From: Flavobacteriales bacterium
GTDB lineage: Bacteria; Bacteroidota; Bacteroidia; Flavobacteriales_D; Sanyastnellaceae
Reading direction: 5' to 3'
Assembly (NCBI GenBank): GCA_020437755.1
Contig: JAGQVX010000002.1
Span: 1-64,000, forward strand
DNA: 64,000 nucleotides
Shown: positions 1-64,000 of the stretch, one piece after another
How positions within the stretch are numbered: the first letter of the stretch is position 1
How the letters are laid out: the number at the start of each line of letters is the position of its first letter
Made by a program: the position numbers and the translations under genes
Notes under the pieces: model-generated
Databases searched by the model: none
Told to the model about the DNA's origin: nothing
The model's input: the letters and a program-made list of their open reading frames with translations, nothing else

Positions 1-353
1 ATTTCTTCAACCTCTCCCGCAGCATTCACGACCTGAGTCACTCCATGTGGATCACATGTATGCGTATAATAGGTAAGCCAGGTGAAGAACAGCATCATCA
101 ACAACGACAGTGCTGCAGTGAGTTTTGCCTTGGCGCCGGTAAGTAATGCGATTCCGAGCAATACCTCTGCAACACAAACGAAAATCGCCAGCTCAAGAGC
201 AAAAGGTTCTAAAAAGGTCAGATTGAGGGCGCCGGGTTCGAAGTATTCTTCCAGTTTGTACTTGAATCCAAGGGCGTCATTCGCCTTAATCAATCCGGAA
301 ACAATAAACAGGGATCCAACCAGGATGCGGCTTATCGTGAGTATCAACTTCAT
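1..353 (-). CDS. DoxX family membrane protein, C-terminus outside window
   Basis: The reverse strand reads an open frame from an ATG at 353 to the window edge, about 117 residues, starting MKLILTISRILVGSLFIVSG and continuing LIKANDALGFKYKLEEYF. The first hydrophobic helix followed by SGLIKANDxLGFxYKLEEYF is typical of the Bacteroidota branch of DoxX-like quinol/redox membrane proteins. Further hydrophobic helices follow at about residues 55-73 and 80-97. The end of the gene lies outside the window. It is read in the same direction as the DUF1599 gene upstream of it. Physiological role in this branch is not established; DoxX assignment is from sequence pattern only. Confidence 0.7.
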   Translation of the reverse strand, partial: MKLILTISRILVGSLFIVSGLIKANDALGFKYKLEEYFEPGALNLTFLEPFALELAIFVCVAEVLLGIALLTGAKAKLTAALSLLMMLFFTWLTYYTHTCDPHGVTQVVNAAGEVEE

Positions 354-471
354 ATTCTAGAGCTTTAATCCGGCCACAAACTTATGGTGTGAGCCGTTCG
401 AAAGATACTTTTTTAACTCCGCATTAACGATCGTCACGGGAGAATGTTTGAACAGCTTGTTTTGGATGAAT

Positions 472-1026
472 TCAGGCGGCTGTGCCCTCTGCAAAACGTA
501 TGAGGGCAAACACTGCATAGTTCAGGATATCCTGATAATTGGCATCCACTCCTTCCGAAATCAATGTAGCTCCGTCGTTGTTTTCAATTTGTTTAATACG
601 CAGCAACTTGACCAATATAAGATCGGTCAGTGAGCTGATGCGCATGTCGCGCCACGCTTCGCCATAATCATGATTCTTATCCATCATGAGTTTCTTGGTC
701 GACGCCACATGCTTGGAATACAACCGGGCCGCATCATCGGCGCTCAGGTCGTTGTCCTCCCCCGCCCCGAGTTCGAGTTGAATCAGCGCCATGGCCGCAT
801 AGTTCACAATACTCATGAACTCCGACTCAATATTGTCGCCCACCTTATTGGCTCCCGTTTCCTGAATGGTGCGAATACGCTGTGCCTTGATGAAAATCTG
901 ATCGGTAAGCGACGACGGACGGAAAATTCTCCAGGAACTGCCATAGTCCACCATTTTCTTGTTGAAAATGGCCTGACAATGTTCAATTACTTCATCATAT
1001 TGACCGCTTGTTTTCTCCGCTCCCAT
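472..1026 (-). CDS. DUF1599 domain-containing protein
   Basis: This 184-residue soluble protein contains two similar halves, each with a KKMVDYGSSWRIFRPSSLTDQI-like or KNHDYGEAWRDMRISSLTDLI-like segment followed by R-I-K/R-x-I-Q. This is the duplicated unit of DUF1599, a Bacteroidota family of unknown function whose Y-G-x-x-W and S-L-T-D motifs recall nucleotide-pyrophosphohydrolase-like helical proteins. An in-frame upstream extension to 1125 would run through the start of folP, so the internal ATG (MGAEKTSGQYDE) is chosen. It is divergent from folP, with 35 bp between the two start codons. DUF1599 next to folP and a DoxX gene is a common Bacteroidota arrangement. Confidence 0.75.
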   Translation of the reverse strand: MGAEKTSGQYDEVIEHCQAIFNKKMVDYGSSWRIFRPSSLTDQIFIKAQRIRTIQETGANKVGDNIESEFMSIVNYAAMALIQLELGAGEDNDLSADDAARLYSKHVASTKKLMMDKNHDYGEAWRDMRISSLTDLILVKLLRIKQIENNDGATLISEGVDANYQDILNYAVFALIRFAEGTAA

Positions 1027-1061
1027 CGAATCGTTTATTTTGCATTGCAAGTATAGCCGTG

Positions 1062-1916
1062 ATGAACGTAAGCAACAAGAAATTGGAGATGAATTGCAAC
1101 GGAAAAACCCTGGATTTATCCACACCTGCCGTCATGGGCATTCTCAATCTTACCCCCGATTCATTCTATGACGGAGGCACGCTCAACTCCGTGGATGAGG
1201 CGGTAGTTCGGGTGGCCGATATGGTAGATGCCGGTGCTCATATTATTGATTTGGGCGCACAAAGCAGTCGTCCCGGGGCCCAACGAATTGAGGCCGACGA
1301 GGAGATCCATCGGCTTGCCCCTTTCGTGGGTGAATTGATGAGTCGCTTTCCATCAATGGTCTTTTCCATCGATACGTTTCACGCGCGCGTGGCGAAGTGG
1401 GCGGTGGACCACGGCATTGGCATCGTGAACGATATTTCAGGAGGGCACGCCGATCCGGAAATGATCAAGACGGTGGCTGCCATGAAGGTTCCATACGTTG
1501 CCATGCATATGAAGGGAACTCCTGAAAACATGCAGGTTAATCCGGCCTACGGTGATGTCGTTGAAGAAGTAGCTCTGGCCATTCGGCAAATGGTAAACCG
1601 CTGCCACGAAGCCGGAATTGAAAACGTCATTATTGATCCGGGATTCGGTTTTGGGAAGTCGTTGTCGCACAACTACCGGCTGCTCATGGAAATGGATCAA
1701 TGGTCGGTTCCCGGTTGTCCCATTCTTTGCGGTGTTTCCCGCAAGTCGATGATCAACAAAGTATTAGGGACAAGCCCAAATGATGCATTGAACGGCACCA
1801 CGGTGCTCCATACGCTGTGTCTGGAAAGAGGTGCTTCTATTCTGCGTGTACACGACGTACGAGAGGCGGTGGAAGCTGTCAAAATTGTTAGCTTTGCCCT
1901 AAGCGTACACCATTGA
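1062..1916 (+). CDS. folP: Dihydropteroate synthase
   Basis: FolP condenses 7,8-dihydropterin pyrophosphate with p-aminobenzoate to give dihydropteroate in folate synthesis, and is the sulfonamide target. The TIM-barrel signatures are all present in order: GILNLTPDSF near the N-terminus, DLGAQSSRPGA, FSIDTF, NDISGG, MHMKGTPENMQ, IDPGFGFGKS and GVSRKSM. About 284 residues is the usual length. The start at 1062 (MNVSNKK) or at 1089 (MNCNGK) cannot be separated; the longer frame from 1008 would overlap the divergent gene. The TGA stop overlaps the cdaA start, so the two genes are translationally coupled. One copy of the dispersed hairpin repeat lies inside, read as Ala-Ile-Arg-Gln-Met. Confidence 0.95.
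   Translation: MNVSNKKLEMNCNGKTLDLSTPAVMGILNLTPDSFYDGGTLNSVDEAVVRVADMVDAGAHIIDLGAQSSRPGAQRIEADEEIHRLAPFVGELMSRFPSMVFSIDTFHARVAKWAVDHGIGIVNDISGGHADPEMIKTVAAMKVPYVAMHMKGTPENMQVNPAYGDVVEEVALAIRQMVNRCHEAGIENVIIDPGFGFGKSLSHNYRLLMEMDQWSVPGCPILCGVSRKSMINKVLGTSPNDALNGTTVLHTLCLERGASILRVHDVREAVEAVKIVSFALSVHH
1578..1592 (-). repeat. Dispersed covarying hairpin repeat, copy in folP
   Basis: Exact copy of CATTTGSCGNATGSC, GCC..GGC stem type, GAAT loop. The host gene reads it as AIRQM. Confidence 0.85.
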
Positions 1917-2710
1917 TGATCACCGGGTTCATTCATTTTTCGTTTTTCGACTTGCTGGACATCCTCCTGGTGGCCTTCATCATCTATCAGGTGTATTACC
2001 TCATTCGAGGCACGGTAGCCATTAAAATCTTTTTGGGAATCCTTGCCATTTACCTGCTGTGGAAGCTCGTGGATGCGTTTCAGTTGAATATGCTGGAGGA
2101 GATCCTCGGACAATTTATTGGAGTTGGGGTTATAGCGTTGCTCATTGTTTTTCAAAACGAGTTGCGCCAGTTCCTGTTGATGATTGGAAATCAGAATGTA
2201 TTTCGCGGTCGTAGTCTGCGGTTCATCCAAAAACTCTTCCCCGGAACTATAACAGAGGAAAACAAGGATACTCGTGCGCTTGTGAGTGCTTGTGAAACCA
2301 TGCAACTGAGCTGTACAGGTGCACTCATTGTGGTGGCCAACAGCTCAGATCCCGAGAATTTCATTTCTTCCTTCACGAGAATAGATGCAGCGCTCACGGC
2401 TCCATTATTGGAAAGTATATTCTTCAAGAACTCTCCCCTCCACGATGGTGCCGTAGTGGTAAAGAACGGAAGAATCAGTTCGGCGCGCGGCGTGCTTCCC
2501 GTTTCCGACAATGTCAAGCTCGATCCGGGCATGGGTATGCGTCACCGTGCTGCCCTAGGCATTTCCGAACTTACCGATTCGTTTGCTATTGTCGTATCCG
2601 AACAAACCGGTGGGTTGAGCGTGGCGCACGAAGGCAAGTTGTTACATAATATTTCCGGACGAGAATTGGCCGGAATTCTGCAAAAACCCGTTGATTCAGA
2701 TGGAAACTGA
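1913..2710 (+). CDS. cdaA: Membrane diadenylate cyclase (CdaA/DacA type)
   Basis: The enzyme makes cyclic di-AMP from two ATP and sits in the inner membrane. Three hydrophobic helices occupy roughly residues 10-30, 35-52 and 65-90. The DisA_N/DAC domain follows, with the catalytic DGA at 178-180 (SPLHDGAVVV) and RHR at 210-212 (GMRHRAALG), then VVSEQTGGLSVAHEGKL. Length 265 fits the family. The ATG overlaps the folP stop by 4 bp. A folP-cdaA pairing is common in Bacteroidota. No c-di-AMP phosphodiesterase is in the window. Confidence 0.93.
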   Translation: MMITGFIHFSFFDLLDILLVAFIIYQVYYLIRGTVAIKIFLGILAIYLLWKLVDAFQLNMLEEILGQFIGVGVIALLIVFQNELRQFLLMIGNQNVFRGRSLRFIQKLFPGTITEENKDTRALVSACETMQLSCTGALIVVANSSDPENFISSFTRIDAALTAPLLESIFFKNSPLHDGAVVVKNGRISSARGVLPVSDNVKLDPGMGMRHRAALGISELTDSFAIVVSEQTGGLSVAHEGKLLHNISGRELAGILQKPVDSDGN

Positions 2711-3329
2711 ACATACCCTTTACCGCCAGTTTCAGGATGAGGCCATGGCCGATATGCTTTGTACAATGCTGACTGAAGGCGGAGTTGAATTTCAACGAAG
2801 CATTGGACATCCTGAAGGTGATGTTGAAGAATTAATTGATATTCATCAAATACACATCCCGTCTGACCAGGTAGATCGTGCAGACCAACTAGTCGAAGAG
2901 CGCGCCAACAAAGAGCTAGAAAGTGTAGACAAAGACTATTTCATCTTCAGTTTCAGTGAAGAAGAACTGCGCGAAGTCATCATCAAGTCGCATGAATGGT
3001 CGCCGTTGGACGTGGCACTTGCCGTAAAAATCCTCAAAGACAAAGGTGTAGAACTCGATGTGGAAGATGTTAAAGCGGTACGGAACAAACACCAGGAAGC
3101 ATCGGCCAGACAAACCTCGTTGAGCTCCGGTAATACTGTGTTACTCTACATTTCAGCACTTGGAGCCATTGTAGGGATCATCGCCGGGGCTTATGTTTTG
3201 CTGGCCTCGATTCAAACCTACTTAGGACACACCATTAAGAAATACGACAATCATTCCCGACGTCATGGAAGAATCACCCTGGCATTGAGTGTCTTTTTTA
3301 CCTGTCTGTACTTCTTGATGTGGACATAG
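2700..3329 (+). CDS. Hypothetical membrane protein with DUF2007-like N-terminus
   Basis: The 209-residue protein starts METEHTLYRQFQDEAMADML, overlapping the cdaA stop by 11 bp, so it is probably the third gene of the folP-cdaA operon. The N-terminal 65 residues (F-x-D-E-A-x-A-D-M-L-x-x-x-L-x-x-x-G-V-E-F, later IHIPSDQVDRADQLVEE) resemble DUF2007, a small domain of unknown signalling role. A soluble middle follows, then a hydrophobic helix near 150-170 and another at the C-terminus. No catalytic motif is visible. The family call is tentative. Confidence 0.7.
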   Translation: METEHTLYRQFQDEAMADMLCTMLTEGGVEFQRSIGHPEGDVEELIDIHQIHIPSDQVDRADQLVEERANKELESVDKDYFIFSFSEEELREVIIKSHEWSPLDVALAVKILKDKGVELDVEDVKAVRNKHQEASARQTSLSSGNTVLLYISALGAIVGIIAGAYVLLASIQTYLGHTIKKYDNHSRRHGRITLALSVFFTCLYFLMWT

Positions 3330-3369
3330 AATTCTTCCCAATTCACGCTTTACTTCATACCTTTCGAGG

Positions 3370-6300
3370 TTGATGAAATTGGACGCGCACACCTTAACCG
3401 AATTCCGTTCGAGTACTCGATGGAAAGGCGATCACACCCCGTGTAAAAGCTCTCATAAAGTGTTGCTTATCATCTTGTTTGCCGCTTTTTCGTCCATTGG
3501 CGGTTTGTCGCAAAATGCACATCTAAAAATCGAACGACTCTCGGATGACTTGGGATTATCCCAGGGATTGGTTTACGATATGCTGCAAGATTCCCTTGGC
3601 TTTATTTGGGTGGCAACACCAAGTGGTCTGGATCGATTTGATGGCTATGCCTTTCAGCACTTTCGCCCTTCACGCTCGGGGTTGGATGGTGCAGAACGTG
3701 GTGTGATACGGGCCATTGAAAAGGCGGCCAACGGAAAACTCATCACTGCCGGAAACGGGGGCTTGCAGTACTTCGACACACGAACCTGCACGTTCTCGGA
3801 GCTCCTTCCTATGCCCAATACCGAACTCGTCGATTTGAAAATAGACCCGGACAGCAATCTGTGGTTTGTGAGTGAAACAGGATATGTGTATGTCAAGTAT
3901 CATGATGCCGCGGAGGCAGAGATCGTTGAGGAGATTCCTGTAGGAAGCACCATCGAAAGCAGGTCGCGGGAAATAGAAATCGACGGACAAGGTAGAATTT
4001 GGATTAACTGCACTTCCGGAATGGCTGTTATTCCATTTGATGAATATCCAAAATTGAAGACCGTGCACTGGCTCATTCCTCCAGTGAACGTGGGCATGAG
4101 TCCATTGACCACATCGCAAATTCTGCCCGAGGAGTCCCTGTACTTTCAGGGGTTAGCGAAGAGCAATGACGACCGCGTGTGGATAACGCAAAGCCATGCT
4201 ATACATGCTATTGACGGAGAAACAATCCAGACCTACCACATTGAAGATCAGACCAGTATGGTCAGACTAAGGTCGCACACCTATGTGGACACTCATGAGC
4301 GATTGTGGCTGGGATCCGGAGTTGAGAGCGCCAATGCCGTAGTTATTCCCGAAAGTGGAAAAATCCTGTTTGCTCCACTGGACACAGATCAACCCTCTAT
4401 ACCACCTATTGAAAGCGGAATGTTGTCTTTCCTGGAAGATCAGGCCGGGGTAATGTGGATCGGTACTAACGGACTTGGAATCTATAAGATTGATCCCAAT
4501 GCTCAATTGTTTGACTCGCCTCCGCACGCTGTTAAAATCCCCACATTTGGCACCTATCCTCTAGCCGTCGACGAGGGAAACAACATTTGGTTTGCCCGAT
4601 TGAGAAGACCATGGCTCTATTATTATAATTCTAAAGTCGATAGTGTTCAGCACGTCAATTTTCCGGAGGAATTTCTAAATCTCCCGGAAATATCCAAAGA
4701 GAAAGGATTTTATATCAACTTCATTAAGACGGAAGGCGACAGCATTCTATGGGCCGGGACGCAATTTGGGCTGCTGCGATTGACCTACCGGCAGGCTCAA
4801 TTGACCTTTTCCCGTTGGTATCCGCTGCATAAAATGACCAGTTACGAACACATGAAAGTCCATGGGGTCTTCGCATTGACCCAAGACATGGAAGGGAACT
4901 ACTGGATCACAACGGCAAGCACCTTTGGCCGATTCAATCCCGAAACCGGGGAGTACTTTGCCCATTCGTTTGACGATCTTATGATTCAGAAGGAGTTTGG
5001 CGGTCATGTGTACCCCACTGTTCAGGGAGATCCCAACACTTTTTGGATTGGGACGCTCAGTGGATTGATTAAGTATGACCTTGCAACCGAAGAGTTTACG
5101 TCATACACAGCTCAAGAAGACAGCCCCAATCACCTCAGTTCGAATGTGATTAAGAGTATGTGCCTTGATCCTGTACATCCCGAAAAATACCTGTGGATTG
5201 GAACGGCCAGCAATGGATTAGATCGCTTCGATTGTGAAACAGGACTTTGCGATCATTTTGACGATAAAAGCGGTCTGCCCGACCATACGATATACGGTGT
5301 AGTTCCCGATAGTGGCCAAAATATATGGATCAGCACCAACAAAGGGATTTGTAGATTCAATGTTGAAACATTCACTACCCGCAATTTCATGGCAAGGGAC
5401 GGTTTGCAGTCGGCGGAATTCAATACACGGTCCTATGCACAATCGGCGAACGGTAGTATTGCATTTGGTGGATTAGAAGGCATCAACTTATTCAATCCTG
5501 AAAAGCTGTTTATCAGTCCATTTGAGCCGAAAACGTTTATTACTGAGATTCAACTGGACAACAAACTATACCGATACAGTCCGGAAGAGAAAATTCTCGA
5601 CGCTCCCATTTCATCCGCATCGAGAGTTACTCTTGATTATTACCAAAAGGTAGTATCTTTTCAACTGAGCGGTCTGGAGCCCGGAGCTGCAGATCAGTTG
5701 GAATATCGGTATTGGTTGGAAGGATTTGACAAAGAGTGGCAAAACATCGGACAGGAGCGCAGCTTCACTTTTACCAATCTGGACCCGGGAACTTATGAGT
5801 TAAAGGTGAATTGCACCAATCGCAGTGGAATTTGGTCGGACAACATACAATCTATTGATCTGATTATCCTTCCTCCGTGGTGGCGTACTTGGTGGGCTTA
5901 TTCACTTTACGTGGTTATTGCGGCCCTTGCCGTTTATTCCATTTACAGTTTTCAATTGCGCCGACAAGTCGAAAAGTCTGAAGCCGAAAACCTTCGCCAA
6001 CTCGACCTCGCAAAATCTCAACTATACACCAATATCACCCACGAATTTCGCACTCCCCTCACGGTAATTCTGGGAATGGCCGAGACCATTGAAAACCAGG
6101 ATCAACCTAAAAAATTGATTGAACGAAATGCCTCACAGTTGCTCTTTATGATTAACCAGATGCTCGACTTGTCCAAGGCAGAGTCACACCATTTGGAAAA
6201 AGAGGTCGTATTTGCAGACGTTATTCCCGTCATTCAAAGTATCTGTGAGTCGTTTGAAGTGTTGTCGCAGCAGCGAAAGATCAACTTCAATACTCAATTT

Positions 6301-7536
6301 GGAGTTTCTGAAGTCCTCATGGATTTTGACCCCAATAAAATCAATCAGATTCTCAATAACCTGCTTTCCAACGCCTTTAAATTCACTCCCGAAGGAGGCA
6401 AGATCGAAGTGTCCGTGGTGTCGAAAGATGAAGAATTGCATATTGCCGTTACCGACACCGGAATAGGAATGTCGACTGAGGAATCGGCGCATGTTTTTGA
6501 TCGATTCTATCAATCGTCGCACAAATCCGGACTTAAGAATGAAGGCACCGGAATCGGTCTGGCCTTCACCAAAGAACTCGTCGAACTCTTTGAGGGCAGT
6601 ATTCAAGTGGACAGCGAGCCTGGCAAGGGAACTCGTTTTATCGTCATTTTACCTATTACCGCTGAAGGTGAATCAGCAACAACTCTGATTTCTGAGCCTA
6701 CGATACATATTCCGTATCAACAAGTAGAAAAAAGTCCCACTCAAAGCATGGTGTCCAAGAATCAAGATATGTCTGAAAACGACGGTCTTCCAGTACTCCT
6801 GCTCATCGAAGACAATCTGGATATCGCCACTTACATTGGGGGGCTGGTAAAGGACACCTATCAATTCTTCCATGAAGTAAATGGATTGGCCGGAAGGGAC
6901 CGGGCTTTTGAGATTATTCCGGACGTCATCATTAGCGATGTGATGATGCCCGAAATGGATGGATACGAGGTATGCGAAGCATTGAAAACCGATCAGCGAA
7001 CAAGTCATATCCCCATCATCCTGCTGACGGCAAAGTCCACTACCGAAGCCCGTCTCACCGGATTAAGGTCGGGTGCCGACGTGTACCTCAACAAGCCTTT
7101 TAATCGGGAGGAGTTGTTTATCCAACTCGAAAACCTGGTAAAGACCCGAGCTTTATTGAAGGAAAAGTACGCGGGTTATGCAGTAGCAAAAGAAAAATTC
7201 AGAGAAACTCAGCATACTCTGGAGGCACAATTCCTGGATGATCTTATCGATCACATTAAACGAAGGATACCTGAAGGAGAGATTCAAATTCCCGATTTAG
7301 AATCCGACATGAAAATGAGCAAAATGCAATTTTATCGAAAGCTCAAGGCACTCACCGGATCATCCCCTACGCTATTCATTCGAGATGTGAAATTACAAGT
7401 CGCCTACGACCTTCTTACCACCTCCAATTTATCCGTTTCGGAAGTAGCTTACGAAGCCGGTTTTACAGATCCTTCTTATTTCACAAGGGCATTTAAAGCT
7501 AAATTTGGCAGCGCACCCACCTCTTTAAGATCCTGA
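3370..7536 (+). CDS. Hybrid two-component sensor kinase/regulator with AraC output (HTCS)
   Basis: One polypeptide of 1388 residues carries a whole phosphorelay. An N-terminal hydrophobic segment (about 30-47) is followed by periplasmic beta-propeller (Reg_prop) repeats with many W-I-G-T / W-F / G-L-x-R-F/Y motifs to about 715, a Y_Y_Y domain (about 757-824), one membrane helix (837-860), HisKA with phospho-acceptor His891 in ITHEFRTPL, HATPase with N box and GTGIGLAFTKELVE, a receiver with Asp1190 in VIISDVMMPEMDG, and a C-terminal AraC-type helix-turn-helix. In Bacteroidetes such HTCS usually sense an oligosaccharide and drive a neighbouring SusC/SusD locus. No SusC/D is here; the next genes encode secreted proteins, so the regulon is unclear. 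Confidence 0.93.
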   Translation: MMKLDAHTLTEFRSSTRWKGDHTPCKSSHKVLLIILFAAFSSIGGLSQNAHLKIERLSDDLGLSQGLVYDMLQDSLGFIWVATPSGLDRFDGYAFQHFRPSRSGLDGAERGVIRAIEKAANGKLITAGNGGLQYFDTRTCTFSELLPMPNTELVDLKIDPDSNLWFVSETGYVYVKYHDAAEAEIVEEIPVGSTIESRSREIEIDGQGRIWINCTSGMAVIPFDEYPKLKTVHWLIPPVNVGMSPLTTSQILPEESLYFQGLAKSNDDRVWITQSHAIHAIDGETIQTYHIEDQTSMVRLRSHTYVDTHERLWLGSGVESANAVVIPESGKILFAPLDTDQPSIPPIESGMLSFLEDQAGVMWIGTNGLGIYKIDPNAQLFDSPPHAVKIPTFGTYPLAVDEGNNIWFARLRRPWLYYYNSKVDSVQHVNFPEEFLNLPEISKEKGFYINFIKTEGDSILWAGTQFGLLRLTYRQAQLTFSRWYPLHKMTSYEHMKVHGVFALTQDMEGNYWITTASTFGRFNPETGEYFAHSFDDLMIQKEFGGHVYPTVQGDPNTFWIGTLSGLIKYDLATEEFTSYTAQEDSPNHLSSNVIKSMCLDPVHPEKYLWIGTASNGLDRFDCETGLCDHFDDKSGLPDHTIYGVVPDSGQNIWISTNKGICRFNVETFTTRNFMARDGLQSAEFNTRSYAQSANGSIAFGGLEGINLFNPEKLFISPFEPKTFITEIQLDNKLYRYSPEEKILDAPISSASRVTLDYYQKVVSFQLSGLEPGAADQLEYRYWLEGFDKEWQNIGQERSFTFTNLDPGTYELKVNCTNRSGIWSDNIQSIDLIILPPWWRTWWAYSLYVVIAALAVYSIYSFQLRRQVEKSEAENLRQLDLAKSQLYTNITHEFRTPLTVILGMAETIENQDQPKKLIERNASQLLFMINQMLDLSKAESHHLEKEVVFADVIPVIQSICESFEVLSQQRKINFNTQFGVSEVLMDFDPNKINQILNNLLSNAFKFTPEGGKIEVSVVSKDEELHIAVTDTGIGMSTEESAHVFDRFYQSSHKSGLKNEGTGIGLAFTKELVELFEGSIQVDSEPGKGTRFIVILPITAEGESATTLISEPTIHIPYQQVEKSPTQSMVSKNQDMSENDGLPVLLLIEDNLDIATYIGGLVKDTYQFFHEVNGLAGRDRAFEIIPDVIISDVMMPEMDGYEVCEALKTDQRTSHIPIILLTAKSTTEARLTGLRSGADVYLNKPFNREELFIQLENLVKTRALLKEKYAGYAVAKEKFRETQHTLEAQFLDDLIDHIKRRIPEGEIQIPDLESDMKMSKMQFYRKLKALTGSSPTLFIRDVKLQVAYDLLTTSNLSVSEVAYEAGFTDPSYFTRAFKAKFGSAPTSLRS

Positions 7537-7650
7537 TTATCTGCTTTTTGTCATTGAGTGCAATTCCAGTCCTGGCATTTGCAATTTCAGTCCAACCCCT
7601 CTCAACAAAGCTTCAGGAGATTTGAACCATCAATTTTAAATCTCTTGATT

Positions 7651-9342
7651 ATGAAAACACTATTTACACATTTGTTCGCCATTTTATTTACTTGCACAAG
7701 CACATGGATGCATGCGCAAATTGAAAACGACAACATCAACGTTGAAATTGGAGTTTGGGAATACGGTGCGGCCGTCACAGGAGGAAAAACCACCGATAAT
7801 GTAGAACCCACACTTAAACTTCACGGCTCATTCAGCGATGGTCAATGGATTTCCGGATGCTACGCATGGAATGGTTGTGTGCTTGGCAACTGTCTGGGAC
7901 AATACAATGGCTACTACAGCCATGGATACGCGTGGCAAATACCACATAATGCTACGTTATCCTTCTTTATTGAAGGTTGGGAAAATGATGACGTCACGGG
8001 ATGTACCTATGATGACGGAGATGATGCCTATATCTATGCGAGTGCCGTGAATCAAACTTCCAATAATATGGTCTCCAATGAACGTTGGCCTTGTACCTGG
8101 TACAGCAATTGGGCAGGGACAGATGATGGAATACACGTTGGAGCCGTGGGAGTGGATTTCTACACATGCAAACCCATTGTCACCTGGAGATACTCTGCCG
8201 GTGAAAGCACCATTGCTCCGCTCAGATTCGGACAAATGAGCAACAATGATTCACGATTCACTTATAATGCTACAGCAGTAGTGGATGGTGTCCAAACAAC
8301 CGCGAGTGTATATCATGACAACGGTGGAAACAACCCATCAAATGATGTGTACTACAGTTTTGAGCTCACTCAATCGGCACAAGTGAGTATGAACACAGTC
8401 AACAGTGATTTTGACACTTACCTCATGCTTTTGGACAACGATGGAAACGTGATCACCTATAATGACGATGTTGATCCGGGAATTGATTTCACCTCACAGA
8501 TTGAAACCATCCTTTGCCCCGGAACCTATCAAATCATTGTTGAGGGCTATCAAAATCACACAGGATACTTTTACCTCAATTTAAACACTTCTCCGGTTGA
8601 GTCGTTCTCTATTACCGGAAATGTGGAAAATGCATCCTGTCCTTCATCGACCGATGGAATCGTGGCTATTTATGCAACAGGTGGCGTTGAACCGTTGTCC
8701 ATCAGCTGGAATAACGGCGAAACTGACCCCGATATCTACAATTTGGGGGCTGGTGATTACATCGCAACTATAACCGACCAATGTGGTGACCAGGCGTCGG
8801 CCTCATTCACGGTCGTGTCCGACGATAATACTGCACCGGAAGTGATTGTTTGTCCCTCGTTTGTCGACACTTTATCGAGTAATACCAACTTGTTCGTTTT
8901 GACCTATGCAATGATCAACAGCCAACTGGAAGTAACCGACAACTGTGGCAACGCCTCGTTCTCATTCCCCAATGAAGCATTTGACGTTAGTGACGCAGGC
9001 ACAACTTCGGTTCCTATTCAGATTTCTGACGACAGCGGAAATTCGACAACATGCATTGTGCAAGTTGAGATTATCGTAACAACAGGTCAGGTCGAAATGG
9101 AAGATTTGAAATTCGAATATTATCCTAATCCTGCTCAAGACCAACTGACCGTGGATATTCAAACGCAGAACGAAGGTTTTACTACACTGCGAATTGTGGA
9201 CATGACGGGCAGAATTGTTCAAACATCAACCCTGCAATACGGCCTTAATCAAATCGATATTTCTCGACTTTCATCAGGCTGGTATACTACTCAGTTACAC
9301 AATGGCGAAAAGGCATATAGTTTCAAGTTATCGAAACTGTAA
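7651..9342 (+). CDS. Secreted T9SS cargo protein with pre-peptidase-like and SprB-like repeat domains
   Basis: The 563-residue protein starts MKTLFTHLFAILFTCTSTWMHAQ, a clear signal peptide; this ATG is preferred over one 93 bp upstream, which would bury it. The middle has a pre-peptidase C-terminal-like beta-domain (VYYSFELTQSAQVSM..DFDTYLMLLDNDGNVI..GTYQIIVEG) and one SprB-like repeat (CPSSTDGIVAIYATGGVEPLSISWNNG..DPDIYNLGAGDYIATITD). The last ~75 residues (YYPNPAQDQLTVDI..IVDMTGRIVQT..ISRLSSGWYTTQL) are a type A T9SS sorting domain, so the product is exported and anchored or released. The N-terminal 200 residues, rich in Trp, Tyr and Cys, match nothing I recognise. It lies 114 bp after the HTCS. 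Confidence 0.85.
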   Translation: MKTLFTHLFAILFTCTSTWMHAQIENDNINVEIGVWEYGAAVTGGKTTDNVEPTLKLHGSFSDGQWISGCYAWNGCVLGNCLGQYNGYYSHGYAWQIPHNATLSFFIEGWENDDVTGCTYDDGDDAYIYASAVNQTSNNMVSNERWPCTWYSNWAGTDDGIHVGAVGVDFYTCKPIVTWRYSAGESTIAPLRFGQMSNNDSRFTYNATAVVDGVQTTASVYHDNGGNNPSNDVYYSFELTQSAQVSMNTVNSDFDTYLMLLDNDGNVITYNDDVDPGIDFTSQIETILCPGTYQIIVEGYQNHTGYFYLNLNTSPVESFSITGNVENASCPSSTDGIVAIYATGGVEPLSISWNNGETDPDIYNLGAGDYIATITDQCGDQASASFTVVSDDNTAPEVIVCPSFVDTLSSNTNLFVLTYAMINSQLEVTDNCGNASFSFPNEAFDVSDAGTTSVPIQISDDSGNSTTCIVQVEIIVTTGQVEMEDLKFEYYPNPAQDQLTVDIQTQNEGFTTLRIVDMTGRIVQTSTLQYGLNQIDISRLSSGWYTTQLHNGEKAYSFKLSKL

Positions 9343-9373
9343 GGTCCCATACGCGGTGAAAAGGTGACTTAAC

Positions 9374-9398
9374 TTCTCTTTCGTGAGAAATAATTTTT
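9374..9398 (+). terminator. Weak candidate terminator after the secreted T9SS gene
   Basis: A 5-bp stem TTCTC/GAGAA with a six-base loop is followed by a T-rich run. The stem is weak, so this is only a candidate. Confidence 0.3.
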
Positions 9399-9431
9399 CT
9401 GACTTACTCATAACTTATAATACATCAAAAA

Positions 9432-10175
9432 ATGAAAAAGCACATTATCATTTCATCACTTGCTTTGGTACTTATCGGGGCCAGTGGATTTATGTCTGAC
9501 CTAGACAAATCAGAGGTAGAAGAATGTACCGAAAGCAAGAGTGAAATACTCAACCTCACCTCTCCAGACTTTCACTACAACTACAGGGTCATCATTGATC
9601 TGAAGGATAAAAGAATGGAGAATACGGGAACCAAGGACAAGATTAAAATCTTTGCTCATTGGGGATCTCCGGACAAGCCCTATTTGGGAAAAATGGTAGA
9701 AAAACCAAGAAACTGGCCCATGCTTAATTATGTAACGGAAGGTACGTTGGAAGACGCCAAGATGTACAAAATTGAACTGGGGACCGATCATGTTCATCAG
9801 CAAAATGATTATGTAGCTGAAATCCATTATCTGTACATGAAAACCAATGGAGAAGATGGCCTATGGGTTGACAGGATGATCCTTCAAAGACAAAAAGTTA
9901 CTCCTGATAAATGGACCCACGGAGCAAGGGATTTTGTCAATGCCGTTTTTAAAGCGACTGACAATATCGACGAACTTTTGGGAGAAGCCGGCAATCCATG
10001 GAAAACAGTGGCCAAATGGGGAGCAGACGGAGGAAAAGGATACTGCTTTTCAAAGGACCCAACAGACGCGGACAGGAGTTGGAAAGACATGGTTTCAGGA
10101 TGCTATCAATACCGAGTTTTTGATGTGAAGAATCAAAAAACGTGGGGCTTGAAAAACGAAGATGGGGATAAGTAA
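9432..10175 (+). CDS. Secreted protein of unknown function, possible PLAT-like fold
   Basis: The 247-residue product has a hydrophobic N-terminus (MKKHIIISSLALVLIGASGF) that may be a signal peptide or anchor. The body contains YRVIIDLKDKRMENTGTKDK-like and later MYKIELG..YVAEIHYLYMKTNGEDGLWVDRM-like segments. Their order (Y-R-V, G-T-x-D-K, then an aliphatic strand and W-x-x-x-R-M) weakly recalls PLAT/LH2 beta-sandwich domains. No catalytic motif is visible and there is no T9SS tail, unlike its neighbours. It sits between a T9SS cargo gene and a fossil of the same kind of tail, which suggests local rearrangement. Confidence 0.6.
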   Translation: MKKHIIISSLALVLIGASGFMSDLDKSEVEECTESKSEILNLTSPDFHYNYRVIIDLKDKRMENTGTKDKIKIFAHWGSPDKPYLGKMVEKPRNWPMLNYVTEGTLEDAKMYKIELGTDHVHQQNDYVAEIHYLYMKTNGEDGLWVDRMILQRQKVTPDKWTHGARDFVNAVFKATDNIDELLGEAGNPWKTVAKWGADGGKGYCFSKDPTDADRSWKDMVSGCYQYRVFDVKNQKTWGLKNEDGDK

Positions 10176-10240
10176 CCTGATTTCGATGTACGGACCATTC
10201 TCTTAACGGTTGTTTGAATACGCCTTTAAATCTATCTTCA

Positions 10241-10337
10241 GTTTAGTTCGACATCTCACTACTTTCACCGGGGCTGGTACACTACCCGGAAGCCAAATGG
10301 CGAAACGGCTTACAGTTTCACGTTATTGAAACTTTGA
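10241..10337 (+). pseudogene. Fossil of a T9SS type A sorting domain, frameshifted
   Basis: The stretch encodes GWYTTRKPNGETAYSFTLLKL and a stop in one frame, preceded in another frame by DISLLSPG. The protein ending at 9342 has DISRLSSGWYTTQLHNGEKA then YSFKLSKL and a stop. The match holds at nucleotide level too, and one extra G in the run at about 10270-10273 explains the frame change. No upstream open frame joins it. It is the tail of a dead duplicate of the 7651-9342 gene, or of a close relative. Confidence 0.75.
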
Positions 10338-10354
10338 GGTACAAATGTGTAATG

Positions 10355-10379
10355 AAAAGGGGCTCCGCGCCCCTTTTTT
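10355..10379. terminator. Rho-independent terminator, probably bidirectional
   Basis: GGGGC, a TCCGC loop and GCCCC form a GC-only 5-bp stem, preceded by AAAA and followed by six T. It stands between rightward genes and the 3' end of glnS, and has A/T runs suitable for both strands. Confidence 0.8.
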
Positions 10380-10393
10380 ATTTCATTCATTCT

Positions 10394-12061
10394 TTACTTC
10401 TTCCAACCATCCTTCAACGTCACGGTTCGATTGAAAACGGGCTTGCCGGGCAGACTGTATTTATTGTCTACCGAGAAATACCCCAGTCGTTGGAACTGGA
10501 AACCATCACCCGGTTTGGCGGATGCCAGACCTGGCTCCAACTTGCAGTTCTGAACGATTGAAAGCGAATCGGGATTCAGGAACTCCATGAATTCACGGTC
10601 TTTATGTCCGTCGGGATTCTCATCGTTGAACAGTCGGTCGTACAGCCTTACTTCTGCATCGAATGCATGCTGGCATGACACCCAATGAATGGTCCCTTTC
10701 GCCTTGATTCCACTGGTGTCTGATCCACTCTTGGAATCGGCATGGTATGAGGCATATACGGTAGTTACATTTCCGTTTTCGTCTTCATCAAAACCATCGC
10801 AGGTGATGATGTAGGCCGACTTTAACCGAACACTGCATCCGGGAGCCAGTCGGAAATACTTTTTACCGGGTGCTTCTTTCATGAAATCATCCTGCTCAAT
10901 CCACAGCTCCCGGGAAAAAGGTAATTCTCGTGAGCCCATCGACTCATCCTCAGGATTGTTGATGGTTTCGAGCATTTCCACCTTGCCCTCATCGTAGTTT
11001 GAAATAACCAGTCGGAGCGGGTTCAATACGGCCATGACGCGAGGCGCAATCCGATTCAGGTGCTCACGCACACTGAACTCAAGAAAGCCAACGTCAATCA
11101 CATTGTTGCGCTTGGCAATCCCCACCCGTTCCGAAAAGTTGCGAATGGATTCGGGGGTGTATCCCCTTCTCCTCAGTCCCGAAATTGTTGGCATGCGCGG
11201 ATCGTCCCAGCCGTCAACCGCCTTTTGCTCCACAAGCGACAACAATTTGCGCTTGCTCATTATCGTGTAGTTCAAATTCAATCGCGCAAACTCAATCTGA
11301 CGGGATGGATAAATCTCCAAATGCTCAATCAGCCAGTTGTATAAGGGACGGTGTACTTCAAACTCAAGTGTGCACAGACTGTGTGTGATCTCTTCAATGG
11401 AGTCGGACTGTCCGTGGGCAAAGTCGTACATGGGATAAATGCACCAATCATTTCCTGTGCGGTGGTGTGCTGCGTGTTTGATGCGGTAAAGCAGTGGATC
11501 GCGCATGTGCATATTGGAATGCGCCATGTCGATTTTCGCACGCAATACCTTCTCCCCTTCCCGGTACTTGCCCGACTTCATATCCCCGAACAATTCCAGA
11601 TTTTCTTCAACGGTACGATTGCGAAACGGGCTCTCCTTACCGGGTTCGGTTGGAGTACCTTTTTGTGAAGCAATCTCCTCTGCCGATTGGTCGTCAACGT
11701 AGGCCAAACCCTTTTGAATCAGCTTTACGGCAAAGTTGTAAAGTATGTCAAAATAATCGGAGGTGAATCGTGGTTCTCCTTCCCACTCAAAGCCCAACCA
11801 TTTCACGTCCTCCAAAATAGAGTTGACATAAACAGTGTCTTCTTTCGTAGGGTTGGTATCGTCAAACCGAAGGTTGGTAACACCACCGTATTTCTGAGCG
11901 AGTCCAAAATTGAGACAAATGCTCTTGGCATGTCCAATATGCAGAAAACCGTTGGGCTCCGGTGGAAAGCGCGTAATAATCGACGCATGTTTTCCGGATT
12001 TCAAGTCTTCCTCTATGATTTGCTCAATAAAATGGAGCGATCGTTCTTTGGCTTCTTCCAT
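10394..12061 (-). CDS. glnS: Glutaminyl-tRNA synthetase
   Basis: The class I synthetase charges tRNA-Gln with glutamine. PPEPNGFLHIGHAKS carries the HIGH motif at residues 41-44, IMSKRKL near residue 275 is the KMSKS equivalent, and the C-terminal anticodon-binding beta-barrels fill the rest. At 555 residues it is full length. The start MEEAKERSLHF is chosen because the longer frame to 12145 crosses the promoter. A TATCTTTG box lies 17 bp upstream. A GlnRS implies direct Gln-tRNA charging in this organism instead of sole reliance on GatCAB for glutamine. Confidence 0.95.
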   Translation of the reverse strand: MEEAKERSLHFIEQIIEEDLKSGKHASIITRFPPEPNGFLHIGHAKSICLNFGLAQKYGGVTNLRFDDTNPTKEDTVYVNSILEDVKWLGFEWEGEPRFTSDYFDILYNFAVKLIQKGLAYVDDQSAEEIASQKGTPTEPGKESPFRNRTVEENLELFGDMKSGKYREGEKVLRAKIDMAHSNMHMRDPLLYRIKHAAHHRTGNDWCIYPMYDFAHGQSDSIEEITHSLCTLEFEVHRPLYNWLIEHLEIYPSRQIEFARLNLNYTIMSKRKLLSLVEQKAVDGWDDPRMPTISGLRRRGYTPESIRNFSERVGIAKRNNVIDVGFLEFSVREHLNRIAPRVMAVLNPLRLVISNYDEGKVEMLETINNPEDESMGSRELPFSRELWIEQDDFMKEAPGKKYFRLAPGCSVRLKSAYIITCDGFDEDENGNVTTVYASYHADSKSGSDTSGIKAKGTIHWVSCQHAFDAEVRLYDRLFNDENPDGHKDREFMEFLNPDSLSIVQNCKLEPGLASAKPGDGFQFQRLGYFSVDNKYSLPGKPVFNRTVTLKDGWKK

Positions 12062-12077
12062 GTCGAAAAATAAAGTG

Positions 12078-12085
12078 CAAAGATA
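12078..12085 (-). promoter_or_regulatory. Bacteroidota -7 promoter box for glnS
   Basis: TATCTTTG on the reverse strand is an exact TAnnTTTG match 17 bp before the glnS ATG. Confidence 0.6.
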
Positions 12086-12167
12086 GACCATTATTGGCTC
12101 ACACCGCGCGCCATGACCCTCTGAATATACGTGTGGTGTTCTCACTCAAATCTTCCATATTTGCATC

Positions 12168-12860
12168 ATGAAAACGATCTCAACTTCACTTCTGACTGTC
12201 CTTTTCGCATTGCTTCTTGGGTCATGTGGCACCGAAGAAAAACCACAGAACACGAGCCCGGCCCGACGAGCATTTGATGCCGGAACAGACCTTTGTCTGG
12301 AGGCCGAAACCGCCCTGCGCGAAGGTGATCCATCTGCCGCTCAAATTGCGGCGCATGCGTCCTTAGCGAAGTTTGATGAAGTATTGAAGCTGGATCCGGA
12401 GTTTGCCGTTGCCAAAGGTGCCAAAGCGCATGCTTACTACTTGTTGCGCGATTTTACCGAATGTACTCGCTGGTATCAGTTGGCCCTGCTGGAGGACTCC
12501 AATTTTGTGAGTTACCACTACGAAATGGGGCTGTGCCTCATTGAAGCCGGTAATATCCCCAAAGGAATGGCTTCGATTGAAAAGGCCGCTGAGTTGGGAA
12601 AGACGGATGAAATTATGGAAATGGCCGGAGGTGATTTGCTCGATATTGCCGGTCTGGCCTACCAAATGTCCGACACCATGGCTCATCGCAACGACTTCCG
12701 AAAAGCGAGCAATATGCAGCGTTATGCGGTGGGCGTGCTTATGGCAGCTCATCAGTTGGATTCCAGCAATACAGCAGCCATTCGGCAAATAGTACTCCTC
12801 ACGGAAGCCATTGGTGATACACTCACTGCCAATCGCTACCGAAACTTCCTGAACGACTAG
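12168..12860 (+). CDS. TPR-containing lipoprotein
   Basis: The 230-residue product begins MKTISTSLLTVLFALLLGSC, a lipoprotein signal with lipobox LGSC. Residues 65-150 are built of alpha-helical TPR-like repeats (A-K-F-D-E-V-L-K-L-D-P-E-F-A-V-A-K-G-A-K-A-H-A-Y-Y pattern). It is probably an envelope scaffold; no partner is identified. Near its C-terminus it contains one near-exact copy of the dispersed repeat, read AIRQI. Confidence 0.8.
   Translation: MKTISTSLLTVLFALLLGSCGTEEKPQNTSPARRAFDAGTDLCLEAETALREGDPSAAQIAAHASLAKFDEVLKLDPEFAVAKGAKAHAYYLLRDFTECTRWYQLALLEDSNFVSYHYEMGLCLIEAGNIPKGMASIEKAAELGKTDEIMEMAGGDLLDIAGLAYQMSDTMAHRNDFRKASNMQRYAVGVLMAAHQLDSSNTAAIRQIVLLTEAIGDTLTANRYRNFLND
12777..12791 (-). 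repeat. Dispersed covarying hairpin repeat, TPR lipoprotein copy
   Basis: First base of the 15-mer varies (T for C); stem GCC..GGC and GAAT loop are intact. Read as AIRQI. Confidence 0.8.
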
Positions 12861-12944
12861 ATCCTCGGTCCTTACATATTTCTTGGCGAACTGAACGACT
12901 GACTACCCATCAGTTGGTTCTACCTTTCTTCCAAGCAAATACCC

Positions 12945-12959
12945 CATTTGGCGAATGCC
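12945..12959 (+). repeat. Dispersed covarying hairpin repeat, intergenic copy
   Basis: Exact copy, GGC..GCC stem, GAAT loop, in the spacer between the TPR lipoprotein and the tetR operon. Confidence 0.85.
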
Positions 12960-13057
12960 TGAACTGCTGAATGAGTATGCGCGTGCTATTTTCCTAACTC
13001 CCCTATTCCGAAAAGCATATTTTAACAAAGGAAATCTGAAACAATTCAAATAATTTC

Positions 13058-13065
13058 TATTTTTG
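13058..13065 (+). promoter_or_regulatory. Bacteroidota -7 promoter box for the tetR-ABC operon
   Basis: TATTTTTG matches TAnnTTTG exactly, 19 bp before the tetR ATG, and overlaps the operator palindrome by two bases. Confidence 0.65.
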
Positions 13066-13081
13066 ACCAAACGTTCAGTCA
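13064..13081. promoter_or_regulatory. Probable TetR-family autoregulatory operator
   Basis: TGACCAAACGTTCAGTCA is an 18-bp inverted repeat (16 of 18 bases symmetric, TGACYRAACGTTYRGTCA). It lies between the -7 box and the start codon, where a bound repressor would block transcription. This is the classic TetR-family operator form and position. Confidence 0.75.
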
Positions 13082-13084
13082 TAA

Positions 13085-13663
13085 ATGAGTCCGAGAAGTA
13101 AACAGCAGTTTGAAGATATGCGCAGCAAGAGCCGGGATAATATCCTGGAAGCCGCGCTTGAGTTGTTTGCGGGCGAAAGTTTCCACGGCACTTCAGTGAG
13201 CAAAATAGCCAATGCAGCCGGGGTATCGAAAGGATTGATGTACAACTACTTCCCTTCCAAGGAGTCCCTTCTCGATACGCTGTTGGATGAAATGACCGAT
13301 AAGATGTTGCGTCGCTTTGAGATTCCGGAAGACGGACATTATACCGACGAGCAATTCGAACGCTTTATTGACACCTCCTTTGAAGTGATTCAAGACGACG
13401 TAAAGCACGCGAAGCTCTTTTTCTCCCTCATTATGCAGCCACGTGTTACGGCCGTGATGATGGAGAAGATGATGCCTCGTGTGATGCCTTATATTGAACT
13501 GTTGAACGACTACTTTGAACGTCGGGGCTATCCCAATCCGCCCGCAACCACGCGTTGCTTTTCTGCCATGATTGACGGCCTTCAGATGCACCTCATACTC
13601 GACTCTAACTTCCCGGTAGATGAAGCCCGGGAAGCCCTTAAAAAACAATACTTAAACCGATGA
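13085..13663 (+). CDS. TetR/AcrR family transcriptional regulator
   Basis: The 192-residue protein has the TetR DNA-binding domain at residues 15-60: RDNILEAALELFAGESFHGTSVSKIANAAGVSKGLMYNYFPSKESLL, with the usual Y-N-Y-F-x-S-K-E signature. The rest is the variable helical ligand-binding domain. It is first in a six-gene run; its stop overlaps the next ATG by 4 bp, and a symmetrical site stands just before its own start. It most likely represses the whole operon until a substrate of the exporter binds. The ligand is unknown. Confidence 0.92.
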   Translation: MSPRSKQQFEDMRSKSRDNILEAALELFAGESFHGTSVSKIANAAGVSKGLMYNYFPSKESLLDTLLDEMTDKMLRRFEIPEDGHYTDEQFERFIDTSFEVIQDDVKHAKLFFSLIMQPRVTAVMMEKMMPRVMPYIELLNDYFERRGYPNPPATTRCFSAMIDGLQMHLILDSNFPVDEAREALKKQYLNR

Positions 13664-14415
13664 AACGCTACGCTCTAATTTTGGCCTTGACCCTGCTCTA
13701 CTTACCTTCAGCTTTTGCACAGGATCTTACCGCACTGGAAATCATCCAGAAAGCCGATGCCGTGATGAAGGGCACCAAGAGTTCCTCTGCGGTCATGAAA
13801 ATCACCACCGAACGTCCTAAATGGTCGCGCGAGATGACCATTAAATCCTGGTCGCTCGGGGATGACTACTCCATGATGCTGGTAACCGACCCGCCCAAGG
13901 AAAAAGGAACAGCATTCCTGATGATCGACAAGGAGGTGTGGAACTGGATTCCCTCACTCGACCGCAACATTAAGATGCCGCCGAGCATGATGATGCAAAG
14001 CTGGATGGGTACCGACCTCACCAACGACGACCTCGTGCAACAAAGTTCCATTGTCACCGATTACCACCACAAACTCCTCGGAAAAGAAGACATTGAAGGT
14101 CGGACATGCTACAAACTTGAATTGATTCCCAAGGAAGACGCAGCCGTGGTGTGGGGTAAAATTGTAGTATGGGTCGACGTTGAAGAATACTTTCAGATGC
14201 GCACCGAGTTCTATGATGAAGACGAAGAACTGGTCAATGTCATGCAAGCCTCGGATGTGAAAATGATGGGAGGACGACGCGTTCCGGCACGACTGGAAGT
14301 GATTCCCCAGGATAAGAAAGGTCAACGGACCATACTGGAGTATGTATCGCTGGAATTCGATATCGATATCGACAAGAGCTTCTTCACTGTGCAACAAATG
14401 AAACGCCTTAAATAA
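13660..14415 (+). CDS. Outer-membrane lipoprotein-sorting protein (LolA-like)
   Basis: The 251-residue periplasmic protein has signal peptide MKRYALILALTLLYLPSAFAQ and the fold markers of the LolA-like outer membrane lipoprotein-sorting family: SSAVMKITTERPKWSREMTIKSW, DPPKEKGTAFLMIDKEVWNWIPSLDRNIKMPPSMMMQSWMGTDLTNDDLV and GRTCYKLELIPK. Such half-barrels carry lipid groups across the periplasm. With the two FtsX permeases and ATPase that follow, it probably takes a hydrophobic substrate from the inner membrane to the outer membrane. Relatives often neighbour MMPL/RND exporters; here the pump is ABC type. Confidence 0.85.
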   Translation: MKRYALILALTLLYLPSAFAQDLTALEIIQKADAVMKGTKSSSAVMKITTERPKWSREMTIKSWSLGDDYSMMLVTDPPKEKGTAFLMIDKEVWNWIPSLDRNIKMPPSMMMQSWMGTDLTNDDLVQQSSIVTDYHHKLLGKEDIEGRTCYKLELIPKEDAAVVWGKIVVWVDVEEYFQMRTEFYDEDEELVNVMQASDVKMMGGRRVPARLEVIPQDKKGQRTILEYVSLEFDIDIDKSFFTVQQMKRLK

Positions 14416-14421
14416 CCACTC

Positions 14422-15636
14422 ATGTACCTGAAACTCGCCTGGCGAAATGTGTGGAGAAACCGAAGACGAAGTCTGATTACCATTGCTTCGATCTTCTTTG
14501 CCGTACTCTTTGCCAACCTGATGCAATCACTACAACAGGGTATGTGGGAAAAAGCCCTGTCCACAACCATGAGCCTATCGGGGTATATTCAAGTGCAGGA
14601 CACTGCTTTCTGGGATGAACCCATACTCGACAACGGATTGGTAGTGAATGACAGCCTGGTTGATCAGCTGCAAGGCCTTCCCAATATCTCGAATGTAACC
14701 CAACGCATCCAAAGCGGAGCGCTCGTGGCTCACGACAGCCTATCGAAATTCTCGCTGCTGTACGCCCTGGTCCCCTCCGATGAGGTGCATATTTTGGAAT
14801 TGGATAAAAAGCTGGACAGTGGAAGTCTCATCTCCGACGAAGATGAGGGGATCCTGATCGGTGCCGGAATGGCAAGGTACTTTGACATTGGCGTTGGAGA
14901 TACGTTGAGTTTAATCGGACAGGGATATCACGGTGCCAGTGCCAACGGCAACTTCCCTATTCGCGGCGTAATACGCTATGGCACGGAGCAGATGAGTAGT
15001 AGTCTGGTTGTCATGCCCCTGAAACTCGCCCAACGGCACATGAGCGCACCGGGGGTGGTTACTAGTCTGAATGTATATCCCCACAATATTGATAAACTTG
15101 AATCCACGAAACAGGCGTTGGGCCAGGTCATTTCAGATGATCACATCCGCCTCATGACGTGGAAAGAAATGATGCCCGAACTTGTGCAGGCGTTTCAGGC
15201 CGACACAGGAGGTAACGTCATTTTTCTCATGGTGCTCTACCTCATCATCGGATTTGGGATTTTCGGTACCGTGCTCATGATGACCGCCGAGCGGATGTAT
15301 GAATTTGGTGTGTTGGTCAGCGTAGGAATGAAGCGATTCCGGCTGTCGATCATCCTGTTTCTGGAGACCATTTTACTGAGTTTCCTGGGAATACTTGCCG
15401 GCTCACTAGCTTCCTTCCCGGTGATGTACTACTACAACCAAAACCCCATTCCCATGACCGGAGGAGCGGCTGAAAGCATGAAGGAATACGGTTTTGAAGC
15501 CATCATTCAAGGGTCGATCAGTCCGGATATTTTCATTGCCGATGCCGGCGTAGTGCTGTTGATCGTCTTTTTGGTCAATATCTATCCGGCCATTGTTATC
15601 AGTAAGTTGAACCCCGTTAAAGCGATGCGAAAATGA
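14422..15636 (+). CDS. ABC transporter permease, FtsX/MacB/LolC type (first)
   Basis: The 404-residue protein starts LKLAWRNVWRNRRRSLITIASIFFAVLFANLMQ, the first helix of the MacB/FtsX fold. A ~220-residue periplasmic domain follows. Three C-terminal helices (near 275-300, 315-345 and 365-395) end with the conserved LNPVKAMRK. It begins 6 bp after the LolA-like gene and overlaps the second permease by 4 bp. Two different permeases and one ATPase indicate a LolCDE-like mechanotransmitter complex and not a substrate channel. Confidence 0.9.
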   Translation: MYLKLAWRNVWRNRRRSLITIASIFFAVLFANLMQSLQQGMWEKALSTTMSLSGYIQVQDTAFWDEPILDNGLVVNDSLVDQLQGLPNISNVTQRIQSGALVAHDSLSKFSLLYALVPSDEVHILELDKKLDSGSLISDEDEGILIGAGMARYFDIGVGDTLSLIGQGYHGASANGNFPIRGVIRYGTEQMSSSLVVMPLKLAQRHMSAPGVVTSLNVYPHNIDKLESTKQALGQVISDDHIRLMTWKEMMPELVQAFQADTGGNVIFLMVLYLIIGFGIFGTVLMMTAERMYEFGVLVSVGMKRFRLSIILFLETILLSFLGILAGSLASFPVMYYYNQNPIPMTGGAAESMKEYGFEAIIQGSISPDIFIADAGVVLLIVFLVNIYPAIVISKLNPVKAMRK

Positions 15637-16847
15637 TTCCAAAAATTGCATGGAGAAACATTTGGCGGAATCGCCTCAGAAGCTTCGTCGTTATCGGAGC
15701 CATCATCATGGGAATATGGGCGGGAATTTTTATGTCGTCCCTATCCATTGGGATGACGGAAACGCGCACACAGGATATTCTCGACACCTTTATTTCTCAC
15801 GTTCAGGTGCACGACAGCACATTTGTGTACGACCACAAACCCGCCGATTTCATTCAGAATTTTGAGGAGGTTTACGGCATCTTGCAAAATGATGACAGCG
15901 TTACAGCCATTACGCGCCGGGTTATTTATAGTCAGGCAATGCTGGCATCCGCCAAAGGAAATAGAAGCGTTGAAATCCGAGGCATTTATCCCGAGGAAGA
16001 ACGCGGCATCACCAAGCTTCACGAATACATTGTCGATGGCAATTTTTTCGAAGAATTCAAGGGTAAGCCGGTGTGCATTGGAGCGAAAATCGCAGAGAAG
16101 AATGGCTATGAGGTTGGTGACAAGCTGATTTTGCAGTACCAGGACATTCACGGAGAAATGCATGCGGTAAAGTATAAAGTGTGCGGGATCTTCAAGACCA
16201 TCAACTCGCAGCACGATGGGTTCACGGTGTATGTACCCGCGCAAACCCTATTTGACGAAACAGGTGATATCATGTATCATGAAATTGCCTTGCGCACATT
16301 CAATAAAAGCGATGCCCTTTCCCTCTCTAACTCCCTACAAGCCCAACTCCCGGATGTCAAAGTGGAGTACTGGGGACAGGTTTCTCCCGATTTGGGGTAT
16401 ACCGATGAAATGATGGGTGTGGCACTGCTTATCTATATGGGAATCATCATGCTGGCGCTGATGTTTGGCATTATCAACACGATGCTCATGGCGGTTCTGG
16501 AACGTACCCGCGAGTTGGGGATGCTTATGGCTGTAGGAATGACCAAGCCCAAAGTATTTCTCATGATCGTTCTCGAAACGCTCTTCCTCTCGATAGTTGG
16601 CGGTCCGTTGGGGATTCTCCTGGGCCACCTCACCGTAGGGTATTTTGGTACCAACGGACTGGATCTTTCCGTAGTGGCCGAGGGAATGAGTTTATTTGGC
16701 ATGAGCTCCATTGTATACACCTCAATAGATCCGTCGGCATATATCCAAATTGGCATTATGGTAGTGGTTACGGCGCTGCTGGCTGCACTCTACCCTGCCC
16801 GAAAAGCACTTAAGTTGAACCCTTCCGAAGCAATTCGGTCGATATAA
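15633..16847 (+). CDS. ABC transporter permease, FtsX/MacB/LolE type (second)
   Basis: Also 404 residues, it starts MIPKIAWRNIWRNRLRSFVVIGAIIMGIWAGIF and ends PARKALKLNPSEAIRSI. It has the same one-helix, periplasmic domain, three-helix layout as the preceding gene but is clearly diverged, so the pair probably forms a heterodimer. Overlap with the first permease by 4 bp and an 8-bp gap to the ATPase gene indicate co-translation. A degenerate copy of the dispersed repeat falls at 15944-15958. Confidence 0.9.
   Translation: MIPKIAWRNIWRNRLRSFVVIGAIIMGIWAGIFMSSLSIGMTETRTQDILDTFISHVQVHDSTFVYDHKPADFIQNFEEVYGILQNDDSVTAITRRVIYSQAMLASAKGNRSVEIRGIYPEEERGITKLHEYIVDGNFFEEFKGKPVCIGAKIAEKNGYEVGDKLILQYQDIHGEMHAVKYKVCGIFKTINSQHDGFTVYVPAQTLFDETGDIMYHEIALRTFNKSDALSLSNSLQAQLPDVKVEYWGQVSPDLGYTDEMMGVALLIYMGIIMLALMFGIINTMLMAVLERTRELGMLMAVGMTKPKVFLMIVLETLFLSIVGGPLGILLGHLTVGYFGTNGLDLSVVAEGMSLFGMSSIVYTSIDPSAYIQIGIMVVVTALLAALYPARKALKLNPSEAIRSI
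15944..15958 (-). repeat. Degenerate dispersed hairpin repeat in second permease gene
   Basis: CCTTTGGCGGATGCC on the reverse strand keeps the GGC..GCC stem and GGAT loop but has C for A in the ATTTG part. Marginal member. Confidence 0.45.
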
Positions 16848-16855
16848 TAAATGGA

Positions 16856-17545
16856 ATGGCTGTTATTGAAATTAAAGACGTAAAGAAGATCTACTATCCG
16901 GGATCCGAAATTCAGGTAAACGCCCTCAGCGGAGTCAACCTGACCATTGAAGAGGGCGAATTCACGGCCATTGTTGGTCCGTCGGGTTCGGGTAAGACTA
17001 CACTCCTCAATATTGTAGGCGGACTGGACACCTCTTCTTCCGGAAGCGTGAATATTGATCAGACCGACATTACCCGGCTCCCGGAGAACAAGCTGATTGA
17101 TTTTCGGCTTCACCACATCGGCTTTGTATTCCAGGCTTACAACCTCATTCCGGTGCTGACGGCCAAAGAAAATGTGGGCTTTATCATGCTGCTCCAGAAA
17201 CGGCCGGAACAGGAACGCAATGATCGCGTTACGGCCTTGCTGGAGGAGGTGGGACTGTCGGATAAGATGGACAAGAGACCCAACGAGTTGAGTGGTGGTC
17301 AGCAACAGCGTGTGGCGGTGGCCCGGGCGTTGGCTTCGAAGCCCCGTTTCGTTCTGGCCGATGAGCCCACTGCAAACCTGGATTCTCGCTCCACAGGCGA
17401 TTTGCTTGATATAATGCTTCGATTGAATCAGGAAGAGGGCACAACGTTTATATTCTCAACCCACGATCAGCGCGTCATTGACCGTGCGCGGCGCGTGGTA
17501 ACGCTGGAAGATGGAAAGATTGTTTCGGATGTCCGCCAGGGCTAG
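16856..17545 (+). CDS. ABC transporter ATP-binding protein, LolD/MacB type
   Basis: The 229-residue ATPase drives the two FtsX permeases. Walker A is GPSGSGKTT (about residues 42-50), the Q-loop is in FVFQAYNLIPVLTAKENV, the signature is LSGGQQQRVAVARALA, Walker B is FVLADEPTANLD and the H-loop is STHD. The IPVLTAKENV stretch after the Q-loop is typical of the LolD/MacB/FtsE branch. An alternative ATG at 16851 is out of frame. The end overlaps the following beta-barrel gene. Confidence 0.93.
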   Translation: MAVIEIKDVKKIYYPGSEIQVNALSGVNLTIEEGEFTAIVGPSGSGKTTLLNIVGGLDTSSSGSVNIDQTDITRLPENKLIDFRLHHIGFVFQAYNLIPVLTAKENVGFIMLLQKRPEQERNDRVTALLEEVGLSDKMDKRPNELSGGQQQRVAVARALASKPRFVLADEPTANLDSRSTGDLLDIMLRLNQEEGTTFIFSTHDQRVIDRARRVVTLEDGKIVSDVRQG

Positions 17546-18707
17546 CCATTTGGCTTTATGCCTCTTTATGAGCACTATGCTGGCACAAGGCCAAATGGAC
17601 AGCTCAACCACCTGGATCAGCGAGCACTTCTCGGTTCAGGGCTATGTGAAATACCTCACTACAGCCTCCTTTTCGAATGCCGATGACCTGCTAACGCACC
17701 AGTTTTTTCACAACCGGATCAATTTTAAATATTACGCCACTCCATCTATTACGCTGGTCGTTGAAAACCGAAACCGCGTGTTTTTTGGAGAAACCGTAAA
17801 GCTCACGCCCGACTACGGAGCACTGGTTGATCAATCAACCGGAACCGTCGATCTATCATGGTTGTGGATGGCCGAAAAGAGTATTGTGGGCCATAGCACC
17901 CTCGACCGGGCTTATGTGCAATATTCCAAAGGAGATTGGGACGTTAGTGTGGGCCGTCAACGTATAAACTGGGGTATTAATGTGGCCTGGAACCCCAACG
18001 ACCTGTTCAATGCGTATAATTTGGTCGATTTCGACTATCAGGAACGTCCGGGCTCGGATGCTGTCCGGGTGCGTCATTACATGGGCCGCCATGCAATAGA
18101 AGTAGCCGCCGCTCCCGATACCGCACTGAATACCAGCGTGATTGGTTTGTTGTACAAAGTGAATGTGCTGAACTACGATCTTCAGTTCCTGGCTGCCAAT
18201 TATCGTCTCGACTATGCCGTAGGTGGAGGTTGGGCGGGAAACCTAAAAAATGCCGGATTCAAAGGAGAAGCCACCTACTTCATACCCAAAACCACCTCGA
18301 ACGGATCGAAGGAAGCTTTTGCCGGCAGCTTATCTGTTGACTACCTGTTTAGAAAAGGACTGTACATCAATGTATCCGGGCTCTATAACAGCATCGGTGA
18401 ACGGAGTCTGACTGCCCAATCGCTGGCTTTTCAATCGGGAGCTCCATTATCGGCAAAGAACCTCATGCCGTCCCGATTTACTTCGTTTATCCAACTGAGT
18501 GGAGCGTTTACACCTGCTTTTTCAGGTGCACTTTCGGCCATTTACCTGCATGAAATGGACATCTCCTTCCTCATGCCATCGGTGGCGTACAACATCAACA
18601 ACAGTTGGGATATTGACCTCACCGGACAGCTCTACTTTGGTGATGCGGGGAATGGTTATCGAAATTTGGGAAATGCTTTGTTCTTGAGGGTGCGGTTGAG
18701 CTATTGA
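17529..18707 (+). CDS. Outer-membrane beta-barrel protein, terminal gene of the ABC export operon
   Basis: The 392-residue product begins MSARASHLALCLFMSTMLAQG, a signal peptide. An ATG 18 bp upstream gives six more residues, and one at 17568 would shorten the signal; 17529 is preferred. The body alternates short hydrophobic and polar stretches with many aromatic residues and ends GNALFLRVRLSY with a terminal aromatic, as beta-barrels do. The segment YVQYSKGDWDVSVGRQRINWGINVAWNPNDLFNAYN recalls DUF1302/porin-like proteins that sit with LolA-like proteins and MMPL pumps. It probably is the outer-membrane partner of the ABC system. The family assignment is tentative. Confidence 0.75.
   Translation: MSARASHLALCLFMSTMLAQGQMDSSTTWISEHFSVQGYVKYLTTASFSNADDLLTHQFFHNRINFKYYATPSITLVVENRNRVFFGETVKLTPDYGALVDQSTGTVDLSWLWMAEKSIVGHSTLDRAYVQYSKGDWDVSVGRQRINWGINVAWNPNDLFNAYNLVDFDYQERPGSDAVRVRHYMGRHAIEVAAAPDTALNTSVIGLLYKVNVLNYDLQFLAANYRLDYAVGGGWAGNLKNAGFKGEATYFIPKTTSNGSKEAFAGSLSVDYLFRKGLYINVSGLYNSIGERSLTAQSLAFQSGAPLSAKNLMPSRFTSFIQLSGAFTPAFSGALSAIYLHEMDISFLMPSVAYNINNSWDIDLTGQLYFGDAGNGYRNLGNALFLRVRLSY
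17547..17562 (+). repeat. TTTAT-loop variant of the dispersed hairpin repeat, copy 1
   Basis: CATTTGGCTTTATGCC keeps ATTT plus GGC..GCC but has a five-base TTTAT loop instead of GNAT. The same 16 bases recur inverted at 23897. Confidence 0.6.
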
Positions 18708-18799
18708 TATGAATTCTATAGCGTTTTCCAGATCAGGAAACTGATGCTACCCTTCCTCAATACACCCGCTTCAGGGTGCCCCGGAAATTCATCCTAACT

Positions 18800-18887
18800 T
18801 ATCGGAAGTATATCGGAAGTTTATTCGCATTTTATCCGCATTTTATCGGAAGTATATTCGCATTTTATCGGAAGTTTAATCGATTTT
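18800..18887. repeat. Eight tandem 11-bp units upstream of fic
   Basis: Eight contiguous 11-bp units precede the fic start by 36 bp. They are of two kinds: A = TATCGGAAGTW (units 1, 2, 5, 7) and B = TATYCGCATTT (units 3, 4, 6); unit 8, TAATCGATTTT, is degenerate. The order is A A B B A B A and the end unit. An 11-bp period puts equal bases on about the same face of the helix, suiting a protein array or a slippage-prone promoter. Confidence 0.85.
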
Positions 18888-18923
18888 TAATACATTTGAA
18901 TAACTGGTAATCAACTGTATACC

Positions 18924-20012
18924 ATGCCATTTAACCCGAAATTCATCATCTCACCGGCGTTGACATTGACTCTATTGGAAATTGAGGAGTCACGAACTAC
19001 CATTGCCAACCTCCCCATTACCATAAAGGTGTTGGAATCATTGCGTGAGTCGGCCAGACTGATGTCAACCCACTATTCGACGCAAATAGAAGGAAATAGA
19101 CTTACTCAAGAACAAGTGAATGTGGTTCTGAAAGGCGGAACTTTTCCGAATCGACACCGCGATGAAATCGAAGTTCGTGACTACTATTTGGCGTTAGATT
19201 TTGCTGAAGAATTGATTAACAAAGGCATTCCTAGCATCAGTGAAGAAGAGATTCAGACTATCCACGGTTTAGTGATGAATGGTAAAAGAAAAGCCACGCC
19301 ATATCGGGATGGCCAAAACGTAATACGAGATAGTTCATCTGGTGCAATAATATACCTTCCTCCCGAAGCCTCTGATGTTCCGGTTCTGATGTCTGAGCTC
19401 ATTGCCTGGGTTAATGAACAAGCTGAATCTACCCAGCTACCCATTCCAATAATAGCCGCTATCGCTCACTATCAGTTTGCGACGATTCATCCCTATTACG
19501 ATGGAAATGGTCGCACAGCCAGACTGCTTACTTCCATTATCCTTCACAAGTCCGGATATGGACTAAAAGGTATATTTTCATTGGAGGAATACTATGCAGA
19601 CAATCTTCAAGCCTACTATAAAGCTCTCACGGTTGGTGATTCTCATAACTACTATTTCGGAAGAGAGAATGCGGATATCACACAATGGGTTGAATACTTC
19701 TGCATTGGGCTTTCCGACGCCTTCGCCAAAGTTCGACATACGGCGTCCATTCAAATAGGACATGAAACACAGGCAGTAGATCAAACCGCGATCTTGAGGG
19801 AGCTTGATCTAAGGCAAAAGAAAATCCTCTCATTATTTCGTGCCCATAAGTACGTCACCACAAGCATGATTGCTTCCAAACTAGGAATTCAACCACGTGC
19901 AGCGCTCAACTTGTGCAACGAATGGATAACCTCAGGATTCATCCAGCGACATGGAAACGCCAAAAAGAACCGCAACTATTCATTGTCAGAAAAGTGGGAA
20001 TCTATACTCTAG
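18924..20012 (+). CDS. Fic family protein (predicted AMP transferase) with C-terminal winged helix
   Basis: Fic enzymes transfer AMP (or another nucleotide moiety) to hydroxyl side chains. The active-site motif is HPYYDGNGRTAR with catalytic His189. The N-terminal inhibitory motif (S/T)xxxE(G/N) is present as STQIEG (Ser52-Gly57), so this is a class II, self-inhibited Fic protein. About 90 C-terminal residues (DLRQKKILSLFRAHKYVTTSMIASKLGIQPRAALNLCNEW) form a winged helix-turn-helix, which suggests DNA binding and perhaps autoregulation through the 11-bp array upstream. It stands alone, convergent with the next gene. Confidence 0.92.
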   Translation: MPFNPKFIISPALTLTLLEIEESRTTIANLPITIKVLESLRESARLMSTHYSTQIEGNRLTQEQVNVVLKGGTFPNRHRDEIEVRDYYLALDFAEELINKGIPSISEEEIQTIHGLVMNGKRKATPYRDGQNVIRDSSSGAIIYLPPEASDVPVLMSELIAWVNEQAESTQLPIPIIAAIAHYQFATIHPYYDGNGRTARLLTSIILHKSGYGLKGIFSLEEYYADNLQAYYKALTVGDSHNYYFGRENADITQWVEYFCIGLSDAFAKVRHTASIQIGHETQAVDQTAILRELDLRQKKILSLFRAHKYVTTSMIASKLGIQPRAALNLCNEWITSGFIQRHGNAKKNRNYSLSEKWESIL

Positions 20013-20015
20013 CTC

Positions 20016-21986
20016 CTACTTCACCACACTCAACCTACTCGTACCGGCTGAGCATACAACCGTGTAAACACCTTCGGTAAGTGACGTAATGTCCAAAACC
20101 ATGCGCGATTGATCTGATTGTGTTGTAAGTACTTCACGGCCGCTGAGGTCGTAGATATAGATGTCTCCCAGTGCCTTGCGCGACTTCAATTCAATGGAAT
20201 CAGAAGCCGGATTAGGATATACCACAAACAAGTTAGAGGCTTGTTCTTCAGCAATATCCGTAATCAACACCTGAAACGAAAACGGACCGCCTTCAGAAGA
20301 AGTGCCACATTCATTGGTTGAGCTTACTTTCCAGAAATAGGTTCCGTTGGTGGCGCTGTCCCAGGTGAATGCGTTGGTAGCTACCACTTCGTCTACAACA
20401 ATTGTCGTGAACATAATGTCAGAAGCCACCAGTAAGTGATATTCCGTGGCATCAGCGTCTGCAGCCCAGGCAAAGTCAACGCTTTCCAAGCCCACCACTG
20501 AGATGTCGGCAGGTTCATTCAATACCGGTGTTGCCGGCACACCGCCTTCTTTAACGAGGAATCCCTTGGTTTTAAATTCCGAAGTTTCCGTAGTCACGAT
20601 GTAATTAAAGTCATACTCACCATTGGAAAGCGCACTCAATCCGGTGAAGGTAATCGTGGTATTTCCGGGAGCTGTAAATGAATCTGCATTGGTCACCACA
20701 CCTGGCAATCCTTCCACAGTCACGCTTAACGTACCTTCAAATTCAACTTCAGTGGCAAACGTAACCGTCACTTCATCAACCGTACAGCCCACTTCAATTT
20801 GAGCCGGGTTGGTTTTGAACAATACAGGCTTCAACACGAAGAATCCATCGTACATGTCAGTCAACACAACCGTCCCACTCTCAAACCAGGCATAGTTACT
20901 CCAACTCCCCGAAAATTGAGGCAAATCGTTATCCGGAAGCACATCGAAGAATGCAATCTCGTACATGTTGTTGTTGGCCATATCTCCTCCATCAAGCATG
21001 CGCAATCCCGAGCGGTAGTTGGCTTCATATACCACGTCACCAATAACATATAAGTTGTGGTCAATAGAGGTATTGTCGCTTAGGTAGTACCCCACCAAAA
21101 CCGGATTATCAATGTCCTGAACATCAAAAATAAACGTACGTGTATTGAACCCCTGCTGCATCTCATCCAACTCGTCATTGGCAAGGAAATACTTGTGGTC
21201 TTCGGTAAGCCATCCCTGGTGGGTATAGGCCGGATTGTCGTACACACAGTGACTAATCAGCTGACAATCGGTTTTAACGGTCACGTCAATAATGGCAATA
21301 TTGTCCTCATTGCATGCAAAGGCCAGTTCCTTCCCTGCATAGTCTGAGTCAGGTCCCATGTAGTTCACAATGTGGGCATCATGCGTGTACCCATCTTCGG
21401 AGAATCCACCAGCAATGGCGGGTGTAAGCGGATTGTTGATGTCGATGATTTCCAGTCCTCCCGAGAAATTGTCGTTTCCTACCGCGTAGGCGAATCCGGA
21501 TTCTTCATTAATGCAAATATTGTGAGCACCACCGAATCCGTCGTAATGTCCGTCGATTTCAAAAGTTACCGGTGGATTGGTCACGTCAAGCAACTTGGTG
21601 AGGTCAAAAACCTGCATACCGTGGTCATCAGCTTCTGAAACAATATACGCGTAGTGCTGATACGTTTTAATATCGCGCCACAGCGAGTTGAAGGATTGGG
21701 TAGGAAGAGTTCCCAAATACACAGGATCCGTTGGATTGGTAATCTCCACGAAAGCCGTTCCTGTGCTCTTACCCACAAGGGCAAATTCACGTCCACTTTC
21801 CGAATCCGTCCATCCCCAAATATCATTGGTATTATTTCCTCCGCCAATTTCATTCAGCGTCATATATGCCTGAAGATCAACATGGCTGCATGGGTATTCG
21901 CCTGCAAATCCACCTTCACATGGAACTTGTGAAAATCCGGCAATTCCGGTCAATACACCGGCTATTATGAGTATCGATTTCTTCAT
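20016..21986 (-). CDS. Choice-of-anchor B family secreted protein with T9SS tail (long copy)
   Basis: The 656-residue product starts MKKSILIIAGVLTGIAGFSQ, a signal peptide. Residues 20-400 form the choice-of-anchor B domain, a propeller of LVIVD-type repeats (DIWGWTDSESGREFALVGKSTGTAFVEITNPTDPVYLG, then AHNICINEESGFAYAVG and YTHDAHIVNYMGPDSDYAGKELAFACNED). An Fn3-like or Ig-like region of ~170 residues follows, then a type A T9SS tail (VYPNPASDSIELKS..IYDLSGREVLTT..LTEGVYTV). It follows its shorter paralogue by 8 bp in the same operon. The function of these propellers is not known. Confidence 0.88.
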   Translation of the reverse strand: MKKSILIIAGVLTGIAGFSQVPCEGGFAGEYPCSHVDLQAYMTLNEIGGGNNTNDIWGWTDSESGREFALVGKSTGTAFVEITNPTDPVYLGTLPTQSFNSLWRDIKTYQHYAYIVSEADDHGMQVFDLTKLLDVTNPPVTFEIDGHYDGFGGAHNICINEESGFAYAVGNDNFSGGLEIIDINNPLTPAIAGGFSEDGYTHDAHIVNYMGPDSDYAGKELAFACNEDNIAIIDVTVKTDCQLISHCVYDNPAYTHQGWLTEDHKYFLANDELDEMQQGFNTRTFIFDVQDIDNPVLVGYYLSDNTSIDHNLYVIGDVVYEANYRSGLRMLDGGDMANNNMYEIAFFDVLPDNDLPQFSGSWSNYAWFESGTVVLTDMYDGFFVLKPVLFKTNPAQIEVGCTVDEVTVTFATEVEFEGTLSVTVEGLPGVVTNADSFTAPGNTTITFTGLSALSNGEYDFNYIVTTETSEFKTKGFLVKEGGVPATPVLNEPADISVVGLESVDFAWAADADATEYHLLVASDIMFTTIVVDEVVATNAFTWDSATNGTYFWKVSSTNECGTSSEGGPFSFQVLITDIAEEQASNLFVVYPNPASDSIELKSRKALGDIYIYDLSGREVLTTQSDQSRMVLDITSLTEGVYTVVCSAGTSRLSVVK

Positions 21987-21994
21987 GATGCTGC

Positions 21995-23440
21995 TTATTG
22001 TTTGATCATTCGTACAGTTTGTTGCTCTTGATCCCCCACCTTAATCAGGTATGATCCCGAAGGAAGGTCAGCAACATTGAGGTTTATACTATTTCCCAAC
22101 AAAGGCAATTGCACGTATTCACGCACGGCACGGCCTGACATATCTACAATTTGAATATTGATTTTCCCTCCGGTGGCATTCGCCAAATGCAAGGTCAGCA
22201 CATCCGCAGCCGGATTGGGAGAAACGCTCACTTCAACGGCCGATGCAGTCAACTCTTCCGTCCCAACCATGATGGCATCGATGGGACGCAGAACAAACAA
22301 CGCATCATACGTTGAAACTACCACATTCAAACTCTCAAAATACGGATAGTTGCTCCATGTACCGTCAAATCCGGCCTGGTCGTAATCGGGGAAAATGTCA
22401 AAATATCCGGCCAGACTCAGACTTCCTTCTGAGACATCTGATATGTCCAAAATTCGAAATCCCGAAGAATAGTCGCTTTGGAAGCTGTAGTTTCCTTTGA
22501 TATACTGGTTGTGATCACTCGACGAAATGCCATGATCAAAGTAACCCAGGTACACCGGATTGTCGAGATCCTGAACGTCAAACATGTGCGTGCGCAGATT
22601 CTGATTGAACGTCAACTCGTCAATTTCGTCATCAACCAGCAAGTACCGTTGGTCTTCGGTAAGCCATCCCTGGTGGATGTACGAGACGAAATCATACGAT
22701 GCGTGGGTAATCAACTGACAATCGGCCTTATCTGTTACGTCAACAATGGCCACCACATCGTCGTTAAATGCAAAAGCGATCTCCGCACCCGAATAATCTT
22801 CATCCGGCCCTTTATAGTTCACGATCTGAGCATCATGCGTATATCCCGATTCCTGATAGCCCCCCGCCAATACCGGATTGAGTGGGTCGTTAATATCCAC
22901 GATGTGGAGTCCGCCCCCGAAGCTCGAAGTACCCACTCCATACGCATAGCCCGATTCTTCATTGACCGCCACATTGTGTGCATGCCCGAACCCGGTGTAA
23001 TGAGCATCTGCCTCAAATTCAGCAGGATAGCTATCTACATCAGCTAACTTGTTCAGGTCGAAAATCTGCATACCGTGATCACCATGTTCCGAAACGATGA
23101 CTGCATAATGTCCATAGACTTTCACATCGCGCCACAGGTTATCACCTGCAATAGCCGATGGCAAATTGCCCACGTACAGCGGATTCAACGGATCCGAGAT
23201 ATCCACGAATGACGTTCCATTGGAACGCCCTACAAGAGCATATTCCACACCTGTGTCAGGATCGGTCCAGCCCCAAATATCATTCATATTCGCGCCGCCA
23301 CCCATATCCTGGCGATCCAAGACACTCATTAGATCAACATTTTCACACGGATAGACAAATGCGAAACCATTTTCACAAGGTGTTTGAGCGGAAGCGTTCA
23401 AAACCGACGCAACCCCAAACATGAGAAGTATTTTTTTCAT
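21995..23440 (-). CDS. Choice-of-anchor B family secreted protein with T9SS tail (short copy)
   Basis: The 481-residue product starts MKKILLMFGVASVLNASAQ; the longer frame up to 23503 overlaps the antitoxin-like gene and is not used. It repeats the architecture of its downstream paralogue (CENGFAFVYPCENVDLMSVLDRQDMGGGANMNDIWGWTDPDTG) without the Fn3-like insert, and ends in SPNPAADVLTLHL..MSGRAVREY..LPSGSYLIKV, a type A sorting domain. The tandem pair arose by duplication and gain or loss of the linker domain. One dispersed-repeat copy lies in the tail (HLANAT). Confidence 0.88.
   Translation of the reverse strand: MKKILLMFGVASVLNASAQTPCENGFAFVYPCENVDLMSVLDRQDMGGGANMNDIWGWTDPDTGVEYALVGRSNGTSFVDISDPLNPLYVGNLPSAIAGDNLWRDVKVYGHYAVIVSEHGDHGMQIFDLNKLADVDSYPAEFEADAHYTGFGHAHNVAVNEESGYAYGVGTSSFGGGLHIVDINDPLNPVLAGGYQESGYTHDAQIVNYKGPDEDYSGAEIAFAFNDDVVAIVDVTDKADCQLITHASYDFVSYIHQGWLTEDQRYLLVDDEIDELTFNQNLRTHMFDVQDLDNPVYLGYFDHGISSSDHNQYIKGNYSFQSDYSSGFRILDISDVSEGSLSLAGYFDIFPDYDQAGFDGTWSNYPYFESLNVVVSTYDALFVLRPIDAIMVGTEELTASAVEVSVSPNPAADVLTLHLANATGGKINIQIVDMSGRAVREYVQLPLLGNSINLNVADLPSGSYLIKVGDQEQQTVRMIKQ
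22175..22189 (-). repeat. Dispersed covarying hairpin repeat, choice-of-anchor B gene copy
   Basis: Exact copy, GGC..GCC stem, GAAT loop; coding frame reads HLANA. Confidence 0.85.
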
Positions 23441-23453
23441 TGCAGGTATTTGG

Positions 23454-23726
23454 TTACCAGGTCTCCGACTGCTTTTCCAGGTCTTCGACCGAAAGGAATT
23501 CACCGTTCTTCAAACCACGTTCACTCTGACGAATACAGCGCACAAATTCGCTCTTGAAAATTTTTACCCCATTGATGCCAAAGCCAATGACTTTGGTATC
23601 GCTGGTGCGCTCATATTCAATATCGTCAATCAATTCCTGAATCTGGCCCAATACCGTTTCATTGGACTCATTTACAATCCATGAGATGATGTCGAGCTTG
23701 GCTTGTTGCAGGTCTTCCTTGTTCAT
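23454..23726 (-). CDS. Antitoxin-like small protein without adjacent toxin
   Basis: The 90-residue acidic protein (MNKEDLQQAKLDIISWIVNE to LSVEDLEKQSETW) has the layout of Bacteroidota antitoxins paired with ParE/RelE toxins: an N-terminal helix-rich part and a C-terminal K-S-E-F-V-x-x-I-x-x-S-E-x-x-x-x-x-G-E-F-L-S-V-E-D-L-E-x-x-x-x-x-W tail. The toxin gene would normally overlap or follow the stop, but here the next gene on that strand, 13 bp on, is a secreted propeller protein. The start MNKEDL is chosen because a TATATTTG promoter box stands 6 bp before it. It is an orphan antitoxin or a regulator of this family. Confidence 0.65.
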   Translation of the reverse strand: MNKEDLQQAKLDIISWIVNESNETVLGQIQELIDDIEYERTSDTKVIGFGINGVKIFKSEFVRCIRQSERGLKNGEFLSVEDLEKQSETW

Positions 23727-23732
23727 TTGCCA

Positions 23733-23740
23733 CAAATATA
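23733..23740 (-). promoter_or_regulatory. Bacteroidota -7 promoter box for the antitoxin-like gene
   Basis: TATATTTG on the reverse strand, exact TAnnTTTG, 6 bp before the ATG; the transcript would be nearly leaderless. Confidence 0.55.
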
Positions 23741-23865
23741 CTATTTCCCTCCTACGAAATCCCCTACTTTCCTGCCTACTATTGGAAACGCTCATTGCGG
23801 TGTTGGACGCGTAATTCCTTCAACTATTTTGAAAGGCTACCGCTTCAATCCGCACACTTTCCCTT

Positions 23866-23873
23866 TACTTTTG
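23866..23873 (+). promoter_or_regulatory. Bacteroidota -7 promoter box, very close to start codon
   Basis: TACTTTTG, exact TAnnTTTG, ends 4 bp before the ATG at 23878, implying a leaderless or nearly leaderless mRNA. Confidence 0.55.
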
Positions 23874-23877
23874 CGGC

Positions 23878-24438
23878 ATGATTCAGGCAATTTTCAGGCA
23901 TAAAGCCAAATGGTGCTTCGCACTGGTAATGCTCACGGCTTGCAGCACCGGACGGCTTCCCTTAAAAACCTCAGAACAAGGATTGCCGTTGCTATGCGTG
24001 GATGGAGCATGCGTTCAATTATTTGGTGACTACCAAAACGCCTCTCCCGAACACTTGCTGCCCCCCGCAGATTTCGGATCATTCCAAACCCTTCCCCAAA
24101 AGCATATTTTAGGGACCTACACCACCTTTATAGAACCCCACTTCAGTTGCGCACTTGTTCAACATGAAGCGGCCATTGATACGTTAGCGCATCGCATGTG
24201 GCTGGAATCTCAGGGTGCCGGCATGGTGGAAACACACTTTCTGGAAGCCGGAAACGGTCTACTCACCGTAGCCAATTACACGGCTCAGTCAAGGAAGTAT
24301 GGCGCCAATTGCTATTTCCGAGAGCTGGCCTTTGAACGCAATGAACAGCGTTACCGTCTGGTTTTCTGGACGTTTGATCACCCGCAAAACCTCAAGACCG
24401 AAACTATTCGTATTTTCGACACGTACGCAGTGAATTGA
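23878..24438 (+). CDS. Hypothetical lipoprotein
   Basis: The 186-residue product starts MIQAIFRHKAKWCFALVMLTAC, with lipobox LTAC, and is probably an outer-membrane or inner-membrane lipoprotein. Past the signal nothing in it matches a family I recognise. It is rich in His, Glu and aromatic residues (PPADFGSFQTLPQKHILG, HFLEAGNGLLTVANYTAQSRK). Its first codons contain the TTTAT-loop variant of the dispersed repeat. It is single, between divergent and parallel neighbours. Confidence 0.7.
   Translation: MIQAIFRHKAKWCFALVMLTACSTGRLPLKTSEQGLPLLCVDGACVQLFGDYQNASPEHLLPPADFGSFQTLPQKHILGTYTTFIEPHFSCALVQHEAAIDTLAHRMWLESQGAGMVETHFLEAGNGLLTVANYTAQSRKYGANCYFRELAFERNEQRYRLVFWTFDHPQNLKTETIRIFDTYAVN
23897..23912 (-). 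repeat. TTTAT-loop variant of the dispersed hairpin repeat, copy 2
   Basis: Reverse complement gives CATTTGGCTTTATGCC, identical over 16 bases to the copy at 17547. Confidence 0.6.
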
Positions 24439-24512
24439 GGTGATATTCAGACATTGCCCTACTGCAATCCGAAAGGAATCACCTATATTTCCCCGTCTTT
24501 AACACCCCTATT

Positions 24513-25220
24513 ATGTCAAAAGATCATCGTGTAGCGAGTAAGTTTTCGCATCGGTCATGGAATGAGATTAAGAGCAACGACTCCTGGTCCATCTTCAAGA
24601 TCATGAGCGAATTTGTAGAAGGATATGAACGACTGCAAAAAATTGGTCCGTGCGTGAGTATTTTCGGAAGCGCCCGCACCAAACCCGAGGACCCCTATTA
24701 TGAAATGGCTCAGCAAATAGCCTACAAACTCACCCAAAAAGGCTACGGCGTGATTACCGGTGGTGGTCCGGGTATTATGGAAGCCGGAAACAAGGGTGCT
24801 CAGGAAGGCGGCGGTGTATCTGTGGGTCTCAACATAGACCTGCCTTTTGAACAATCAAGCAATCCGTGGGTGGATCTCAAACACAGCATCGACTTTGACT
24901 ACTTCTTCGTGCGCAAGGTGATGTTTGTAAAATACTCCCAGGGATTTGTCGTGATGCCTGGAGGATTTGGAACTATGGATGAACTTTTTGAAGCTCTTAC
25001 GTTGATCCAGACCGACAAAATCGGGCGATTTCCGATTATTATGGTTGGAAGGGATTTTTGGGGAGGACTGGTCGATTGGATTGACAAAACCCTCAAGGAT
25101 AAGTTCAAAACCATCAGTCCGAAAGACACGAGCCTGTTCGCATTGGTCGACACTGCAGATGAAGCAGTGGACGAAATTGATAAGTTCTACTCGGAATACC
25201 TCCTCAAGCCCAACTTCTAG
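24513..25220 (+). CDS. LOG family protein (Rossmann fold)
   Basis: The 235-residue cytoplasmic protein carries both family signatures, GGGPGIMEAGNKGA (about residues 88-101) and PGGFGTMDELFEALTLIQ (about 149-166). LOG proteins of the YvdD/LonelyGuy type cleave nucleoside 5'-monophosphates, releasing the base, and in plants activate cytokinins; some members were long annotated as lysine decarboxylases. About 30 N-terminal residues precede the Rossmann domain (VSIFGSARTKPEDPYY). The substrate cannot be read from sequence. Single gene. Confidence 0.9.
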   Translation: MSKDHRVASKFSHRSWNEIKSNDSWSIFKIMSEFVEGYERLQKIGPCVSIFGSARTKPEDPYYEMAQQIAYKLTQKGYGVITGGGPGIMEAGNKGAQEGGGVSVGLNIDLPFEQSSNPWVDLKHSIDFDYFFVRKVMFVKYSQGFVVMPGGFGTMDELFEALTLIQTDKIGRFPIIMVGRDFWGGLVDWIDKTLKDKFKTISPKDTSLFALVDTADEAVDEIDKFYSEYLLKPNF

Positions 25221-25241
25221 GCGCGCACTGAGGCCGTTCCC

Positions 25242-25256
25242 CATTTGGCGAATGCC
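25242..25256 (+). repeat. Dispersed covarying hairpin repeat, intergenic copy
   Basis: Exact copy, GGC..GCC stem, GAAT loop, in the spacer between the convergent LOG and Dps genes. Confidence 0.85.
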
Positions 25257-25300
25257 ATAACACCTTGATGCCCTTCATACCTAAGAGGCATGTGGGAGTG

Positions 25301-25777
25301 CTACGCCCCCAACCAAGCGCTCAACATCCACTGTTGCTTTTCCAAGGCCGTAATATCATCCGAAAGCAGCGTCACCGTGCCCTCATCCCCTGAATCAGCA
25401 GCGAGAGTTAAAGCCTGTCGTTCCAACTCGAGTATGGATTGGAAATTCTCGAGCGCCATAGTGACCAGCGCCTTGCCATCCCGTTGAGTAGTAGATTCCG
25501 AAATGGTGGCCATTTCCAAATAGTCACTGAACCTGTGCAAAGGCGTACCTCCCAGAGTCAACACTCGCTCCGCAATGGAATCAATCATGAGGGCTGCTGC
25601 ATTGTACATGGTTTCAAATTGGACATGCAATTCAAAAAAAGCCGGGCCTTTGATGTTCCAGTGCGCGCCGCGGATGTTTTGATAAGTGATCTGATAATTG
25701 GCAAGTAGAACGTTCAACTGATCACGCAACAAAGCCGATGAGGTGGTCTCCAGACCTATGGAATTTAAAGTGTTCAT
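25301..25777 (-). CDS. dps: Dps family ferritin-like DNA-protection protein
   Basis: Dps dodecamers oxidise and store iron and coat DNA in starved or stressed cells. At 158 residues it has the Dps ferroxidase signature between subunits, HWNIKGPAFFELHVQFETMYN (residues ~39-59), with the usual H-W-N, H and F-E positions, in a four-helix bundle. The N-terminus is short and not markedly basic, so DNA binding is uncertain. A TAATTTTG promoter box lies 19 bp upstream. It is a single-gene transcript convergent with the LOG gene. Confidence 0.92.
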   Translation of the reverse strand: MNTLNSIGLETTSSALLRDQLNVLLANYQITYQNIRGAHWNIKGPAFFELHVQFETMYNAAALMIDSIAERVLTLGGTPLHRFSDYLEMATISESTTQRDGKALVTMALENFQSILELERQALTLAADSGDEGTVTLLSDDITALEKQQWMLSAWLGA

Positions 25778-25796
25778 GCTATTGAATTTGATGAAC

Positions 25797-25804
25797 CAAA
25801 ATTA
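25797..25804 (-). promoter_or_regulatory. Bacteroidota -7 promoter box for dps
   Basis: TAATTTTG on the reverse strand matches TAnnTTTG exactly, 19 bp before the ATG. Confidence 0.55.
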
Positions 25805-25859
25805 CCTCGGAGGATCTATAATAGAAAATTATAACAATTTATGGTGTTATAAGAAATTC

Positions 25860-26699
25860 CTATACACACACATCCTTTTCAGACAACCGCATATCGGTGA
25901 TACGTGGCGTTTTGTGCAATCCGCCCTTACCCGGATAGATAAGCACGGCAATGCCCAATACCGTAATGAATGCACCCAGCAAGGTGATGACCTCGTCATT
26001 TGTAGCGGCATTGGTAAAGGCCACGTCGATAGCCGCGTGAAATACAATAACCGTGAGCAAGCTTCCCTTGGAACCATTGAACAACCAGGTGAGGATTACA
26101 CTGCCCAGAACCAACGAGATAAACCATCCGAAGATAGCACCTGCTCCCATATCGGTATAGCCCGGACGGTACAGGAAAAGCGGCCAGTGCCATATGGCCC
26201 AGAAAACAGACAATACCAACGAGGCCATAAGCGCTTTGTGGCGTCGCTGCAATTGAGGCAGAGCAAATCCCCTCCAGCCTACCTCTTCACCGAGACCAAA
26301 TGTGAGGACATTGTACAGGAAGAACGTGGCCACACCCCATTCAGGATGCTCTGAAGAGTGGCCTATATCAGACAAATAAACCACCGGAGAGCCGGCATTC
26401 TCGATAAACCACGCAATGAGAAAAAGCACCAGCGGAATGCCCATGGCTATTAAAATCCAGCGCCACGATTTGAAGGACACAATCGAACGGATGAGCGAAA
26501 TTACTCCGCTCTTTCCATGATTGACAGCCGTGACAATGAACGCGGCACTGATAGGCCCCAATGAACCCCATGCATGGTGCAAAGGCAGGCGCCATGCTAC
26601 ATCAACGCCCAATGCCTCCAGCCATAAAGGCGACCAAATGGCCCAACTGATGGCAAAGGACAAAATGAAAAACGAGCAAAGCTGATACTTCTTTAGCAT
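25860..26699 (-). CDS. CPBP family intramembrane metalloprotease
   Basis: The 279-residue membrane protein (Abi/Rce1-like) has about eight hydrophobic helices. The CPBP motifs are visible: GLGEEVGWRGFALPQLQRR (EExxxR), WAIWHWPLF (the FxxxH-like motif) and VIVFHAAIDVAF (HxxxD/N). In eukaryotes the family cleaves prenylated proteins; in bacteria roles range from bacteriocin immunity to processing, and cannot be told here. The start MLKKYQL is preferred; one at 26714 adds five residues. Single gene, convergent with nothing. Confidence 0.88.
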   Translation of the reverse strand: MLKKYQLCSFFILSFAISWAIWSPLWLEALGVDVAWRLPLHHAWGSLGPISAAFIVTAVNHGKSGVISLIRSIVSFKSWRWILIAMGIPLVLFLIAWFIENAGSPVVYLSDIGHSSEHPEWGVATFFLYNVLTFGLGEEVGWRGFALPQLQRRHKALMASLVLSVFWAIWHWPLFLYRPGYTDMGAGAIFGWFISLVLGSVILTWLFNGSKGSLLTVIVFHAAIDVAFTNAATNDEVITLLGAFITVLGIAVLIYPGKGGLHKTPRITDMRLSEKDVCV

Positions 26700-26808
26700 G
26701 GTCCAATTTCGCAATTCCTGCTCAATTCCCGCTGATTTTAGTCATTTATACACATGTATTGATCAACAGTTGAGCTTAGACTATCTTTGAACCATCCAAT
26801 TTGAAACC

Positions 26809-29800
26809 ATGAAGCAACTTTTCACTGTTGTCCTGGCATTGTTGTGTGCCTGGGGACAAGCCCAATGGGTGCCCCAAACCGCATATGAGGCAAAATCTTC
26901 AGATCCCCAGTGGATTCAACTCCTGTACAGCGAAAATCCCAATGCCCTTGAAGTGCGCGAAGCTTATGAGAGCTACTATCAAACCCATGAGTTTGTGAAG
27001 AATGAGCATACTCAATACTACAAGCGCTGGATTCGTGTTGCCATGCTCACGATGGATAATACGGGCAACGTTTTGCCTCTGCCCTACGATACACAAGCCA
27101 ACACGCACTACCTCGAAAAATATGCCGAAGCTCAAATGCGCGACGGCGGCGAATGGGAAGAAATGGGGCCTTGGCATTACGACCCGGAAGTGGCAATGTA
27201 CTTCCAGGTGCAGTCACCGGGAGCCTGCCACATTTACACCGTAGAACAAGCACCTTCAGATGCTGATGTTGTATGGGCAGGAGGAGCGACTTCAGGAATT
27301 TGGAAATCGACCGACAAAGGAATGCACTGGCAATTGATGTCATCTGATTTGCTGGTGACCTCTGTGTACAGCATTGCCATCCACCCTACCAACCCTGATA
27401 TCGTATATTTCGGAGAGGGTGATGGAATCATCTACAAAACAACCGATGGCGGACTTACCTGGAACATGACGGGTGATGCCGATTTTCAGGGCAATCCGTT
27501 TTGGTGCCGCGATCTCAAAATGCTTCCCGGCGATCCGGAATCGCTTATTGCCTGTACCAATGAAGGTCTGAAAATCACCCATGACGGAGGAGCAACATGG
27601 ACCAATGAGATCATTGGTGAATATATGGAAGTGGAATTCCACCCCACCAATCCCGATGTGATTTATGTGGTGCGACTGCTCAACAATAAAACAACATTCA
27701 TCCGATCTACAGATGGCGGGGAAAATTTCACTGCGGTAGGTGACGGATGGCCCAATCCGGCGGTGGGTGCTGAACAAAAACGATGTGAGATCGCCGTTTC
27801 TGCTGCAGCTCCCGACCGGGTGTATGTGTTGGCATCCGGCTCAGAGAATGGCGGCAGCGGTCTGTACGGCATTTACATCAGTGAAGACATGGGTGACACC
27901 TTCACCTTTCAATGCTGCGGCGACAGTCCGGCGGGAGTCCCCGAGGCTGCCAACAACCCCAACACTTTGGGATGGAGCGAAGACGGAAGTGGCGATGGCG
28001 GACAATACTACTACGACCTTGGTTTGGACGTGTCTCCTACCCAGCCCGACCTCCTGTTTTCAGCCGGAATATGTGTTTGGAGAAGTGCTGATGCCGGACA
28101 AAACTGGTCGCTGAACGGTCACTGGGTAACGTGGGCCGGCGAATTCACTGCCGATCGCTACACCCATGCAGATGTTCACGACGTAAAGTTCTTTACCACA
28201 ACCGATGGAGACGTTGATATGTGGGTAGCTTCCGATGGAGGTCTGTTTTACTCTTCCGATCAGGGAGACCATATGGAACCGCGCATGTACGGCATCCAGG
28301 GAACGGATTTTTGGGGCTGGCAATCGGGTGCCCGACATGGTTCGGTGATGGTTGGTGGCACCTACCACAATGGAACACTAATTAAGAATGGTGATCTCTA
28401 CTATTGGGGGGCTGACAGTGAAGACAATGGCGGCTGGCTCGCCGAGCTGGCGGGTGACAATTTCCGCGGATTTGTGAATCCGGGGGACAGCACCATCGGC
28501 TACCACGACGGGGGTTCATTCCGATACAGCACCGATCGGTTTACCCGCATCAGCGGATTGCCATTCGACAATAGCAAACGACCGAACACCAGCTATTGGT
28601 GGGGAGAATACGGCAATATGGAGTGGGATCCTGCCTGCTACCAATGCATCTACTCTCCTGTTGAAACGGCACTGTGGCACACTACCGATGGTGGAACTTC
28701 CTGGGAAATGGTTTATGATTTCGGAGGAAGTAAAATAGTGAATGTAAAGGTAGCCGCCCGCGACCGAGCGATAATCTACGTTACTCAACGCACCAACGGC
28801 GGTTCCTGGCGCATTTGGCGCACGGCCGATGCCGGAGCCACCTGGAACGATATCACTCCCTCTGACGCCATAATGGGCAACAACAATGGTGCATCCAAGT
28901 ATATCGATGTGCATGGAACCGACCCGAATGTGCTCTACTTTGTGACTGTAGGAAATCAAACCGGTTATCAGGTCTTCAAAACGGCTGATGGTGGAACTAC
29001 ATGGGAGAACCTGAGTGGGTCAAACCTCAACGGACAGTTCACCACTGCTATTTGGCATCAACGAGGTACAGAAGACGGTTTGTACGTTTCAACCGACAAA
29101 GCCGTGTATTACCGAAATGCCACTATGGAAGACTGGGAGATGTACAACAACAACCTTCCCGCACGAACACCTTCGGTATTTCTCCAGGGAAACTACTGTG
29201 AAGGAAAAATTCGCAGCGCCGGATCACGAGGTGTGCATCAATGTGATTTTTACGAAGATTTCGCTCTTCAGGCATCATTTATGGCGAGTCAAACCGTCAT
29301 CAATCTGGGCGTTCAATGCGAGTCCGATACCATTCGATTCGTAGACAATAGCGTGGTTCGATGTGGAGATTTGTCGTATGAGTGGAACTTCAACGGAGGC
29401 ACCGTGGTAGAAGACCTGGGCGATGAAATGCTCGTACTGTTCAGCGCATTGGGCAGCTATGATGTGAGCATGACCATTACAGACGGCAACGGCAATAGCG
29501 ACACCTGGAACTGGGCCGATCTGATTCAGGTCATTGATGAACCCGTGGGCTTTCCCGTTACTGAAGACTTCAACAACGGCATGCCTCCTGAATTTTGGAA
29601 GATCGTTGACTTAGAAGGAGGTGGCCATTGGGAACAGGGAACGGTATTGGGCGATGAAACCAACCATGTGGCTCAATTTCCCAATTACTGGGTAGATACT
29701 CAAGGTCAAACCGACCTACTTGTGTTCCCTGCTCAGGATTTTTCCGACATCGATAACGCCCTGCTTCACTTTGACGTGAGCTATCAAACCTATGCTGACT

Positions 29801-30321
29801 ATATCGACGGACTGGAAGTGGTGTACCGTACTGCCAACAGTGAGGACTGGATTCCGCTTTACTCGAAAAGTGGCTCTGATCTGGCCGTTGAAGGGAATTA
29901 CACCTGGTTTTGGTATGATCAGGGAGGTACGCTTTTGTGGCGCACCGACACGGTTGATTTGAGCGTGCTTGCCGGTGAACCGTGCGTCACGTTGGCCTTC
30001 AGCAATATTGGTGGTTATGGTAATCACATCTGGATCGACAATGTGAATCTGACATTTGCCACTGACGTGGAGGATCAGCCGGGCGATCTCGCCTTCTCGA
30101 TGTATCCCAACCCCGCTGAGAATCAATTATTTATCCAGTTCCCTGCGCATACAAAAGGCGCTGTTTTGGATATTTATGATGCACAAGGCAAATGGGTAAT
30201 TTCCCGGAATATGAATGCCGGATCCTATGTGGATATCAGTTCGCTGCGTGCAGGTGTTTACTACGTAGCGCTGCGTGCCGGAGAGCGTCGTTCCACACAA
30301 AAACTGGTTGTTTCACGGTAA
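26809..30321 (+). CDS. Secreted T9SS cargo with BNR/sortilin-like propeller, PKD and adhesin-like domains
   Basis: The 1170-residue product has signal peptide MKQLFTVVLALLCAWGQAQ. Residues ~140-830 carry many S-T/D-D-G-G-x-T-W Asp-box repeats (STDKGMHWQLM, TTDGGLTWNM, THDGGATWTNE, TADGGTTWENL), the hallmark of BNR/VPS10 sortilin-like propellers often labelled exo-alpha-sialidase, though no sialidase catalytic set is evident. Next come a PKD domain (YEWNFNGGTVVEDLGDEMLV, about 865-940), a MAM/cleaved-adhesin-like jelly roll (EDFNNGMPPEFWKI..NIGGYGNHIWIDNV) and a type A T9SS tail (MYPNPAENQLFIQF..IYDAQGKW..LRAGVYYVAL). Likely a surface glycan- or peptide-binding protein. Confidence 0.9.
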   Translation: MKQLFTVVLALLCAWGQAQWVPQTAYEAKSSDPQWIQLLYSENPNALEVREAYESYYQTHEFVKNEHTQYYKRWIRVAMLTMDNTGNVLPLPYDTQANTHYLEKYAEAQMRDGGEWEEMGPWHYDPEVAMYFQVQSPGACHIYTVEQAPSDADVVWAGGATSGIWKSTDKGMHWQLMSSDLLVTSVYSIAIHPTNPDIVYFGEGDGIIYKTTDGGLTWNMTGDADFQGNPFWCRDLKMLPGDPESLIACTNEGLKITHDGGATWTNEIIGEYMEVEFHPTNPDVIYVVRLLNNKTTFIRSTDGGENFTAVGDGWPNPAVGAEQKRCEIAVSAAAPDRVYVLASGSENGGSGLYGIYISEDMGDTFTFQCCGDSPAGVPEAANNPNTLGWSEDGSGDGGQYYYDLGLDVSPTQPDLLFSAGICVWRSADAGQNWSLNGHWVTWAGEFTADRYTHADVHDVKFFTTTDGDVDMWVASDGGLFYSSDQGDHMEPRMYGIQGTDFWGWQSGARHGSVMVGGTYHNGTLIKNGDLYYWGADSEDNGGWLAELAGDNFRGFVNPGDSTIGYHDGGSFRYSTDRFTRISGLPFDNSKRPNTSYWWGEYGNMEWDPACYQCIYSPVETALWHTTDGGTSWEMVYDFGGSKIVNVKVAARDRAIIYVTQRTNGGSWRIWRTADAGATWNDITPSDAIMGNNNGASKYIDVHGTDPNVLYFVTVGNQTGYQVFKTADGGTTWENLSGSNLNGQFTTAIWHQRGTEDGLYVSTDKAVYYRNATMEDWEMYNNNLPARTPSVFLQGNYCEGKIRSAGSRGVHQCDFYEDFALQASFMASQTVINLGVQCESDTIRFVDNSVVRCGDLSYEWNFNGGTVVEDLGDEMLVLFSALGSYDVSMTITDGNGNSDTWNWADLIQVIDEPVGFPVTEDFNNGMPPEFWKIVDLEGGGHWEQGTVLGDETNHVAQFPNYWVDTQGQTDLLVFPAQDFSDIDNALLHFDVSYQTYADYIDGLEVVYRTANSEDWIPLYSKSGSDLAVEGNYTWFWYDQGGTLLWRTDTVDLSVLAGEPCVTLAFSNIGGYGNHIWIDNVNLTFATDVEDQPGDLAFSMYPNPAENQLFIQFPAHTKGAVLDIYDAQGKWVISRNMNAGSYVDISSLRAGVYYVALRAGERRSTQKLVVSR

Positions 30322-30357
30322 GCGACTTGAAATACAATGCATGGGCAACTGATTGAT

Positions 30358-30372
30358 CATTTGCCGAATGGC
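30358..30372 (+). repeat. Dispersed covarying hairpin repeat, just before small ORF
   Basis: Exact copy, GCC..GGC stem, GAAT loop; ends 8 bp before the ATG of the 58-residue ORF. Confidence 0.85.
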
Positions 30373-30380
30373 AGCTATTT

Positions 30381-30557
30381 ATGAAGAAAATGGCAGACAA
30401 AATCATGCTGAGGTTGAGCCGTGCGCTCCTTCCCTCCTATTCCCGTCGAAATCTCGAAAAGCTTTCGCGTAAGGACATGCTCATGGTTGGATTTAAACTT
30501 TGGCTGGCAAAGCGCGTAGCCCGGAATGACAAGCCATTGGCCGGTAGGAGACCTTGA
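30381..30557 (+). CDS. Small basic conserved-looking protein (58 aa)
   Basis: A short frame, MKKMADKIMLRLSRALLPSY to a TGA at 30555, is strongly basic and amphipathic. The pattern L-S-R-x-L-L-P-S-Y-S-x-x-x-L-x-K-L-S-R-K-D-x-x-x-x-G-F/W-x-x-W resembles a family of ~50-60-residue proteins common in Bacteroidota (N-terminal helix, then LLPSYS..DL.KLSK and a W-containing tail), sometimes annotated as SsrA-binding-like. Its function is not known. It lies between two copies of the dispersed repeat, one 8 bp before the start and one 13 bp after the stop. Confidence 0.6.
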   Translation: MKKMADKIMLRLSRALLPSYSRRNLEKLSRKDMLMVGFKLWLAKRVARNDKPLAGRRP

Positions 30558-30570
30558 TGGATCAAGGTAT

Positions 30571-30585
30571 GGCATCCGCCAAATG
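30571..30585 (-). repeat. Dispersed covarying hairpin repeat, after small ORF
   Basis: GGC..GCC stem with GGAT loop (the N position is G). Lies 2 bp outside the stop of the leftward T9SS gene. Confidence 0.8.
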
Positions 30586-30587
30586 AA

Positions 30588-31610
30588 TTACCGCTTCACG
30601 AGGCGATGCTCACGCACCGTACCATCGGCGTAGCGCACCAGAACGACGTACGTGCCGGGAATCAGAAACGAAATGTCGTTCTCCGTTCCGGGATTATGAA
30701 TCACTCCGGCTGATTGTCCGTGGGGCGTAAAAAACTCCAGGGATTCCATTGGCTCAGGACGAAGAATTTCGATGTGATCCTGTGCCGGATTGGGATAGAA
30801 GGGCGCAAATTCCGCCACCTTGAGGAACTCATCCAGAAACACCGTACCGTGGCACTCCGAAGCCAGCACATCATCGGTGGAAGTCATGCCATACACTACC
30901 CCGCCAATATTGTTGCCATAAGTGAGGTCAAGAGCTACAAAGGTATTATTGAAGGCATTGATTCGAAAGAACTCGTTGCTCGTGTTGGCCACTATAATCT
31001 CCTCATCTCCACACGACTCAAACACATTGCAAAGCCCCCAAATGTCTTCCAGGGTAAGAATCTCCGCAGGGATATCATACAGCACGGCAACGTCATACGT
31101 TGACAAGTCCACGGCCTTGATGATGCCGGTGGCCAAGGGATAGATCAAATATCCGTTGTAGAAAGACAAATCTCCACCCGTCAGCTCACCTGTATTGAAG
31201 AGCACCTCATCTTGTTGAGTAGTGATGTTGTGCCTGATGAGGTCATAGTTGTAATCGAGCGAATACAGATTATTCAGAGCGTCGCACGTACATGCTGTAT
31301 GTGGCCAAAGCGATTCGAACATACCGGCATCGGACATGGTTTGGGCATCGATATCAATGAGGAGAATATTTCCCGACTGCGACAAACCATACAAATCTCC
31401 GGAGGGTGCCACGGCAATATCCGCAAGAACAGGGAAGCTCACATCGAAAGTTGCCAAGAGATTCATCATGGACTGATCAACCAATTCATACAGTCCGCCT
31501 ATGTTGGTATTGGGGTTGAATTGATATACGTACACCGTTTGGCTCGAACCGGTAAGCCCCCATCCGGTGGCACCCATAAGAAGTATTAAATGCAGCAGTA
31601 GTTTTTTCAT
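30588..31610 (-). CDS. Secreted T9SS cargo protein of unknown function
   Basis: The 340-residue product has signal peptide MKKLLLHLILLMGATGWGLTGSSQ and about 230 residues of short beta-repeats (YVYQFNPNTNIGGLYELVD, VAPSGDLYGLSQSGNILLID, TCDALNNLYSLDYNYDL), suggesting a propeller like those of the DUF6923 or LVIVD kind. It ends in a type A T9SS tail (FYPNPAQDHIEILRPEP..IPGTYVVLVRYADG..REHRLVKR). It is read leftwards, 142 bp downstream of the CotH-domain gene but separated from it by a terminator. Confidence 0.8.
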   Translation of the reverse strand: MKKLLLHLILLMGATGWGLTGSSQTVYVYQFNPNTNIGGLYELVDQSMMNLLATFDVSFPVLADIAVAPSGDLYGLSQSGNILLIDIDAQTMSDAGMFESLWPHTACTCDALNNLYSLDYNYDLIRHNITTQQDEVLFNTGELTGGDLSFYNGYLIYPLATGIIKAVDLSTYDVAVLYDIPAEILTLEDIWGLCNVFESCGDEEIIVANTSNEFFRINAFNNTFVALDLTYGNNIGGVVYGMTSTDDVLASECHGTVFLDEFLKVAEFAPFYPNPAQDHIEILRPEPMESLEFFTPHGQSAGVIHNPGTENDISFLIPGTYVVLVRYADGTVREHRLVKR

Positions 31611-31700
31611 AGAGTGTATGTTGCAGGAAAGAAAGATACTCGAACCCGTAGAATTTTCACCATGACAGATTTCATCTTTGATGTCAACCTTGAAACCACA

Positions 31701-31729
31701 AAAAAACCACGCCGATTGACGTGGTTTTA
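31701..31729 (-). terminator. Rho-independent terminator of the CotH/lamin-tail gene
   Basis: A 7-bp stem AACCACG/CGTGGTT with an eight-base loop; on the reverse strand it is followed by seven T. Confidence 0.8.
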
Positions 31730-31752
31730 GTAATCAGTTTCCTGAAATGCTG

Positions 31753-34700
31753 TTATCTAAAGACCGTAATATGGCCTGAATACTCGTGTTCTTCCAGATC
31801 GTGAACCGACTTAACGGTCATGGTGTACATGTACATTTCGTCTTCCACGTAATGCTGGCCACCGTTATAAGAACCATCCCATGGAATGGTAGGATCAGCG
31901 GTTTCGAAAACGATATCACCCCAACGGTTGAATATCTTCAATGAGAAATCTGTGATATCCCAGGCATCACCATATACGAAGAAGAAGTCGTTCTTTCCAT
32001 CGTTGTTAGGTGTGAAAGAATTCGGAATATACACTGCAAACTCTACCGGCTTGAAATGTGCCACAATAGTGTCGGTGCCGTTCAATGACCAATACACTTC
32101 ACGTGAAGTATTATCGGGTGAAGGTGCGTGGTTGTCGGCCGACCAGTTGTTGAAGTTCCAGAATTGGTTAGGAGTAGCCAACATCTTAATTGGATCGGTC
32201 ACCCCTACCACGCTGCTCCATGTATCGGTCACAACTATGCTCTCTTCGATCAGAACCATTCCTGAGTTGGGAGGATCGACCATAACCGTTAATGGAAAGT
32301 GAGGAATCACTTCATACACAGCTACAATCACATCTTCCTGAGTCAGGTTGACAATCATGTCGGGCGTCAATTCATCCGGAGTAATAATGTTGTTGTTGAT
32401 CGTCCAGTGGCTGAACACACTCCATTCATCGGCCGGTACGGTAAGGAAGTTGATGTCCACTTCACCTTCTACAACATCGTTGTATGGAAGAGTCAATTGC
32501 GTTCCATCCATAAACACATATCCCGCTCCTGTTGGCTGAACATTTACTGTGAGATCAAAGTGAGGGATCTCCGTGTAGAATGCCACGATGGTGTCAGTGG
32601 TCGTAATGAATACTGTACCTTCAGGATCATTCACATCCGGATTGATGCTTGCGTTATTCAGTTCCCAGTGATCGAAAACGAACCATTCGTTCTCGGTAGC
32701 CTGGAACAAGTGCATTCCACCATCTGTCAACACGGTATTGGCATAAGGTCCCATAGGAACGCCATCTACCAGGATATCACCGGCTCCGGCTGGTTGCACA
32801 TCATAAGTCACCAACTGCGGATCAATATCGGTGAGGAAGTGGGCAATAATTACCACGTCACCGGTTACATCAAATTCGAGCAGCGGGTTGGTGGGGTCAT
32901 CAAGCGTGACATCGCCTGAAACTACTTCCCAACCGATAAAGAGTCCCATTTCGCTCAATGCTTCGAGCGTCAAAGGAATACCGGCGAAGTATGTACCTTC
33001 CCATGGAGACATTTCCTGCGTTACATTAACCGTAGAGATCTGCACTTCACCAAGTCCGTCAACGATGACGGTGATAGTCACTGCTTCAACATCGTAACAG
33101 TCTTCAATACCTCCGATAATTTCATCGGCGCAACGTGCTTCGATAAAGTCTTTCAGGTCGATTACGTTGTTTTCCCAACCGCCGTAGGTACCACCCCAAC
33201 GGTCAATTTGACGTTGCATTTCCGGTCCGATCACGCCAGTCATCGAATCCACCAACCAAATCATGTAGTCACACGAGAAATAGGTGTTCGACAAATCCGC
33301 GTAGCGGTTGATGTAGTAGGCATTGAAATCCTCGTTCTCAAAAAGAGCGTTGAGGATAGGGACGTGTCCCTGACCGCCCGGGTCACCCAATCCTTCAGGA
33401 TTACAGGGATCGGCTCCCGGACTGGTATCCGGAACACCGGTGTAGTTGATGTAGTGACCAAAAGTCGCATCCAGGTCCCACAATACATAGCGCCATTTCT
33501 TAGCTGAACCATCCGGGTGACGACCACGCCACCATGCTGTATTCCAATTCAACCAGTCAGTGCAAACTACATAACCATTTAATATGAAGTAGTCAATCAG
33601 ACTCTTATGGTTGTAGAGACTTGTTACGTATTCATAATTCGCTGGATCAGACATGTCGTTAGACAAAATGAAGTTCCTCAGATCCACAAAATCAGCCTGG
33701 CTTCCATACTCCTCCCAGGTTCCACCCCAGGTCTTGATGTAGTCCACAAAACCCGCAGGCTGATCGTAGTAGTAGTCTGTGTAATCAATATCATCGGCCT
33801 TCTCACGCACATCATATACACCCCAGTATTCACCGTTGATGTAGACGATACAAAACAACCCGGCACGCTCATCCAACTTCAAGTCGGCCAGAATCGAAAT
33901 CTCATGGCAATAGAAGTCGCGGATATGTGCACCCCCATTGGAGAATGGGTAGTTGTCGTTGGCAGCAGCTTTGAAGATCAAACGCTCAAAATGCTCCCGG
34001 GGAGTGTGAGGGAAAATCTGAGTTTCCACCCCGTTATCGTATCCCATAGCATCGCGAGTAACGTAGTCAAACCCTCGTTGTCCGTATGCATTTGAATCGT
34101 TACCGTGTTCGTTACTGTCACCTTGAGCTTCAACCACGAAGTTTCCGTTTTGGTCAAACATCTCAATAGACATCAACTCATCACCGTTCCACGAACCATC
34201 GCTGAGCGTACCCCCGGCAACCGAGAAAATCTCTATAGTATGGTTGTCGTCACCTACAAAGTAGGTATTGGTCTCAATGCGACTTTCAAGAATGTCGTTG
34301 TCCGGATGGTAGGCAATTGCGCGAACTACTGTAGTTTGATTGATGTCAATAGGTGCGCTGTACAGCGTAGAACCATTATTAGGCTCCGAACCATCCAGTG
34401 TGTAGTAGATTACTGCATCAGCCTGTGGGCTTGAAATGGAAACGGTTACACCACCGGCGTAGTAACCTGCCTGGGTGTCCAAAACCGGACGAGTAGCATA
34501 CGACGTTCCTGTCGTTCCGCCATTGGCCGCTTCAGGTGAAGGGTTGGTAAGAATTACCCAATCGATTGCGCCATCAGATGAACGTCCATAGCTGTGATTG
34601 GCAAGATTGGCGCCGGTAGCACTGAAGTCATGCGACGTGATTTCCGCCCCACCCGGGTTGGAAAACACGAAAGTTTCTCCAGCAGTTTGGGTAACCTTGA

Positions 34701-35043
34701 AATTGGTATTCAGGTAGCCAAACTGATTGGGGTCCCAGTCCCAGGTTCCGGTGAGCAATACCACGAGGTATCCATTGGCGGGTACCATGGTTCCCGCAGG
34801 GAACTCCCATTTCATAGGATCCGCAGCATCGTCACTCAACCAGTAACCGCTAATATCAAAAGCAGCTCCGGTGGGGTTGTAAAACTCCGCCCAGTCTTCA
34901 TACTCGCCGCCCCAGCCTCCGCCGACATCCCAGTCGGTGTAGTTGGCAGCACAAAGCTCATTCAGCACAACTTGCGACTGTGCAACATGAAATGATAGCA
35001 GGATGAAGAGGGTGAAAAAGAATTTGGTTTCAAAATTTCTCAT
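31753..35043 (-). CDS. Large surface protein: lamin-tail, CotH kinase, InlB-type repeats, CHU_C tail
   Basis: After the signal peptide (MRNFETKFFFTLFILLSFHVAQSQ) the 1096-residue protein has: a lamin-tail domain (VVLNELCAANYTDWDVGG..AEFYNPTGAAFDISGYWLSDD, 25-150), a chitobiase/hexosaminidase C-terminal-like domain (DAVIYYTLDGSEPNNGSTLY, 190-255), a CotH kinase-like domain (CIVYINGEYWGVYDVREKADDIDY and WRYVLWDLDATFGHYINYTG, 280-630), divergent InlB-type repeats (AGAGDILVDGVPMGPY, AHFLTDID, 670-1000), and a gliding-motility C-terminal domain (YIPNSFTPNNDGKNDFFFV..LKIFNRWGDIVFET..GSYNGG), type B T9SS signal. CotH proteins phosphorylate spore coat proteins in Bacillus; here the target is unknown. 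Confidence 0.92.
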   Translation of the reverse strand: MRNFETKFFFTLFILLSFHVAQSQVVLNELCAANYTDWDVGGGWGGEYEDWAEFYNPTGAAFDISGYWLSDDAADPMKWEFPAGTMVPANGYLVVLLTGTWDWDPNQFGYLNTNFKVTQTAGETFVFSNPGGAEITSHDFSATGANLANHSYGRSSDGAIDWVILTNPSPEAANGGTTGTSYATRPVLDTQAGYYAGGVTVSISSPQADAVIYYTLDGSEPNNGSTLYSAPIDINQTTVVRAIAYHPDNDILESRIETNTYFVGDDNHTIEIFSVAGGTLSDGSWNGDELMSIEMFDQNGNFVVEAQGDSNEHGNDSNAYGQRGFDYVTRDAMGYDNGVETQIFPHTPREHFERLIFKAAANDNYPFSNGGAHIRDFYCHEISILADLKLDERAGLFCIVYINGEYWGVYDVREKADDIDYTDYYYDQPAGFVDYIKTWGGTWEEYGSQADFVDLRNFILSNDMSDPANYEYVTSLYNHKSLIDYFILNGYVVCTDWLNWNTAWWRGRHPDGSAKKWRYVLWDLDATFGHYINYTGVPDTSPGADPCNPEGLGDPGGQGHVPILNALFENEDFNAYYINRYADLSNTYFSCDYMIWLVDSMTGVIGPEMQRQIDRWGGTYGGWENNVIDLKDFIEARCADEIIGGIEDCYDVEAVTITVIVDGLGEVQISTVNVTQEMSPWEGTYFAGIPLTLEALSEMGLFIGWEVVSGDVTLDDPTNPLLEFDVTGDVVIIAHFLTDIDPQLVTYDVQPAGAGDILVDGVPMGPYANTVLTDGGMHLFQATENEWFVFDHWELNNASINPDVNDPEGTVFITTTDTIVAFYTEIPHFDLTVNVQPTGAGYVFMDGTQLTLPYNDVVEGEVDINFLTVPADEWSVFSHWTINNNIITPDELTPDMIVNLTQEDVIVAVYEVIPHFPLTVMVDPPNSGMVLIEESIVVTDTWSSVVGVTDPIKMLATPNQFWNFNNWSADNHAPSPDNTSREVYWSLNGTDTIVAHFKPVEFAVYIPNSFTPNNDGKNDFFFVYGDAWDITDFSLKIFNRWGDIVFETADPTIPWDGSYNGGQHYVEDEMYMYTMTVKSVHDLEEHEYSGHITVFR

Positions 35044-35104
35044 AATCTTTCCAGGATTAGACCTATTCAGTAGCAAGACGCTCTTCTTATTAAATAGGTT
35101 GCAT

Positions 35105-35112
35105 CAAAGATA
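35105..35112 (-). promoter_or_regulatory. Bacteroidota -7 promoter box for the CotH/lamin-tail gene
   Basis: TATCTTTG on the reverse strand, exact TAnnTTTG, 61 bp before the chosen ATG. Confidence 0.55.
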
Positions 35113-35180
35113 GCACGACGCATTGATTTTTTTTGCATCTGGTTAACAATCGTTTTACACCGTTGCCTTTTCAAATCGTA

Positions 35181-35204
35181 AAAAAAGCTCCCGAAGGAGC
35201 TCTT
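35181..35204 (-). terminator. Rho-independent terminator of the lysyl-oxidase gene
   Basis: AGCTCC, a CGAA loop and GGAGCT form a 6-bp stem; on the reverse strand it is followed by seven T. Confidence 0.8.
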
Positions 35205-35223
35205 TCTAAAATTCTTTGTGGTC

Positions 35224-37596
35224 TTATTTCACAATTAACCTTCCTTTATAAGTGAGGTCTCCAGTAAGCACAAATTGATACGTACCCTGCGCCAATTCAC
35301 CTCTTTCGACGGTGACACGTCCTCCGGTAATACCACCTTCCTGACGCACAACTCGTCCCGACAAGTCGCTGATGACCAGCTGATAAACGGAACGCGTTGG
35401 ATTCGAAAATTGGATTTCTGTTTGTTCCGAAAATGGGTTCGGATATACCGAAACATTTCCTTCGTTGGTCAACTCTGTCACTCCTACCGTAGAAACACAG
35501 CCATCAATGATGTAGTTCATCGTATTTTGGTAGTAATCGTTCACCACATCAACTATTGAGCTGATGCAGATTTCATTTGCAGGGTTCATATAGTACAAGC
35601 GTACAAGTGGCTGGAATTCAAGTGACTTCACAAGCGAAGAATCCTCATACGACAAGCCAATTACCGTTGACCCACCCAAAGAAAAGTCGGGAGTAATCGG
35701 GTACGAAATCGGATCGGCAATCGAAGCGATCGACGTGATTTCCAGTCCGCTCATTTCAAATTGATACCCCACAATACGGTTGTACGGATTGCGCACCTCA
35801 ATATCCAGGTAATTCTGGTCGAGATTAATATCAGCAATGCGGAACCAAACCGAATCGAAAGGATTGATCAATTCAGCAACAGGTAAATTGCATTTATTAT
35901 GCACACCTGAACTGTCGGGGTGTTGGTGAGCCACGTTGTAGTATTGGCACAAGGCCAAAAGCGCAGCATCCGTCACATTGATATCATCGTCTTGATTGAG
36001 ATCGTTGCACATGGTAGCGTCAATGTCGTTGGCCAGAATGTGATCTACATAGCTGGTGGCATCGGCAAATTCCTGCGCCCCGTTGTTGTCAAGGTCACCG
36101 GCGAGAGCTGTACCACCACATTCGCCATTACAATCCTGAACTGCAGTTCCAAATTCTACACCTTCACAATCTACATATACCTCACAGTCATCGAGAATCG
36201 TGTACTCGAGCTCTCCGCCGCTTCGATCGATATTCAGACAAACCTGCGCCCAGTTGTTGGTGTATGATTGCTCGTAGTGACCAAGAGCGTCGGGTGATTC
36301 ATCCCAGTTGACACGCACGATCAAGGTGTAGTCACCATCAGGAACATCCGTTACGTCAATCCACTGACAACTAAGTCCGGCTCCATAAATATCACCGCAA
36401 TGCGCCGAGATTCCCATATTGGAGCAACCATATTGAGCTGTTCCACCGTCGCTGCATTCCAGGTCGATCACACAGAAACCATTTTTGAATCCAATGGGTA
36501 ACCAGTTATTGTCGGAATCCAGAAGTGCATACTCCGCGTATCCGGCGTAGTGCCAGTGTTGGTGACAATCGGCCCACTCAAATTGACCCGGCGTACCATC
36601 GCCTGCCGGTCCGATGTAGTAATCCACATCTCCAATATTCTTAATGTGAGTGGTAAAACGAATCAACTCGCGTGTTCCGAATCCATTCAAACAACCCTCT
36701 CCGATGTAGCAGTCGGTCTCAGCTACCTCCATATAGTCCACATACATCGAGTTCACGATGGCATCGTGTACCACAACCAAGTCGGGACCGGTGCAATTCG
36801 GATCACCGTATGGCACACAAGATCCGTCGTCCAGAACGGCAAGTGGCGAATAATTACACATTTCAGGGTCGGTGCATCCGGCAGGTGGTCCGTTGTACTC
36901 CAAGGCCCAATTGAACTCGGCATCGCAATCGTCATTCGTATCTCCAATACGGATCCAATAGGTAACGCCTCCTTCCAGCAAGGCATTTACCTGAGCCAAT
37001 TCACCGCATCCTCCTTCATTATCGTCAAAATAGATAGCCGCTTCATTGGATTCGTCAAAGTTTGACATGTTGCAGTAGTCGTAGATCCATACACGTGTAT
37101 CACACGCATTGGCGTCGGTACAGGTTGATACGCCGTACATACCCGTTTCAGCAGGTGTGAAGGTGTACCAGGTATCGTCAAATAGCGTTGTATAGCTGCC
37201 TTCTGTAATGTCAATGGCAACATCACATGCACCTCCGTCGGGACAAGAGACGATAACGGTTTCTGAATACTGGAAATCACCACCTGTAGCGATGAGTACT
37301 CCATCCTGATAAACAGCGTAGGACCCTTCGCCGAATCCACAGCAGATTCCATCACCGTACGAATCGAAGATGTTGAACACTATACATTCATCCTCAGGCA
37401 CACATATTTCGGCCCCATTGGTTGTTCCCTGACCCAGCACATTGCCACTGCCATCAACCATTTGCCAACTCGTTTCATTGGGATAACTATCCGGGTTTAT
37501 TTCAATTTGAATAAAGTATTCTCCCGCAGGACACTGCGAAAAAACAGACCCTACCAGCACAAGGAGCGCTGCGAGGGTGAGCGAAAATCTTCTCAT
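35224..37596 (-). CDS. Secreted lysyl oxidase-domain protein with dockerin-like and T9SS domains
   Basis: Lysyl oxidases are copper amine oxidases that turn peptidyl lysine into an aldehyde that cross-links proteins. Residues ~290-460 match this domain closely: copper site CHQHWH with His345, His347 and His349, both precursors of the lysyl-tyrosyl-quinone cofactor (Lys371 in GFKNGFC; Tyr404 in DIYGAGLSCQW), and WIDVTDVPDGDYTLIVRVN. In front is a signal peptide (MRRFSLTLAALLVLVGSVFS) and two Cys-rich beta domains; behind are a dockerin-like Ca-binding segment (GDLDNNGAQEFADATSYVDH, LNQDDDINVTDAALL), a cohesin-like beta domain and a type A T9SS tail. The start at 37674 is rejected because it buries the signal peptide. 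Confidence 0.9.
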   Translation of the reverse strand: MRRFSLTLAALLVLVGSVFSQCPAGEYFIQIEINPDSYPNETSWQMVDGSGNVLGQGTTNGAEICVPEDECIVFNIFDSYGDGICCGFGEGSYAVYQDGVLIATGGDFQYSETVIVSCPDGGACDVAIDITEGSYTTLFDDTWYTFTPAETGMYGVSTCTDANACDTRVWIYDYCNMSNFDESNEAAIYFDDNEGGCGELAQVNALLEGGVTYWIRIGDTNDDCDAEFNWALEYNGPPAGCTDPEMCNYSPLAVLDDGSCVPYGDPNCTGPDLVVVHDAIVNSMYVDYMEVAETDCYIGEGCLNGFGTRELIRFTTHIKNIGDVDYYIGPAGDGTPGQFEWADCHQHWHYAGYAEYALLDSDNNWLPIGFKNGFCVIDLECSDGGTAQYGCSNMGISAHCGDIYGAGLSCQWIDVTDVPDGDYTLIVRVNWDESPDALGHYEQSYTNNWAQVCLNIDRSGGELEYTILDDCEVYVDCEGVEFGTAVQDCNGECGGTALAGDLDNNGAQEFADATSYVDHILANDIDATMCNDLNQDDDINVTDAALLALCQYYNVAHQHPDSSGVHNKCNLPVAELINPFDSVWFRIADINLDQNYLDIEVRNPYNRIVGYQFEMSGLEITSIASIADPISYPITPDFSLGGSTVIGLSYEDSSLVKSLEFQPLVRLYYMNPANEICISSIVDVVNDYYQNTMNYIIDGCVSTVGVTELTNEGNVSVYPNPFSEQTEIQFSNPTRSVYQLVISDLSGRVVRQEGGITGGRVTVERGELAQGTYQFVLTGDLTYKGRLIVK

Positions 37597-37761
37597 AAAT
37601 AAGGTTTTAACGCCGTGAGACTCAGGATCGCACGACTCAGGTTCTGGTTTCAAAATTCGCTGAAAGATACTCATTTCACATAATCCGGTTACGTCAGCTT
37701 ATGGTAATTCATGGAATCCAACTAGGTACACAACTGACTCCCACACGCACAGCAAGCTGAA

Positions 37762-37877
37762 AAAAACGGAGAAAAAAGAAACCCTTTGTACGCCTACAAA
37801 GGGTTCTAACACTTAAAACTAAAACTAATTTATCTAACGAGTGAAACCGTCGATTCTTCGGTTGATGAACCGACGAT
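37762..37877 (-). ncRNA. Candidate small RNA or leader with own promoter and terminator
   Basis: On the reverse strand a TACATTTG box (37883-37890) is followed by about 75 nt that include a CGGTT/AACCG hairpin and an AT-rich linker (GTTTTAGTTTTAAG), then a perfect 11-bp stem (AACCCTTTGTA, CGCC loop region, at 37780-37805) and a T-rich run. That is a complete small transcription unit of ~110 nt. It lies 165 bp before the lysyl-oxidase start and could also be its attenuated leader. No ORF in it starts after the predicted transcription start. Between 37891 and 38087 I see nothing else. Confidence 0.45.
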
Positions 37878-37882
37878 CCACA

Positions 37883-37890
37883 CAAATGTA
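37883..37890 (-). promoter_or_regulatory. Bacteroidota -7 box of the candidate small RNA
   Basis: TACATTTG on the reverse strand, exact TAnnTTTG, with TTTG 17 bp further upstream as a possible -33 element (spacer a little short). Confidence 0.45.
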
Positions 37891-38087
37891 ATCACAGCCT
37901 ATTCACCCAAAGGAGTGAAATGGAATGAGCGTTCCTTATTGTGGTATGAACAGAAAGATAAGGGGTATGACAATTTAAATTGAAGATTACGGTATTGTAG
38001 TCCCAATGGGGAGGAACCTGACTTCCATGCTAAATCATGCAAACAGGACTGCTGATTCGCTTTTGTTGAAAAAACTCCATAGCGATG

Positions 38088-38118
38088 TTGCTCATCCGAA
38101 TTGCTCCTAATACCTTTG
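38088..38118 (+). promoter_or_regulatory. Promoter of the 35-residue membrane peptide
   Basis: TTG at 38088-38090, 20 bp spacer, then TACCTTTG at 38111-38118, an exact Bacteroidota -33/-7 pair, 15 bp before the ATG. Confidence 0.6.
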
Positions 38119-38133
38119 TGAAAAATTCAAGAC

Positions 38134-38241
38134 ATGGGTCACGAACACAAAGAAGCAGAGCAAAACGAAATCGGAGGACCGGTAGTTGTTGCAGTAGGTA
38201 TCATCGCCATCGCGGTCACCATTATCTGGCTTTTGGGATAA
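38134..38241 (+). CDS. Small single-span membrane peptide (35 aa)
   Basis: ATG at 38134 opens a 35-residue frame: a hydrophilic, His/Glu-rich N-terminus (MGHEHKEAEQNEIGG) followed by one 20-residue hydrophobic helix (PVVVAVGIIAIAVTIIWLLG) and TAA. A near-perfect Bacteroidota promoter lies 15 bp upstream, and the frame ends 6 bp before the stop of the leftward glycosyltransferase gene. The layout resembles small subunits of membrane complexes (for example of respiratory enzymes), but no partner is nearby and no family is recognised. Confidence 0.6.
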   Translation: MGHEHKEAEQNEIGGPVVVAVGIIAIAVTIIWLLG

Positions 38242-38247
38242 TTCCCC

Positions 38248-39033
38248 TTACGTAGTCACAGGCTTTGCCTTCGGATATCTCACCGGAGAGAACACTTCTT
38301 TCAGGGTGAGCATCATAAACTTGCTATTTCCTACCAAATAGCGCTTCCACATTCTTTTAGGCTCCTGGATGAAGCGGTAAAACCACTCCAGACCGGCTTT
38401 TTGCATCCATACCGGTGCGCGCTTCACTTTCCCGGCGACCACATCAAAACTCCCTCCTACTCCCATAATCATATTGACACGAGAAAGGACTTGCTTGTAT
38501 TTCTCCAAAAAGATCTCTTTCATGGGCGAGGTCATGGCAACAAACAGGATATTAGCGCCCGAATCTGCAATTTGAGCGGCTACATCAGCCTCTTCCTCTT
38601 TGGTGAAATATCCGTTTTGATAGCCGGCAACGAGCGCAGGAGAATACAGTTCCGAATAATGATCAACACACTGCTTAACCACCTCTTCCCTGGCACCTAA
38701 AAAGAAAACCTTGTAACGGTTTTCATGTGCCATCTTCACCAAATTCTCCATCAGATCAATACCTGCCACACGTTCGGGCAAGCTCTTTCCCAGCAGCTTC
38801 GAAGCCCAAACCACAGCCATCCCGTCGGCATTGATCAAATCTGCCTCCAGCACACTGTCGCGCAGTTCTGGATCTTTCTGCATCGACACAATCTTGCCGG
38901 CATTGACAACAATGTGGTGAATTTGTCGCTTGTCCTCGATGGCCTCTTCTACGGCCAATAACGTCTCAAGCATAGTAAGACGTGCTACGGGAATGCCAAA
39001 AATCAACTCAGTGGGAATAGTCTCTGTTCTCAT
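38248..39033 (-). CDS. WecG/TagA/CpsF family glycosyltransferase
   Basis: The 261-residue cytoplasmic, membrane-associated enzyme transfers N-acetylmannosamine (uronate) or a similar sugar to a lipid-linked acceptor in surface polysaccharide synthesis. Family signatures are present: NAGKIVSMQKDPELRDSVLEADLINADGMAVVWASKLLGKSLPERVAGIDLM, and later MGVGGSFDVVAGKVKRAPVWMQKAGLEWFYRFIQEPKRMWKRYL. It is not in a polysaccharide cluster here; such genes usually are. The exact sugar cannot be told. Confidence 0.92.
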   Translation of the reverse strand: MRTETIPTELIFGIPVARLTMLETLLAVEEAIEDKRQIHHIVVNAGKIVSMQKDPELRDSVLEADLINADGMAVVWASKLLGKSLPERVAGIDLMENLVKMAHENRYKVFFLGAREEVVKQCVDHYSELYSPALVAGYQNGYFTKEEEADVAAQIADSGANILFVAMTSPMKEIFLEKYKQVLSRVNMIMGVGGSFDVVAGKVKRAPVWMQKAGLEWFYRFIQEPKRMWKRYLVGNSKFMMLTLKEVFSPVRYPKAKPVTT

Positions 39034-39151
39034 GATGTTTCATTTACATCACGAATGTACCCGACACATACATGTACCCATGTAGGCCGCACACCGATAC
39101 CCTTGTGGGAAATACAGCAGAATCCCTACCAATAGGCCGCCCCCCCCGTAC

Positions 39152-39171
39152 AGACGCGATTCATCGCGTCT
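39152..39171. repeat. Isolated GACGCGA palindrome
   Basis: AGACGCGATTCATCGCGTCT folds into an 8-bp stem with a TTCA loop. It is related to the palindrome at the end of each following 96-bp unit and to palindromes of this kind scattered in many bacterial genomes. Confidence 0.75.
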
Positions 39172-39186
39172 CCCATCTGAAGCCTT

Positions 39187-39365
39187 GACCGATTCTCCAA
39201 AAAGAGACCTGATGATTCAAGAATGGATAGACGTTGAATCACCCTTGAGGACGCGAGTATCGCGTCCCCTCTCAGAAGGAATGACCGATTTTCCAAAAAA
39301 TGACCTGATGACTCAAGAATGGATAGACGTTGATTCACCCTTGAGGACGCGAGTATCGCGTCCCC
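39187..39365. repeat. Two tandem ~83-bp copies (96-bp period) ending in GGACGCGA hairpins
   Basis: Copy 1 (39187-39269) and copy 2 (39283-39365) are nearly identical, both starting GACCGATTYTCCAAAAA and ending with GGACGCGAGTATCGCGTCC, an 8-bp stem with a GTA loop (39249-39267 and 39345-39363). Together with the single palindrome at 39152 they fill the 380-bp gap between the glycosyltransferase and the S46 peptidase. No coding frame runs through. Neither copy has target-site duplications that I can see. Confidence 0.8.
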
Positions 39366-39413
39366 CCCCTTTTTTGAAGGCCTTCATCGTTCCTCAAAAA
39401 AATCGACTTTATC

Positions 39414-41603
39414 CTATTCGGCCTCGGCGGGCACGGGAACCGGCTCGGTTTCGGCTTTTTCCTTTTCTCCTTTGACCAAGGTCATCTCCTGAACCAGGTG
39501 ACCGGCTCCGGCGTATTTGTCGATGATAAATAACACGTATCGGATATCTACCATAATGTTGCGACAGCGCTCCGGAGCAAACATGATGTCGCTCATGGTG
39601 CTTTCCCAACTGCGGTCAAAGTTCAGTCCTACGAGTTGCCCTTTTCCGTTGAGTGCCGGACTCCCGCTGTTGCCACCGGTAGTGTGATTCGAACCGGTAA
39701 AACATACGCGCATTTCCCCATTGTGGGCGTACGGACCAAAGTCCTCCTTTTCAATCAGTTCAATCAATCGTGGAGGAAGGTCAAAATCGGCATGGCCGGG
39801 CTTGTACTTCTGCAAAATACCGTCGGTAGTAGTGTAAAACTTGTACACCATACCATCACGCGGGGCGCTGCCTTCGGCTTTTCCATACGTGAGGCGCAAG
39901 GTGCTATTGGCATCGCTCCAAAATGTGCGGTCGGTGAACACTTCTTCTAACCGAACCACATAGTCCTTCATTCCTGCATCGATTTGCGATTTGATGCGAC
40001 CGTATTCCGGACGAATCAGCGCAAAGTATCCACCATATACTTCGTCCATGAGCACGTATGCCGGATCCTTTTGGAGTTTCTTTAATGATTTGGGACTTAA
40101 ACTTTTGGCGAATGCCACCGCCTTTTCCTTATCACTGAATACACTCTTTCCGTAGAAATACTCCGTAAACGCCTTCATATCTCCTTTAAACTTGCTGTCG
40201 ATGGCGTTCAATGAGGCCGGCTTAAAGGACGGATCGATATATTGCACATACAATTCCGTGAGCGACTCAAACAAACGCTTATCGGTGGGTAAGTGATAGT
40301 CCTTAAAATGGGCTTCTACATTGGCGATCAGGGCTTCACGCTTTTCCTCCAGTTTGCCATCCTTTTGGTAGGTTTCATACTGCCCCAGGAAGGATTGATA
40401 GGCATTCGCCAAATCCAAAATCTCCGGTCCGTAGTAGAAGTACTCGATGAGCAGGTCCCGACCGAAGCTGAATTTTTCAATGTCCCGGTACCAGCCCTCA
40501 AACTGCTGCAGCAAGGCCTTATTTTCAGCCGAATGTTGTGCAAAAACGACCTCATCCTCCCGCTTCTTTTCCAATGCTTTCAACTCGATCAATCCGTCGT
40601 TCTGACCAATCCATTTTTTGTAGGCATTGGAGATTCGCGACTGCTTAGCAGCGTATTGAATGCGAATTTGATCACTGCTTTTCATGGCTGCGTCGATGAT
40701 AGACAGACTGGTCTCACGCATATGGATACGCATGGGGTTGGACTTGTTCATGACGTAGTCAACTGCGTGACTGGTGAGGTACACTTCCGTAACGCCCGGA
40801 AAACCAAATACCATAGTAAAATCCCCTTCCTCTACCCCATCAAGTGAAACCTCAAGGTGACGCTCGGGTTGGTAGGGCTTGTTTTCTTCATTGTAATCTG
40901 CGGGCTCATTATCCGCTCCGGCATAGATGCGAAACATGCTGAAATCGCCTGTATGGCGCGGCCAAACCCAGTTATCGGTGTCTCCGCCAAACTTTCCGAT
41001 AGACGAAGGAGGTGCGCCTACGAGTCGCACATCATTGAATGTTTTGGTCACAATCATGTAGTAGGCATTGCCGTAGTTGAATGCCCGCACGGTTGCTCCG
41101 TAATTGGTATTCTCAGTGGCCTTAGACACGATAAGCTTTTCGTTTTCGGCCATGAGCTTCTGTTGCTCGGCCAGGTCCATCTCTGCTTTGACACCTTTCA
41201 TCATCAGCGAGGTTACATCCTCAATGCGCACAATCAAGGTAGCTGTAAGTCCAGGATTGGGGAGTTCTTCGCTTCTTTTCATCGCCCAGAAGCCGTTTTT
41301 GAGGTAATCATGCTCAAGCGATGAGTGTGACTGAATTTGACTGAATCCGCAATGGTGGTTGGTAAGCAGCAATCCCTGACTCGAGATGATTTCCGCAGTA
41401 CATCCTCCACCAAAATGCACGATGGCATCTTTCAGACTTGAATGGTTAATGCTGTAAATATCTTCGGCTGAGAGTTCCAGTCCCATCGACTGCATATCGC
41501 CTTCAACCACTTTGAGAAGGGTGGGAATCCACATACCTTCTTTGGCCCAGGTGCCGGCCACTAAACAGGTAGCCCATGCTACCAGTAGAAATCGTTTAAT
41601 CAT
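39414..41603 (-). CDS. S46 family dipeptidyl-peptidase, DPP11-like
   Basis: The 729-residue periplasmic serine protease removes dipeptides from peptide N-termini, feeding asaccharolytic growth. Signal peptide MIKRFLLVAWATCLVAGTWA leads to the mature EGMWIP start typical of S46. The catalytic His is in LLTNHHCG (about residue 80), and Ser646 in GGNSGSPAL. The residue 18 positions after the serine is Arg664 (GLNFDRSW); in Porphyromonas, Arg at this site (Arg673) gives DPP11 its Asp/Glu specificity, where DPP7 has Gly. So acidic-residue specificity is predicted. Its start overlaps the DnaJ gene's stop by 8 bp. Two dispersed repeats lie inside (AFAKS, DLANA). Confidence 0.92.
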   Translation of the reverse strand: MIKRFLLVAWATCLVAGTWAKEGMWIPTLLKVVEGDMQSMGLELSAEDIYSINHSSLKDAIVHFGGGCTAEIISSQGLLLTNHHCGFSQIQSHSSLEHDYLKNGFWAMKRSEELPNPGLTATLIVRIEDVTSLMMKGVKAEMDLAEQQKLMAENEKLIVSKATENTNYGATVRAFNYGNAYYMIVTKTFNDVRLVGAPPSSIGKFGGDTDNWVWPRHTGDFSMFRIYAGADNEPADYNEENKPYQPERHLEVSLDGVEEGDFTMVFGFPGVTEVYLTSHAVDYVMNKSNPMRIHMRETSLSIIDAAMKSSDQIRIQYAAKQSRISNAYKKWIGQNDGLIELKALEKKREDEVVFAQHSAENKALLQQFEGWYRDIEKFSFGRDLLIEYFYYGPEILDLANAYQSFLGQYETYQKDGKLEEKREALIANVEAHFKDYHLPTDKRLFESLTELYVQYIDPSFKPASLNAIDSKFKGDMKAFTEYFYGKSVFSDKEKAVAFAKSLSPKSLKKLQKDPAYVLMDEVYGGYFALIRPEYGRIKSQIDAGMKDYVVRLEEVFTDRTFWSDANSTLRLTYGKAEGSAPRDGMVYKFYTTTDGILQKYKPGHADFDLPPRLIELIEKEDFGPYAHNGEMRVCFTGSNHTTGGNSGSPALNGKGQLVGLNFDRSWESTMSDIMFAPERCRNIMVDIRYVLFIIDKYAGAGHLVQEMTLVKGEKEKAETEPVPVPAEAE
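40102..40116 (+). repeat. Dispersed covarying hairpin repeat, S46 gene copy 1
   Basis: One mismatch (T for A at position 2); GGC..GCC stem and GAAT loop intact. Coding strand reads AFAKS. Confidence 0.7.
40401..40415 (-). repeat. Dispersed covarying hairpin repeat, S46 gene copy 2
   Basis: Core ATTTGGCGAATGCC exact, first base G; coding frame reads DLANA. Confidence 0.8.
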
Positions 41604-42147
41604 CAGATTTCGCTTTGATTACAAAAAAATAGATGCCAAATATAAAGCCCAAACCGAGAATAACCGGCATAATCGCATGCCAAGCCGGCGCTACCGGCTC
41701 CCCTTCAACAACTTCGCGGGTCAGTACTTCAAATACCGGTACCGTTACCATTACCAATCCAATCACCAGCATCAGGTATCCAAATCCGTGAGTTACCACT
41801 TTCGCGGTTTTGTAGATAGCCGATTCACTGAACTCGTCAAACGTAGTGCGCGCATGACCCCTCGCTCTGCGTTGAGCTAACTCTTGTTGCGCCCTTACCC
41901 ACTGCTCGTAAATCATTGCCCGTCGCAACAATTCAGCTTCACTCAGCCGACGGGCAGAATAGGCTCTCCTGCGTTCGTCATCGCGCAGGAATTCATACGC
42001 CTCATTCACCGCAATAAAGCGCAGCTCCGCATTCGGATCGTCCGATACGTCGGGATGATATTTCTTGGCAAGCCTGCGATAGGCGCGCTTGATATCATCT
42101 CCATTGGCATCGTCACCCAGTTCGAGTATCGAATAGTAATTGATCAA
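41596..42147 (-). CDS. Membrane-anchored DnaJ-domain protein
   Basis: The 183-residue protein has an N-terminal J domain (residues 2-65) with the HPD triplet in KKYHPDVSDDPNAELRF, so it can stimulate an Hsp70 (DnaK) ATPase. A charged linker follows, then two membrane helices in the C-terminal third (YLMLVIGLVMVTVPVF, AIMPVILGLGFIFGIYFFVI). There is no G/F region, zinc finger or substrate domain, so it is a type C J-protein that brings DnaK to the inner membrane. It overlaps the start of the S46 peptidase gene by 8 bp, pointing to co-expression and perhaps help with export. Confidence 0.9.
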   Translation of the reverse strand: MINYYSILELGDDANGDDIKRAYRRLAKKYHPDVSDDPNAELRFIAVNEAYEFLRDDERRRAYSARRLSEAELLRRAMIYEQWVRAQQELAQRRARGHARTTFDEFSESAIYKTAKVVTHGFGYLMLVIGLVMVTVPVFEVLTREVVEGEPVAPAWHAIMPVILGLGFIFGIYFFVIKAKSDD

Positions 42148-42391
42148 CGGTTGTGCAGGTTTCGTATTTGAGCATTACCAGATTGTAAAGGAAGTGATTA
42201 TCCGCCATATCTCAAGCCCATCTCCCCGATGGGGGTGCCACGACCATGCTCCACTGCGATTTCCGGTAGGTGCTCCCTTTAAATGTTTCAAAACACAGGA
42301 ATTCTGAAAATATGTCAGGGCAAGATGTATTTTTGAGCCTGGTCTCCGCCTGTCCTTCCCTGGGTGCACTCCGTAAAATGGGCAAGGTGGA

Positions 42392-42406
42392 GCCATTCGG
42401 CAAATG
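42392..42406 (-). repeat. Dispersed covarying hairpin repeat, upstream of threonine aldolase
   Basis: Exact copy, GCC..GGC stem, GAAT loop; 23 bp before the start codon. Confidence 0.85.
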
Positions 42407-42429
42407 GATAACGAAACAACTGGCGATAT

Positions 42430-43443
42430 ATGATAGTGGATTTAAGAAGCGACACGGTAACACGCCCCACGCCGGGGATGTTGGAGGCCATGATGAACGC
42501 TCGCGTGGGAGATGATGTGTTTAAGGAAGACCCGGAAATCAACGAACTCCAGCGTGAAGTGGCGGCCTACTTCGGAAAAGAAGCCGGACTCTTTTGTCCG
42601 TCGGGCACCATGTCCAATCAAATCGCCATCAGGTGCCACACGCGTCCGGGCGACGAGGTCATTTGTGCCGATGTGGCCCACGTATATTTATATGAAGGAG
42701 GAGGAATTGCGAGCAATTCCGGTTCTTCGGTCCGACTGCTGAAGGGAGATCGTGGACGACTGACGGCGGGAGAAGTTCGGGGCGCTATTCTTCCCGACGA
42801 TGATCACCTGCCGCGTACGCGATTGGTATGTCTGGAAGACACGGTGAACAAAGGCGGCGGGTGCTACTATGAACTATCCCAAATTGCAGCTATAGCGCAG
42901 GTATGCCATGAGCATGGCTTGTCGCTGCACCTCGATGGAGCCCGTTTGTTCAATGCTTTGGTGGAGACCGGTTATGATCCGGTGGAGTACGCTTCTCACT
43001 TTGATTCGATCAGCATATGTTTTTCCAAAGGCATGGGTGCCCCAGTAGGCAGTGTGTTGATTGGTTCGGCAGCGTTTATGCATGAGGCCCGCCGCGTGCG
43101 CAAGTCGCTTGGAGGTGGAATGCGGCAGGCGGGCTATTTGGCGAATGCCTGCCGGTATGCCTTAAAGAACCACACCACATTACTGAAAGACGACCACCGC
43201 CGGGCCCGCGCTATTGGTGACCTGATGCACGATCATCCTCAGGTAAAGGCCGTTGTGCCGGTGGAAACGAACATTGTCATTGTTGAGCTGCAAAACACTA
43301 CAGCTGCGGAATTTCAGGAGCGCGCCCGACAACTGGATGTTTTGTGCCTACCGTTTGGTCCTGATAAAATTCGCTTTGTGACCCACCTCGATTTTGGAGA
43401 TGGTCATTTAGAAGCCATGCGTGAGGCATTCGCCAAATGGTGA
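42430..43443 (+). CDS. ltaE: Low-specificity L-threonine aldolase
   Basis: The PLP enzyme splits L-threonine or allo-threonine into glycine and acetaldehyde. Fold-type I signatures are in order: DLRSDTVTRPTPGMLEAM at the N-terminus, VGDDVFKEDPEINELQ, FCPSGTMSNQIAI, HVYLYEGGG, LHLDGARLFNA (the PLP-ring Asp) and ISICFSKGMGAPVGS with the Schiff-base lysine near residue 200. Length 337 is normal. Copies of the dispersed repeat lie just before it, within it (LANAC) and on its last codons (AFAKW). Confidence 0.93.
   Translation: MIVDLRSDTVTRPTPGMLEAMMNARVGDDVFKEDPEINELQREVAAYFGKEAGLFCPSGTMSNQIAIRCHTRPGDEVICADVAHVYLYEGGGIASNSGSSVRLLKGDRGRLTAGEVRGAILPDDDHLPRTRLVCLEDTVNKGGGCYYELSQIAAIAQVCHEHGLSLHLDGARLFNALVETGYDPVEYASHFDSISICFSKGMGAPVGSVLIGSAAFMHEARRVRKSLGGGMRQAGYLANACRYALKNHTTLLKDDHRRARAIGDLMHDHPQVKAVVPVETNIVIVELQNTTAAEFQERARQLDVLCLPFGPDKIRFVTHLDFGDGHLEAMREAFAKW
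43135..43149 (+). repeat. Dispersed covarying hairpin repeat, inside threonine aldolase
   Basis: Core ATTTGGCGAATGCC exact, first base T; coding frame reads YLANAC. Confidence 0.8.
43425..43439 (-). repeat. Dispersed covarying hairpin repeat, end of threonine aldolase
   Basis: Exact copy, GGC..GCC stem, GAAT loop; it supplies the last residues AFAKW before the stop. Confidence 0.85.
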
Positions 43444-43490
43444 AGCGCGTGGTTTTACCCAATCACTTCCATAGCATACTCACTCCCGGA

Positions 43491-44723
43491 TTACGCCACC
43501 GACAAGTCGAGGCATGTAATTTCGGGAGCCATGCCTACCCTTCCCGGGAAAATGAGAAATCCGAGTCCACGATTGACGTAAAGCTGCTGCTTGCCCTCGG
43601 TGTATAAGCCTTTGGCCCGCTTGAAGAGCAATTGCGCCGGACTGATCTCGAGAACTCCAGGTATGCTGATTCCCATTTGAGCGCCATGCGTATGGCCCGA
43701 GAGGGTAAGATCCACTGCGGTTTGACCCACGATATGCTCATCCCAATGCGTGGGGTCATGACTCAACAGCAATTGAAATGTCTCGTCGGAAACGCCCTGA
43801 GACGCCAGTTTATAATCGCCCGCTTTGGGGAACCAGTGGCTTTTTCCCCAGTTCTCCACACCGATAACCGCCAGCTTGTCGCCGTCTTTTTCCAAATGCA
43901 CGTGCTCATTAATGAGCGGCTGGAAACCCATTTCCTTTTCGATGTCAATCACACCCTGGCGCACTGCTACCTGCTCGGCCTCCGTGAGGTCGCCATAATA
44001 GCCGTAGTCATGATTACCTAGGATGGAAAATTTGCCCATAGGGGCTTCGAGTTTGCGGAACACATCGATCCACGGCAAAGCCTCTTCATGGTGGGTATTG
44101 ACCAAATCACCCGTGAACACAATCACATCCGGTTTCAGATCATTGACCATTTCCACACAGTGCTTGATAGGTTCCAAATTATTGTTGAACGACCCCAGAT
44201 GCGCATCGCTTATCTGGACAATTCGGAGTCCGTTGAAGGCCTTGGGCAGATTGTTGAAAGCTAACTTCTGCTCGATAACGCGAAAATTGAACTTCCCTTT
44301 GGTAATGCCCCACATAAAGGATCCAAAAATCACCCCGCCAAGAGCCAGTCCGGATTTGGTAAGGAACTCCGTTCGTGATATTGAGGTACCCGGTAATGAC
44401 TCCTTACTGCGAAAAGCACCCGCCAATTTTCGAACCAGCCATATAATGTCGTCAAACAAGTGAAATATACTGATAATCAACGTGGTAAAGAACATGGTAA
44501 GCACCGCGCCAATGACGAAATTGTGCAGTTCAGGATGCTTGTCGTGCATCTCCGACCAATTGAGCCAGCTATACGTGAGCAGGGACATCAGCACCACTAC
44601 TATAAGCCAATACGCCACACCAATGGATACTTTGAGCGCCGGAGTGAGGCCACGGGTGGAAAAGTAGATGGCTTTGTACGCGAATGCGGCTACGAAGAAG
44701 ATAATGAAGAGTCGAAAATACAT
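43491..44723 (-). CDS. Membrane-anchored metallophosphoesterase (calcineurin-like)
   Basis: The 410-residue protein has an N-terminal membrane part of three or four helices (residues 3-105), a further hydrophobic segment (~125-145) and a two-metal phosphoesterase domain: VQISDAHLG, VFTGDLVNT, SILGNHDYGYYGD, LLLSHDPTHW and LTLSGHTHGAQMG, the five classical motifs. Relatives (YkuE-like) hydrolyse phosphate groups from lipid-type substrates. A TATCTTTG promoter box lies 19 bp upstream. The natural substrate is unknown. Confidence 0.9.
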   Translation of the reverse strand: MYFRLFIIFFVAAFAYKAIYFSTRGLTPALKVSIGVAYWLIVVVLMSLLTYSWLNWSEMHDKHPELHNFVIGAVLTMFFTTLIISIFHLFDDIIWLVRKLAGAFRSKESLPGTSISRTEFLTKSGLALGGVIFGSFMWGITKGKFNFRVIEQKLAFNNLPKAFNGLRIVQISDAHLGSFNNNLEPIKHCVEMVNDLKPDVIVFTGDLVNTHHEEALPWIDVFRKLEAPMGKFSILGNHDYGYYGDLTEAEQVAVRQGVIDIEKEMGFQPLINEHVHLEKDGDKLAVIGVENWGKSHWFPKAGDYKLASQGVSDETFQLLLSHDPTHWDEHIVGQTAVDLTLSGHTHGAQMGISIPGVLEISPAQLLFKRAKGLYTEGKQQLYVNRGLGFLIFPGRVGMAPEITCLDLSVA

Positions 44724-44742
44724 GCTCGTGTGGATTGCGGCG

Positions 44743-44750
44743 CAAAGATA
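44743..44750 (-). promoter_or_regulatory. Bacteroidota -7 promoter box for the metallophosphoesterase gene
   Basis: TATCTTTG on the reverse strand, exact TAnnTTTG, 19 bp before the ATG. Confidence 0.6.
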
Positions 44751-44930
44751 CGATGGACTGCAGAATAGGACAAATTAAATTGTGTTAAAGCTCATAGGCC
44801 ATGGGAGAGGGAAGCATTGCTGCAGTTCCCGACTTCGCTGTAAAGTGGAAGGGAGCTCAAATAGATTCTGTAATATTGAACCTTCATTGCGCAGGAGATC
44901 AACCTGCACATAACGTTGACGGCAAACAAC

Positions 44931-46193
44931 ATGAACGGATGGCTGAGGAAGTATGGGGTATTTGTTCTTTTCGGAGTTCTCGCCGCTGTGCTTCTATTTG
45001 TGGAATCAGCCGGAATCAAGGATTTTGACATTTTCCTGGGCGCTTCACACGACTTGCTGGCCGGGAAAGACATCTATACTATAAAGTACCATGAATGGTA
45101 TCATTACTACTATGACACTCTATTTGCGCTGCTGATCTCGCCCCTCACTTATTTACCCTTGTACTGGGCCAATTTTGTGTGGCTGGCTTTGAACATGGTG
45201 TTCACGTATCGCATTTGGCGTATGCTGCTCAATTACCTCCCCCATGCTTCAGCCAATCATAAGCGACTGCTGCAGGTTTTTCTCTTGAGCTTTGTATTCT
45301 CTTTTCACCTGTGGCACAAAAACATCCATCTTACTCAAGCCACCATTTTAATCCTTTGGCTATCGCTGGAAGGATTGCGACAAGTTGGCCGAGGTAAGCC
45401 ATTATGGGCCGGGGTTTTTATTGGATTGGGAATTTCCATCAAAATTATGCCCTTGGTACTCATCCCCTACCTGCTGTACCGAGGGGAATTTAGAGCCGCT
45501 ACTTTCGCCGTAATCTTGACCGCTGTTTTTCTGATTGCGCCCGGATTGGTAATTGGCATGGAGTTTCAAATGACCCTTCTTGAAAGTCGCTGGGCGCTGA
45601 TTAATCCACAGAATGCCGAACACCTCCTTGATGTGACCGAACGCAGCTTTCATTCCATTACCACCTTGCTGGCTACGTTACTTGTTGAGCACGCGGGCAA
45701 TGACTATACGCTTGATTTGAAGCGTAATATTGCGAATGTAGATATGGGCACGTTGACCGTCATTATCAACGGAGCGCGACTTTTACTGGTAGGACTGGCC
45801 GTGTATTTTCTGCGCTCACGACCATTTGTCCAGTCTGCAGGAAAACTGCAAACACTGTATGAACTGAGCTATGTATTACTGATTACCCCGTTGATTTTTC
45901 CGCACCAGCAACACTATGCCTTCTTCTTTGCCTTGCCATGCATTGTTTATCTGATCCATGCGGTAGTACTGGGCTTTCGCGCAAGAACCGAAGGTTTTCC
46001 ACGCGTTCCGGCAATAATACTGGGCTTGGTACTCTTATTTTTATTGAACAGTCACTTTTTATGGGGAGCTCATCGGGATTTGTATGATCATTTCAAGACC
46101 CTTACCTACGGAATATTGTTGTTAATTCCTTGTCTGGCCCTGTTCCCACCAGTCAAAGTTGAATCGTATCTTCATGCGCAGCGAGAAACCTGA
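44931..46193 (+). CDS. Glycosyltransferase family 87 (DUF2029)-like membrane protein
   Basis: The 420-residue protein starts MNGWLRKYGVFVLFGVLAA and has about ten hydrophobic helices. A periplasmic loop after the first helix carries DFDIFLGASHDLLAGKDIYTIKYHEWYHYYYDTLFALLISPLTYLP, where the D-F-x-x-x, G-x-x-I-Y and Y-P-P-like pattern fits GT87, polyprenyl-phosphate-sugar dependent GT-C enzymes. It precedes an acyltransferase-3 gene by 3 bp, so a joint task in surface glycan or lipid modification is likely. Donor and acceptor are unknown. Confidence 0.75.
   Translation: MNGWLRKYGVFVLFGVLAAVLLFVESAGIKDFDIFLGASHDLLAGKDIYTIKYHEWYHYYYDTLFALLISPLTYLPLYWANFVWLALNMVFTYRIWRMLLNYLPHASANHKRLLQVFLLSFVFSFHLWHKNIHLTQATILILWLSLEGLRQVGRGKPLWAGVFIGLGISIKIMPLVLIPYLLYRGEFRAATFAVILTAVFLIAPGLVIGMEFQMTLLESRWALINPQNAEHLLDVTERSFHSITTLLATLLVEHAGNDYTLDLKRNIANVDMGTLTVIINGARLLLVGLAVYFLRSRPFVQSAGKLQTLYELSYVLLITPLIFPHQQHYAFFFALPCIVYLIHAVVLGFRARTEGFPRVPAIILGLVLLFLLNSHFLWGAHRDLYDHFKTLTYGILLLIPCLALFPPVKVESYLHAQRET
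45212..45226 (+). repeat. Dispersed covarying hairpin repeat, GT87-like gene copy
   Basis: CATTTGGCGTATGCT: GTAT loop, co-varying pair kept, last stem base T gives a G-T wobble. Read as IWRML. Confidence 0.6.
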
Positions 46194-46196
46194 TTC

Positions 46197-47189
46197 ATGA
46201 CCCGAAGCTACTACCCATCCATCAATATTCTACGTGGCATTGCGGCCTTGCTGGTGTGTGTGTATCACTTCACCAATCATACCGACCATCACGGTGATTT
46301 CTTCGCATCGGGCGGATGGACACAGCGTATGGGGGAATGGGGAACTATGGGGGTATTTGTATTCTTTATCATCACCGGATTCGTTATTCCGCTCTCCATG
46401 ATGAAGTACGATTTCCGGTTGCGGCAATTGCCCCGTTTTTTGGCCAAGCGGTGGTTGCGCATTGAAATTCCGTACATCGCCTCCATTGCCTTGTTCCTCG
46501 TAGTGGATGGAATCTTCCACATGAAAAACGGCACGACCTGGGATTTTGACGTTTTCCAACTGCTTCATCATTTGGTGTATACCGTGGCCTTGTGCGAACA
46601 TGAATGGTACAATCCCATTTACTGGACCCTTGCCATAGAAATGCAATTCTACCTGCTTATCGCCTTCTTATTTCCGTTGTTCACCACATCGAAGCAATGG
46701 CTCAACGGATTGATTCCCATGGCTTTCGCTGCCAGCTCACTGCTTCTCCCCGATCACCGCCTGGTGTTCCATTATGCGCCTATTTTTTCACAAGGGATTT
46801 ACCTCCTGCTCATTATGCAAAAACGACTGCCGATCCATTGGGGTATCGCGGGAATTCTCATGAGTGCCGGAATTTCATCCTACGTCAACGGAGCCGATAT
46901 TGCGGCAACCGGACTGGTCACCATTGCTATTATTGCATTCACCAATATCGACTGGAAACCCTTCAACCGACTCGGAACCATTTCGTATTCGCTTTACCTC
47001 ACCCATGGATTGATTGGTGGAAATGTGATTTACCTTTTGGGACGCTATGCTGAAAGCTTTGGCTCAAAAATGCTGGTTTTTGTTGTCGCCCTTTTCGGTT
47101 CCATTGCATTTGCCCGTGTTTACTGGTGGCTCATAGAACGCCCTTCCCAGGGATGGTCGAAGGGGGTGCGACTGGGCTCCGGTAAATAA
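46197..47189 (+). CDS. Acyltransferase 3 family membrane protein (OafA/YrhL type)
   Basis: The 330-residue integral membrane enzyme O-acylates sugars of cell-surface glycans. The start YYPSINILRGIAALLVCVYHFTNH carries the essential R-G-x-A-A and H residues of the family; GVFVFFIITGFVIPLSM, EWYNPIYWTLAIEMQFYLLIAFLFPLF and YSLYLTHGLIGG follow. About ten helices. It lies 3 bp after the GT87-like gene and overlaps the following YciI-like frame's first in-frame ATG, so the three are probably one operon. Confidence 0.92.
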   Translation: MTRSYYPSINILRGIAALLVCVYHFTNHTDHHGDFFASGGWTQRMGEWGTMGVFVFFIITGFVIPLSMMKYDFRLRQLPRFLAKRWLRIEIPYIASIALFLVVDGIFHMKNGTTWDFDVFQLLHHLVYTVALCEHEWYNPIYWTLAIEMQFYLLIAFLFPLFTTSKQWLNGLIPMAFAASSLLLPDHRLVFHYAPIFSQGIYLLLIMQKRLPIHWGIAGILMSAGISSYVNGADIAATGLVTIAIIAFTNIDWKPFNRLGTISYSLYLTHGLIGGNVIYLLGRYAESFGSKMLVFVVALFGSIAFARVYWWLIERPSQGWSKGVRLGSGK

Positions 47190-47239
47190 TGGTGTGGATT
47201 CTCCCCGGTTTCCTATCTTTCCCATCAAATTCATTTGTT

Positions 47240-47737
47240 ATGCGTTTATCCCTTTACCTTTTGATGCTCATGCTTGCACTCGCCGGTTGCATGCAAGATC
47301 ATGCTCATACAGATAGTCCTAAAGAGCAGGAAGCCGCTGCTGTTCCAGCTACTGCATTTGATTCGCTTCGGGCAGCCAAGTGGGGTGCCGACGAATACGG
47401 CATGAAGAAGTATGTGATGGCATTTTTGAAAAAAGGTCCCAATCGCGATCGCTCTCCTGAGGAGGCCAACGAACTCCAGCGAGCGCACCTGGACAATATC
47501 GGCCGCATGGCTGAAGAAGGTAAGCTGGTTCTTGCCGGACCGTTTTTCGGAGATGGTGAATTGCGCGGTATCTACATTTTCAACGTGGAGACCATCGCCG
47601 AGGCGGAGGCGCTAACCCAGTCTGATCCGGCTATTCAAGCTGGCAGTCTGGCCATGGACCTCATGGAGTGGTACGGCAGTGCAGCGCTGGTGGACGTCAA
47701 CGAGTGGCACAGCCGAATTTCACGTATGAATCCGTAG
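47240..47737 (+). CDS. YCII-domain lipoprotein
   Basis: The 165-residue protein has lipoprotein signal MRLSLYLLMLMLALAGC (lipobox LAGC), so the ATG at 47240 is preferred to one at 47189. Residues ~55-150 form a YCII-like ferredoxin fold: KKYVMAFLKKGPNRDRSPEEANELQRAHLDNIGRMAEEGKLVLAGPFFGDGELRGIYIFNVETIAEAEALTQSDPAIQAGSL. YCII proteins elsewhere are cytoplasmic and mostly uncharacterised; export as a lipoprotein is uncommon outside Bacteroidota. Probably last gene of the GT87-acyltransferase run. Confidence 0.85.
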   Translation: MRLSLYLLMLMLALAGCMQDHAHTDSPKEQEAAAVPATAFDSLRAAKWGADEYGMKKYVMAFLKKGPNRDRSPEEANELQRAHLDNIGRMAEEGKLVLAGPFFGDGELRGIYIFNVETIAEAEALTQSDPAIQAGSLAMDLMEWYGSAALVDVNEWHSRISRMNP

Positions 47738-47757
47738 ATCCGTGCTCTTAACAGGAT

Positions 47758-49305
47758 CTATTTCCTGACAATAATCCCTGAAGAAAAGTCGCCGTCTATC
47801 GCTATGGAGTACAAGTAGTTGCCATTCGGCAAATGCGATTCGGGCTTCCAGGAAATAACGGTACTCCCCGACCCAATTGGCTGATTGCGCACTACGCGCT
47901 CCACCAATGCCCCGTTCATGGAATAGATGTACAAACTCACGTTGCCCGGAGTGCGTCTCTGAATTTCAAATTGCACCTCCTCTTCAAATGGATTGGGAAG
48001 AACCTGGACCAGCGTACCGGGCACATGGTGTTCGCCCACGTTCATCGGAAGCGTTGTCATTTCGTTCAGATCGAGCAATTCATCACCTTCTTCATAGGGC
48101 AAGTAATGGAAGTACACTAAAAACATCTCATCCGTTGTGTTCAATCCGGCCGTCACCATTATCGGCGGGTCGTTTGGATTGTGTGGATTGGACGCGGTAT
48201 TATCAAAGCTCCCCTCACCGTAAATTGTTGACCATGCGGGGATCACCTGTATGTTCTGGAAAAAATAGAACTGCTGCCATTCAAAATCCCAGTGCGGTAT
48301 ATGCACCAGCGGGATGGTGTCTTGCTGTGGTGAAACGGCATAACTGGTAATATTTTTCCCCAACAAGTGCATGTGCGGGAACACGCTCAGCAGCGAAAAA
48401 TCCAATGGAATCAGGTTGAACGTCGCTGACACATCCGTAACGTTGTTGGCCGGCAATGAAAATGACCAGTTCTGAATGATCGGATCAGTTTGCACTTCTC
48501 TTATGGGTGTGGCATCATCGTAGAAGAACAGACGAACACGCGTATCATCCACTTCACCGGCACTACCTTCCGGGTAGTGCATGGCCAAAACCAAATTAGA
48601 TCCCGCCGGAATGGTCACACCCATATTAATGTCCTGTCCGTTGCTCGGAAACACCGTGGGCAAAGCACCGGGAGTGTACCCGCCGATCAGTCCGTCAGTA
48701 GGCCCTACACACAATCCGTTGGTATCGGTAGGATACGTGCCCGACTCATCAATATAGAGCAGTGCATGATGTACAATCTGCGCATTCCCCGGAATCACTT
48801 CAAATCCTCGCAGTTTTTTAGTCTGGGTAAGCTCAAGCGGAATCGAGAAGCACACATAATCATCAGCCCAGGGAGTAGCCTGACTGGCATAGGTAGGTAT
48901 TTGCACTTCGAGGTCGGGTGGCAGCCCCACAAATCCGTCTTCGGGATATGCGGGAGGCGGCGGTGCTGTTTCAGGATCTCCCTGAGGAAACCCATTGTTC
49001 ACCCACTCTACCAAAGCCGCAATTTCATTGGGTTCCAGGATACGTTCTTCGGTATAGTGCTGATATTCCACATCGGCAAACCATGGAGGCATATAGCCGG
49101 TTAGCACCGCATCGTCAATTCCCCAACCATTGGATGAAGCGTCTTCGTAGGTGAGCAACGAAAACGGTCCGATGCCCCCGGATCGGTGGCACATGGTGCA
49201 GTTTTCATAAACAATATCGGCGATATCTTCCGACCAGGTAACCTGTGCATAGGACGCAAAACCCAGCATTGAGGAGCAAAAAAGCAAGGCACTCTTTTTC
49301 ATAAC
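47758..49305 (-). CDS. Secreted cytochrome c / copper monooxygenase-like protein with T9SS tail
   Basis: The 515-residue protein (signal MKKSALLFCSSMLGFASYAQ) begins with a c-type haem site, CTMCH in YENCTMCHRSGGIGPFSLLTY, then IDDAVLTGYMPPWFADVEY. The following ~300 residues have the layout of copper type II ascorbate-dependent monooxygenases: VHHALLYID, LVLAMHYPEG, SVFPHMHLLGK and MFLVYFHY, which could form the CuH and CuM sites. A type A T9SS tail (VLPNPFEEEVQFEIQ..IYSMNGALVERV..LPNGNYLYSI) ends it. Redox enzyme on the cell surface is inferred; substrate unknown. The start at 49386 would bury the signal. Confidence 0.85.
   Translation of the reverse strand, partial: VMKKSALLFCSSMLGFASYAQVTWSEDIADIVYENCTMCHRSGGIGPFSLLTYEDASSNGWGIDDAVLTGYMPPWFADVEYQHYTEERILEPNEIAALVEWVNNGFPQGDPETAPPPPAYPEDGFVGLPPDLEVQIPTYASQATPWADDYVCFSIPLELTQTKKLRGFEVIPGNAQIVHHALLYIDESGTYPTDTNGLCVGPTDGLIGGYTPGALPTVFPSNGQDINMGVTIPAGSNLVLAMHYPEGSAGEVDDTRVRLFFYDDATPIREVQTDPIIQNWSFSLPANNVTDVSATFNLIPLDFSLLSVFPHMHLLGKNITSYAVSPQQDTIPLVHIPHWDFEWQQFYFFQNIQVIPAWSTIYGEGSFDNTASNPHNPNDPPIMVTAGLNTTDEMFLVYFHYLPYEEGDELLDLNEMTTLPMNVGEHHVPGTLVQVLPNPFEEEVQFEIQRRTPGNVSLYIYSMNGALVERVVRNQPIGSGSTVISWKPESHLPNGNYLYSIAIDGDFSSGIIVRK
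47821..47835 (-). repeat. Dispersed covarying hairpin repeat, copper-protein gene copy
   Basis: Exact copy, GCC..GGC stem, GAAT loop; coding frame reads HLPNG within the T9SS tail. Confidence 0.85.
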
Positions 49306-49526
49306 GTATAGTTGAGAGGACAATATAAGGAAGATTTTGGGAAGGGGGGGGAAGGTGAAATTAATGGAGATGAATTTATTGACCAAGTAAAATATCCTTT
49401 ACCGGACGAAACAATGAAGGCAATACACCAACTCTCATTCGCAATTCAACTTCGATTCGAATAATACAATATCAAAGAATCCCATATAATCCTCATAAAT
49501 TGCAGACGACGAAAACACGTCGATGC

Positions 49527-50171
49527 ATGAAAATATATACCATTTCCGGACTCGGGGCTGATCAGAGGGTATTTGAATCCTTGAAGGTTAATGCCGAACT
49601 CCGACCATTGGATTGGATTGAACCTTTGCGCAATGAATCATTGGGTGAATACGCGTCTCGGCTATCGGAAATGGTAGATCCATCTCAAGCATTTGGTTTG
49701 CTGGGAGTGAGCTTTGGAGGCATGGTAGCCGTTGAAATGGCTGAAATGATCAAGCCTCAATTCACAATTATTATTTCGTCAGCAGCCGCCAATTCCGAAC
49801 TTCCGCTCCTCTATCGTTGGGCCGGTAAGTTGCGTCTTCCGCGCCTGTTGCCTGCCCGGGCGTTTATTATTCCCCGGCCCTTTGCCAATTTCTTGTTTGG
49901 CGCTAAGAACAAGGACTTACTCGCGAGTATTCTTCATGATACCAATCCGGCATTCGCCAAATGGGCGATCGGTGCCCTGACCGCCTGGTCGCGTAATAAG
50001 GCACCTCAACACACTATTCGGATTCACGGAACTCACGATCGAATAATCCCCAATCGGAAAGCACCGCCTACGAGTCTGGTCCAGGGAGGTACTCATTTTA
50101 TGATCGTTGATCGTGCCGAGGAAATAAGCACTTTAATCAATAACTATTTAACCAACTCCAAAATTTCCTAA
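49527..50171 (+). CDS. Alpha/beta hydrolase family protein
   Basis: The 214-residue protein lacks a signal peptide. The triad is visible: nucleophile Ser in GVSFGG, Asp in IHGTHDRIIP and His in VQGGTHFMIVD. MKIYTISGLGADQRVFESL at the start gives the oxyanion strand-turn. The ATG at 49527 is preferred over one at 49500 because it opens the first beta-strand directly. Substrate unknown. One repeat copy sits inside, read PAFAKW. Confidence 0.85.
   Translation: MKIYTISGLGADQRVFESLKVNAELRPLDWIEPLRNESLGEYASRLSEMVDPSQAFGLLGVSFGGMVAVEMAEMIKPQFTIIISSAAANSELPLLYRWAGKLRLPRLLPARAFIIPRPFANFLFGAKNKDLLASILHDTNPAFAKWAIGALTAWSRNKAPQHTIRIHGTHDRIIPNRKAPPTSLVQGGTHFMIVDRAEEISTLINNYLTNSKIS
49949..49963 (-). repeat. 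Dispersed covarying hairpin repeat, hydrolase gene copy
   Basis: Exact copy, GGC..GCC stem, GAAT loop; coding frame reads AFAKW. Confidence 0.85.
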
Positions 50172-50234
50172 TACATCTCCCCCTCCTCACCCGTTCATTT
50201 TTCATACCTTTCCCCTACCCTAGAAACCTCTGCT

Positions 50235-53200
50235 ATGAACATCTCTTTGCGAAAGCATTTCAATGTGCTTCTTGTGCTTACTGTGGCCATGTCGGTCATT
50301 AAAGGATTTTTTGCGGTCAATGATTTGGTTGACCATCCTCAGTTTACCCTGTTCGAATGCATGAGTCAGTTTTACACGACGGTTGAAAATGCTTCACGCG
50401 GTGGATGGTTCTACACATTCTTTGCCTGCGATCTGATTTGGTCGGCTGTACTGCTTCGTTTTATACATCGACTTATTATCAAATGGAACGGCGTTCGGCT
50501 ACTACCCGGAGGCTCTTTATCCATTTGGCGAATGCCTCTTGCCCTGCTTTTCATAGCGGCTTATGCCCTGGATACAGCTGAAAACATTGGCTATTGCGTG
50601 GCGTATGCGCAGCGCCTTTCAAACCCTGTATTCCTGTCATACTTACTTCAGGCCAAACTTGTAGCGTACGGACTGTGCGTGCTGATCCTTTTTATTACAG
50701 CTTATATTTTCCACATCCACGACCGCATGCGGGAATTAGGTCGGTTTGTTGCTTCCGCAGCTATCAGCCTGATTATCGTCACCCTCATTGCGCTGATTCT
50801 CACCCAAATGGATCAGGGGAGCACCATTGTTATTCACTTGCTCGATGAACGTCCGCTGAATCTCGCTATAGTATTCATCCTCATGACTTTCCTGGGGATT
50901 ATCCTGTCACACTACCCCATGTACTTTGAGTCGCATCTCTTTAGTAACAAGGGCCCCAGCGTACAATGGGTAATGGCCCGCAAGCGACGCTTCCTTGGAT
51001 TTGGCGTGATCTTTTTCAACTACAACACGAAACCCGTTGACGGCTCCAATTCGTTTATCGAAAATGCACCTCAACATCTTTCCGAACATCGCGCCAATAC
51101 CACAGACCTTTCGGAACACCTCAGAAGACTGCTGGGAATCCTTATCCACCTGGCCGTAATGTACATCCTGTTCTTCGTGGGCGAAGCCTGCTTTGGATGG
51201 CGTGGATTGGCATTGGGAGTCACGGCACTGGCTGCCATCCTGGGACTTAAATTTTACCTCTACTGGCAGCGTCCGGAGAACCTGGAAACGCATGAAGGAT
51301 ATGATCATCCGCGACCGGTGAAACTGGCAAAGGCGTACCCATGGATCATGATAGGCCATATCATCATTGTGGCCCTCACCATGGTACTTTCCTTTTGGCT
51401 GGGTTGGAGCCGGATGACACTGCTGAGCGCAGTGCTTGCGTGTTTCTCGGGGATGATTGCCTTTCTGACGTTTCGCATCACACGATCTACCTTGAAATTT
51501 GTCTATTTCAATGTTCACGGTACAGCCTCCAATGCTATGTGGGGCAATGCCGATCCCGATCATTTCAATGACTACACCGGACCCTGGAAGGGCTTGTTTA
51601 AATTAAGTAATAACCTCTATTACCTCTTTTACCTTCAAAACGTTGGTTGGGCCACCTTGACCTTGGTGCTGTTCATTGTGTTTGTCCGTCCATTTGCCGT
51701 ATGGCTCAATCCCTTGCCCATGCTGCTGGCATTTATTGTAGTTGGATACAGTGTTGTGACTTTGTATATCAAACACATCCTCCTCTACAAACAGCCCAAT
51801 CAAGAAGGGTTGAGCTACGATGAACGCTTCAAGGTGTACAATTGGCTGCTTCCACTGGCGGGAATCATACTCGTCATATGGTCGGTTTTTGCGACCTCCG
51901 TGGGCAATGACCTACACATTATTCAACCTACTCCCGAAGACCCCGAGCACGTCATGTCGCTGGCCGATTACCAAAGTATTGCCATCGAAGAACAACGCAA
52001 TTGTGTGATTGCCTCGTACGGGGGCGGACTTAAAGCCGACTTGTGGAATTTGCTGCTATTCGATGACCTGCAGCGGAACTCCAATGATACATTTCTCAAC
52101 CGTGCACTTTGCATGAGTGGAGTTTCCGGTGGCGGAATGGGGATCGCTAATTTTCAGGTTCTGGCCACCTCCGGAAAGGAACGGAAAGCAGCCATCGATA
52201 CCGTAGGCAACTACAATTTCCTGTCGATCGACATCAGCATGGCGTTCGGACTGGATCTTTTGCAGGAACTCATTCCCTGGAGGGCCGCATATCCTTACGA
52301 CCGCTCTTATGTGGCCATGCAGAAATATGCCGAATTGTGCGGATTACCGGAGGGCAAGTCTGAGGTTTCTTTTCGAAATCTTTGGTACACTGAAATGAGG
52401 GATCATGGATTGCCGCCTCTGCTCATCAATACGGTTTCCACCAATGGAATCCACGGAATAGCAGCTTCCGTGGGACGGAGCGGTGAAACTATTGTCCCCG
52501 GTTCTATCGATATTTTGGAAAGCTTCGATACTCAACGTCCCAATTCATCCCTTCCTTACTACGGTGCCACTTCCACCTGCAACCGCTTCCCGATTTTTAG
52601 TCCGGCCGCCCGCCTGAAAGGCTTGGGGCACTTTATGGACGGCGGTTATTACGACAATTCCGGATTGCTGGCAGCGTATTCTTTCTACAACCGCATTTTG
52701 AATAAATCGGGCACAGACAAAAACCTCATGAATCTGGATAGTCTCGCGGCAAAAACGCTTTTGACGAGCAAAACTGACGGTTCAAGCTTTGCCTATGAGC
52801 CCATTATTCCGGTATTCCTCAGCATCTCGAATTCGCAAAGTTGGTACATCCATCAGCAGCTCGAGGCTTGGAAAATTCGCTGGGAAAACGAAGCGAATGC
52901 CAGCGAAATAGCGGCCATTCTGCAGACTGTGGCCTCCATCGATAAGATTCCGAATTACTTTGCTGCTTATCTCGACCGCCACCACACATTTCGTGAGATT
53001 GCCATGCCGCATTACATGACCTACGACGGTGCCTGCGCCGTTTTAGGAAATACGCCCAACGATCCGTTTATACTGATGAATTTGATTTGTGAGCACAACA
53101 CCAAAATTATCGAGGCACTCCAAAATGATCCCGATTACGACTATGACAAATGGGGCATTGTGGTTCCTCCCCTGGCTCGTTTGTTGAGTAAGCCCGCCGT

Positions 53201-53273
53201 GGAATATCAAAAAGCCATGATTTCACACCATCGGGAAACGCGTGCGTTGCTCGATTCATTGATTATGAAATAA
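50235..53273 (+). CDS. Membrane-anchored patatin-like phospholipase
   Basis: The 1012-residue protein has a long N-terminal half with about a dozen hydrophobic helices (residues ~10-560), then a patatin domain. The active-site Ser is in CMSGVSGGGMG (GxSxG, near residue 630), the Asp in FMDGGYYDNSG (DGG/A, near 803), and a glycine-rich oxyanion segment, SYGGGLKADLW, precedes them near 595. Patatins cut acyl chains from phospholipids. A patatin fused behind a multi-helix domain is common in some Bacteroidota, but this is much longer than secreted patatins (300-350). Repeat copies fall in the membrane part (IWRMP, PFAVW). Confidence 0.88.
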   Translation: MNISLRKHFNVLLVLTVAMSVIKGFFAVNDLVDHPQFTLFECMSQFYTTVENASRGGWFYTFFACDLIWSAVLLRFIHRLIIKWNGVRLLPGGSLSIWRMPLALLFIAAYALDTAENIGYCVAYAQRLSNPVFLSYLLQAKLVAYGLCVLILFITAYIFHIHDRMRELGRFVASAAISLIIVTLIALILTQMDQGSTIVIHLLDERPLNLAIVFILMTFLGIILSHYPMYFESHLFSNKGPSVQWVMARKRRFLGFGVIFFNYNTKPVDGSNSFIENAPQHLSEHRANTTDLSEHLRRLLGILIHLAVMYILFFVGEACFGWRGLALGVTALAAILGLKFYLYWQRPENLETHEGYDHPRPVKLAKAYPWIMIGHIIIVALTMVLSFWLGWSRMTLLSAVLACFSGMIAFLTFRITRSTLKFVYFNVHGTASNAMWGNADPDHFNDYTGPWKGLFKLSNNLYYLFYLQNVGWATLTLVLFIVFVRPFAVWLNPLPMLLAFIVVGYSVVTLYIKHILLYKQPNQEGLSYDERFKVYNWLLPLAGIILVIWSVFATSVGNDLHIIQPTPEDPEHVMSLADYQSIAIEEQRNCVIASYGGGLKADLWNLLLFDDLQRNSNDTFLNRALCMSGVSGGGMGIANFQVLATSGKERKAAIDTVGNYNFLSIDISMAFGLDLLQELIPWRAAYPYDRSYVAMQKYAELCGLPEGKSEVSFRNLWYTEMRDHGLPPLLINTVSTNGIHGIAASVGRSGETIVPGSIDILESFDTQRPNSSLPYYGATSTCNRFPIFSPAARLKGLGHFMDGGYYDNSGLLAAYSFYNRILNKSGTDKNLMNLDSLAAKTLLTSKTDGSSFAYEPIIPVFLSISNSQSWYIHQQLEAWKIRWENEANASEIAAILQTVASIDKIPNYFAAYLDRHHTFREIAMPHYMTYDGACAVLGNTPNDPFILMNLICEHNTKIIEALQNDPDYDYDKWGIVVPPLARLLSKPAVEYQKAMISHHRETRALLDSLIMK
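50522..50536 (+). repeat. Dispersed covarying hairpin repeat, patatin gene copy 1
   Basis: Exact copy, GGC..GCC stem, GAAT loop; coding frame reads IWRMP. Confidence 0.85.
51691..51705 (+). repeat. Dispersed covarying hairpin repeat, patatin gene copy 2
   Basis: GCC..GGC stem with GTAT loop; coding frame reads PFAVW. Confidence 0.8.
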
Positions 53274-53308
53274 GGCTTTAACGTGGGTTCTCATTTGTAA
53301 AAAGGTAC

Positions 53309-53323
53309 GGCATGCGCCAAATG
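53309..53323 (-). repeat. Dispersed covarying hairpin repeat, intergenic copy before dgkA
   Basis: GGC..GCC stem with GCAT loop, in the spacer between the patatin and dgkA genes. Confidence 0.8.
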
Positions 53324-53385
53324 GGATTCTACCCCTTAAAGGCTTTGCTCCTTACTTCATGAGCTGCACACGCCTCGATTGTAGT

Positions 53386-53393
53386 TATCTTTG
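53386..53393 (+). promoter_or_regulatory. Bacteroidota -7 promoter box touching the dgkA start
   Basis: TATCTTTG, exact TAnnTTTG, ends 3 bp before the ATG at 53397; the mRNA would be leaderless if this is the real promoter. Confidence 0.5.
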
Positions 53394-53396
53394 ACC

Positions 53397-53753
53397 ATGA
53401 TCAAATTCATCACCGCACGCATTAAAAGTTTCGGACATGCCTTTAGTGGCATTGCGAAGGCTTTTCATGGAGAGACGCACATCAAGATTCATATGCTTGC
53501 GGTGGTGGTAGTGTGTGCGGCGGCTGTATGGCTCGGGGTTTCCGGGACGCACTGGGCCATTCTGGTTTTGTGCATGGCCGCGGTGATATCCCTCGAAATT
53601 GCCAATACCGCGTTGGAGCGCGCCCTCGACCGACTCCACCCGGAGCGGCATCAAAGCATTGGTGACGCCAAGGATTTAATGGCCGGCGCCGTACTGGTAA
53701 GTGCAATGGCCTCGGTTATTATTGCTGTTTTGATTTTCAGTCAGTATTTCTGA
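53397..53753 (+). CDS. dgkA: Diacylglycerol kinase family (DgkA/undecaprenol kinase)
   Basis: The 118-residue inner-membrane enzyme has three helices and the family signature EIANTALERALDRLHPERHQSIGDAKDLMAGAVL (E-x-x-N-T-A-x-E and D-x-K/A-D), which binds metal-ATP and phosphorylates diacylglycerol or undecaprenol. FHGETHIKIHMLAVVVV precedes it. ATG at 53397 (MIKFITARIK) is preferred over the TTG two codons before. Single gene, or first of a pair with the lipoprotein 25 bp on. Confidence 0.9.
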   Translation: MIKFITARIKSFGHAFSGIAKAFHGETHIKIHMLAVVVVCAAAVWLGVSGTHWAILVLCMAAVISLEIANTALERALDRLHPERHQSIGDAKDLMAGAVLVSAMASVIIAVLIFSQYF

Positions 53754-53778
53754 GGAATACCCTTAAAACACTCAGTCC

Positions 53779-54192
53779 ATGAACTACCGCAAACTCCAAT
53801 TGATCTTGGTTTTTATGACTGCTCTGCTGCTCACTGCTTGTGATCCGGCAGTGGAATTCGAACGGGTTATTGAGAACCGCTCGTCTTATGACATTGTCAT
53901 CCTTTCCCAGGATAGCCTGTACCCTGCCTACAATGCCGATTCCGGGATGGTACACGCCGGGGCAACGCGGGTTATTCAGCAATTCACAGGTATTGGAACC
54001 GTCAGCAAGTTCAGCTATTGCGGAGTTGGAGAAGGAGAAATCCGATTCCTTGTTCCGGGCTTCGACAGTTTGGAAGTGACCAAAGACCCCACCATCAACG
54101 ACGACTGGAACTATTGCATCCTCGAAGTCACCCGATTCCAGGGTGGTGCGTGCCGGTGTTCTTTGATTATTTCAGATGCAACCATAGAATAA
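53779..54192 (+). CDS. Hypothetical lipoprotein
   Basis: The 137-residue product starts MNYRKLQLILVFMTALLLTAC, with lipobox LLTAC. The mature part is a small beta-rich domain (EFERVIENRSSYDIVILSQD..TRVIQQFTGIGTV) with four cysteines in the C-terminal half (Cys at FSYCG, NYCI and GACRC). No known family is recognised. It begins 25 bp after dgkA. Confidence 0.7.
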   Translation: MNYRKLQLILVFMTALLLTACDPAVEFERVIENRSSYDIVILSQDSLYPAYNADSGMVHAGATRVIQQFTGIGTVSKFSYCGVGEGEIRFLVPGFDSLEVTKDPTINDDWNYCILEVTRFQGGACRCSLIISDATIE

Positions 54193-54208
54193 TCCAATCC
54201 ATTCCGTT

Positions 54209-55081
54209 TCAATCCATCCGGCACTCCTCGTTGTCGAGTTCTGTCTCGATGGTATACTGTTGAAGGTTATAGCGACCAAGGATGGATTTCACGTTTCGCT
54301 TAACTTCAATGATCTCGGAGAAGCTTGAAATGCCTTCCAGTTTCAGATGAGTGGAAAAAACATGCTGCTCGCCTTCCAAACTCCAGATATGCGTGTGGTG
54401 AAGAGATTGCACGTGGGGAACAGCACGGATCTGCTCTTCCAATGCTACAAGATCGATCCCTTCGGGAGCTCCTTGGAGGAAGATGATCAACGTTTGCTTC
54501 AACCTTCTGGAAATTCCCCAGAGTATGTACAATGTAATGAGCAAAGACAGCACAGGATCGAGGTAAGAAATATCGCGAAACTGAAGAATAATCGAAACTA
54601 CGAGCACGGCAACCCAGCCCAATACATCTTCAATAAGGTGCCATGACAAAACACGTTCGTTGAGGGATTTTCCATGCGTGAGACGCCATGCGGCAAATCC
54701 GTTTACAGCTATTCCCAAGATGGCAAACCACATCATTCCCCGGGCATCCGTAGCCTCCGGATGAATTAGACGGGATACGGCATTGTACACTACGATCACC
54801 GATCCGGCGATCAATACAATGCTATTGATGAGTGCTCCAAGTAATGAAAATCGGGCGTATCCGAAGGTGAAATTGCGATCAGACTCCTGTTTGGATTTTC
54901 GCTGAAGGTACCACGAGGTACCCAATGAAAGCGAATCTCCGAGGTCGTGAACGGCATCCGACATGATGGCAACACTGTTGACCCAAATACCACCGACAAA
55001 CTCAATAATAGTAAAGGCCAGATTGATGAAAAAGGCAATCTTGATGTTGTTTTCGGAATGCTGATGGTGATCGTGCGCCAT
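54209..55081 (-). CDS. Cation diffusion facilitator (CDF) transporter, CzcD/ZnT-like
   Basis: The 290-residue transporter exports divalent metal, probably zinc, in exchange for protons. The His-rich N-terminus (MAHDHHQHSENN) precedes six helices. The site-A motifs are HxxxD-type: SVAIMSDAVHDLGDSLSLG in helix 2 and SWHLIEDVLGWVAVLV in helix 5. The C-terminal metallochaperone-like domain follows (VQSLHHTHIWSLEGEQHVFSTHL). An HMA-like protein gene lies upstream on the same strand. Start MAHDHH preferred over 55102. Confidence 0.92.
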   Translation of the reverse strand: MAHDHHQHSENNIKIAFFINLAFTIIEFVGGIWVNSVAIMSDAVHDLGDSLSLGTSWYLQRKSKQESDRNFTFGYARFSLLGALINSIVLIAGSVIVVYNAVSRLIHPEATDARGMMWFAILGIAVNGFAAWRLTHGKSLNERVLSWHLIEDVLGWVAVLVVSIILQFRDISYLDPVLSLLITLYILWGISRRLKQTLIIFLQGAPEGIDLVALEEQIRAVPHVQSLHHTHIWSLEGEQHVFSTHLKLEGISSFSEIIEVKRNVKSILGRYNLQQYTIETELDNEECRMD

Positions 55082-55156
55082 AACAATTCGAAAGGTAATC
55101 AATTCCCTTTCCCATCAACCGACTTTAGCCTGGCCTTTTACCTTAATTTCGACAAC

Positions 55157-55417
55157 CTACAGCGTGAACAAATGTCTAGGAATGGCGTGGAATCCGGTGC
55201 TTTGAACGGCATCTTCAATATCCTTGATCTCCACCAATGCATGGGTATGAATGGTAAACGAACGGGGGAATTTTTGTTCGTTGATTACAAAGTCTTTAAC
55301 TCCACGAACCTGCAGAATTGCCTTTTGGATTTTGGCCAATTCGTGGTCTTCTTTAGCGTTGGTTTCAAATACTTTCCCATGGTTTCCGGGAATGACTTTT
55401 TCAGAAAGTAAGCTCAT
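55157..55417 (-). CDS. Small HMA-like protein lacking the CxxC metal site
   Basis: The 86-residue protein has the beta-alpha-beta-beta-alpha-beta layout of heavy-metal-associated domains (GKVFETNAKEDHELAKIQKAILQVRGVKDFVINEQKFPRSFTIHTHALVEIKDIEDAVQSTGFHAIPR), but the usual M-x-C-x-x-C loop reads NAKEDH, so it has no cysteine pair. It precedes the CDF exporter gene by 75 bp on the same strand. It is probably a companion protein or regulator of that exporter; metal binding, if any, must use His. Confidence 0.75.
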   Translation of the reverse strand: MSLLSEKVIPGNHGKVFETNAKEDHELAKIQKAILQVRGVKDFVINEQKFPRSFTIHTHALVEIKDIEDAVQSTGFHAIPRHLFTL

Positions 55418-55569
55418 AACTCTTTGTTTTAGCTCGTTAATAAACCGTGATTACGGGCGATTGGAGTATGCAGAAGGCATCGTGATGGGATTCTGAACCG
55501 GAACCGGTATCCAATCGTCAGTACGAAGTTCGCAAAATGATAAGCGGAGAGCGCGGGTTTAACACCGCG

Positions 55570-56298
55570 TTAAGAAATCTCTTTCACCTTCCCAAACCAC
55601 GTGGTAAGGCTATCGCTCAGCGCATCACCTGTTGATCGGTCCGTAATGCACTTTCCCTCGTTGACGTATATAACACCATCTACAACCTCGGGTATTAAGT
55701 TGATTTCGTGGGTGGAAAACACCACAAGCTTGTTCAAGTCTGTTGCAAGTGATCTCAATATCTGCATTACCTCCAATTTACCGGGATAGTCGAGGAATGC
55801 TGTGGGCTCATCAAGGAAAATGGTGGATGTCTCCTGCGCCAGTGCACGGGCCAGGGAGGCGCGCTGACGCTCCCCATCCGACAAGCGATCCATGGTGCGT
55901 GTGGTCAGGTGCCGGAGTCCGGTTAATTCAATTGCCCGGTCAATGGCCTGCTGATCCTCTTCGGATAATGCGTGCCAGTTCCTGCGGTAGGGATGCCGAC
56001 CCAACGCCACGTAGGCACGCACATCAAATCCACCCAAAACATGCCGCTCCGTGAACACAAGTGCCAACTTACGGGCACGCTCGTTGACCGACCAGTCGTG
56101 GACAGACTTACCCTCAAGCAGCATTTCTCCCGAAAGTGCAGGGTGTATCCCTGCCAGAGTCTTGAACAACGTGGTTTTTCCTTGTCCGTTGCGCCCCACC
56201 ATCGCCATCACCTCCCCCGCGTGTAAATCGAGATCGATGTCCGCTACCAAGGTAGTGTCATAGCCAATGGACAGTTGACGAACGGTAAACAACGACAT
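55570..56298 (-). CDS. ABC transporter ATPase, iron-siderophore/haem/cobalamin type, orphan
   Basis: The 242-residue ATPase has Walker A GRNGQGKTTL, signature LSDGERQRASLARALAQ, Walker B TIFLDEPTAFLD and H-loop STHE. LALVFTERHVLGGFDVRAYVALGRHPYR and the length fit the FecE/BtuD branch, which pairs with FecCD-type permeases and a periplasmic binding protein. Neither is in the window, so it works with a permease encoded elsewhere. It is read leftwards, 23 bp downstream of the symporter stop. Confidence 0.9.
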   Translation of the reverse strand: MSLFTVRQLSIGYDTTLVADIDLDLHAGEVMAMVGRNGQGKTTLFKTLAGIHPALSGEMLLEGKSVHDWSVNERARKLALVFTERHVLGGFDVRAYVALGRHPYRRNWHALSEEDQQAIDRAIELTGLRHLTTRTMDRLSDGERQRASLARALAQETSTIFLDEPTAFLDYPGKLEVMQILRSLATDLNKLVVFSTHEINLIPEVVDGVIYVNEGKCITDRSTGDALSDSLTTWFGKVKEIS

Positions 56299-56321
56299 GT
56301 CGCGAAATTAGTGGATTCAGG

Positions 56322-57791
56322 CTATTGCACGGGCGCAGATTTGGCATTTGCCGAATGGCTGATCAACAATAGCCCCAAAAACGTGATCAATCCATTGATG
56401 AGAAGCAACTCAAAACTGATTTCAAACTGCCAGTATTTCAGCGCCATTTCCTTAATTCCATAACCTATGAACGGACTCAAAACAGCCACTATGGGCACCA
56501 GTTGATCGCGCACGCCACGACGGGTGAACAGACTAAAAGCGTACAATCCCAAAAGCGGACCGTAGGTATAACCCGCCACACTGAATACCTGCGAAATGAC
56601 CGACGGATTATCGATAAAACGGAAGATCATAATGACGAGCAAGAGGGCCAGAGACATGCCCAAATGCACACGTTTTCGCAACGCCGATGCACGTTCATTG
56701 TCTTCGCTCATGCCCAGAATATCCACGCAAAAGGAAGTCGTAAGGGCAGTGAGCGCCGAATCGGCACTGGAATATGCGGCGGCTACCAATCCGAGAATAA
56801 AAAAGACCCCTACAGCCGGCCCCAACGCCGATCCCAAAGCGATTGCCGGAAAAAGATTGTCACCCAACGCTTCAATACCTGCTGCTTGCGCATACTGATA
56901 CAAAAGCACGCCCAAGCCGAGGAACAGCAGGTTCACAAATACCAGTATGATGCTGAACCAGAACATATTCTTTTGGGCATCACGCAGGTTGCGGCAGCTG
57001 AGGTTTTTTTGCATCATGTCCTGATCGAGTCCGGTCATGGCAATAGCAATGAAGGCACCGGCAATGAACCGCTTGAAGAAGTACTTTCCCGAAGAGGCGT
57101 CATCGAAAAAGAACACCCTTGATCGATCGTCAGCAGCAATAGCCTCCCACACCTGGCCCCACTCCAGGTCCAGCGCGTTCATTACTCCCACAAAAGCGAT
57201 AATTGCCGCAACGAGCATGAAGGCCGTTTGGAGCGTATCGGTCCAAATGATGGTCTTGATTCCGCCCTTATTGGTATACAGCCAAATGAGTCCGATAGTA
57301 AGGGCAACTGTCACTACAAAAGGCACCTGCAAACCCACGGATGGGAACACGAAATCATTGAGCACGAGCGCCACGAGATACAATCGGAACGAAGCTCCGA
57401 TAATTCTGGAAAGCAGGAAAAATGCAGCCCCGGTTTTGTATGACCCTATCCCTAGCCGATCTTTCAGGTAGGTGTAAATCGATGTGAGTTGCAATCGGTA
57501 ATACAGCGGAAGGAGCACCGTTCCGATGACGAGGTAGCCCGCGAGGTAGCCCAAAACCATTTGCATATAGCTAAACTGACTGCCATCCACCCATCCCGGA
57601 ACCGACACAAACGTTACCCCACTCAGGGACGCGCCGATCATGCCAAAGGCCACAATGTACCAGGGGCTCTTTCGGTTTCCGAGGAAAAAAGAATCATTGT
57701 TGGCACCCTTGGAGGTGAGTCGGGCAATGACGATCAGCGTAAGAAAGTACAGCACAATGGCCGCGATAATGATAGAACCCGACATACTCAC
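56322..57791 (-). CDS. Sodium:solute symporter family protein
   Basis: The 489-residue membrane protein has the SSS layout of about 13 helices and the family signature in LGNRKSPWYIVAFGMIGASLSGVTFVSVPG and AAAYSSADSALTALTTSFCVDI (the Na2-site Ser residues). The order and the SGVTFVSVPGWV stretch are like the Bacteroidota proteins annotated as sialic acid or proline symporters; the substrate cannot be decided. The last codons include a repeat copy, read HSANA. Confidence 0.9.
   Translation of the reverse strand: MSMSGSIIIAAIVLYFLTLIVIARLTSKGANNDSFFLGNRKSPWYIVAFGMIGASLSGVTFVSVPGWVDGSQFSYMQMVLGYLAGYLVIGTVLLPLYYRLQLTSIYTYLKDRLGIGSYKTGAAFFLLSRIIGASFRLYLVALVLNDFVFPSVGLQVPFVVTVALTIGLIWLYTNKGGIKTIIWTDTLQTAFMLVAAIIAFVGVMNALDLEWGQVWEAIAADDRSRVFFFDDASSGKYFFKRFIAGAFIAIAMTGLDQDMMQKNLSCRNLRDAQKNMFWFSIILVFVNLLFLGLGVLLYQYAQAAGIEALGDNLFPAIALGSALGPAVGVFFILGLVAAAYSSADSALTALTTSFCVDILGMSEDNERASALRKRVHLGMSLALLLVIMIFRFIDNPSVISQVFSVAGYTYGPLLGLYAFSLFTRRGVRDQLVPIVAVLSPFIGYGIKEMALKYWQFEISFELLLINGLITFLGLLLISHSANAKSAPVQ
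56345..56359 (+). repeat. Dispersed covarying hairpin repeat, symporter gene copy
   Basis: Exact copy, GCC..GGC stem, GAAT loop; the coding strand reads HSANA near the C-terminus. Confidence 0.85.
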
Positions 57792-57801
57792 TTTTTAGGT
57801 T

Positions 57802-58311
57802 TCACCTGATATTGTTTCGAACATACTGAGCGAGGAGGTCTTGGGTGGAAATCCAGGTAAAGCCCACCTTTTGAAGCAAGCCCCGACTAGCATGATTTCC
57901 GGACGCGGTAAAGGCGTGGATTTCATCCAATTCCATGGTTTGGAATCCATACTTTACGGCCGCTTCAATGGCCTCAAGCATAAACCCCTCTCTGCGATAT
58001 TCGGGATGCAAGATATATCCGATCTCCCCACGATTTTCGGCAAATCCACGAAAGAATCCACACATGCCTATGAGTTTCCCATTGAAGAACATGCCCCAGC
58101 ACAGTGTTTGTTGGGTTTCAAAGCCCCCTACCACGTCGCGAAGCACATTGGAAGCCTCAATGGTATCGGTTATTTGTCTGCCTCTCCGCATGGCTATGGG
58201 CAAAAAATCTTGTACATCGACCTGCTCCATCGACCGCATTTCCATTCGGGAAGTGGTGAGTGTGGGGAAGGTTTTAGGGTAGATCATGGGGAAATCAAAA
58301 GTAGTATGCAA
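57802..58311 (-). CDS. GNAT family N-acetyltransferase (RimJ/RimL type)
   Basis: The 169-residue enzyme carries the acetyl-CoA site of the GNAT fold, IGYILHPEYRREGFMLEAIEAAVKYGF (R/Q-x-x-G/A variant), and the typical ASGNHASRGLLQKVGF near the end. The N-terminus (TFPTLTTSRMEMRSMEQVDVQDFLPI) is like RimJ/RimL proteins that acetylate ribosomal proteins or other amines. The start may also be the ATG at 58287. Substrate unknown. Confidence 0.9.
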   Translation of the reverse strand: MHTTFDFPMIYPKTFPTLTTSRMEMRSMEQVDVQDFLPIAMRRGRQITDTIEASNVLRDVVGGFETQQTLCWGMFFNGKLIGMCGFFRGFAENRGEIGYILHPEYRREGFMLEAIEAAVKYGFQTMELDEIHAFTASGNHASRGLLQKVGFTWISTQDLLAQYVRNNIR

Positions 58312-58350
58312 CTGAGAAATTATCGTTCAAAAGTGGATCAGTACTGAGGG

Positions 58351-58695
58351 CTACGGCAATGTGTTCTTAAGTGTGACGATTTCCTCTTGCAGTCTCGGTA
58401 TATCTCGTTGTATAATCGCCCAAATTAGCTCAGGTTCAACAGAATCATAGGCATGCGCAATAATATTCCGTAAGCCTATAATTTTCTTTGCTGACGACAG
58501 CCCAATATCCGGGCTAATTTCTAGTAGTTTTCTAACCGCTTCACCAATAATTTCTAACCCTCTTTCTGCAGCCCGTTGGAGTACAATTTGACTTGAAAAG
58601 ACATGGAAGTCATTTCCAGCATGAATCTTGATCGCTTCTAATTCAGTGATAACACTTTCAATATCCAGCAAATACTTCAAAATCCTAAGCTGCAT
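58351..58695 (-). CDS. hepT: HepT-like HEPN toxin
   Basis: The 114-residue protein is a HEPN ribonuclease of the HepT family. The active-site Rx4HxY motif is RNIIAHAY, with Arg76, His81 and Tyr83; the helices around it (VLQRAAERGLEIIGEAVRKLLE, SAKKIIGLRNI) fit a HEPN bundle. HepT toxins cut RNA and are blocked when the partner MntA AMPylates the tyrosine. The ATG at 58695 overlaps the mntA stop by 11 bp; a longer frame to 58785 would lie inside mntA. Confidence 0.9.
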   Translation of the reverse strand: MQLRILKYLLDIESVITELEAIKIHAGNDFHVFSSQIVLQRAAERGLEIIGEAVRKLLEISPDIGLSSAKKIIGLRNIIAHAYDSVEPELIWAIIQRDIPRLQEEIVTLKNTLP

Positions 58696-58993
58696 ATAAG
58701 TCGATCTTGGTTCTATTGATCTCTTCCTTAAGCACCGGATTACGGAGGGACTTCGACGAAACAATGTCAATTTTTCGACCCACAATTTGCTCTAGTTCTT
58801 CTTTCAACGCGAAGTAATTATCCGCATATTCCAGTACTTGGATATCTTCAGAAAACCGCACCAGAAAATCGACATCACTCTCGGGCGTCATTTCATCACG
58901 TGCGGCCGATCCAAACACGGAAATTGAAGTCACCCTACGCGCTACACATAGAGCTATTATTTCATCCAAACGATCTTCTAAAAGTTGCAACAT
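58685..58993 (-). CDS. mntA: MntA-like nucleotidyltransferase antitoxin
   Basis: The 102-residue minimal nucleotidyltransferase has the GSx10DxD active site: Gly28, Ser29 and Asp40, Asp42 in FGSAARDEMTPESDVDFLV. With a HepT gene overlapping its 3' end it is the antitoxin of an HEPN/MNT pair; known MntA proteins inactivate HepT by adding AMP groups to its RX4HXY tyrosine. No phage-defence gene is close by. It is first in the two-gene operon. Confidence 0.9.
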   Translation of the reverse strand: MLQLLEDRLDEIIALCVARRVTSISVFGSAARDEMTPESDVDFLVRFSEDIQVLEYADNYFALKEELEQIVGRKIDIVSSKSLRNPVLKEEINRTKIDLYAA

Positions 58994-59040
58994 TATAGTT
59001 CAAATATAGCGATAATGGAAATGCCCTTACGGAATACCCC

Positions 59041-59928
59041 TCACACCTCCAACATCATAATCGCACCCGGATCCACTTCAATGCACACAGGCAATGCAAA
59101 ACTCAGCTCACCATCTTTCTCCATCCGTACCGGACCTTCCAGTTCAACACGCGGAGTTCGAAAATAACACACTTCCGGGTGGTCAATGCGATCGCCACGG
59201 CGCAGAGATGATGACTTTCGCAGGTAGGTAAACAAACTAATGTCTCCGATTACTGTTATATCCAACAACCCATCATGAACAAGAGCACCGGGGGCTATAA
59301 ACAGACCGGTGCCAAAACATTTTCCGTTGGCAGCGGCGATGAGTTTTGCCTTTCCTTCCCACGTTTCATGTGCCATTCGGCAAATGAGATGTTCGTTTCT
59401 GGCAGTGATCAAGGTCTTGACAATGGCCCAGGTGTATTTCAATCGGGGTCCTAGCCAGCTGGGGGCATGCGCCAAATGTCCTACGGCAACCGCTCCAATT
59501 CCGGCATCAGCAATGTTGAGCGCATACTCCTGCCCTTCGCCGCTGCTCAGCCTCAGCACATCAATGGCCTGATAACTGTTTTGTTGCAATGCCGACAACA
59601 AATGCTGTACACTCTCCGCCTGCGGAAAGGTGCGTACGAAGTCGTTGCCGGTGCCGAGTGGCAGAATAGCCATCTGTCGAAATTCACTGTGCATCAATCC
59701 GTTGACACATTCATTGGCGGTACCATCTCCCCCCACAGCTACTACCGTTCTGCATTTGGCGGATGCCTGCCTTGCCAACTCAATGGCATGACCGCTGTGA
59801 TTTGTAGGCACGATTTCATAATCTTCGTCCTTGAAAACCCGTTGGATTTCCTGAACAATCTCACCTGCGCGGCGCTTTGAAGAATTGATAATAAAGGATA
59901 CCTTCACAACGTCATTTCTACTGGCCAC
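59041..59928 (-). CDS. Diacylglycerol kinase catalytic-domain protein (YegS/DgkB-like lipid kinase)
   Basis: The 295-residue cytoplasmic lipid kinase has VAVGGDGTANECVNGLM (nucleotide site, near residue 62), LPLGTGNDFVRTF (near 90-105) and the C-terminal beta domain ending EVDPGAIMMLEV. Family members phosphorylate diacylglycerol, sphingosine or similar lipids. The first residues (VSFIINSSKRRAGEI) start the Rossmann-like domain. It is divergent from the TPR gene with 30 bp between starts. Three repeat copies occur in 400 bp of this gene. Confidence 0.9.
   Translation of the reverse strand: MASRNDVVKVSFIINSSKRRAGEIVQEIQRVFKDEDYEIVPTNHSGHAIELARQASAKCRTVVAVGGDGTANECVNGLMHSEFRQMAILPLGTGNDFVRTFPQAESVQHLLSALQQNSYQAIDVLRLSSGEGQEYALNIADAGIGAVAVGHLAHAPSWLGPRLKYTWAIVKTLITARNEHLICRMAHETWEGKAKLIAAANGKCFGTGLFIAPGALVHDGLLDITVIGDISLFTYLRKSSSLRRGDRIDHPEVCYFRTPRVELEGPVRMEKDGELSFALPVCIEVDPGAIMMLEV
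59372..59386 (-). repeat. Dispersed covarying hairpin repeat, lipid kinase copy 1
   Basis: Exact copy, GCC..GGC stem, GAAT loop; coding frame reads ICRMA. Confidence 0.85.
59464..59478 (-). repeat. Dispersed covarying hairpin repeat, lipid kinase copy 2
   Basis: GGC..GCC stem with GCAT loop; coding frame reads HLAHA. Confidence 0.8.
59753..59767 (+). repeat. Dispersed covarying hairpin repeat, lipid kinase copy 3
   Basis: GGC..GCC stem with GGAT loop; the coding strand reads ASAKC. Confidence 0.8.
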
Positions 59929-59958
59929 AAACTAACCAAAAATTGGGGCAACCTCATG

Positions 59959-61179
59959 ATGAAATTGAAATTCCTTATCCTGCTGATAATCACCCCTTTG
60001 GCAATACTGTCTCAAACCAGGGCAGAAGAACTGGCCAAGGCGTATCAGGACCTGGCAAATGGCCAGAAGGATAACGCACTCGACACGTTCCTTCGTCTGA
60101 TTGAAGACGATCCATCGGATCCGGAGGCGCTCATCGGGGCAGGAATCGTTTACTATGAAATGCGCAAACCCAACAGTTCGCTCGACGCCATGAACGAAGC
60201 CCGCAACCTCAACGGCGATGATCCGCGTCCGTTTTATTATATGGGCCTGGTGCATATTGATCACCGCAATTTCAAAGCTGCCCAGCCTATGTTTGAGCGT
60301 ACCTATTCTCTGGATAGCTTGTACACCGAAGTGAATTACTACATCGGCGCATGCCTTATGGAGCAAGGAAAGCGCGAACGAGCAGTGGAATATCTTGCGC
60401 ATCAGCTTGCCTGGGAAGGTCCCCACGCATACACCTATTTTTACTTGGGACGGAATGCACAATACCGCGGAAAAAATGACACCGCGCTGATTTACCTGGA
60501 CAGCGCACTCACCGTAAATTCGGAAGTCCCGCGTTTCTGGCTGGCCAAGGGAGATGTATACTTTGACCTGGCCAATTATGAATCGGCAATTGGAGCGTAC
60601 AGCGGTGCCCTGTTGCGCAATGACACTTACAACGAAGCTCGATACCGCAGAGGAGTAGCTTTCCTGAAAACGGGAAATGCTGCTTTGGCGGTTGAAGATC
60701 TGGAATTGGCCGCAGGCGGAAATTCGGGCGACACCGCAATTCTCGAGGCCTTGGCTGAGGCTTACCAACTTAACGCACAACACCTTGATGCCGCACAGAC
60801 CTATCAGAAGCTCATTGCATTGGTTCCGGGCGATATGGAATACCTCTTCATGCGCGGATTGTCCTATCTGGAGGGCGAATCTTATCAGTCGGCACTCGAA
60901 GATTTCGCCTTGCTCCACGATGCTTTCCCCAATGATGCCGCAGTTTCCTTCCAGTTGGGCAATTGCTACGACGGACTTGGGGATTTGGCGAATGCCTTGT
61001 ACTACTACAACCAATGTCTGGCCGTTGAGCCCAATCACAGCATGGCACGCTATAACAAGGGAAGCGTTTTGTACGCACTCGACCGAAAAGCAGAAGCCTG
61101 TGAGTTGTGGAAAACCTTGCTATCAGACGATTTTTTGAGCACCACAGCGGCCCAGACTTTGGCCGATTACTGCGAATAG
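59959..61179 (+). CDS. TPR-repeat exported protein
   Basis: The 406-residue protein (signal peptide MKLKFLILLIITPLAILSQ) consists of about ten tetratricopeptide repeats from residue 22 to the end (LAKAYQDLANGQKDNALDTFLRLIEDDPSDPEALIGAGIVYYE, DYLFMRGLSYLEGESYQSALEDFALL, VSFQLGNCYDGLGDLANALYYYNQCLAVEPN). It is probably a periplasmic or outer-membrane scaffold. The PrsW gene starts 1 bp after its stop, so the two are translated together. One repeat copy, read DLANAL, lies in the last TPR. Confidence 0.9.
   Translation: MKLKFLILLIITPLAILSQTRAEELAKAYQDLANGQKDNALDTFLRLIEDDPSDPEALIGAGIVYYEMRKPNSSLDAMNEARNLNGDDPRPFYYMGLVHIDHRNFKAAQPMFERTYSLDSLYTEVNYYIGACLMEQGKRERAVEYLAHQLAWEGPHAYTYFYLGRNAQYRGKNDTALIYLDSALTVNSEVPRFWLAKGDVYFDLANYESAIGAYSGALLRNDTYNEARYRRGVAFLKTGNAALAVEDLELAAGGNSGDTAILEALAEAYQLNAQHLDAAQTYQKLIALVPGDMEYLFMRGLSYLEGESYQSALEDFALLHDAFPNDAAVSFQLGNCYDGLGDLANALYYYNQCLAVEPNHSMARYNKGSVLYALDRKAEACELWKTLLSDDFLSTTAAQTLADYCE
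60982..60996 (+). repeat. Dispersed covarying hairpin repeat, TPR gene copy
   Basis: Core ATTTGGCGAATGCC exact, first base G; coding frame reads DLANAL. Confidence 0.8.
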
Positions 61180-61180
61180 A

Positions 61181-62716
61181 ATGACCATTATACAGGTAAT
61201 TTTAGGACTTGGTGCTGCATTCGGATTCATCATATTGTGGTCGCAGGATTTCTGGAATGCTTACAAAGAAGATGGTACTGTTCTGGCATTCGCCAAATCG
61301 GCAAAAATGCGGGAGACCCTATATTTCCTTGCCATTATGGTGGTGCCCTTCGTGGCGGTCAATGTGCTTCAGGATGGCAAACCGCTCTTCCCATTTGCCG
61401 AATGGCTGATGCCCTGGATCAGCGGGATTTTTAGTCTGGGCATTTCGTGGTTCTGGTATTCGTATGTGTCCTCGCTCGACATCTTCGAACGTGAGCCCAT
61501 ACGCACTGTCATTCTCACCTTTGTGTTGGCCTGTATGGCCATTTGGCTGGTATTCCCAATGACGCAATGGCTGCACCAATACGGCTTTCAACTAAATGGC
61601 GACCCCTGGAATGACTGGTGGTACTGCGTATTTGGAATTGGCCTTATTGAAGAGGTAGTGAAGATCTTGCCCTTTATGATCGTGTTGCGGTTCACCAAAG
61701 ACGTCAACGAGCCCTTCGATTATATTCTCTACGGATCGGTGTCTGCACTGGGATTTGCTTTCGTGGAGAACATCTCCTACCTCAACGACTGGAACCTGAG
61801 TTCTATCCTGGGACGCTCGCTATATTCGAGTCTGGCCCACATGTTCTTCACGTGTCTCATTACCTACACGCTGGCTTTGGCGCATTACCGCTATCCCAAA
61901 TGGAAGTGGAGTGTATTCCCTGCCATGTTGCTCGTAGCCGCTCTGGCTCATGGATTTTACGATTTCTGGCTCATCAATGAAGCCATGCAAATGCCCTGGG
62001 TTACCAGTATATTCTTCTTGTTGTCGATGCAGGTATGGATGACCATGAAGAACAATTTGATCAATATTTCCCCTTACTACACGAATGAAGGGATGATTCT
62101 GGAAAAGAACATGCGCTACCGTCTTGTAAACGGACTCATCACCTTGGTCTACCTTGCGTATGTAGTGATTTTTCTGACCTACGGTCGAAGCAACGCCAAT
62201 GAATACTTGCTATCGTCCTGGGCAACGAATATTTACGTTTTGGTATTTGTTGCCATTAACTTTGGGAGCCATGAGATTATTCCGGGGCGGATAAATCCAC
62301 TCATCTACTCTACCCGTCCGCTTACCATGTTCTTGCCCCGGTTTTTTGCCATACCTACGAAAACCGGCACCCGTCTCACCATGACCCGTCTCATTTCTTC
62401 GCGCAGAGGAATTGGGTTGGCCTCCCTCGCCTTTTCTAAGCGCATTCCACTCACCGGACAATTGGGAAGGCGGGTGATTTTCAATAAAGACACGGATTGC
62501 TACATGTTTGTGCTGGATCATCCCATGGAGCTGGATGGCGAGTTGCTCTCCACACGACTATTGATTGCCAATACCGATAATGGCTACGACCTCGACGACC
62601 GCAAGCTGCACCCCATTAAAGTGTATGCAGTACATCGGGACCTGCACAAATTCAATGGCATTGTCCGCGAAGCAGATGTATTTCTGATTGGAATGGTTTT
62701 GGCGCGGCGCGACTAG
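61181..62716 (+). CDS. PrsW family intramembrane metalloprotease
   Basis: The 511-residue membrane protease has ten or so hydrophobic helices. The three PrsW motifs are in order: IEEVVKILPF (EExxK), FAFVENISYLND (FxxxEN) and LAHMFFTCLITYTLA plus LAHGFYDFWL (H). In Bacillus PrsW cleaves the anti-sigma factor RsiW; here no anti-sigma factor is adjacent. A soluble C-terminal ~120 residues (SSRRGIGLASLAFSKRIPL..DLHKFNGIVREADVFLIGM) is extra to the core family. Its stop overlaps that of the convergent methyltransferase. Two repeats lie in the first 250 bp. Confidence 0.88.
   Translation: MTIIQVILGLGAAFGFIILWSQDFWNAYKEDGTVLAFAKSAKMRETLYFLAIMVVPFVAVNVLQDGKPLFPFAEWLMPWISGIFSLGISWFWYSYVSSLDIFEREPIRTVILTFVLACMAIWLVFPMTQWLHQYGFQLNGDPWNDWWYCVFGIGLIEEVVKILPFMIVLRFTKDVNEPFDYILYGSVSALGFAFVENISYLNDWNLSSILGRSLYSSLAHMFFTCLITYTLALAHYRYPKWKWSVFPAMLLVAALAHGFYDFWLINEAMQMPWVTSIFFLLSMQVWMTMKNNLINISPYYTNEGMILEKNMRYRLVNGLITLVYLAYVVIFLTYGRSNANEYLLSSWATNIYVLVFVAINFGSHEIIPGRINPLIYSTRPLTMFLPRFFAIPTKTGTRLTMTRLISSRRGIGLASLAFSKRIPLTGQLGRRVIFNKDTDCYMFVLDHPMELDGELLSTRLLIANTDNGYDLDDRKLHPIKVYAVHRDLHKFNGIVREADVFLIGMVLARRD
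61285..61299 (-). repeat. Dispersed covarying hairpin repeat, PrsW gene copy 1
   Basis: Core ATTTGGCGAATGCC exact, first base G; coding frame reads AFAKS. Confidence 0.8.
61392..61406 (+). repeat. Dispersed covarying hairpin repeat, PrsW gene copy 2
   Basis: Exact copy, GCC..GGC stem, GAAT loop; coding frame reads PFAEW. Confidence 0.85.
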
Positions 62717-63312
62717 CTTCCTTTTTGGAATACCCAGGTGGTCATGGCGCGCAATCCGTGAACTACAGTAGTCTTTAACGGGTCGAGCAACGTTCCGCCA
62801 AATTTTGCGGTGAGATCAAGGAGTTGATTTTCTGAGCAGAGGTATCTTTCTGTGCCATCCGGCAAATGAAAACGTCCATCCCCCAGATCCTGGGCTTTCT
62901 TTTCCATGCCATGAATGGATGCCATTCGGCAAATGAACACCCCGCCGGGTTTGAGTACGCGCATCAGTTCGGCAAACATGGCGTTGAATTGACCATGGTC
63001 ATGGGCAAAATGCAATACGGCAATGCTCATCACCACGTCCGCTGAATGATCGGAGAATGGAATGTGGTCAGCATCTGCCAGTCGGATGCCTTCAGAAAGA
63101 GAAGGTGCGACCGCTGCACACAGCGACCGCACCTGTTCCAATGAACGTTCATCACGATCGAAGGCCATAACGTGATAGCCATTCTGAATCATGTAGTTGA
63201 TGTTTCTTCCGTTGCCGCATCCGGCGTCCAGCACAACCTGCCCCGGATGAATACGACCTCGCAGGAGTTGGTCAAATACGTAGATATCTATCCCCTCAAA
63301 ATCCTTCAACAT
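62713..63312 (-). CDS. Class I SAM-dependent methyltransferase
   Basis: The 199-residue cytoplasmic enzyme has the SAM-binding motif I VVLDAGCGNGRNINYM, motif II acidic residue at VMAFDRD, VVMSIAVLHFAHD after it and LKPGGVFICRMAS (motif III region). The substrate is not evident; the N-terminus MLKDFEGIDIYVFDQLLRGRI is typical of small Bacteroidota methyltransferases. Convergent with PrsW, with overlapping stop codons. Two repeat copies are inside (HLPDG, ICRMA). Confidence 0.9.
   Translation of the reverse strand: MLKDFEGIDIYVFDQLLRGRIHPGQVVLDAGCGNGRNINYMIQNGYHVMAFDRDERSLEQVRSLCAAVAPSLSEGIRLADADHIPFSDHSADVVMSIAVLHFAHDHGQFNAMFAELMRVLKPGGVFICRMASIHGMEKKAQDLGDGRFHLPDGTERYLCSENQLLDLTAKFGGTLLDPLKTTVVHGLRAMTTWVFQKGS
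62864..62878 (-). repeat. Dispersed covarying hairpin repeat, methyltransferase copy 1
   Basis: GCC..GGC stem with GGAT loop; coding frame reads HLPDG. Confidence 0.8.
62921..62935 (-). repeat. Dispersed covarying hairpin repeat, methyltransferase copy 2
   Basis: Exact copy, GCC..GGC stem, GAAT loop; coding frame reads ICRMA, 57 bp from copy 1. Confidence 0.85.
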
Positions 63313-63334
63313 AACATCAACTTCTGAAAATCCT

Positions 63335-63952
63335 TTATTTTACCAGAACTACACCGCTCAATACGATGTTGTCTCCATTCTTCAATTGATAAACATAATT
63401 CCCGGCTTCCCAATCTGAAACTGCAACACGTGTCTCGCCGACTGTGACATTCTGAAAGCTCACGACTTCGCGACCTTTCAAATCGAAAACAACCAATTGG
63501 TTTCCGGTAGAGTTGATTGCCTGGAATTCAAAAACGATGTACTCCGAAGCGGGTTGAGGATAGACCGCAACGGTTGCTTCAGGCTGTATTTCGTCTACCG
63601 AAGTTGTAGCCACTACCGTAACCGTACCCGTCATACCCAATGAAGCATGAGGATCACATTGATAGTTGTATACACCGGGGATGTTAAAGGTGAAAGAGTA
63701 AACCCATCCCGAACCAACTGAATTCCCGAAAGATTCAGGGTTGTCAGGAAAGGTATCCTGAGTTCCATTGACGTTGTGTGAACCTCCGGTATTGGTCCAT
63801 TCCACCGTGTCCCCCTGATCAATAGTGATGTCGGAAGGAGACCAGGTAAATCCGTTGTTTTCAACAGCATGTGTGGTTTGAGCGGATACTTGAAACGCAC
63901 ATACTGATAGTGCAAGCGCACCCATAAAAGAAAGAGTAGATTTTACATTCAT
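63335..63952 (-). CDS. Secreted plastocyanin/azurin-like blue-copper protein with T9SS tail
   Basis: The 205-residue protein has signal MNVKSTLSFMGALALSVCAFQVSAQ and a cupredoxin domain (26-115): FTWSPSDITIDQGDTVEWTNTGGSHNVNG supplies one His ligand, and YNYQCDPHASLGMTGTVTV supplies Cys, His and Met, the full type 1 copper set. A type A T9SS tail (VYPQPASEYIVFEF..VFDLKGREVVSF..WEAGNYVYQL) ends it. It is a small surface electron carrier, possibly serving extracellular redox enzymes such as the copper protein near 48 kb. Confidence 0.92.
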   Translation of the reverse strand: MNVKSTLSFMGALALSVCAFQVSAQTTHAVENNGFTWSPSDITIDQGDTVEWTNTGGSHNVNGTQDTFPDNPESFGNSVGSGWVYSFTFNIPGVYNYQCDPHASLGMTGTVTVVATTSVDEIQPEATVAVYPQPASEYIVFEFQAINSTGNQLVVFDLKGREVVSFQNVTVGETRVAVSDWEAGNYVYQLKNGDNIVLSGVVLVK

Positions 63953-64000
63953 ATGATTTGGTATTTCAATGTTTCTGGCGGCAAGTTAGGTATTCGAAAA

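What the first reader, a model, noticed from the sequence alone, without database searches (positions are those of the whole stretch)
18800..18924. Eight 11-bp tandem units of two types directly before a Fic gene
Units TATCGGAAGTW and TATYCGCATTT alternate irregularly with a strict 11-bp period, ending 36 bp before the fic start. A helical-turn period suggests cooperative binding, perhaps by the winged-helix domain of the Fic protein itself; alternatively copy-number slippage could switch the gene on and off. An array of this kind before a toxin-like enzyme suggests tight control.
Basis: partly seen in the sequence, partly recalled or inferred. Interest (0 to 1): 0.7.

Follow-up and report, generated by a model that had tools for sequence, protein, structure and literature searches.

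The report
Operator array of a DNA-binding Fic enzyme
A row of 11-base repeats in front of a Fic (AMP-transferring enzyme) gene is most likely the docking site for that enzyme's own DNA-binding tail, and similar rows lie beside many genes in bacteria and archaea whose proteins carry the same kind of tail.

Summary
The array is real. Seven strict 11-bp units (TTATYSGMAKT) lie at 18799-18875, with two decaying units in register to 18897. It occurs once in the genome and far exceeds shuffles. It abuts a Bacteroidota-type -7 box (TACATTTG) ahead of a class II Fic gene with a C-terminal winged helix (wHTH).

A scan of about 85,000 genomes for three such units found related arrays across bacteria and archaea. 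Sixteen abut a Fic homologue. They sit either before the gene or in frame at its 3' end, starting at the Leu codon that closes the wHTH. A second, unrelated enzyme family (SLFN_AlbA_2/HATPase_c_4) has the same arrays at its 3' end; the wHTH is what profile comparison aligns (E 8.8e-7). Loci with TTATC[CG]G units have this wHTH nearby in 20 of 28 cases, against 3 of 70 with other units. Genes chosen by protein alone show 10-12-bp arrays far above control gene ends, with lineage-specific units.

Best reading: an autogenous operator, bound head-to-tail by the Fic wHTH and probably repressing. Binding and its sign are inferred (precedents: CccR, BldC, RptR). Slippage switching is unsupported. The 3'-end arrays are unexplained, and are the most novel part.

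The parts
18799..18875 (+). Array of seven strict 11-bp direct repeats, consensus TTATYSGMAKT
18876..18886 (+). Degenerate eighth unit TTAATCGATTT, in register
18887..18897 (+). Degenerate ninth unit TTAATACATTT, in register, overlapping the putative -7 box
18891..18898 (+). Putative Bacteroidota -7 promoter box TACATTTG (TAnnTTTG), the only match in the intergenic region; no TTTG -33 box, the array lies there
   Evidence: the consensus is from general knowledge of Bacteroidota promoters
18924..20012 (+). fic gene, 362 aa, class II Fic protein with C-terminal winged helix
19077..19094 (+). Inhibitory motif STQIEG (residues 52-57), N-terminal to the Fic core
19488..19523 (+). Catalytic Fic motif HPYYDGNGRTAR (residues 189-200)
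19809..19985 (+). C-terminal winged helix (residues 296-354; recognition helix about 324-337, IQPRAALNLCNEWI) proposed to bind the array
   Evidence: AF2 model; homology to the AlbA_2-family winged helix

Best explanation
The array is the autogenous operator of the Fic protein. Fic molecules dock their C-terminal winged helix on successive 11-bp units, one per helical turn, and line up head to tail on one face of the DNA. Because the array covers the -33 region and runs into the -7 box, the bound protein shuts off or throttles fic transcription. Each lineage has its own unit sequence, which coevolves with the recognition helix. Shown: the array, its place, the Fic and wHTH domains, and its recurrence beside wHTH-Fic genes and beside a second enzyme family with a homologous wHTH. 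Inferred: physical binding, cooperativity and repression.
For: Array unique and non-random. In 16 loci of a genome-wide pattern scan a Fic homologue abuts the array. The nearest homologue (65%) has the same unit, TTATTGGAAGT/TTATCCGAAGT. 5' arrays sit at core promoters: 5-6 bp before TATAAT in L031, L058, L097, L123; over TATAAT in Devosia L230. The same units lie at the 3' end of SLFN_AlbA_2/HATPase_c_4 genes, whose wHTH is homologous to that of Fic (E 8.8e-7 and 7.7e-10). wHTH nearby in 20 of 28 loci with TTATC[CG]G units against 3 of 70 with other units; with an HMM from Fic proteins only and Fic loci excluded, 7 of 24 against 2 of 71. Protein-chosen genes: 6 of 18 wHTH-Fic 5' ends and 9 of 39 HATPase_c_4 3' ends carry 9-13-bp repeats, against about 1 of 319 control ends. 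Unit similarity follows recognition-helix similarity within Fic (r 0.66, p 0.0002). Precedent: CccR, a class II Fic with C-terminal HTH, represses its own promoter (PMC9755527).
Against: No binding data. About half of the array-bearing Fic loci have the array at the 3' end, where promoter occlusion of the own gene cannot work. Most protein-chosen wHTH-Fic genes (12 of 18) show no detectable 5' array. Cross-family helix-unit covariation is weak (p 0.10). TAATYGG 10-bp arrays in 38 viral stretches have no detectable Fic or AlbA neighbour. CccR uses an inverted repeat, not a direct-repeat array.
Confidence: 0.66

Rival explanations
1. The array is bound by the Fic wHTH, but its main role is to activate transcription, or to hold the enzyme on DNA and switch its activity (AMPylation versus deAMPylation), not to repress the promoter.
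For: 3'-end and in-frame arrays cannot occlude their own promoter. No recognisable -33/-35 box where the array lies, which fits an activator site. In CbFic2, a class II Fic with DeoR-type wHTH, DNA binding switches catalysis and the cognate sequence is unknown (PMC10628234).
Against: The characterised autogenous case, CccR, is a repressor (PMC9755527). 5' arrays overlap -10 or -35 elements, the usual repressor position.
Confidence: 0.2
2. The array is an operator for a different regulator, not for the Fic protein itself.
For: Direct-repeat operators of separate regulators exist, for example BldC (PMC5859096) and RptR, the latter autogenous (PMC12255303). Similar 11-bp arrays lie beside NrtR regulators (L038), and 10-bp TAATYGG arrays occur in phages without Fic.
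Against: The unit follows the homologous wHTH into two unrelated enzyme families and into archaea. In the window genome the array occurs only here. The fic gene stands without a neighbouring regulator gene.
Confidence: 0.07
3. Copy-number slippage in the array switches fic on and off (phase variation).
For: Tandem arrays can slip, and this one touches the core promoter.
Against: Neighbouring units are diverged. Four related 5' arrays keep about four units, and L031 and L123 share the unit order. The array is outside any reading frame in the window.
Confidence: 0.03
4. The array is a non-functional or mobile-element repeat, or a recombination footprint carried along with an acquired fic gene.
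For: Fic is absent from the other 113 genomes searched in the family, so the locus is probably acquired. Multi-copy 11-bp arrays of other units do disperse in some genomes.
Against: Conserved unit core, strict helical period, association with a specific wHTH and with core promoters; single copy in this genome.
Confidence: 0.04

Closest known systems
CccR of Yersinia pseudotuberculosis (PMC9755527)
   Same: Class II Fic protein with a C-terminal HTH domain that binds its own promoter and represses it.
   Different: Operator is two inverted 10-bp repeats (AGATAATCAT-N26-ATGATAATCT), bound as a dimer; here up to nine direct 11-bp repeats. Secreted effector; no sign of secretion was examined here.
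CbFic2 of Coxiella burnetii (PMC10628234)
   Same: Class II Fic core with a C-terminal two-stranded winged helix of the DeoR type; structural hit of the model (8cil).
   Different: Has an N-terminal DUF4172 domain, not found by Pfam in the window protein. Its DNA effect is on catalysis and its cognate DNA is unknown.
BldC of Streptomyces (PMC5859096)
   Same: wHTH protein that polymerises head to tail on direct repeats of varying number, about one helical turn each.
   Different: MerR-like wHTH, 9-bp units, no enzyme domain, many target promoters.
RptR repressor of a phage-defence island (PMC12255303)
   Same: Autorepressor on three short direct repeats overlapping its own promoter.
   Different: 9-bp units with palindromic core TAGCTA; small dedicated repressor of a restriction-modification island.
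SLFN_AlbA_2 / HATPase_c_4 proteins with C-terminal wHTH (Pfam PF04326, PF13749)
   Same: Homologous winged helix and the same 11-bp unit arrays, found here at their 3' ends.
   Different: Unrelated N-terminal domains; array orientation is mostly reversed relative to the gene; no experimental function for the arrays found.

Membership tests
Class II Fic proteins | Fic core with HPFx[D/E]GN[G/K]R-type motif | tested here: met
   HPYYDGNGRTAR, PF02661 E 6.6e-20
Class II Fic proteins | Inhibitory [S/T]xxxE[G/N] helix N-terminal to the Fic core | tested here: met
   STQIEG, invariant in the alignment except at the variable positions
Class II Fic proteins | AMPylation activity relieved by loss of the inhibitory Glu | not testable with these tools
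   needs an enzyme assay
CccR-like autoregulatory Fic | C-terminal HTH or winged-helix domain | tested here: met
   AF2 model; profile homology
CccR-like autoregulatory Fic | Repeat operator in own promoter | tested here: met
   array 18799-18897 directly before fic; protein binding itself not tested
CccR-like autoregulatory Fic | Inverted-repeat (dyad) operator layout | tested here: not met
   direct repeats; self-complementarity of units is at most 6 of 11
CccR-like autoregulatory Fic | Protein binds and represses its promoter | not testable with these tools
   needs EMSA and reporter
Phase-variable promoter (slipping tandem repeat) | Near-identical units and copy number varying between close relatives | tested here: inconclusive
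   units diverged; about four units in four related loci; no strains or reads of this species available
BldC-type direct-repeat operators | Head-to-tail oligomer of a MerR-like wHTH on direct repeats | not tested
   spacing is similar, but the wHTH here matches no MerR family; oligomerisation cannot be tested here

The most novel reading that the evidence does not exclude
The arrays are cognate allosteric DNA for a class of DNA-tethered enzymes (wHTH-Fic and AlbA_2/HATPase_c_4). Binding to the own gene's array, before it or embedded in frame in its last codons, stores and switches the enzyme's catalytic state as well as tuning expression, so one portable wHTH-plus-array module has been built into unrelated enzymes across bacteria and archaea.
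Probability: 0.2. Interest if true: 0.82.

Novelty: new variant of a known kind. Interest (0 to 1): 0.62.

Why it matters
Two Fic proteins with a DNA-binding tail were found in the literature searched. One (CccR) controls itself through an inverted repeat; for the other (CbFic2), DNA changes its enzyme activity but its cognate DNA is unknown. The arrays give a list of candidate cognate sequences for a wide family of such enzymes, so whether specific DNA sets their amount or activity can be tested directly. That the same unit follows the same winged helix into an unrelated enzyme family, and sits in the last codons of the gene in many loci, is unexpected; I found no description of it in the papers searched.

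Tried and rejected
RNA element: no Rfam match in 17000-21000. Mobile or phage context: no close Fic relative with a single-sequence query in viral contigs and no exact three-unit arrays there with the strict pattern. Sister-species empty site: the flanking genes lie on different contigs in G028, so no clean empty site. Arrays as a general trait of all Fic genes: rejected; other Bacteroidota Fic genes gave 5 of 52 at the 5' end, four of them one homologous group, and 0 of 52 at the 3' end. Own-genome paralogue L295 has no array at its 3' end (its 5' end is cut by the contig). Prediction that 10-bp TAATYGG arrays in viral contigs mark Fic genes: failed, 0 of 38. Cross-family helix-unit covariation: weak, p 0.10. 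Published use of the unit sequences: the hits shown were unrelated papers, most likely primer sequences. The first ORF scripts used rough or wrong frames and were replaced. Searching other phyla by protein with the genome search was not possible.

Full report
Observation. The intergenic region 18708-18923, between a gene of unassigned family (17511-18707, no Pfam hit) and fic, holds seven strict 11-bp head-to-tail units (18799-18875) and two degenerate ones in register up to 18897. The lag-11 score of 35 compares with a maximum of 15 in 1000 dinucleotide shuffles, and the next best tile of the window scores 12. The pattern is unique in the draft genome.

Gene. The downstream ORF 18924-20012 is a class II Fic protein: PF02661, catalytic HPYYDGNGRTAR, inhibitory STQIEG. 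An AF2 model (pLDDT 84.5) shows a canonical C-terminal winged helix (H296-307, H313-320, H324-337, two strands). The best Foldseek hits are bacterial Fic structures including 4rgl, SoFic and CbFic2. The gene is absent from the other 113 genomes searched in the family. Only one close Bacteroidota relative was found, a defective gene (L014, with an in-frame TAG and a shortened N-terminal part) without an array. So the locus is probably acquired.

Do the units recur? An exact three-unit scan with TATNSGNANT over about 85,000 genomes gave 102 stretches. tblastn of the window Fic protein found 16 with an abutting Fic homologue: 15 at 44-65% identity (L088 is cut by the locus edge) and one gene fragment at a contig edge (L072), whose array matches in the opposite orientation. 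In about half, the array is just before the start codon: L068, L070, L031, L058, L069, L097, L123, L072. In L031, L058, L097 and L123 it ends 5-6 bp before a TATAAT. In the other half (L110, L120, L057, L092, L113, L102, L124, L088, and also L070) it lies at the 3' end, in frame, beginning at the Leu codon of the wHTH's terminal YxL and encoding sequences such as LSAIYRQFIGN. The 65%-identical homologue L068 carries TTATCCGAAGT TTATTGGAAGT TTATTGGAAGT.

A second family. Among the other array loci, proteins of about 440-460 aa (SLFN_AlbA_2 + HATPase_c_4 + C-terminal wHTH) have TTATCSGMAAT-type arrays at or next to their stop codon, in bacteria and archaea. Profile comparison of the Fic and AlbA alignments aligns just the wHTH (E 8.8e-7; 7.7e-10 for the C-termini alone). 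Of 28 loci whose three units all fit TATC[CG]G[AC]A[AG]T, 20 have this wHTH within 1.3 kb; of 70 loci with other units, 3 (Fisher p 1e-11). The HMM was partly built from these loci, so I repeated the test with an HMM made only from Fic proteins on loci without Fic: 7 of 24 against 2 of 71.

Test on genes chosen by protein, not by array. Homologues came from viral contigs, plasmids and phages and from Pfam and profile searches in Bacteroidota genomes. Period 9-13 repeats with score 11 or more were found 5' of 6 of 18 wHTH-Fic genes and 3' of 9 of 39 HATPase_c_4 genes. They were found in 5 of 52 (5') and 0 of 52 (3') other Bacteroidota Fic genes, and in about 1 of 319 control gene ends, once control hits that are the target gene's own array or lie inside the target gene are removed by hand. 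Control lags of 14-18 gave few hits. Units differ by lineage: TTATCGGCGGT (L140, both ends), TAATCGGGTA (Devosia), TAATTGGTTT (Stanieria), TTTACGACA (L142), ATTGGGCAATG (HATPase_c_4 gene, also on a Rhodothermus plasmid), and others. Unit similarity follows recognition-helix similarity within Fic (r 0.66, p 0.0002) and overall (p 0.001), but only weakly across families (p 0.10) (entries picked by hand, and relatedness of the sequences is not removed). Most genes in these sets lack a detectable array, so the trait is frequent but not universal.

Mechanism. The simplest reading is an autogenous operator read by the Fic wHTH, one protein per turn, covering -33/-35 or -10 and therefore repressing. 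CccR, a class II Fic with a C-terminal HTH, works this way with a different operator layout (PMC9755527). Head-to-tail or serial binding to direct repeats has precedents in BldC (PMC5859096) and RptR (PMC12255303). Binding, cooperativity and sign are not shown here. The absence of a recognisable -33/-35 box also allows activation. The 3'-end arrays cannot act by promoter occlusion on their own gene; together with CbFic2, whose catalysis is switched by DNA of unknown sequence (PMC10628234), they keep open that the array is an allosteric or depot site.

Slippage. Units within the array differ. Four related 5' arrays each keep about four units, and L031 and L123 share the unit order. The array is outside any frame in the window. 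This speaks against a slippage switch, but strain data would be needed to exclude it.

Negative and cautionary results. TAATYGG 10-bp arrays in 38 viral stretches have no detectable Fic or AlbA neighbours, so the core alone does not predict the protein. The sister genome does not give an empty site. Literature searches found no description of these arrays, but most subscription papers and preprints are not held.

Verdict.

Noticed in passing
L029, L032, L035, L039, L043, L054, L079, L083, L084, L093 (Chitinophaga ginsengisegetis), L096 (Chitinophaga sp. SYP-B3965): Many dispersed arrays of about ten 11-bp GTATGGGGAGT-like units per genome, with a similar unit order from copy to copy; no link to Fic seen.
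   Followed up: no
L226, L227, L243, L261, L263, L264: 12-bp tandem DNA repeats near or inside HATPase_c_4 genes; probably in-frame tetrapeptide linkers before the wHTH, which I did not check frame by frame.
   Followed up: partly
L038:7464-7495: TTATACGAATT 11-bp array between an NrtR-type regulator (NUDIX + NrtR_WHD) and the next gene; L099 has a similar array with a regulator-like C-terminus 200 bp away.
   Followed up: no
L338-L375: 10-bp TAATYGG arrays in 38 stretches of viral contigs, often just before a start codon, without Fic or AlbA neighbours.
   Followed up: partly
window 39153-39366: A 96-bp tandem repeat of 2.2 copies, 87% alike.
   Followed up: no
G000 C46, C14, C241, C233 (L295-L298): The same genome holds four further Fic genes; L295 ends in a related-looking wHTH but shows no array at its 3' end.
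   Followed up: partly
L014: The only other close Bacteroidota relative of this Fic is a defective gene, lacking much of its N-terminal part and carrying an in-frame TAG; intact homologues exist elsewhere.
   Followed up: no
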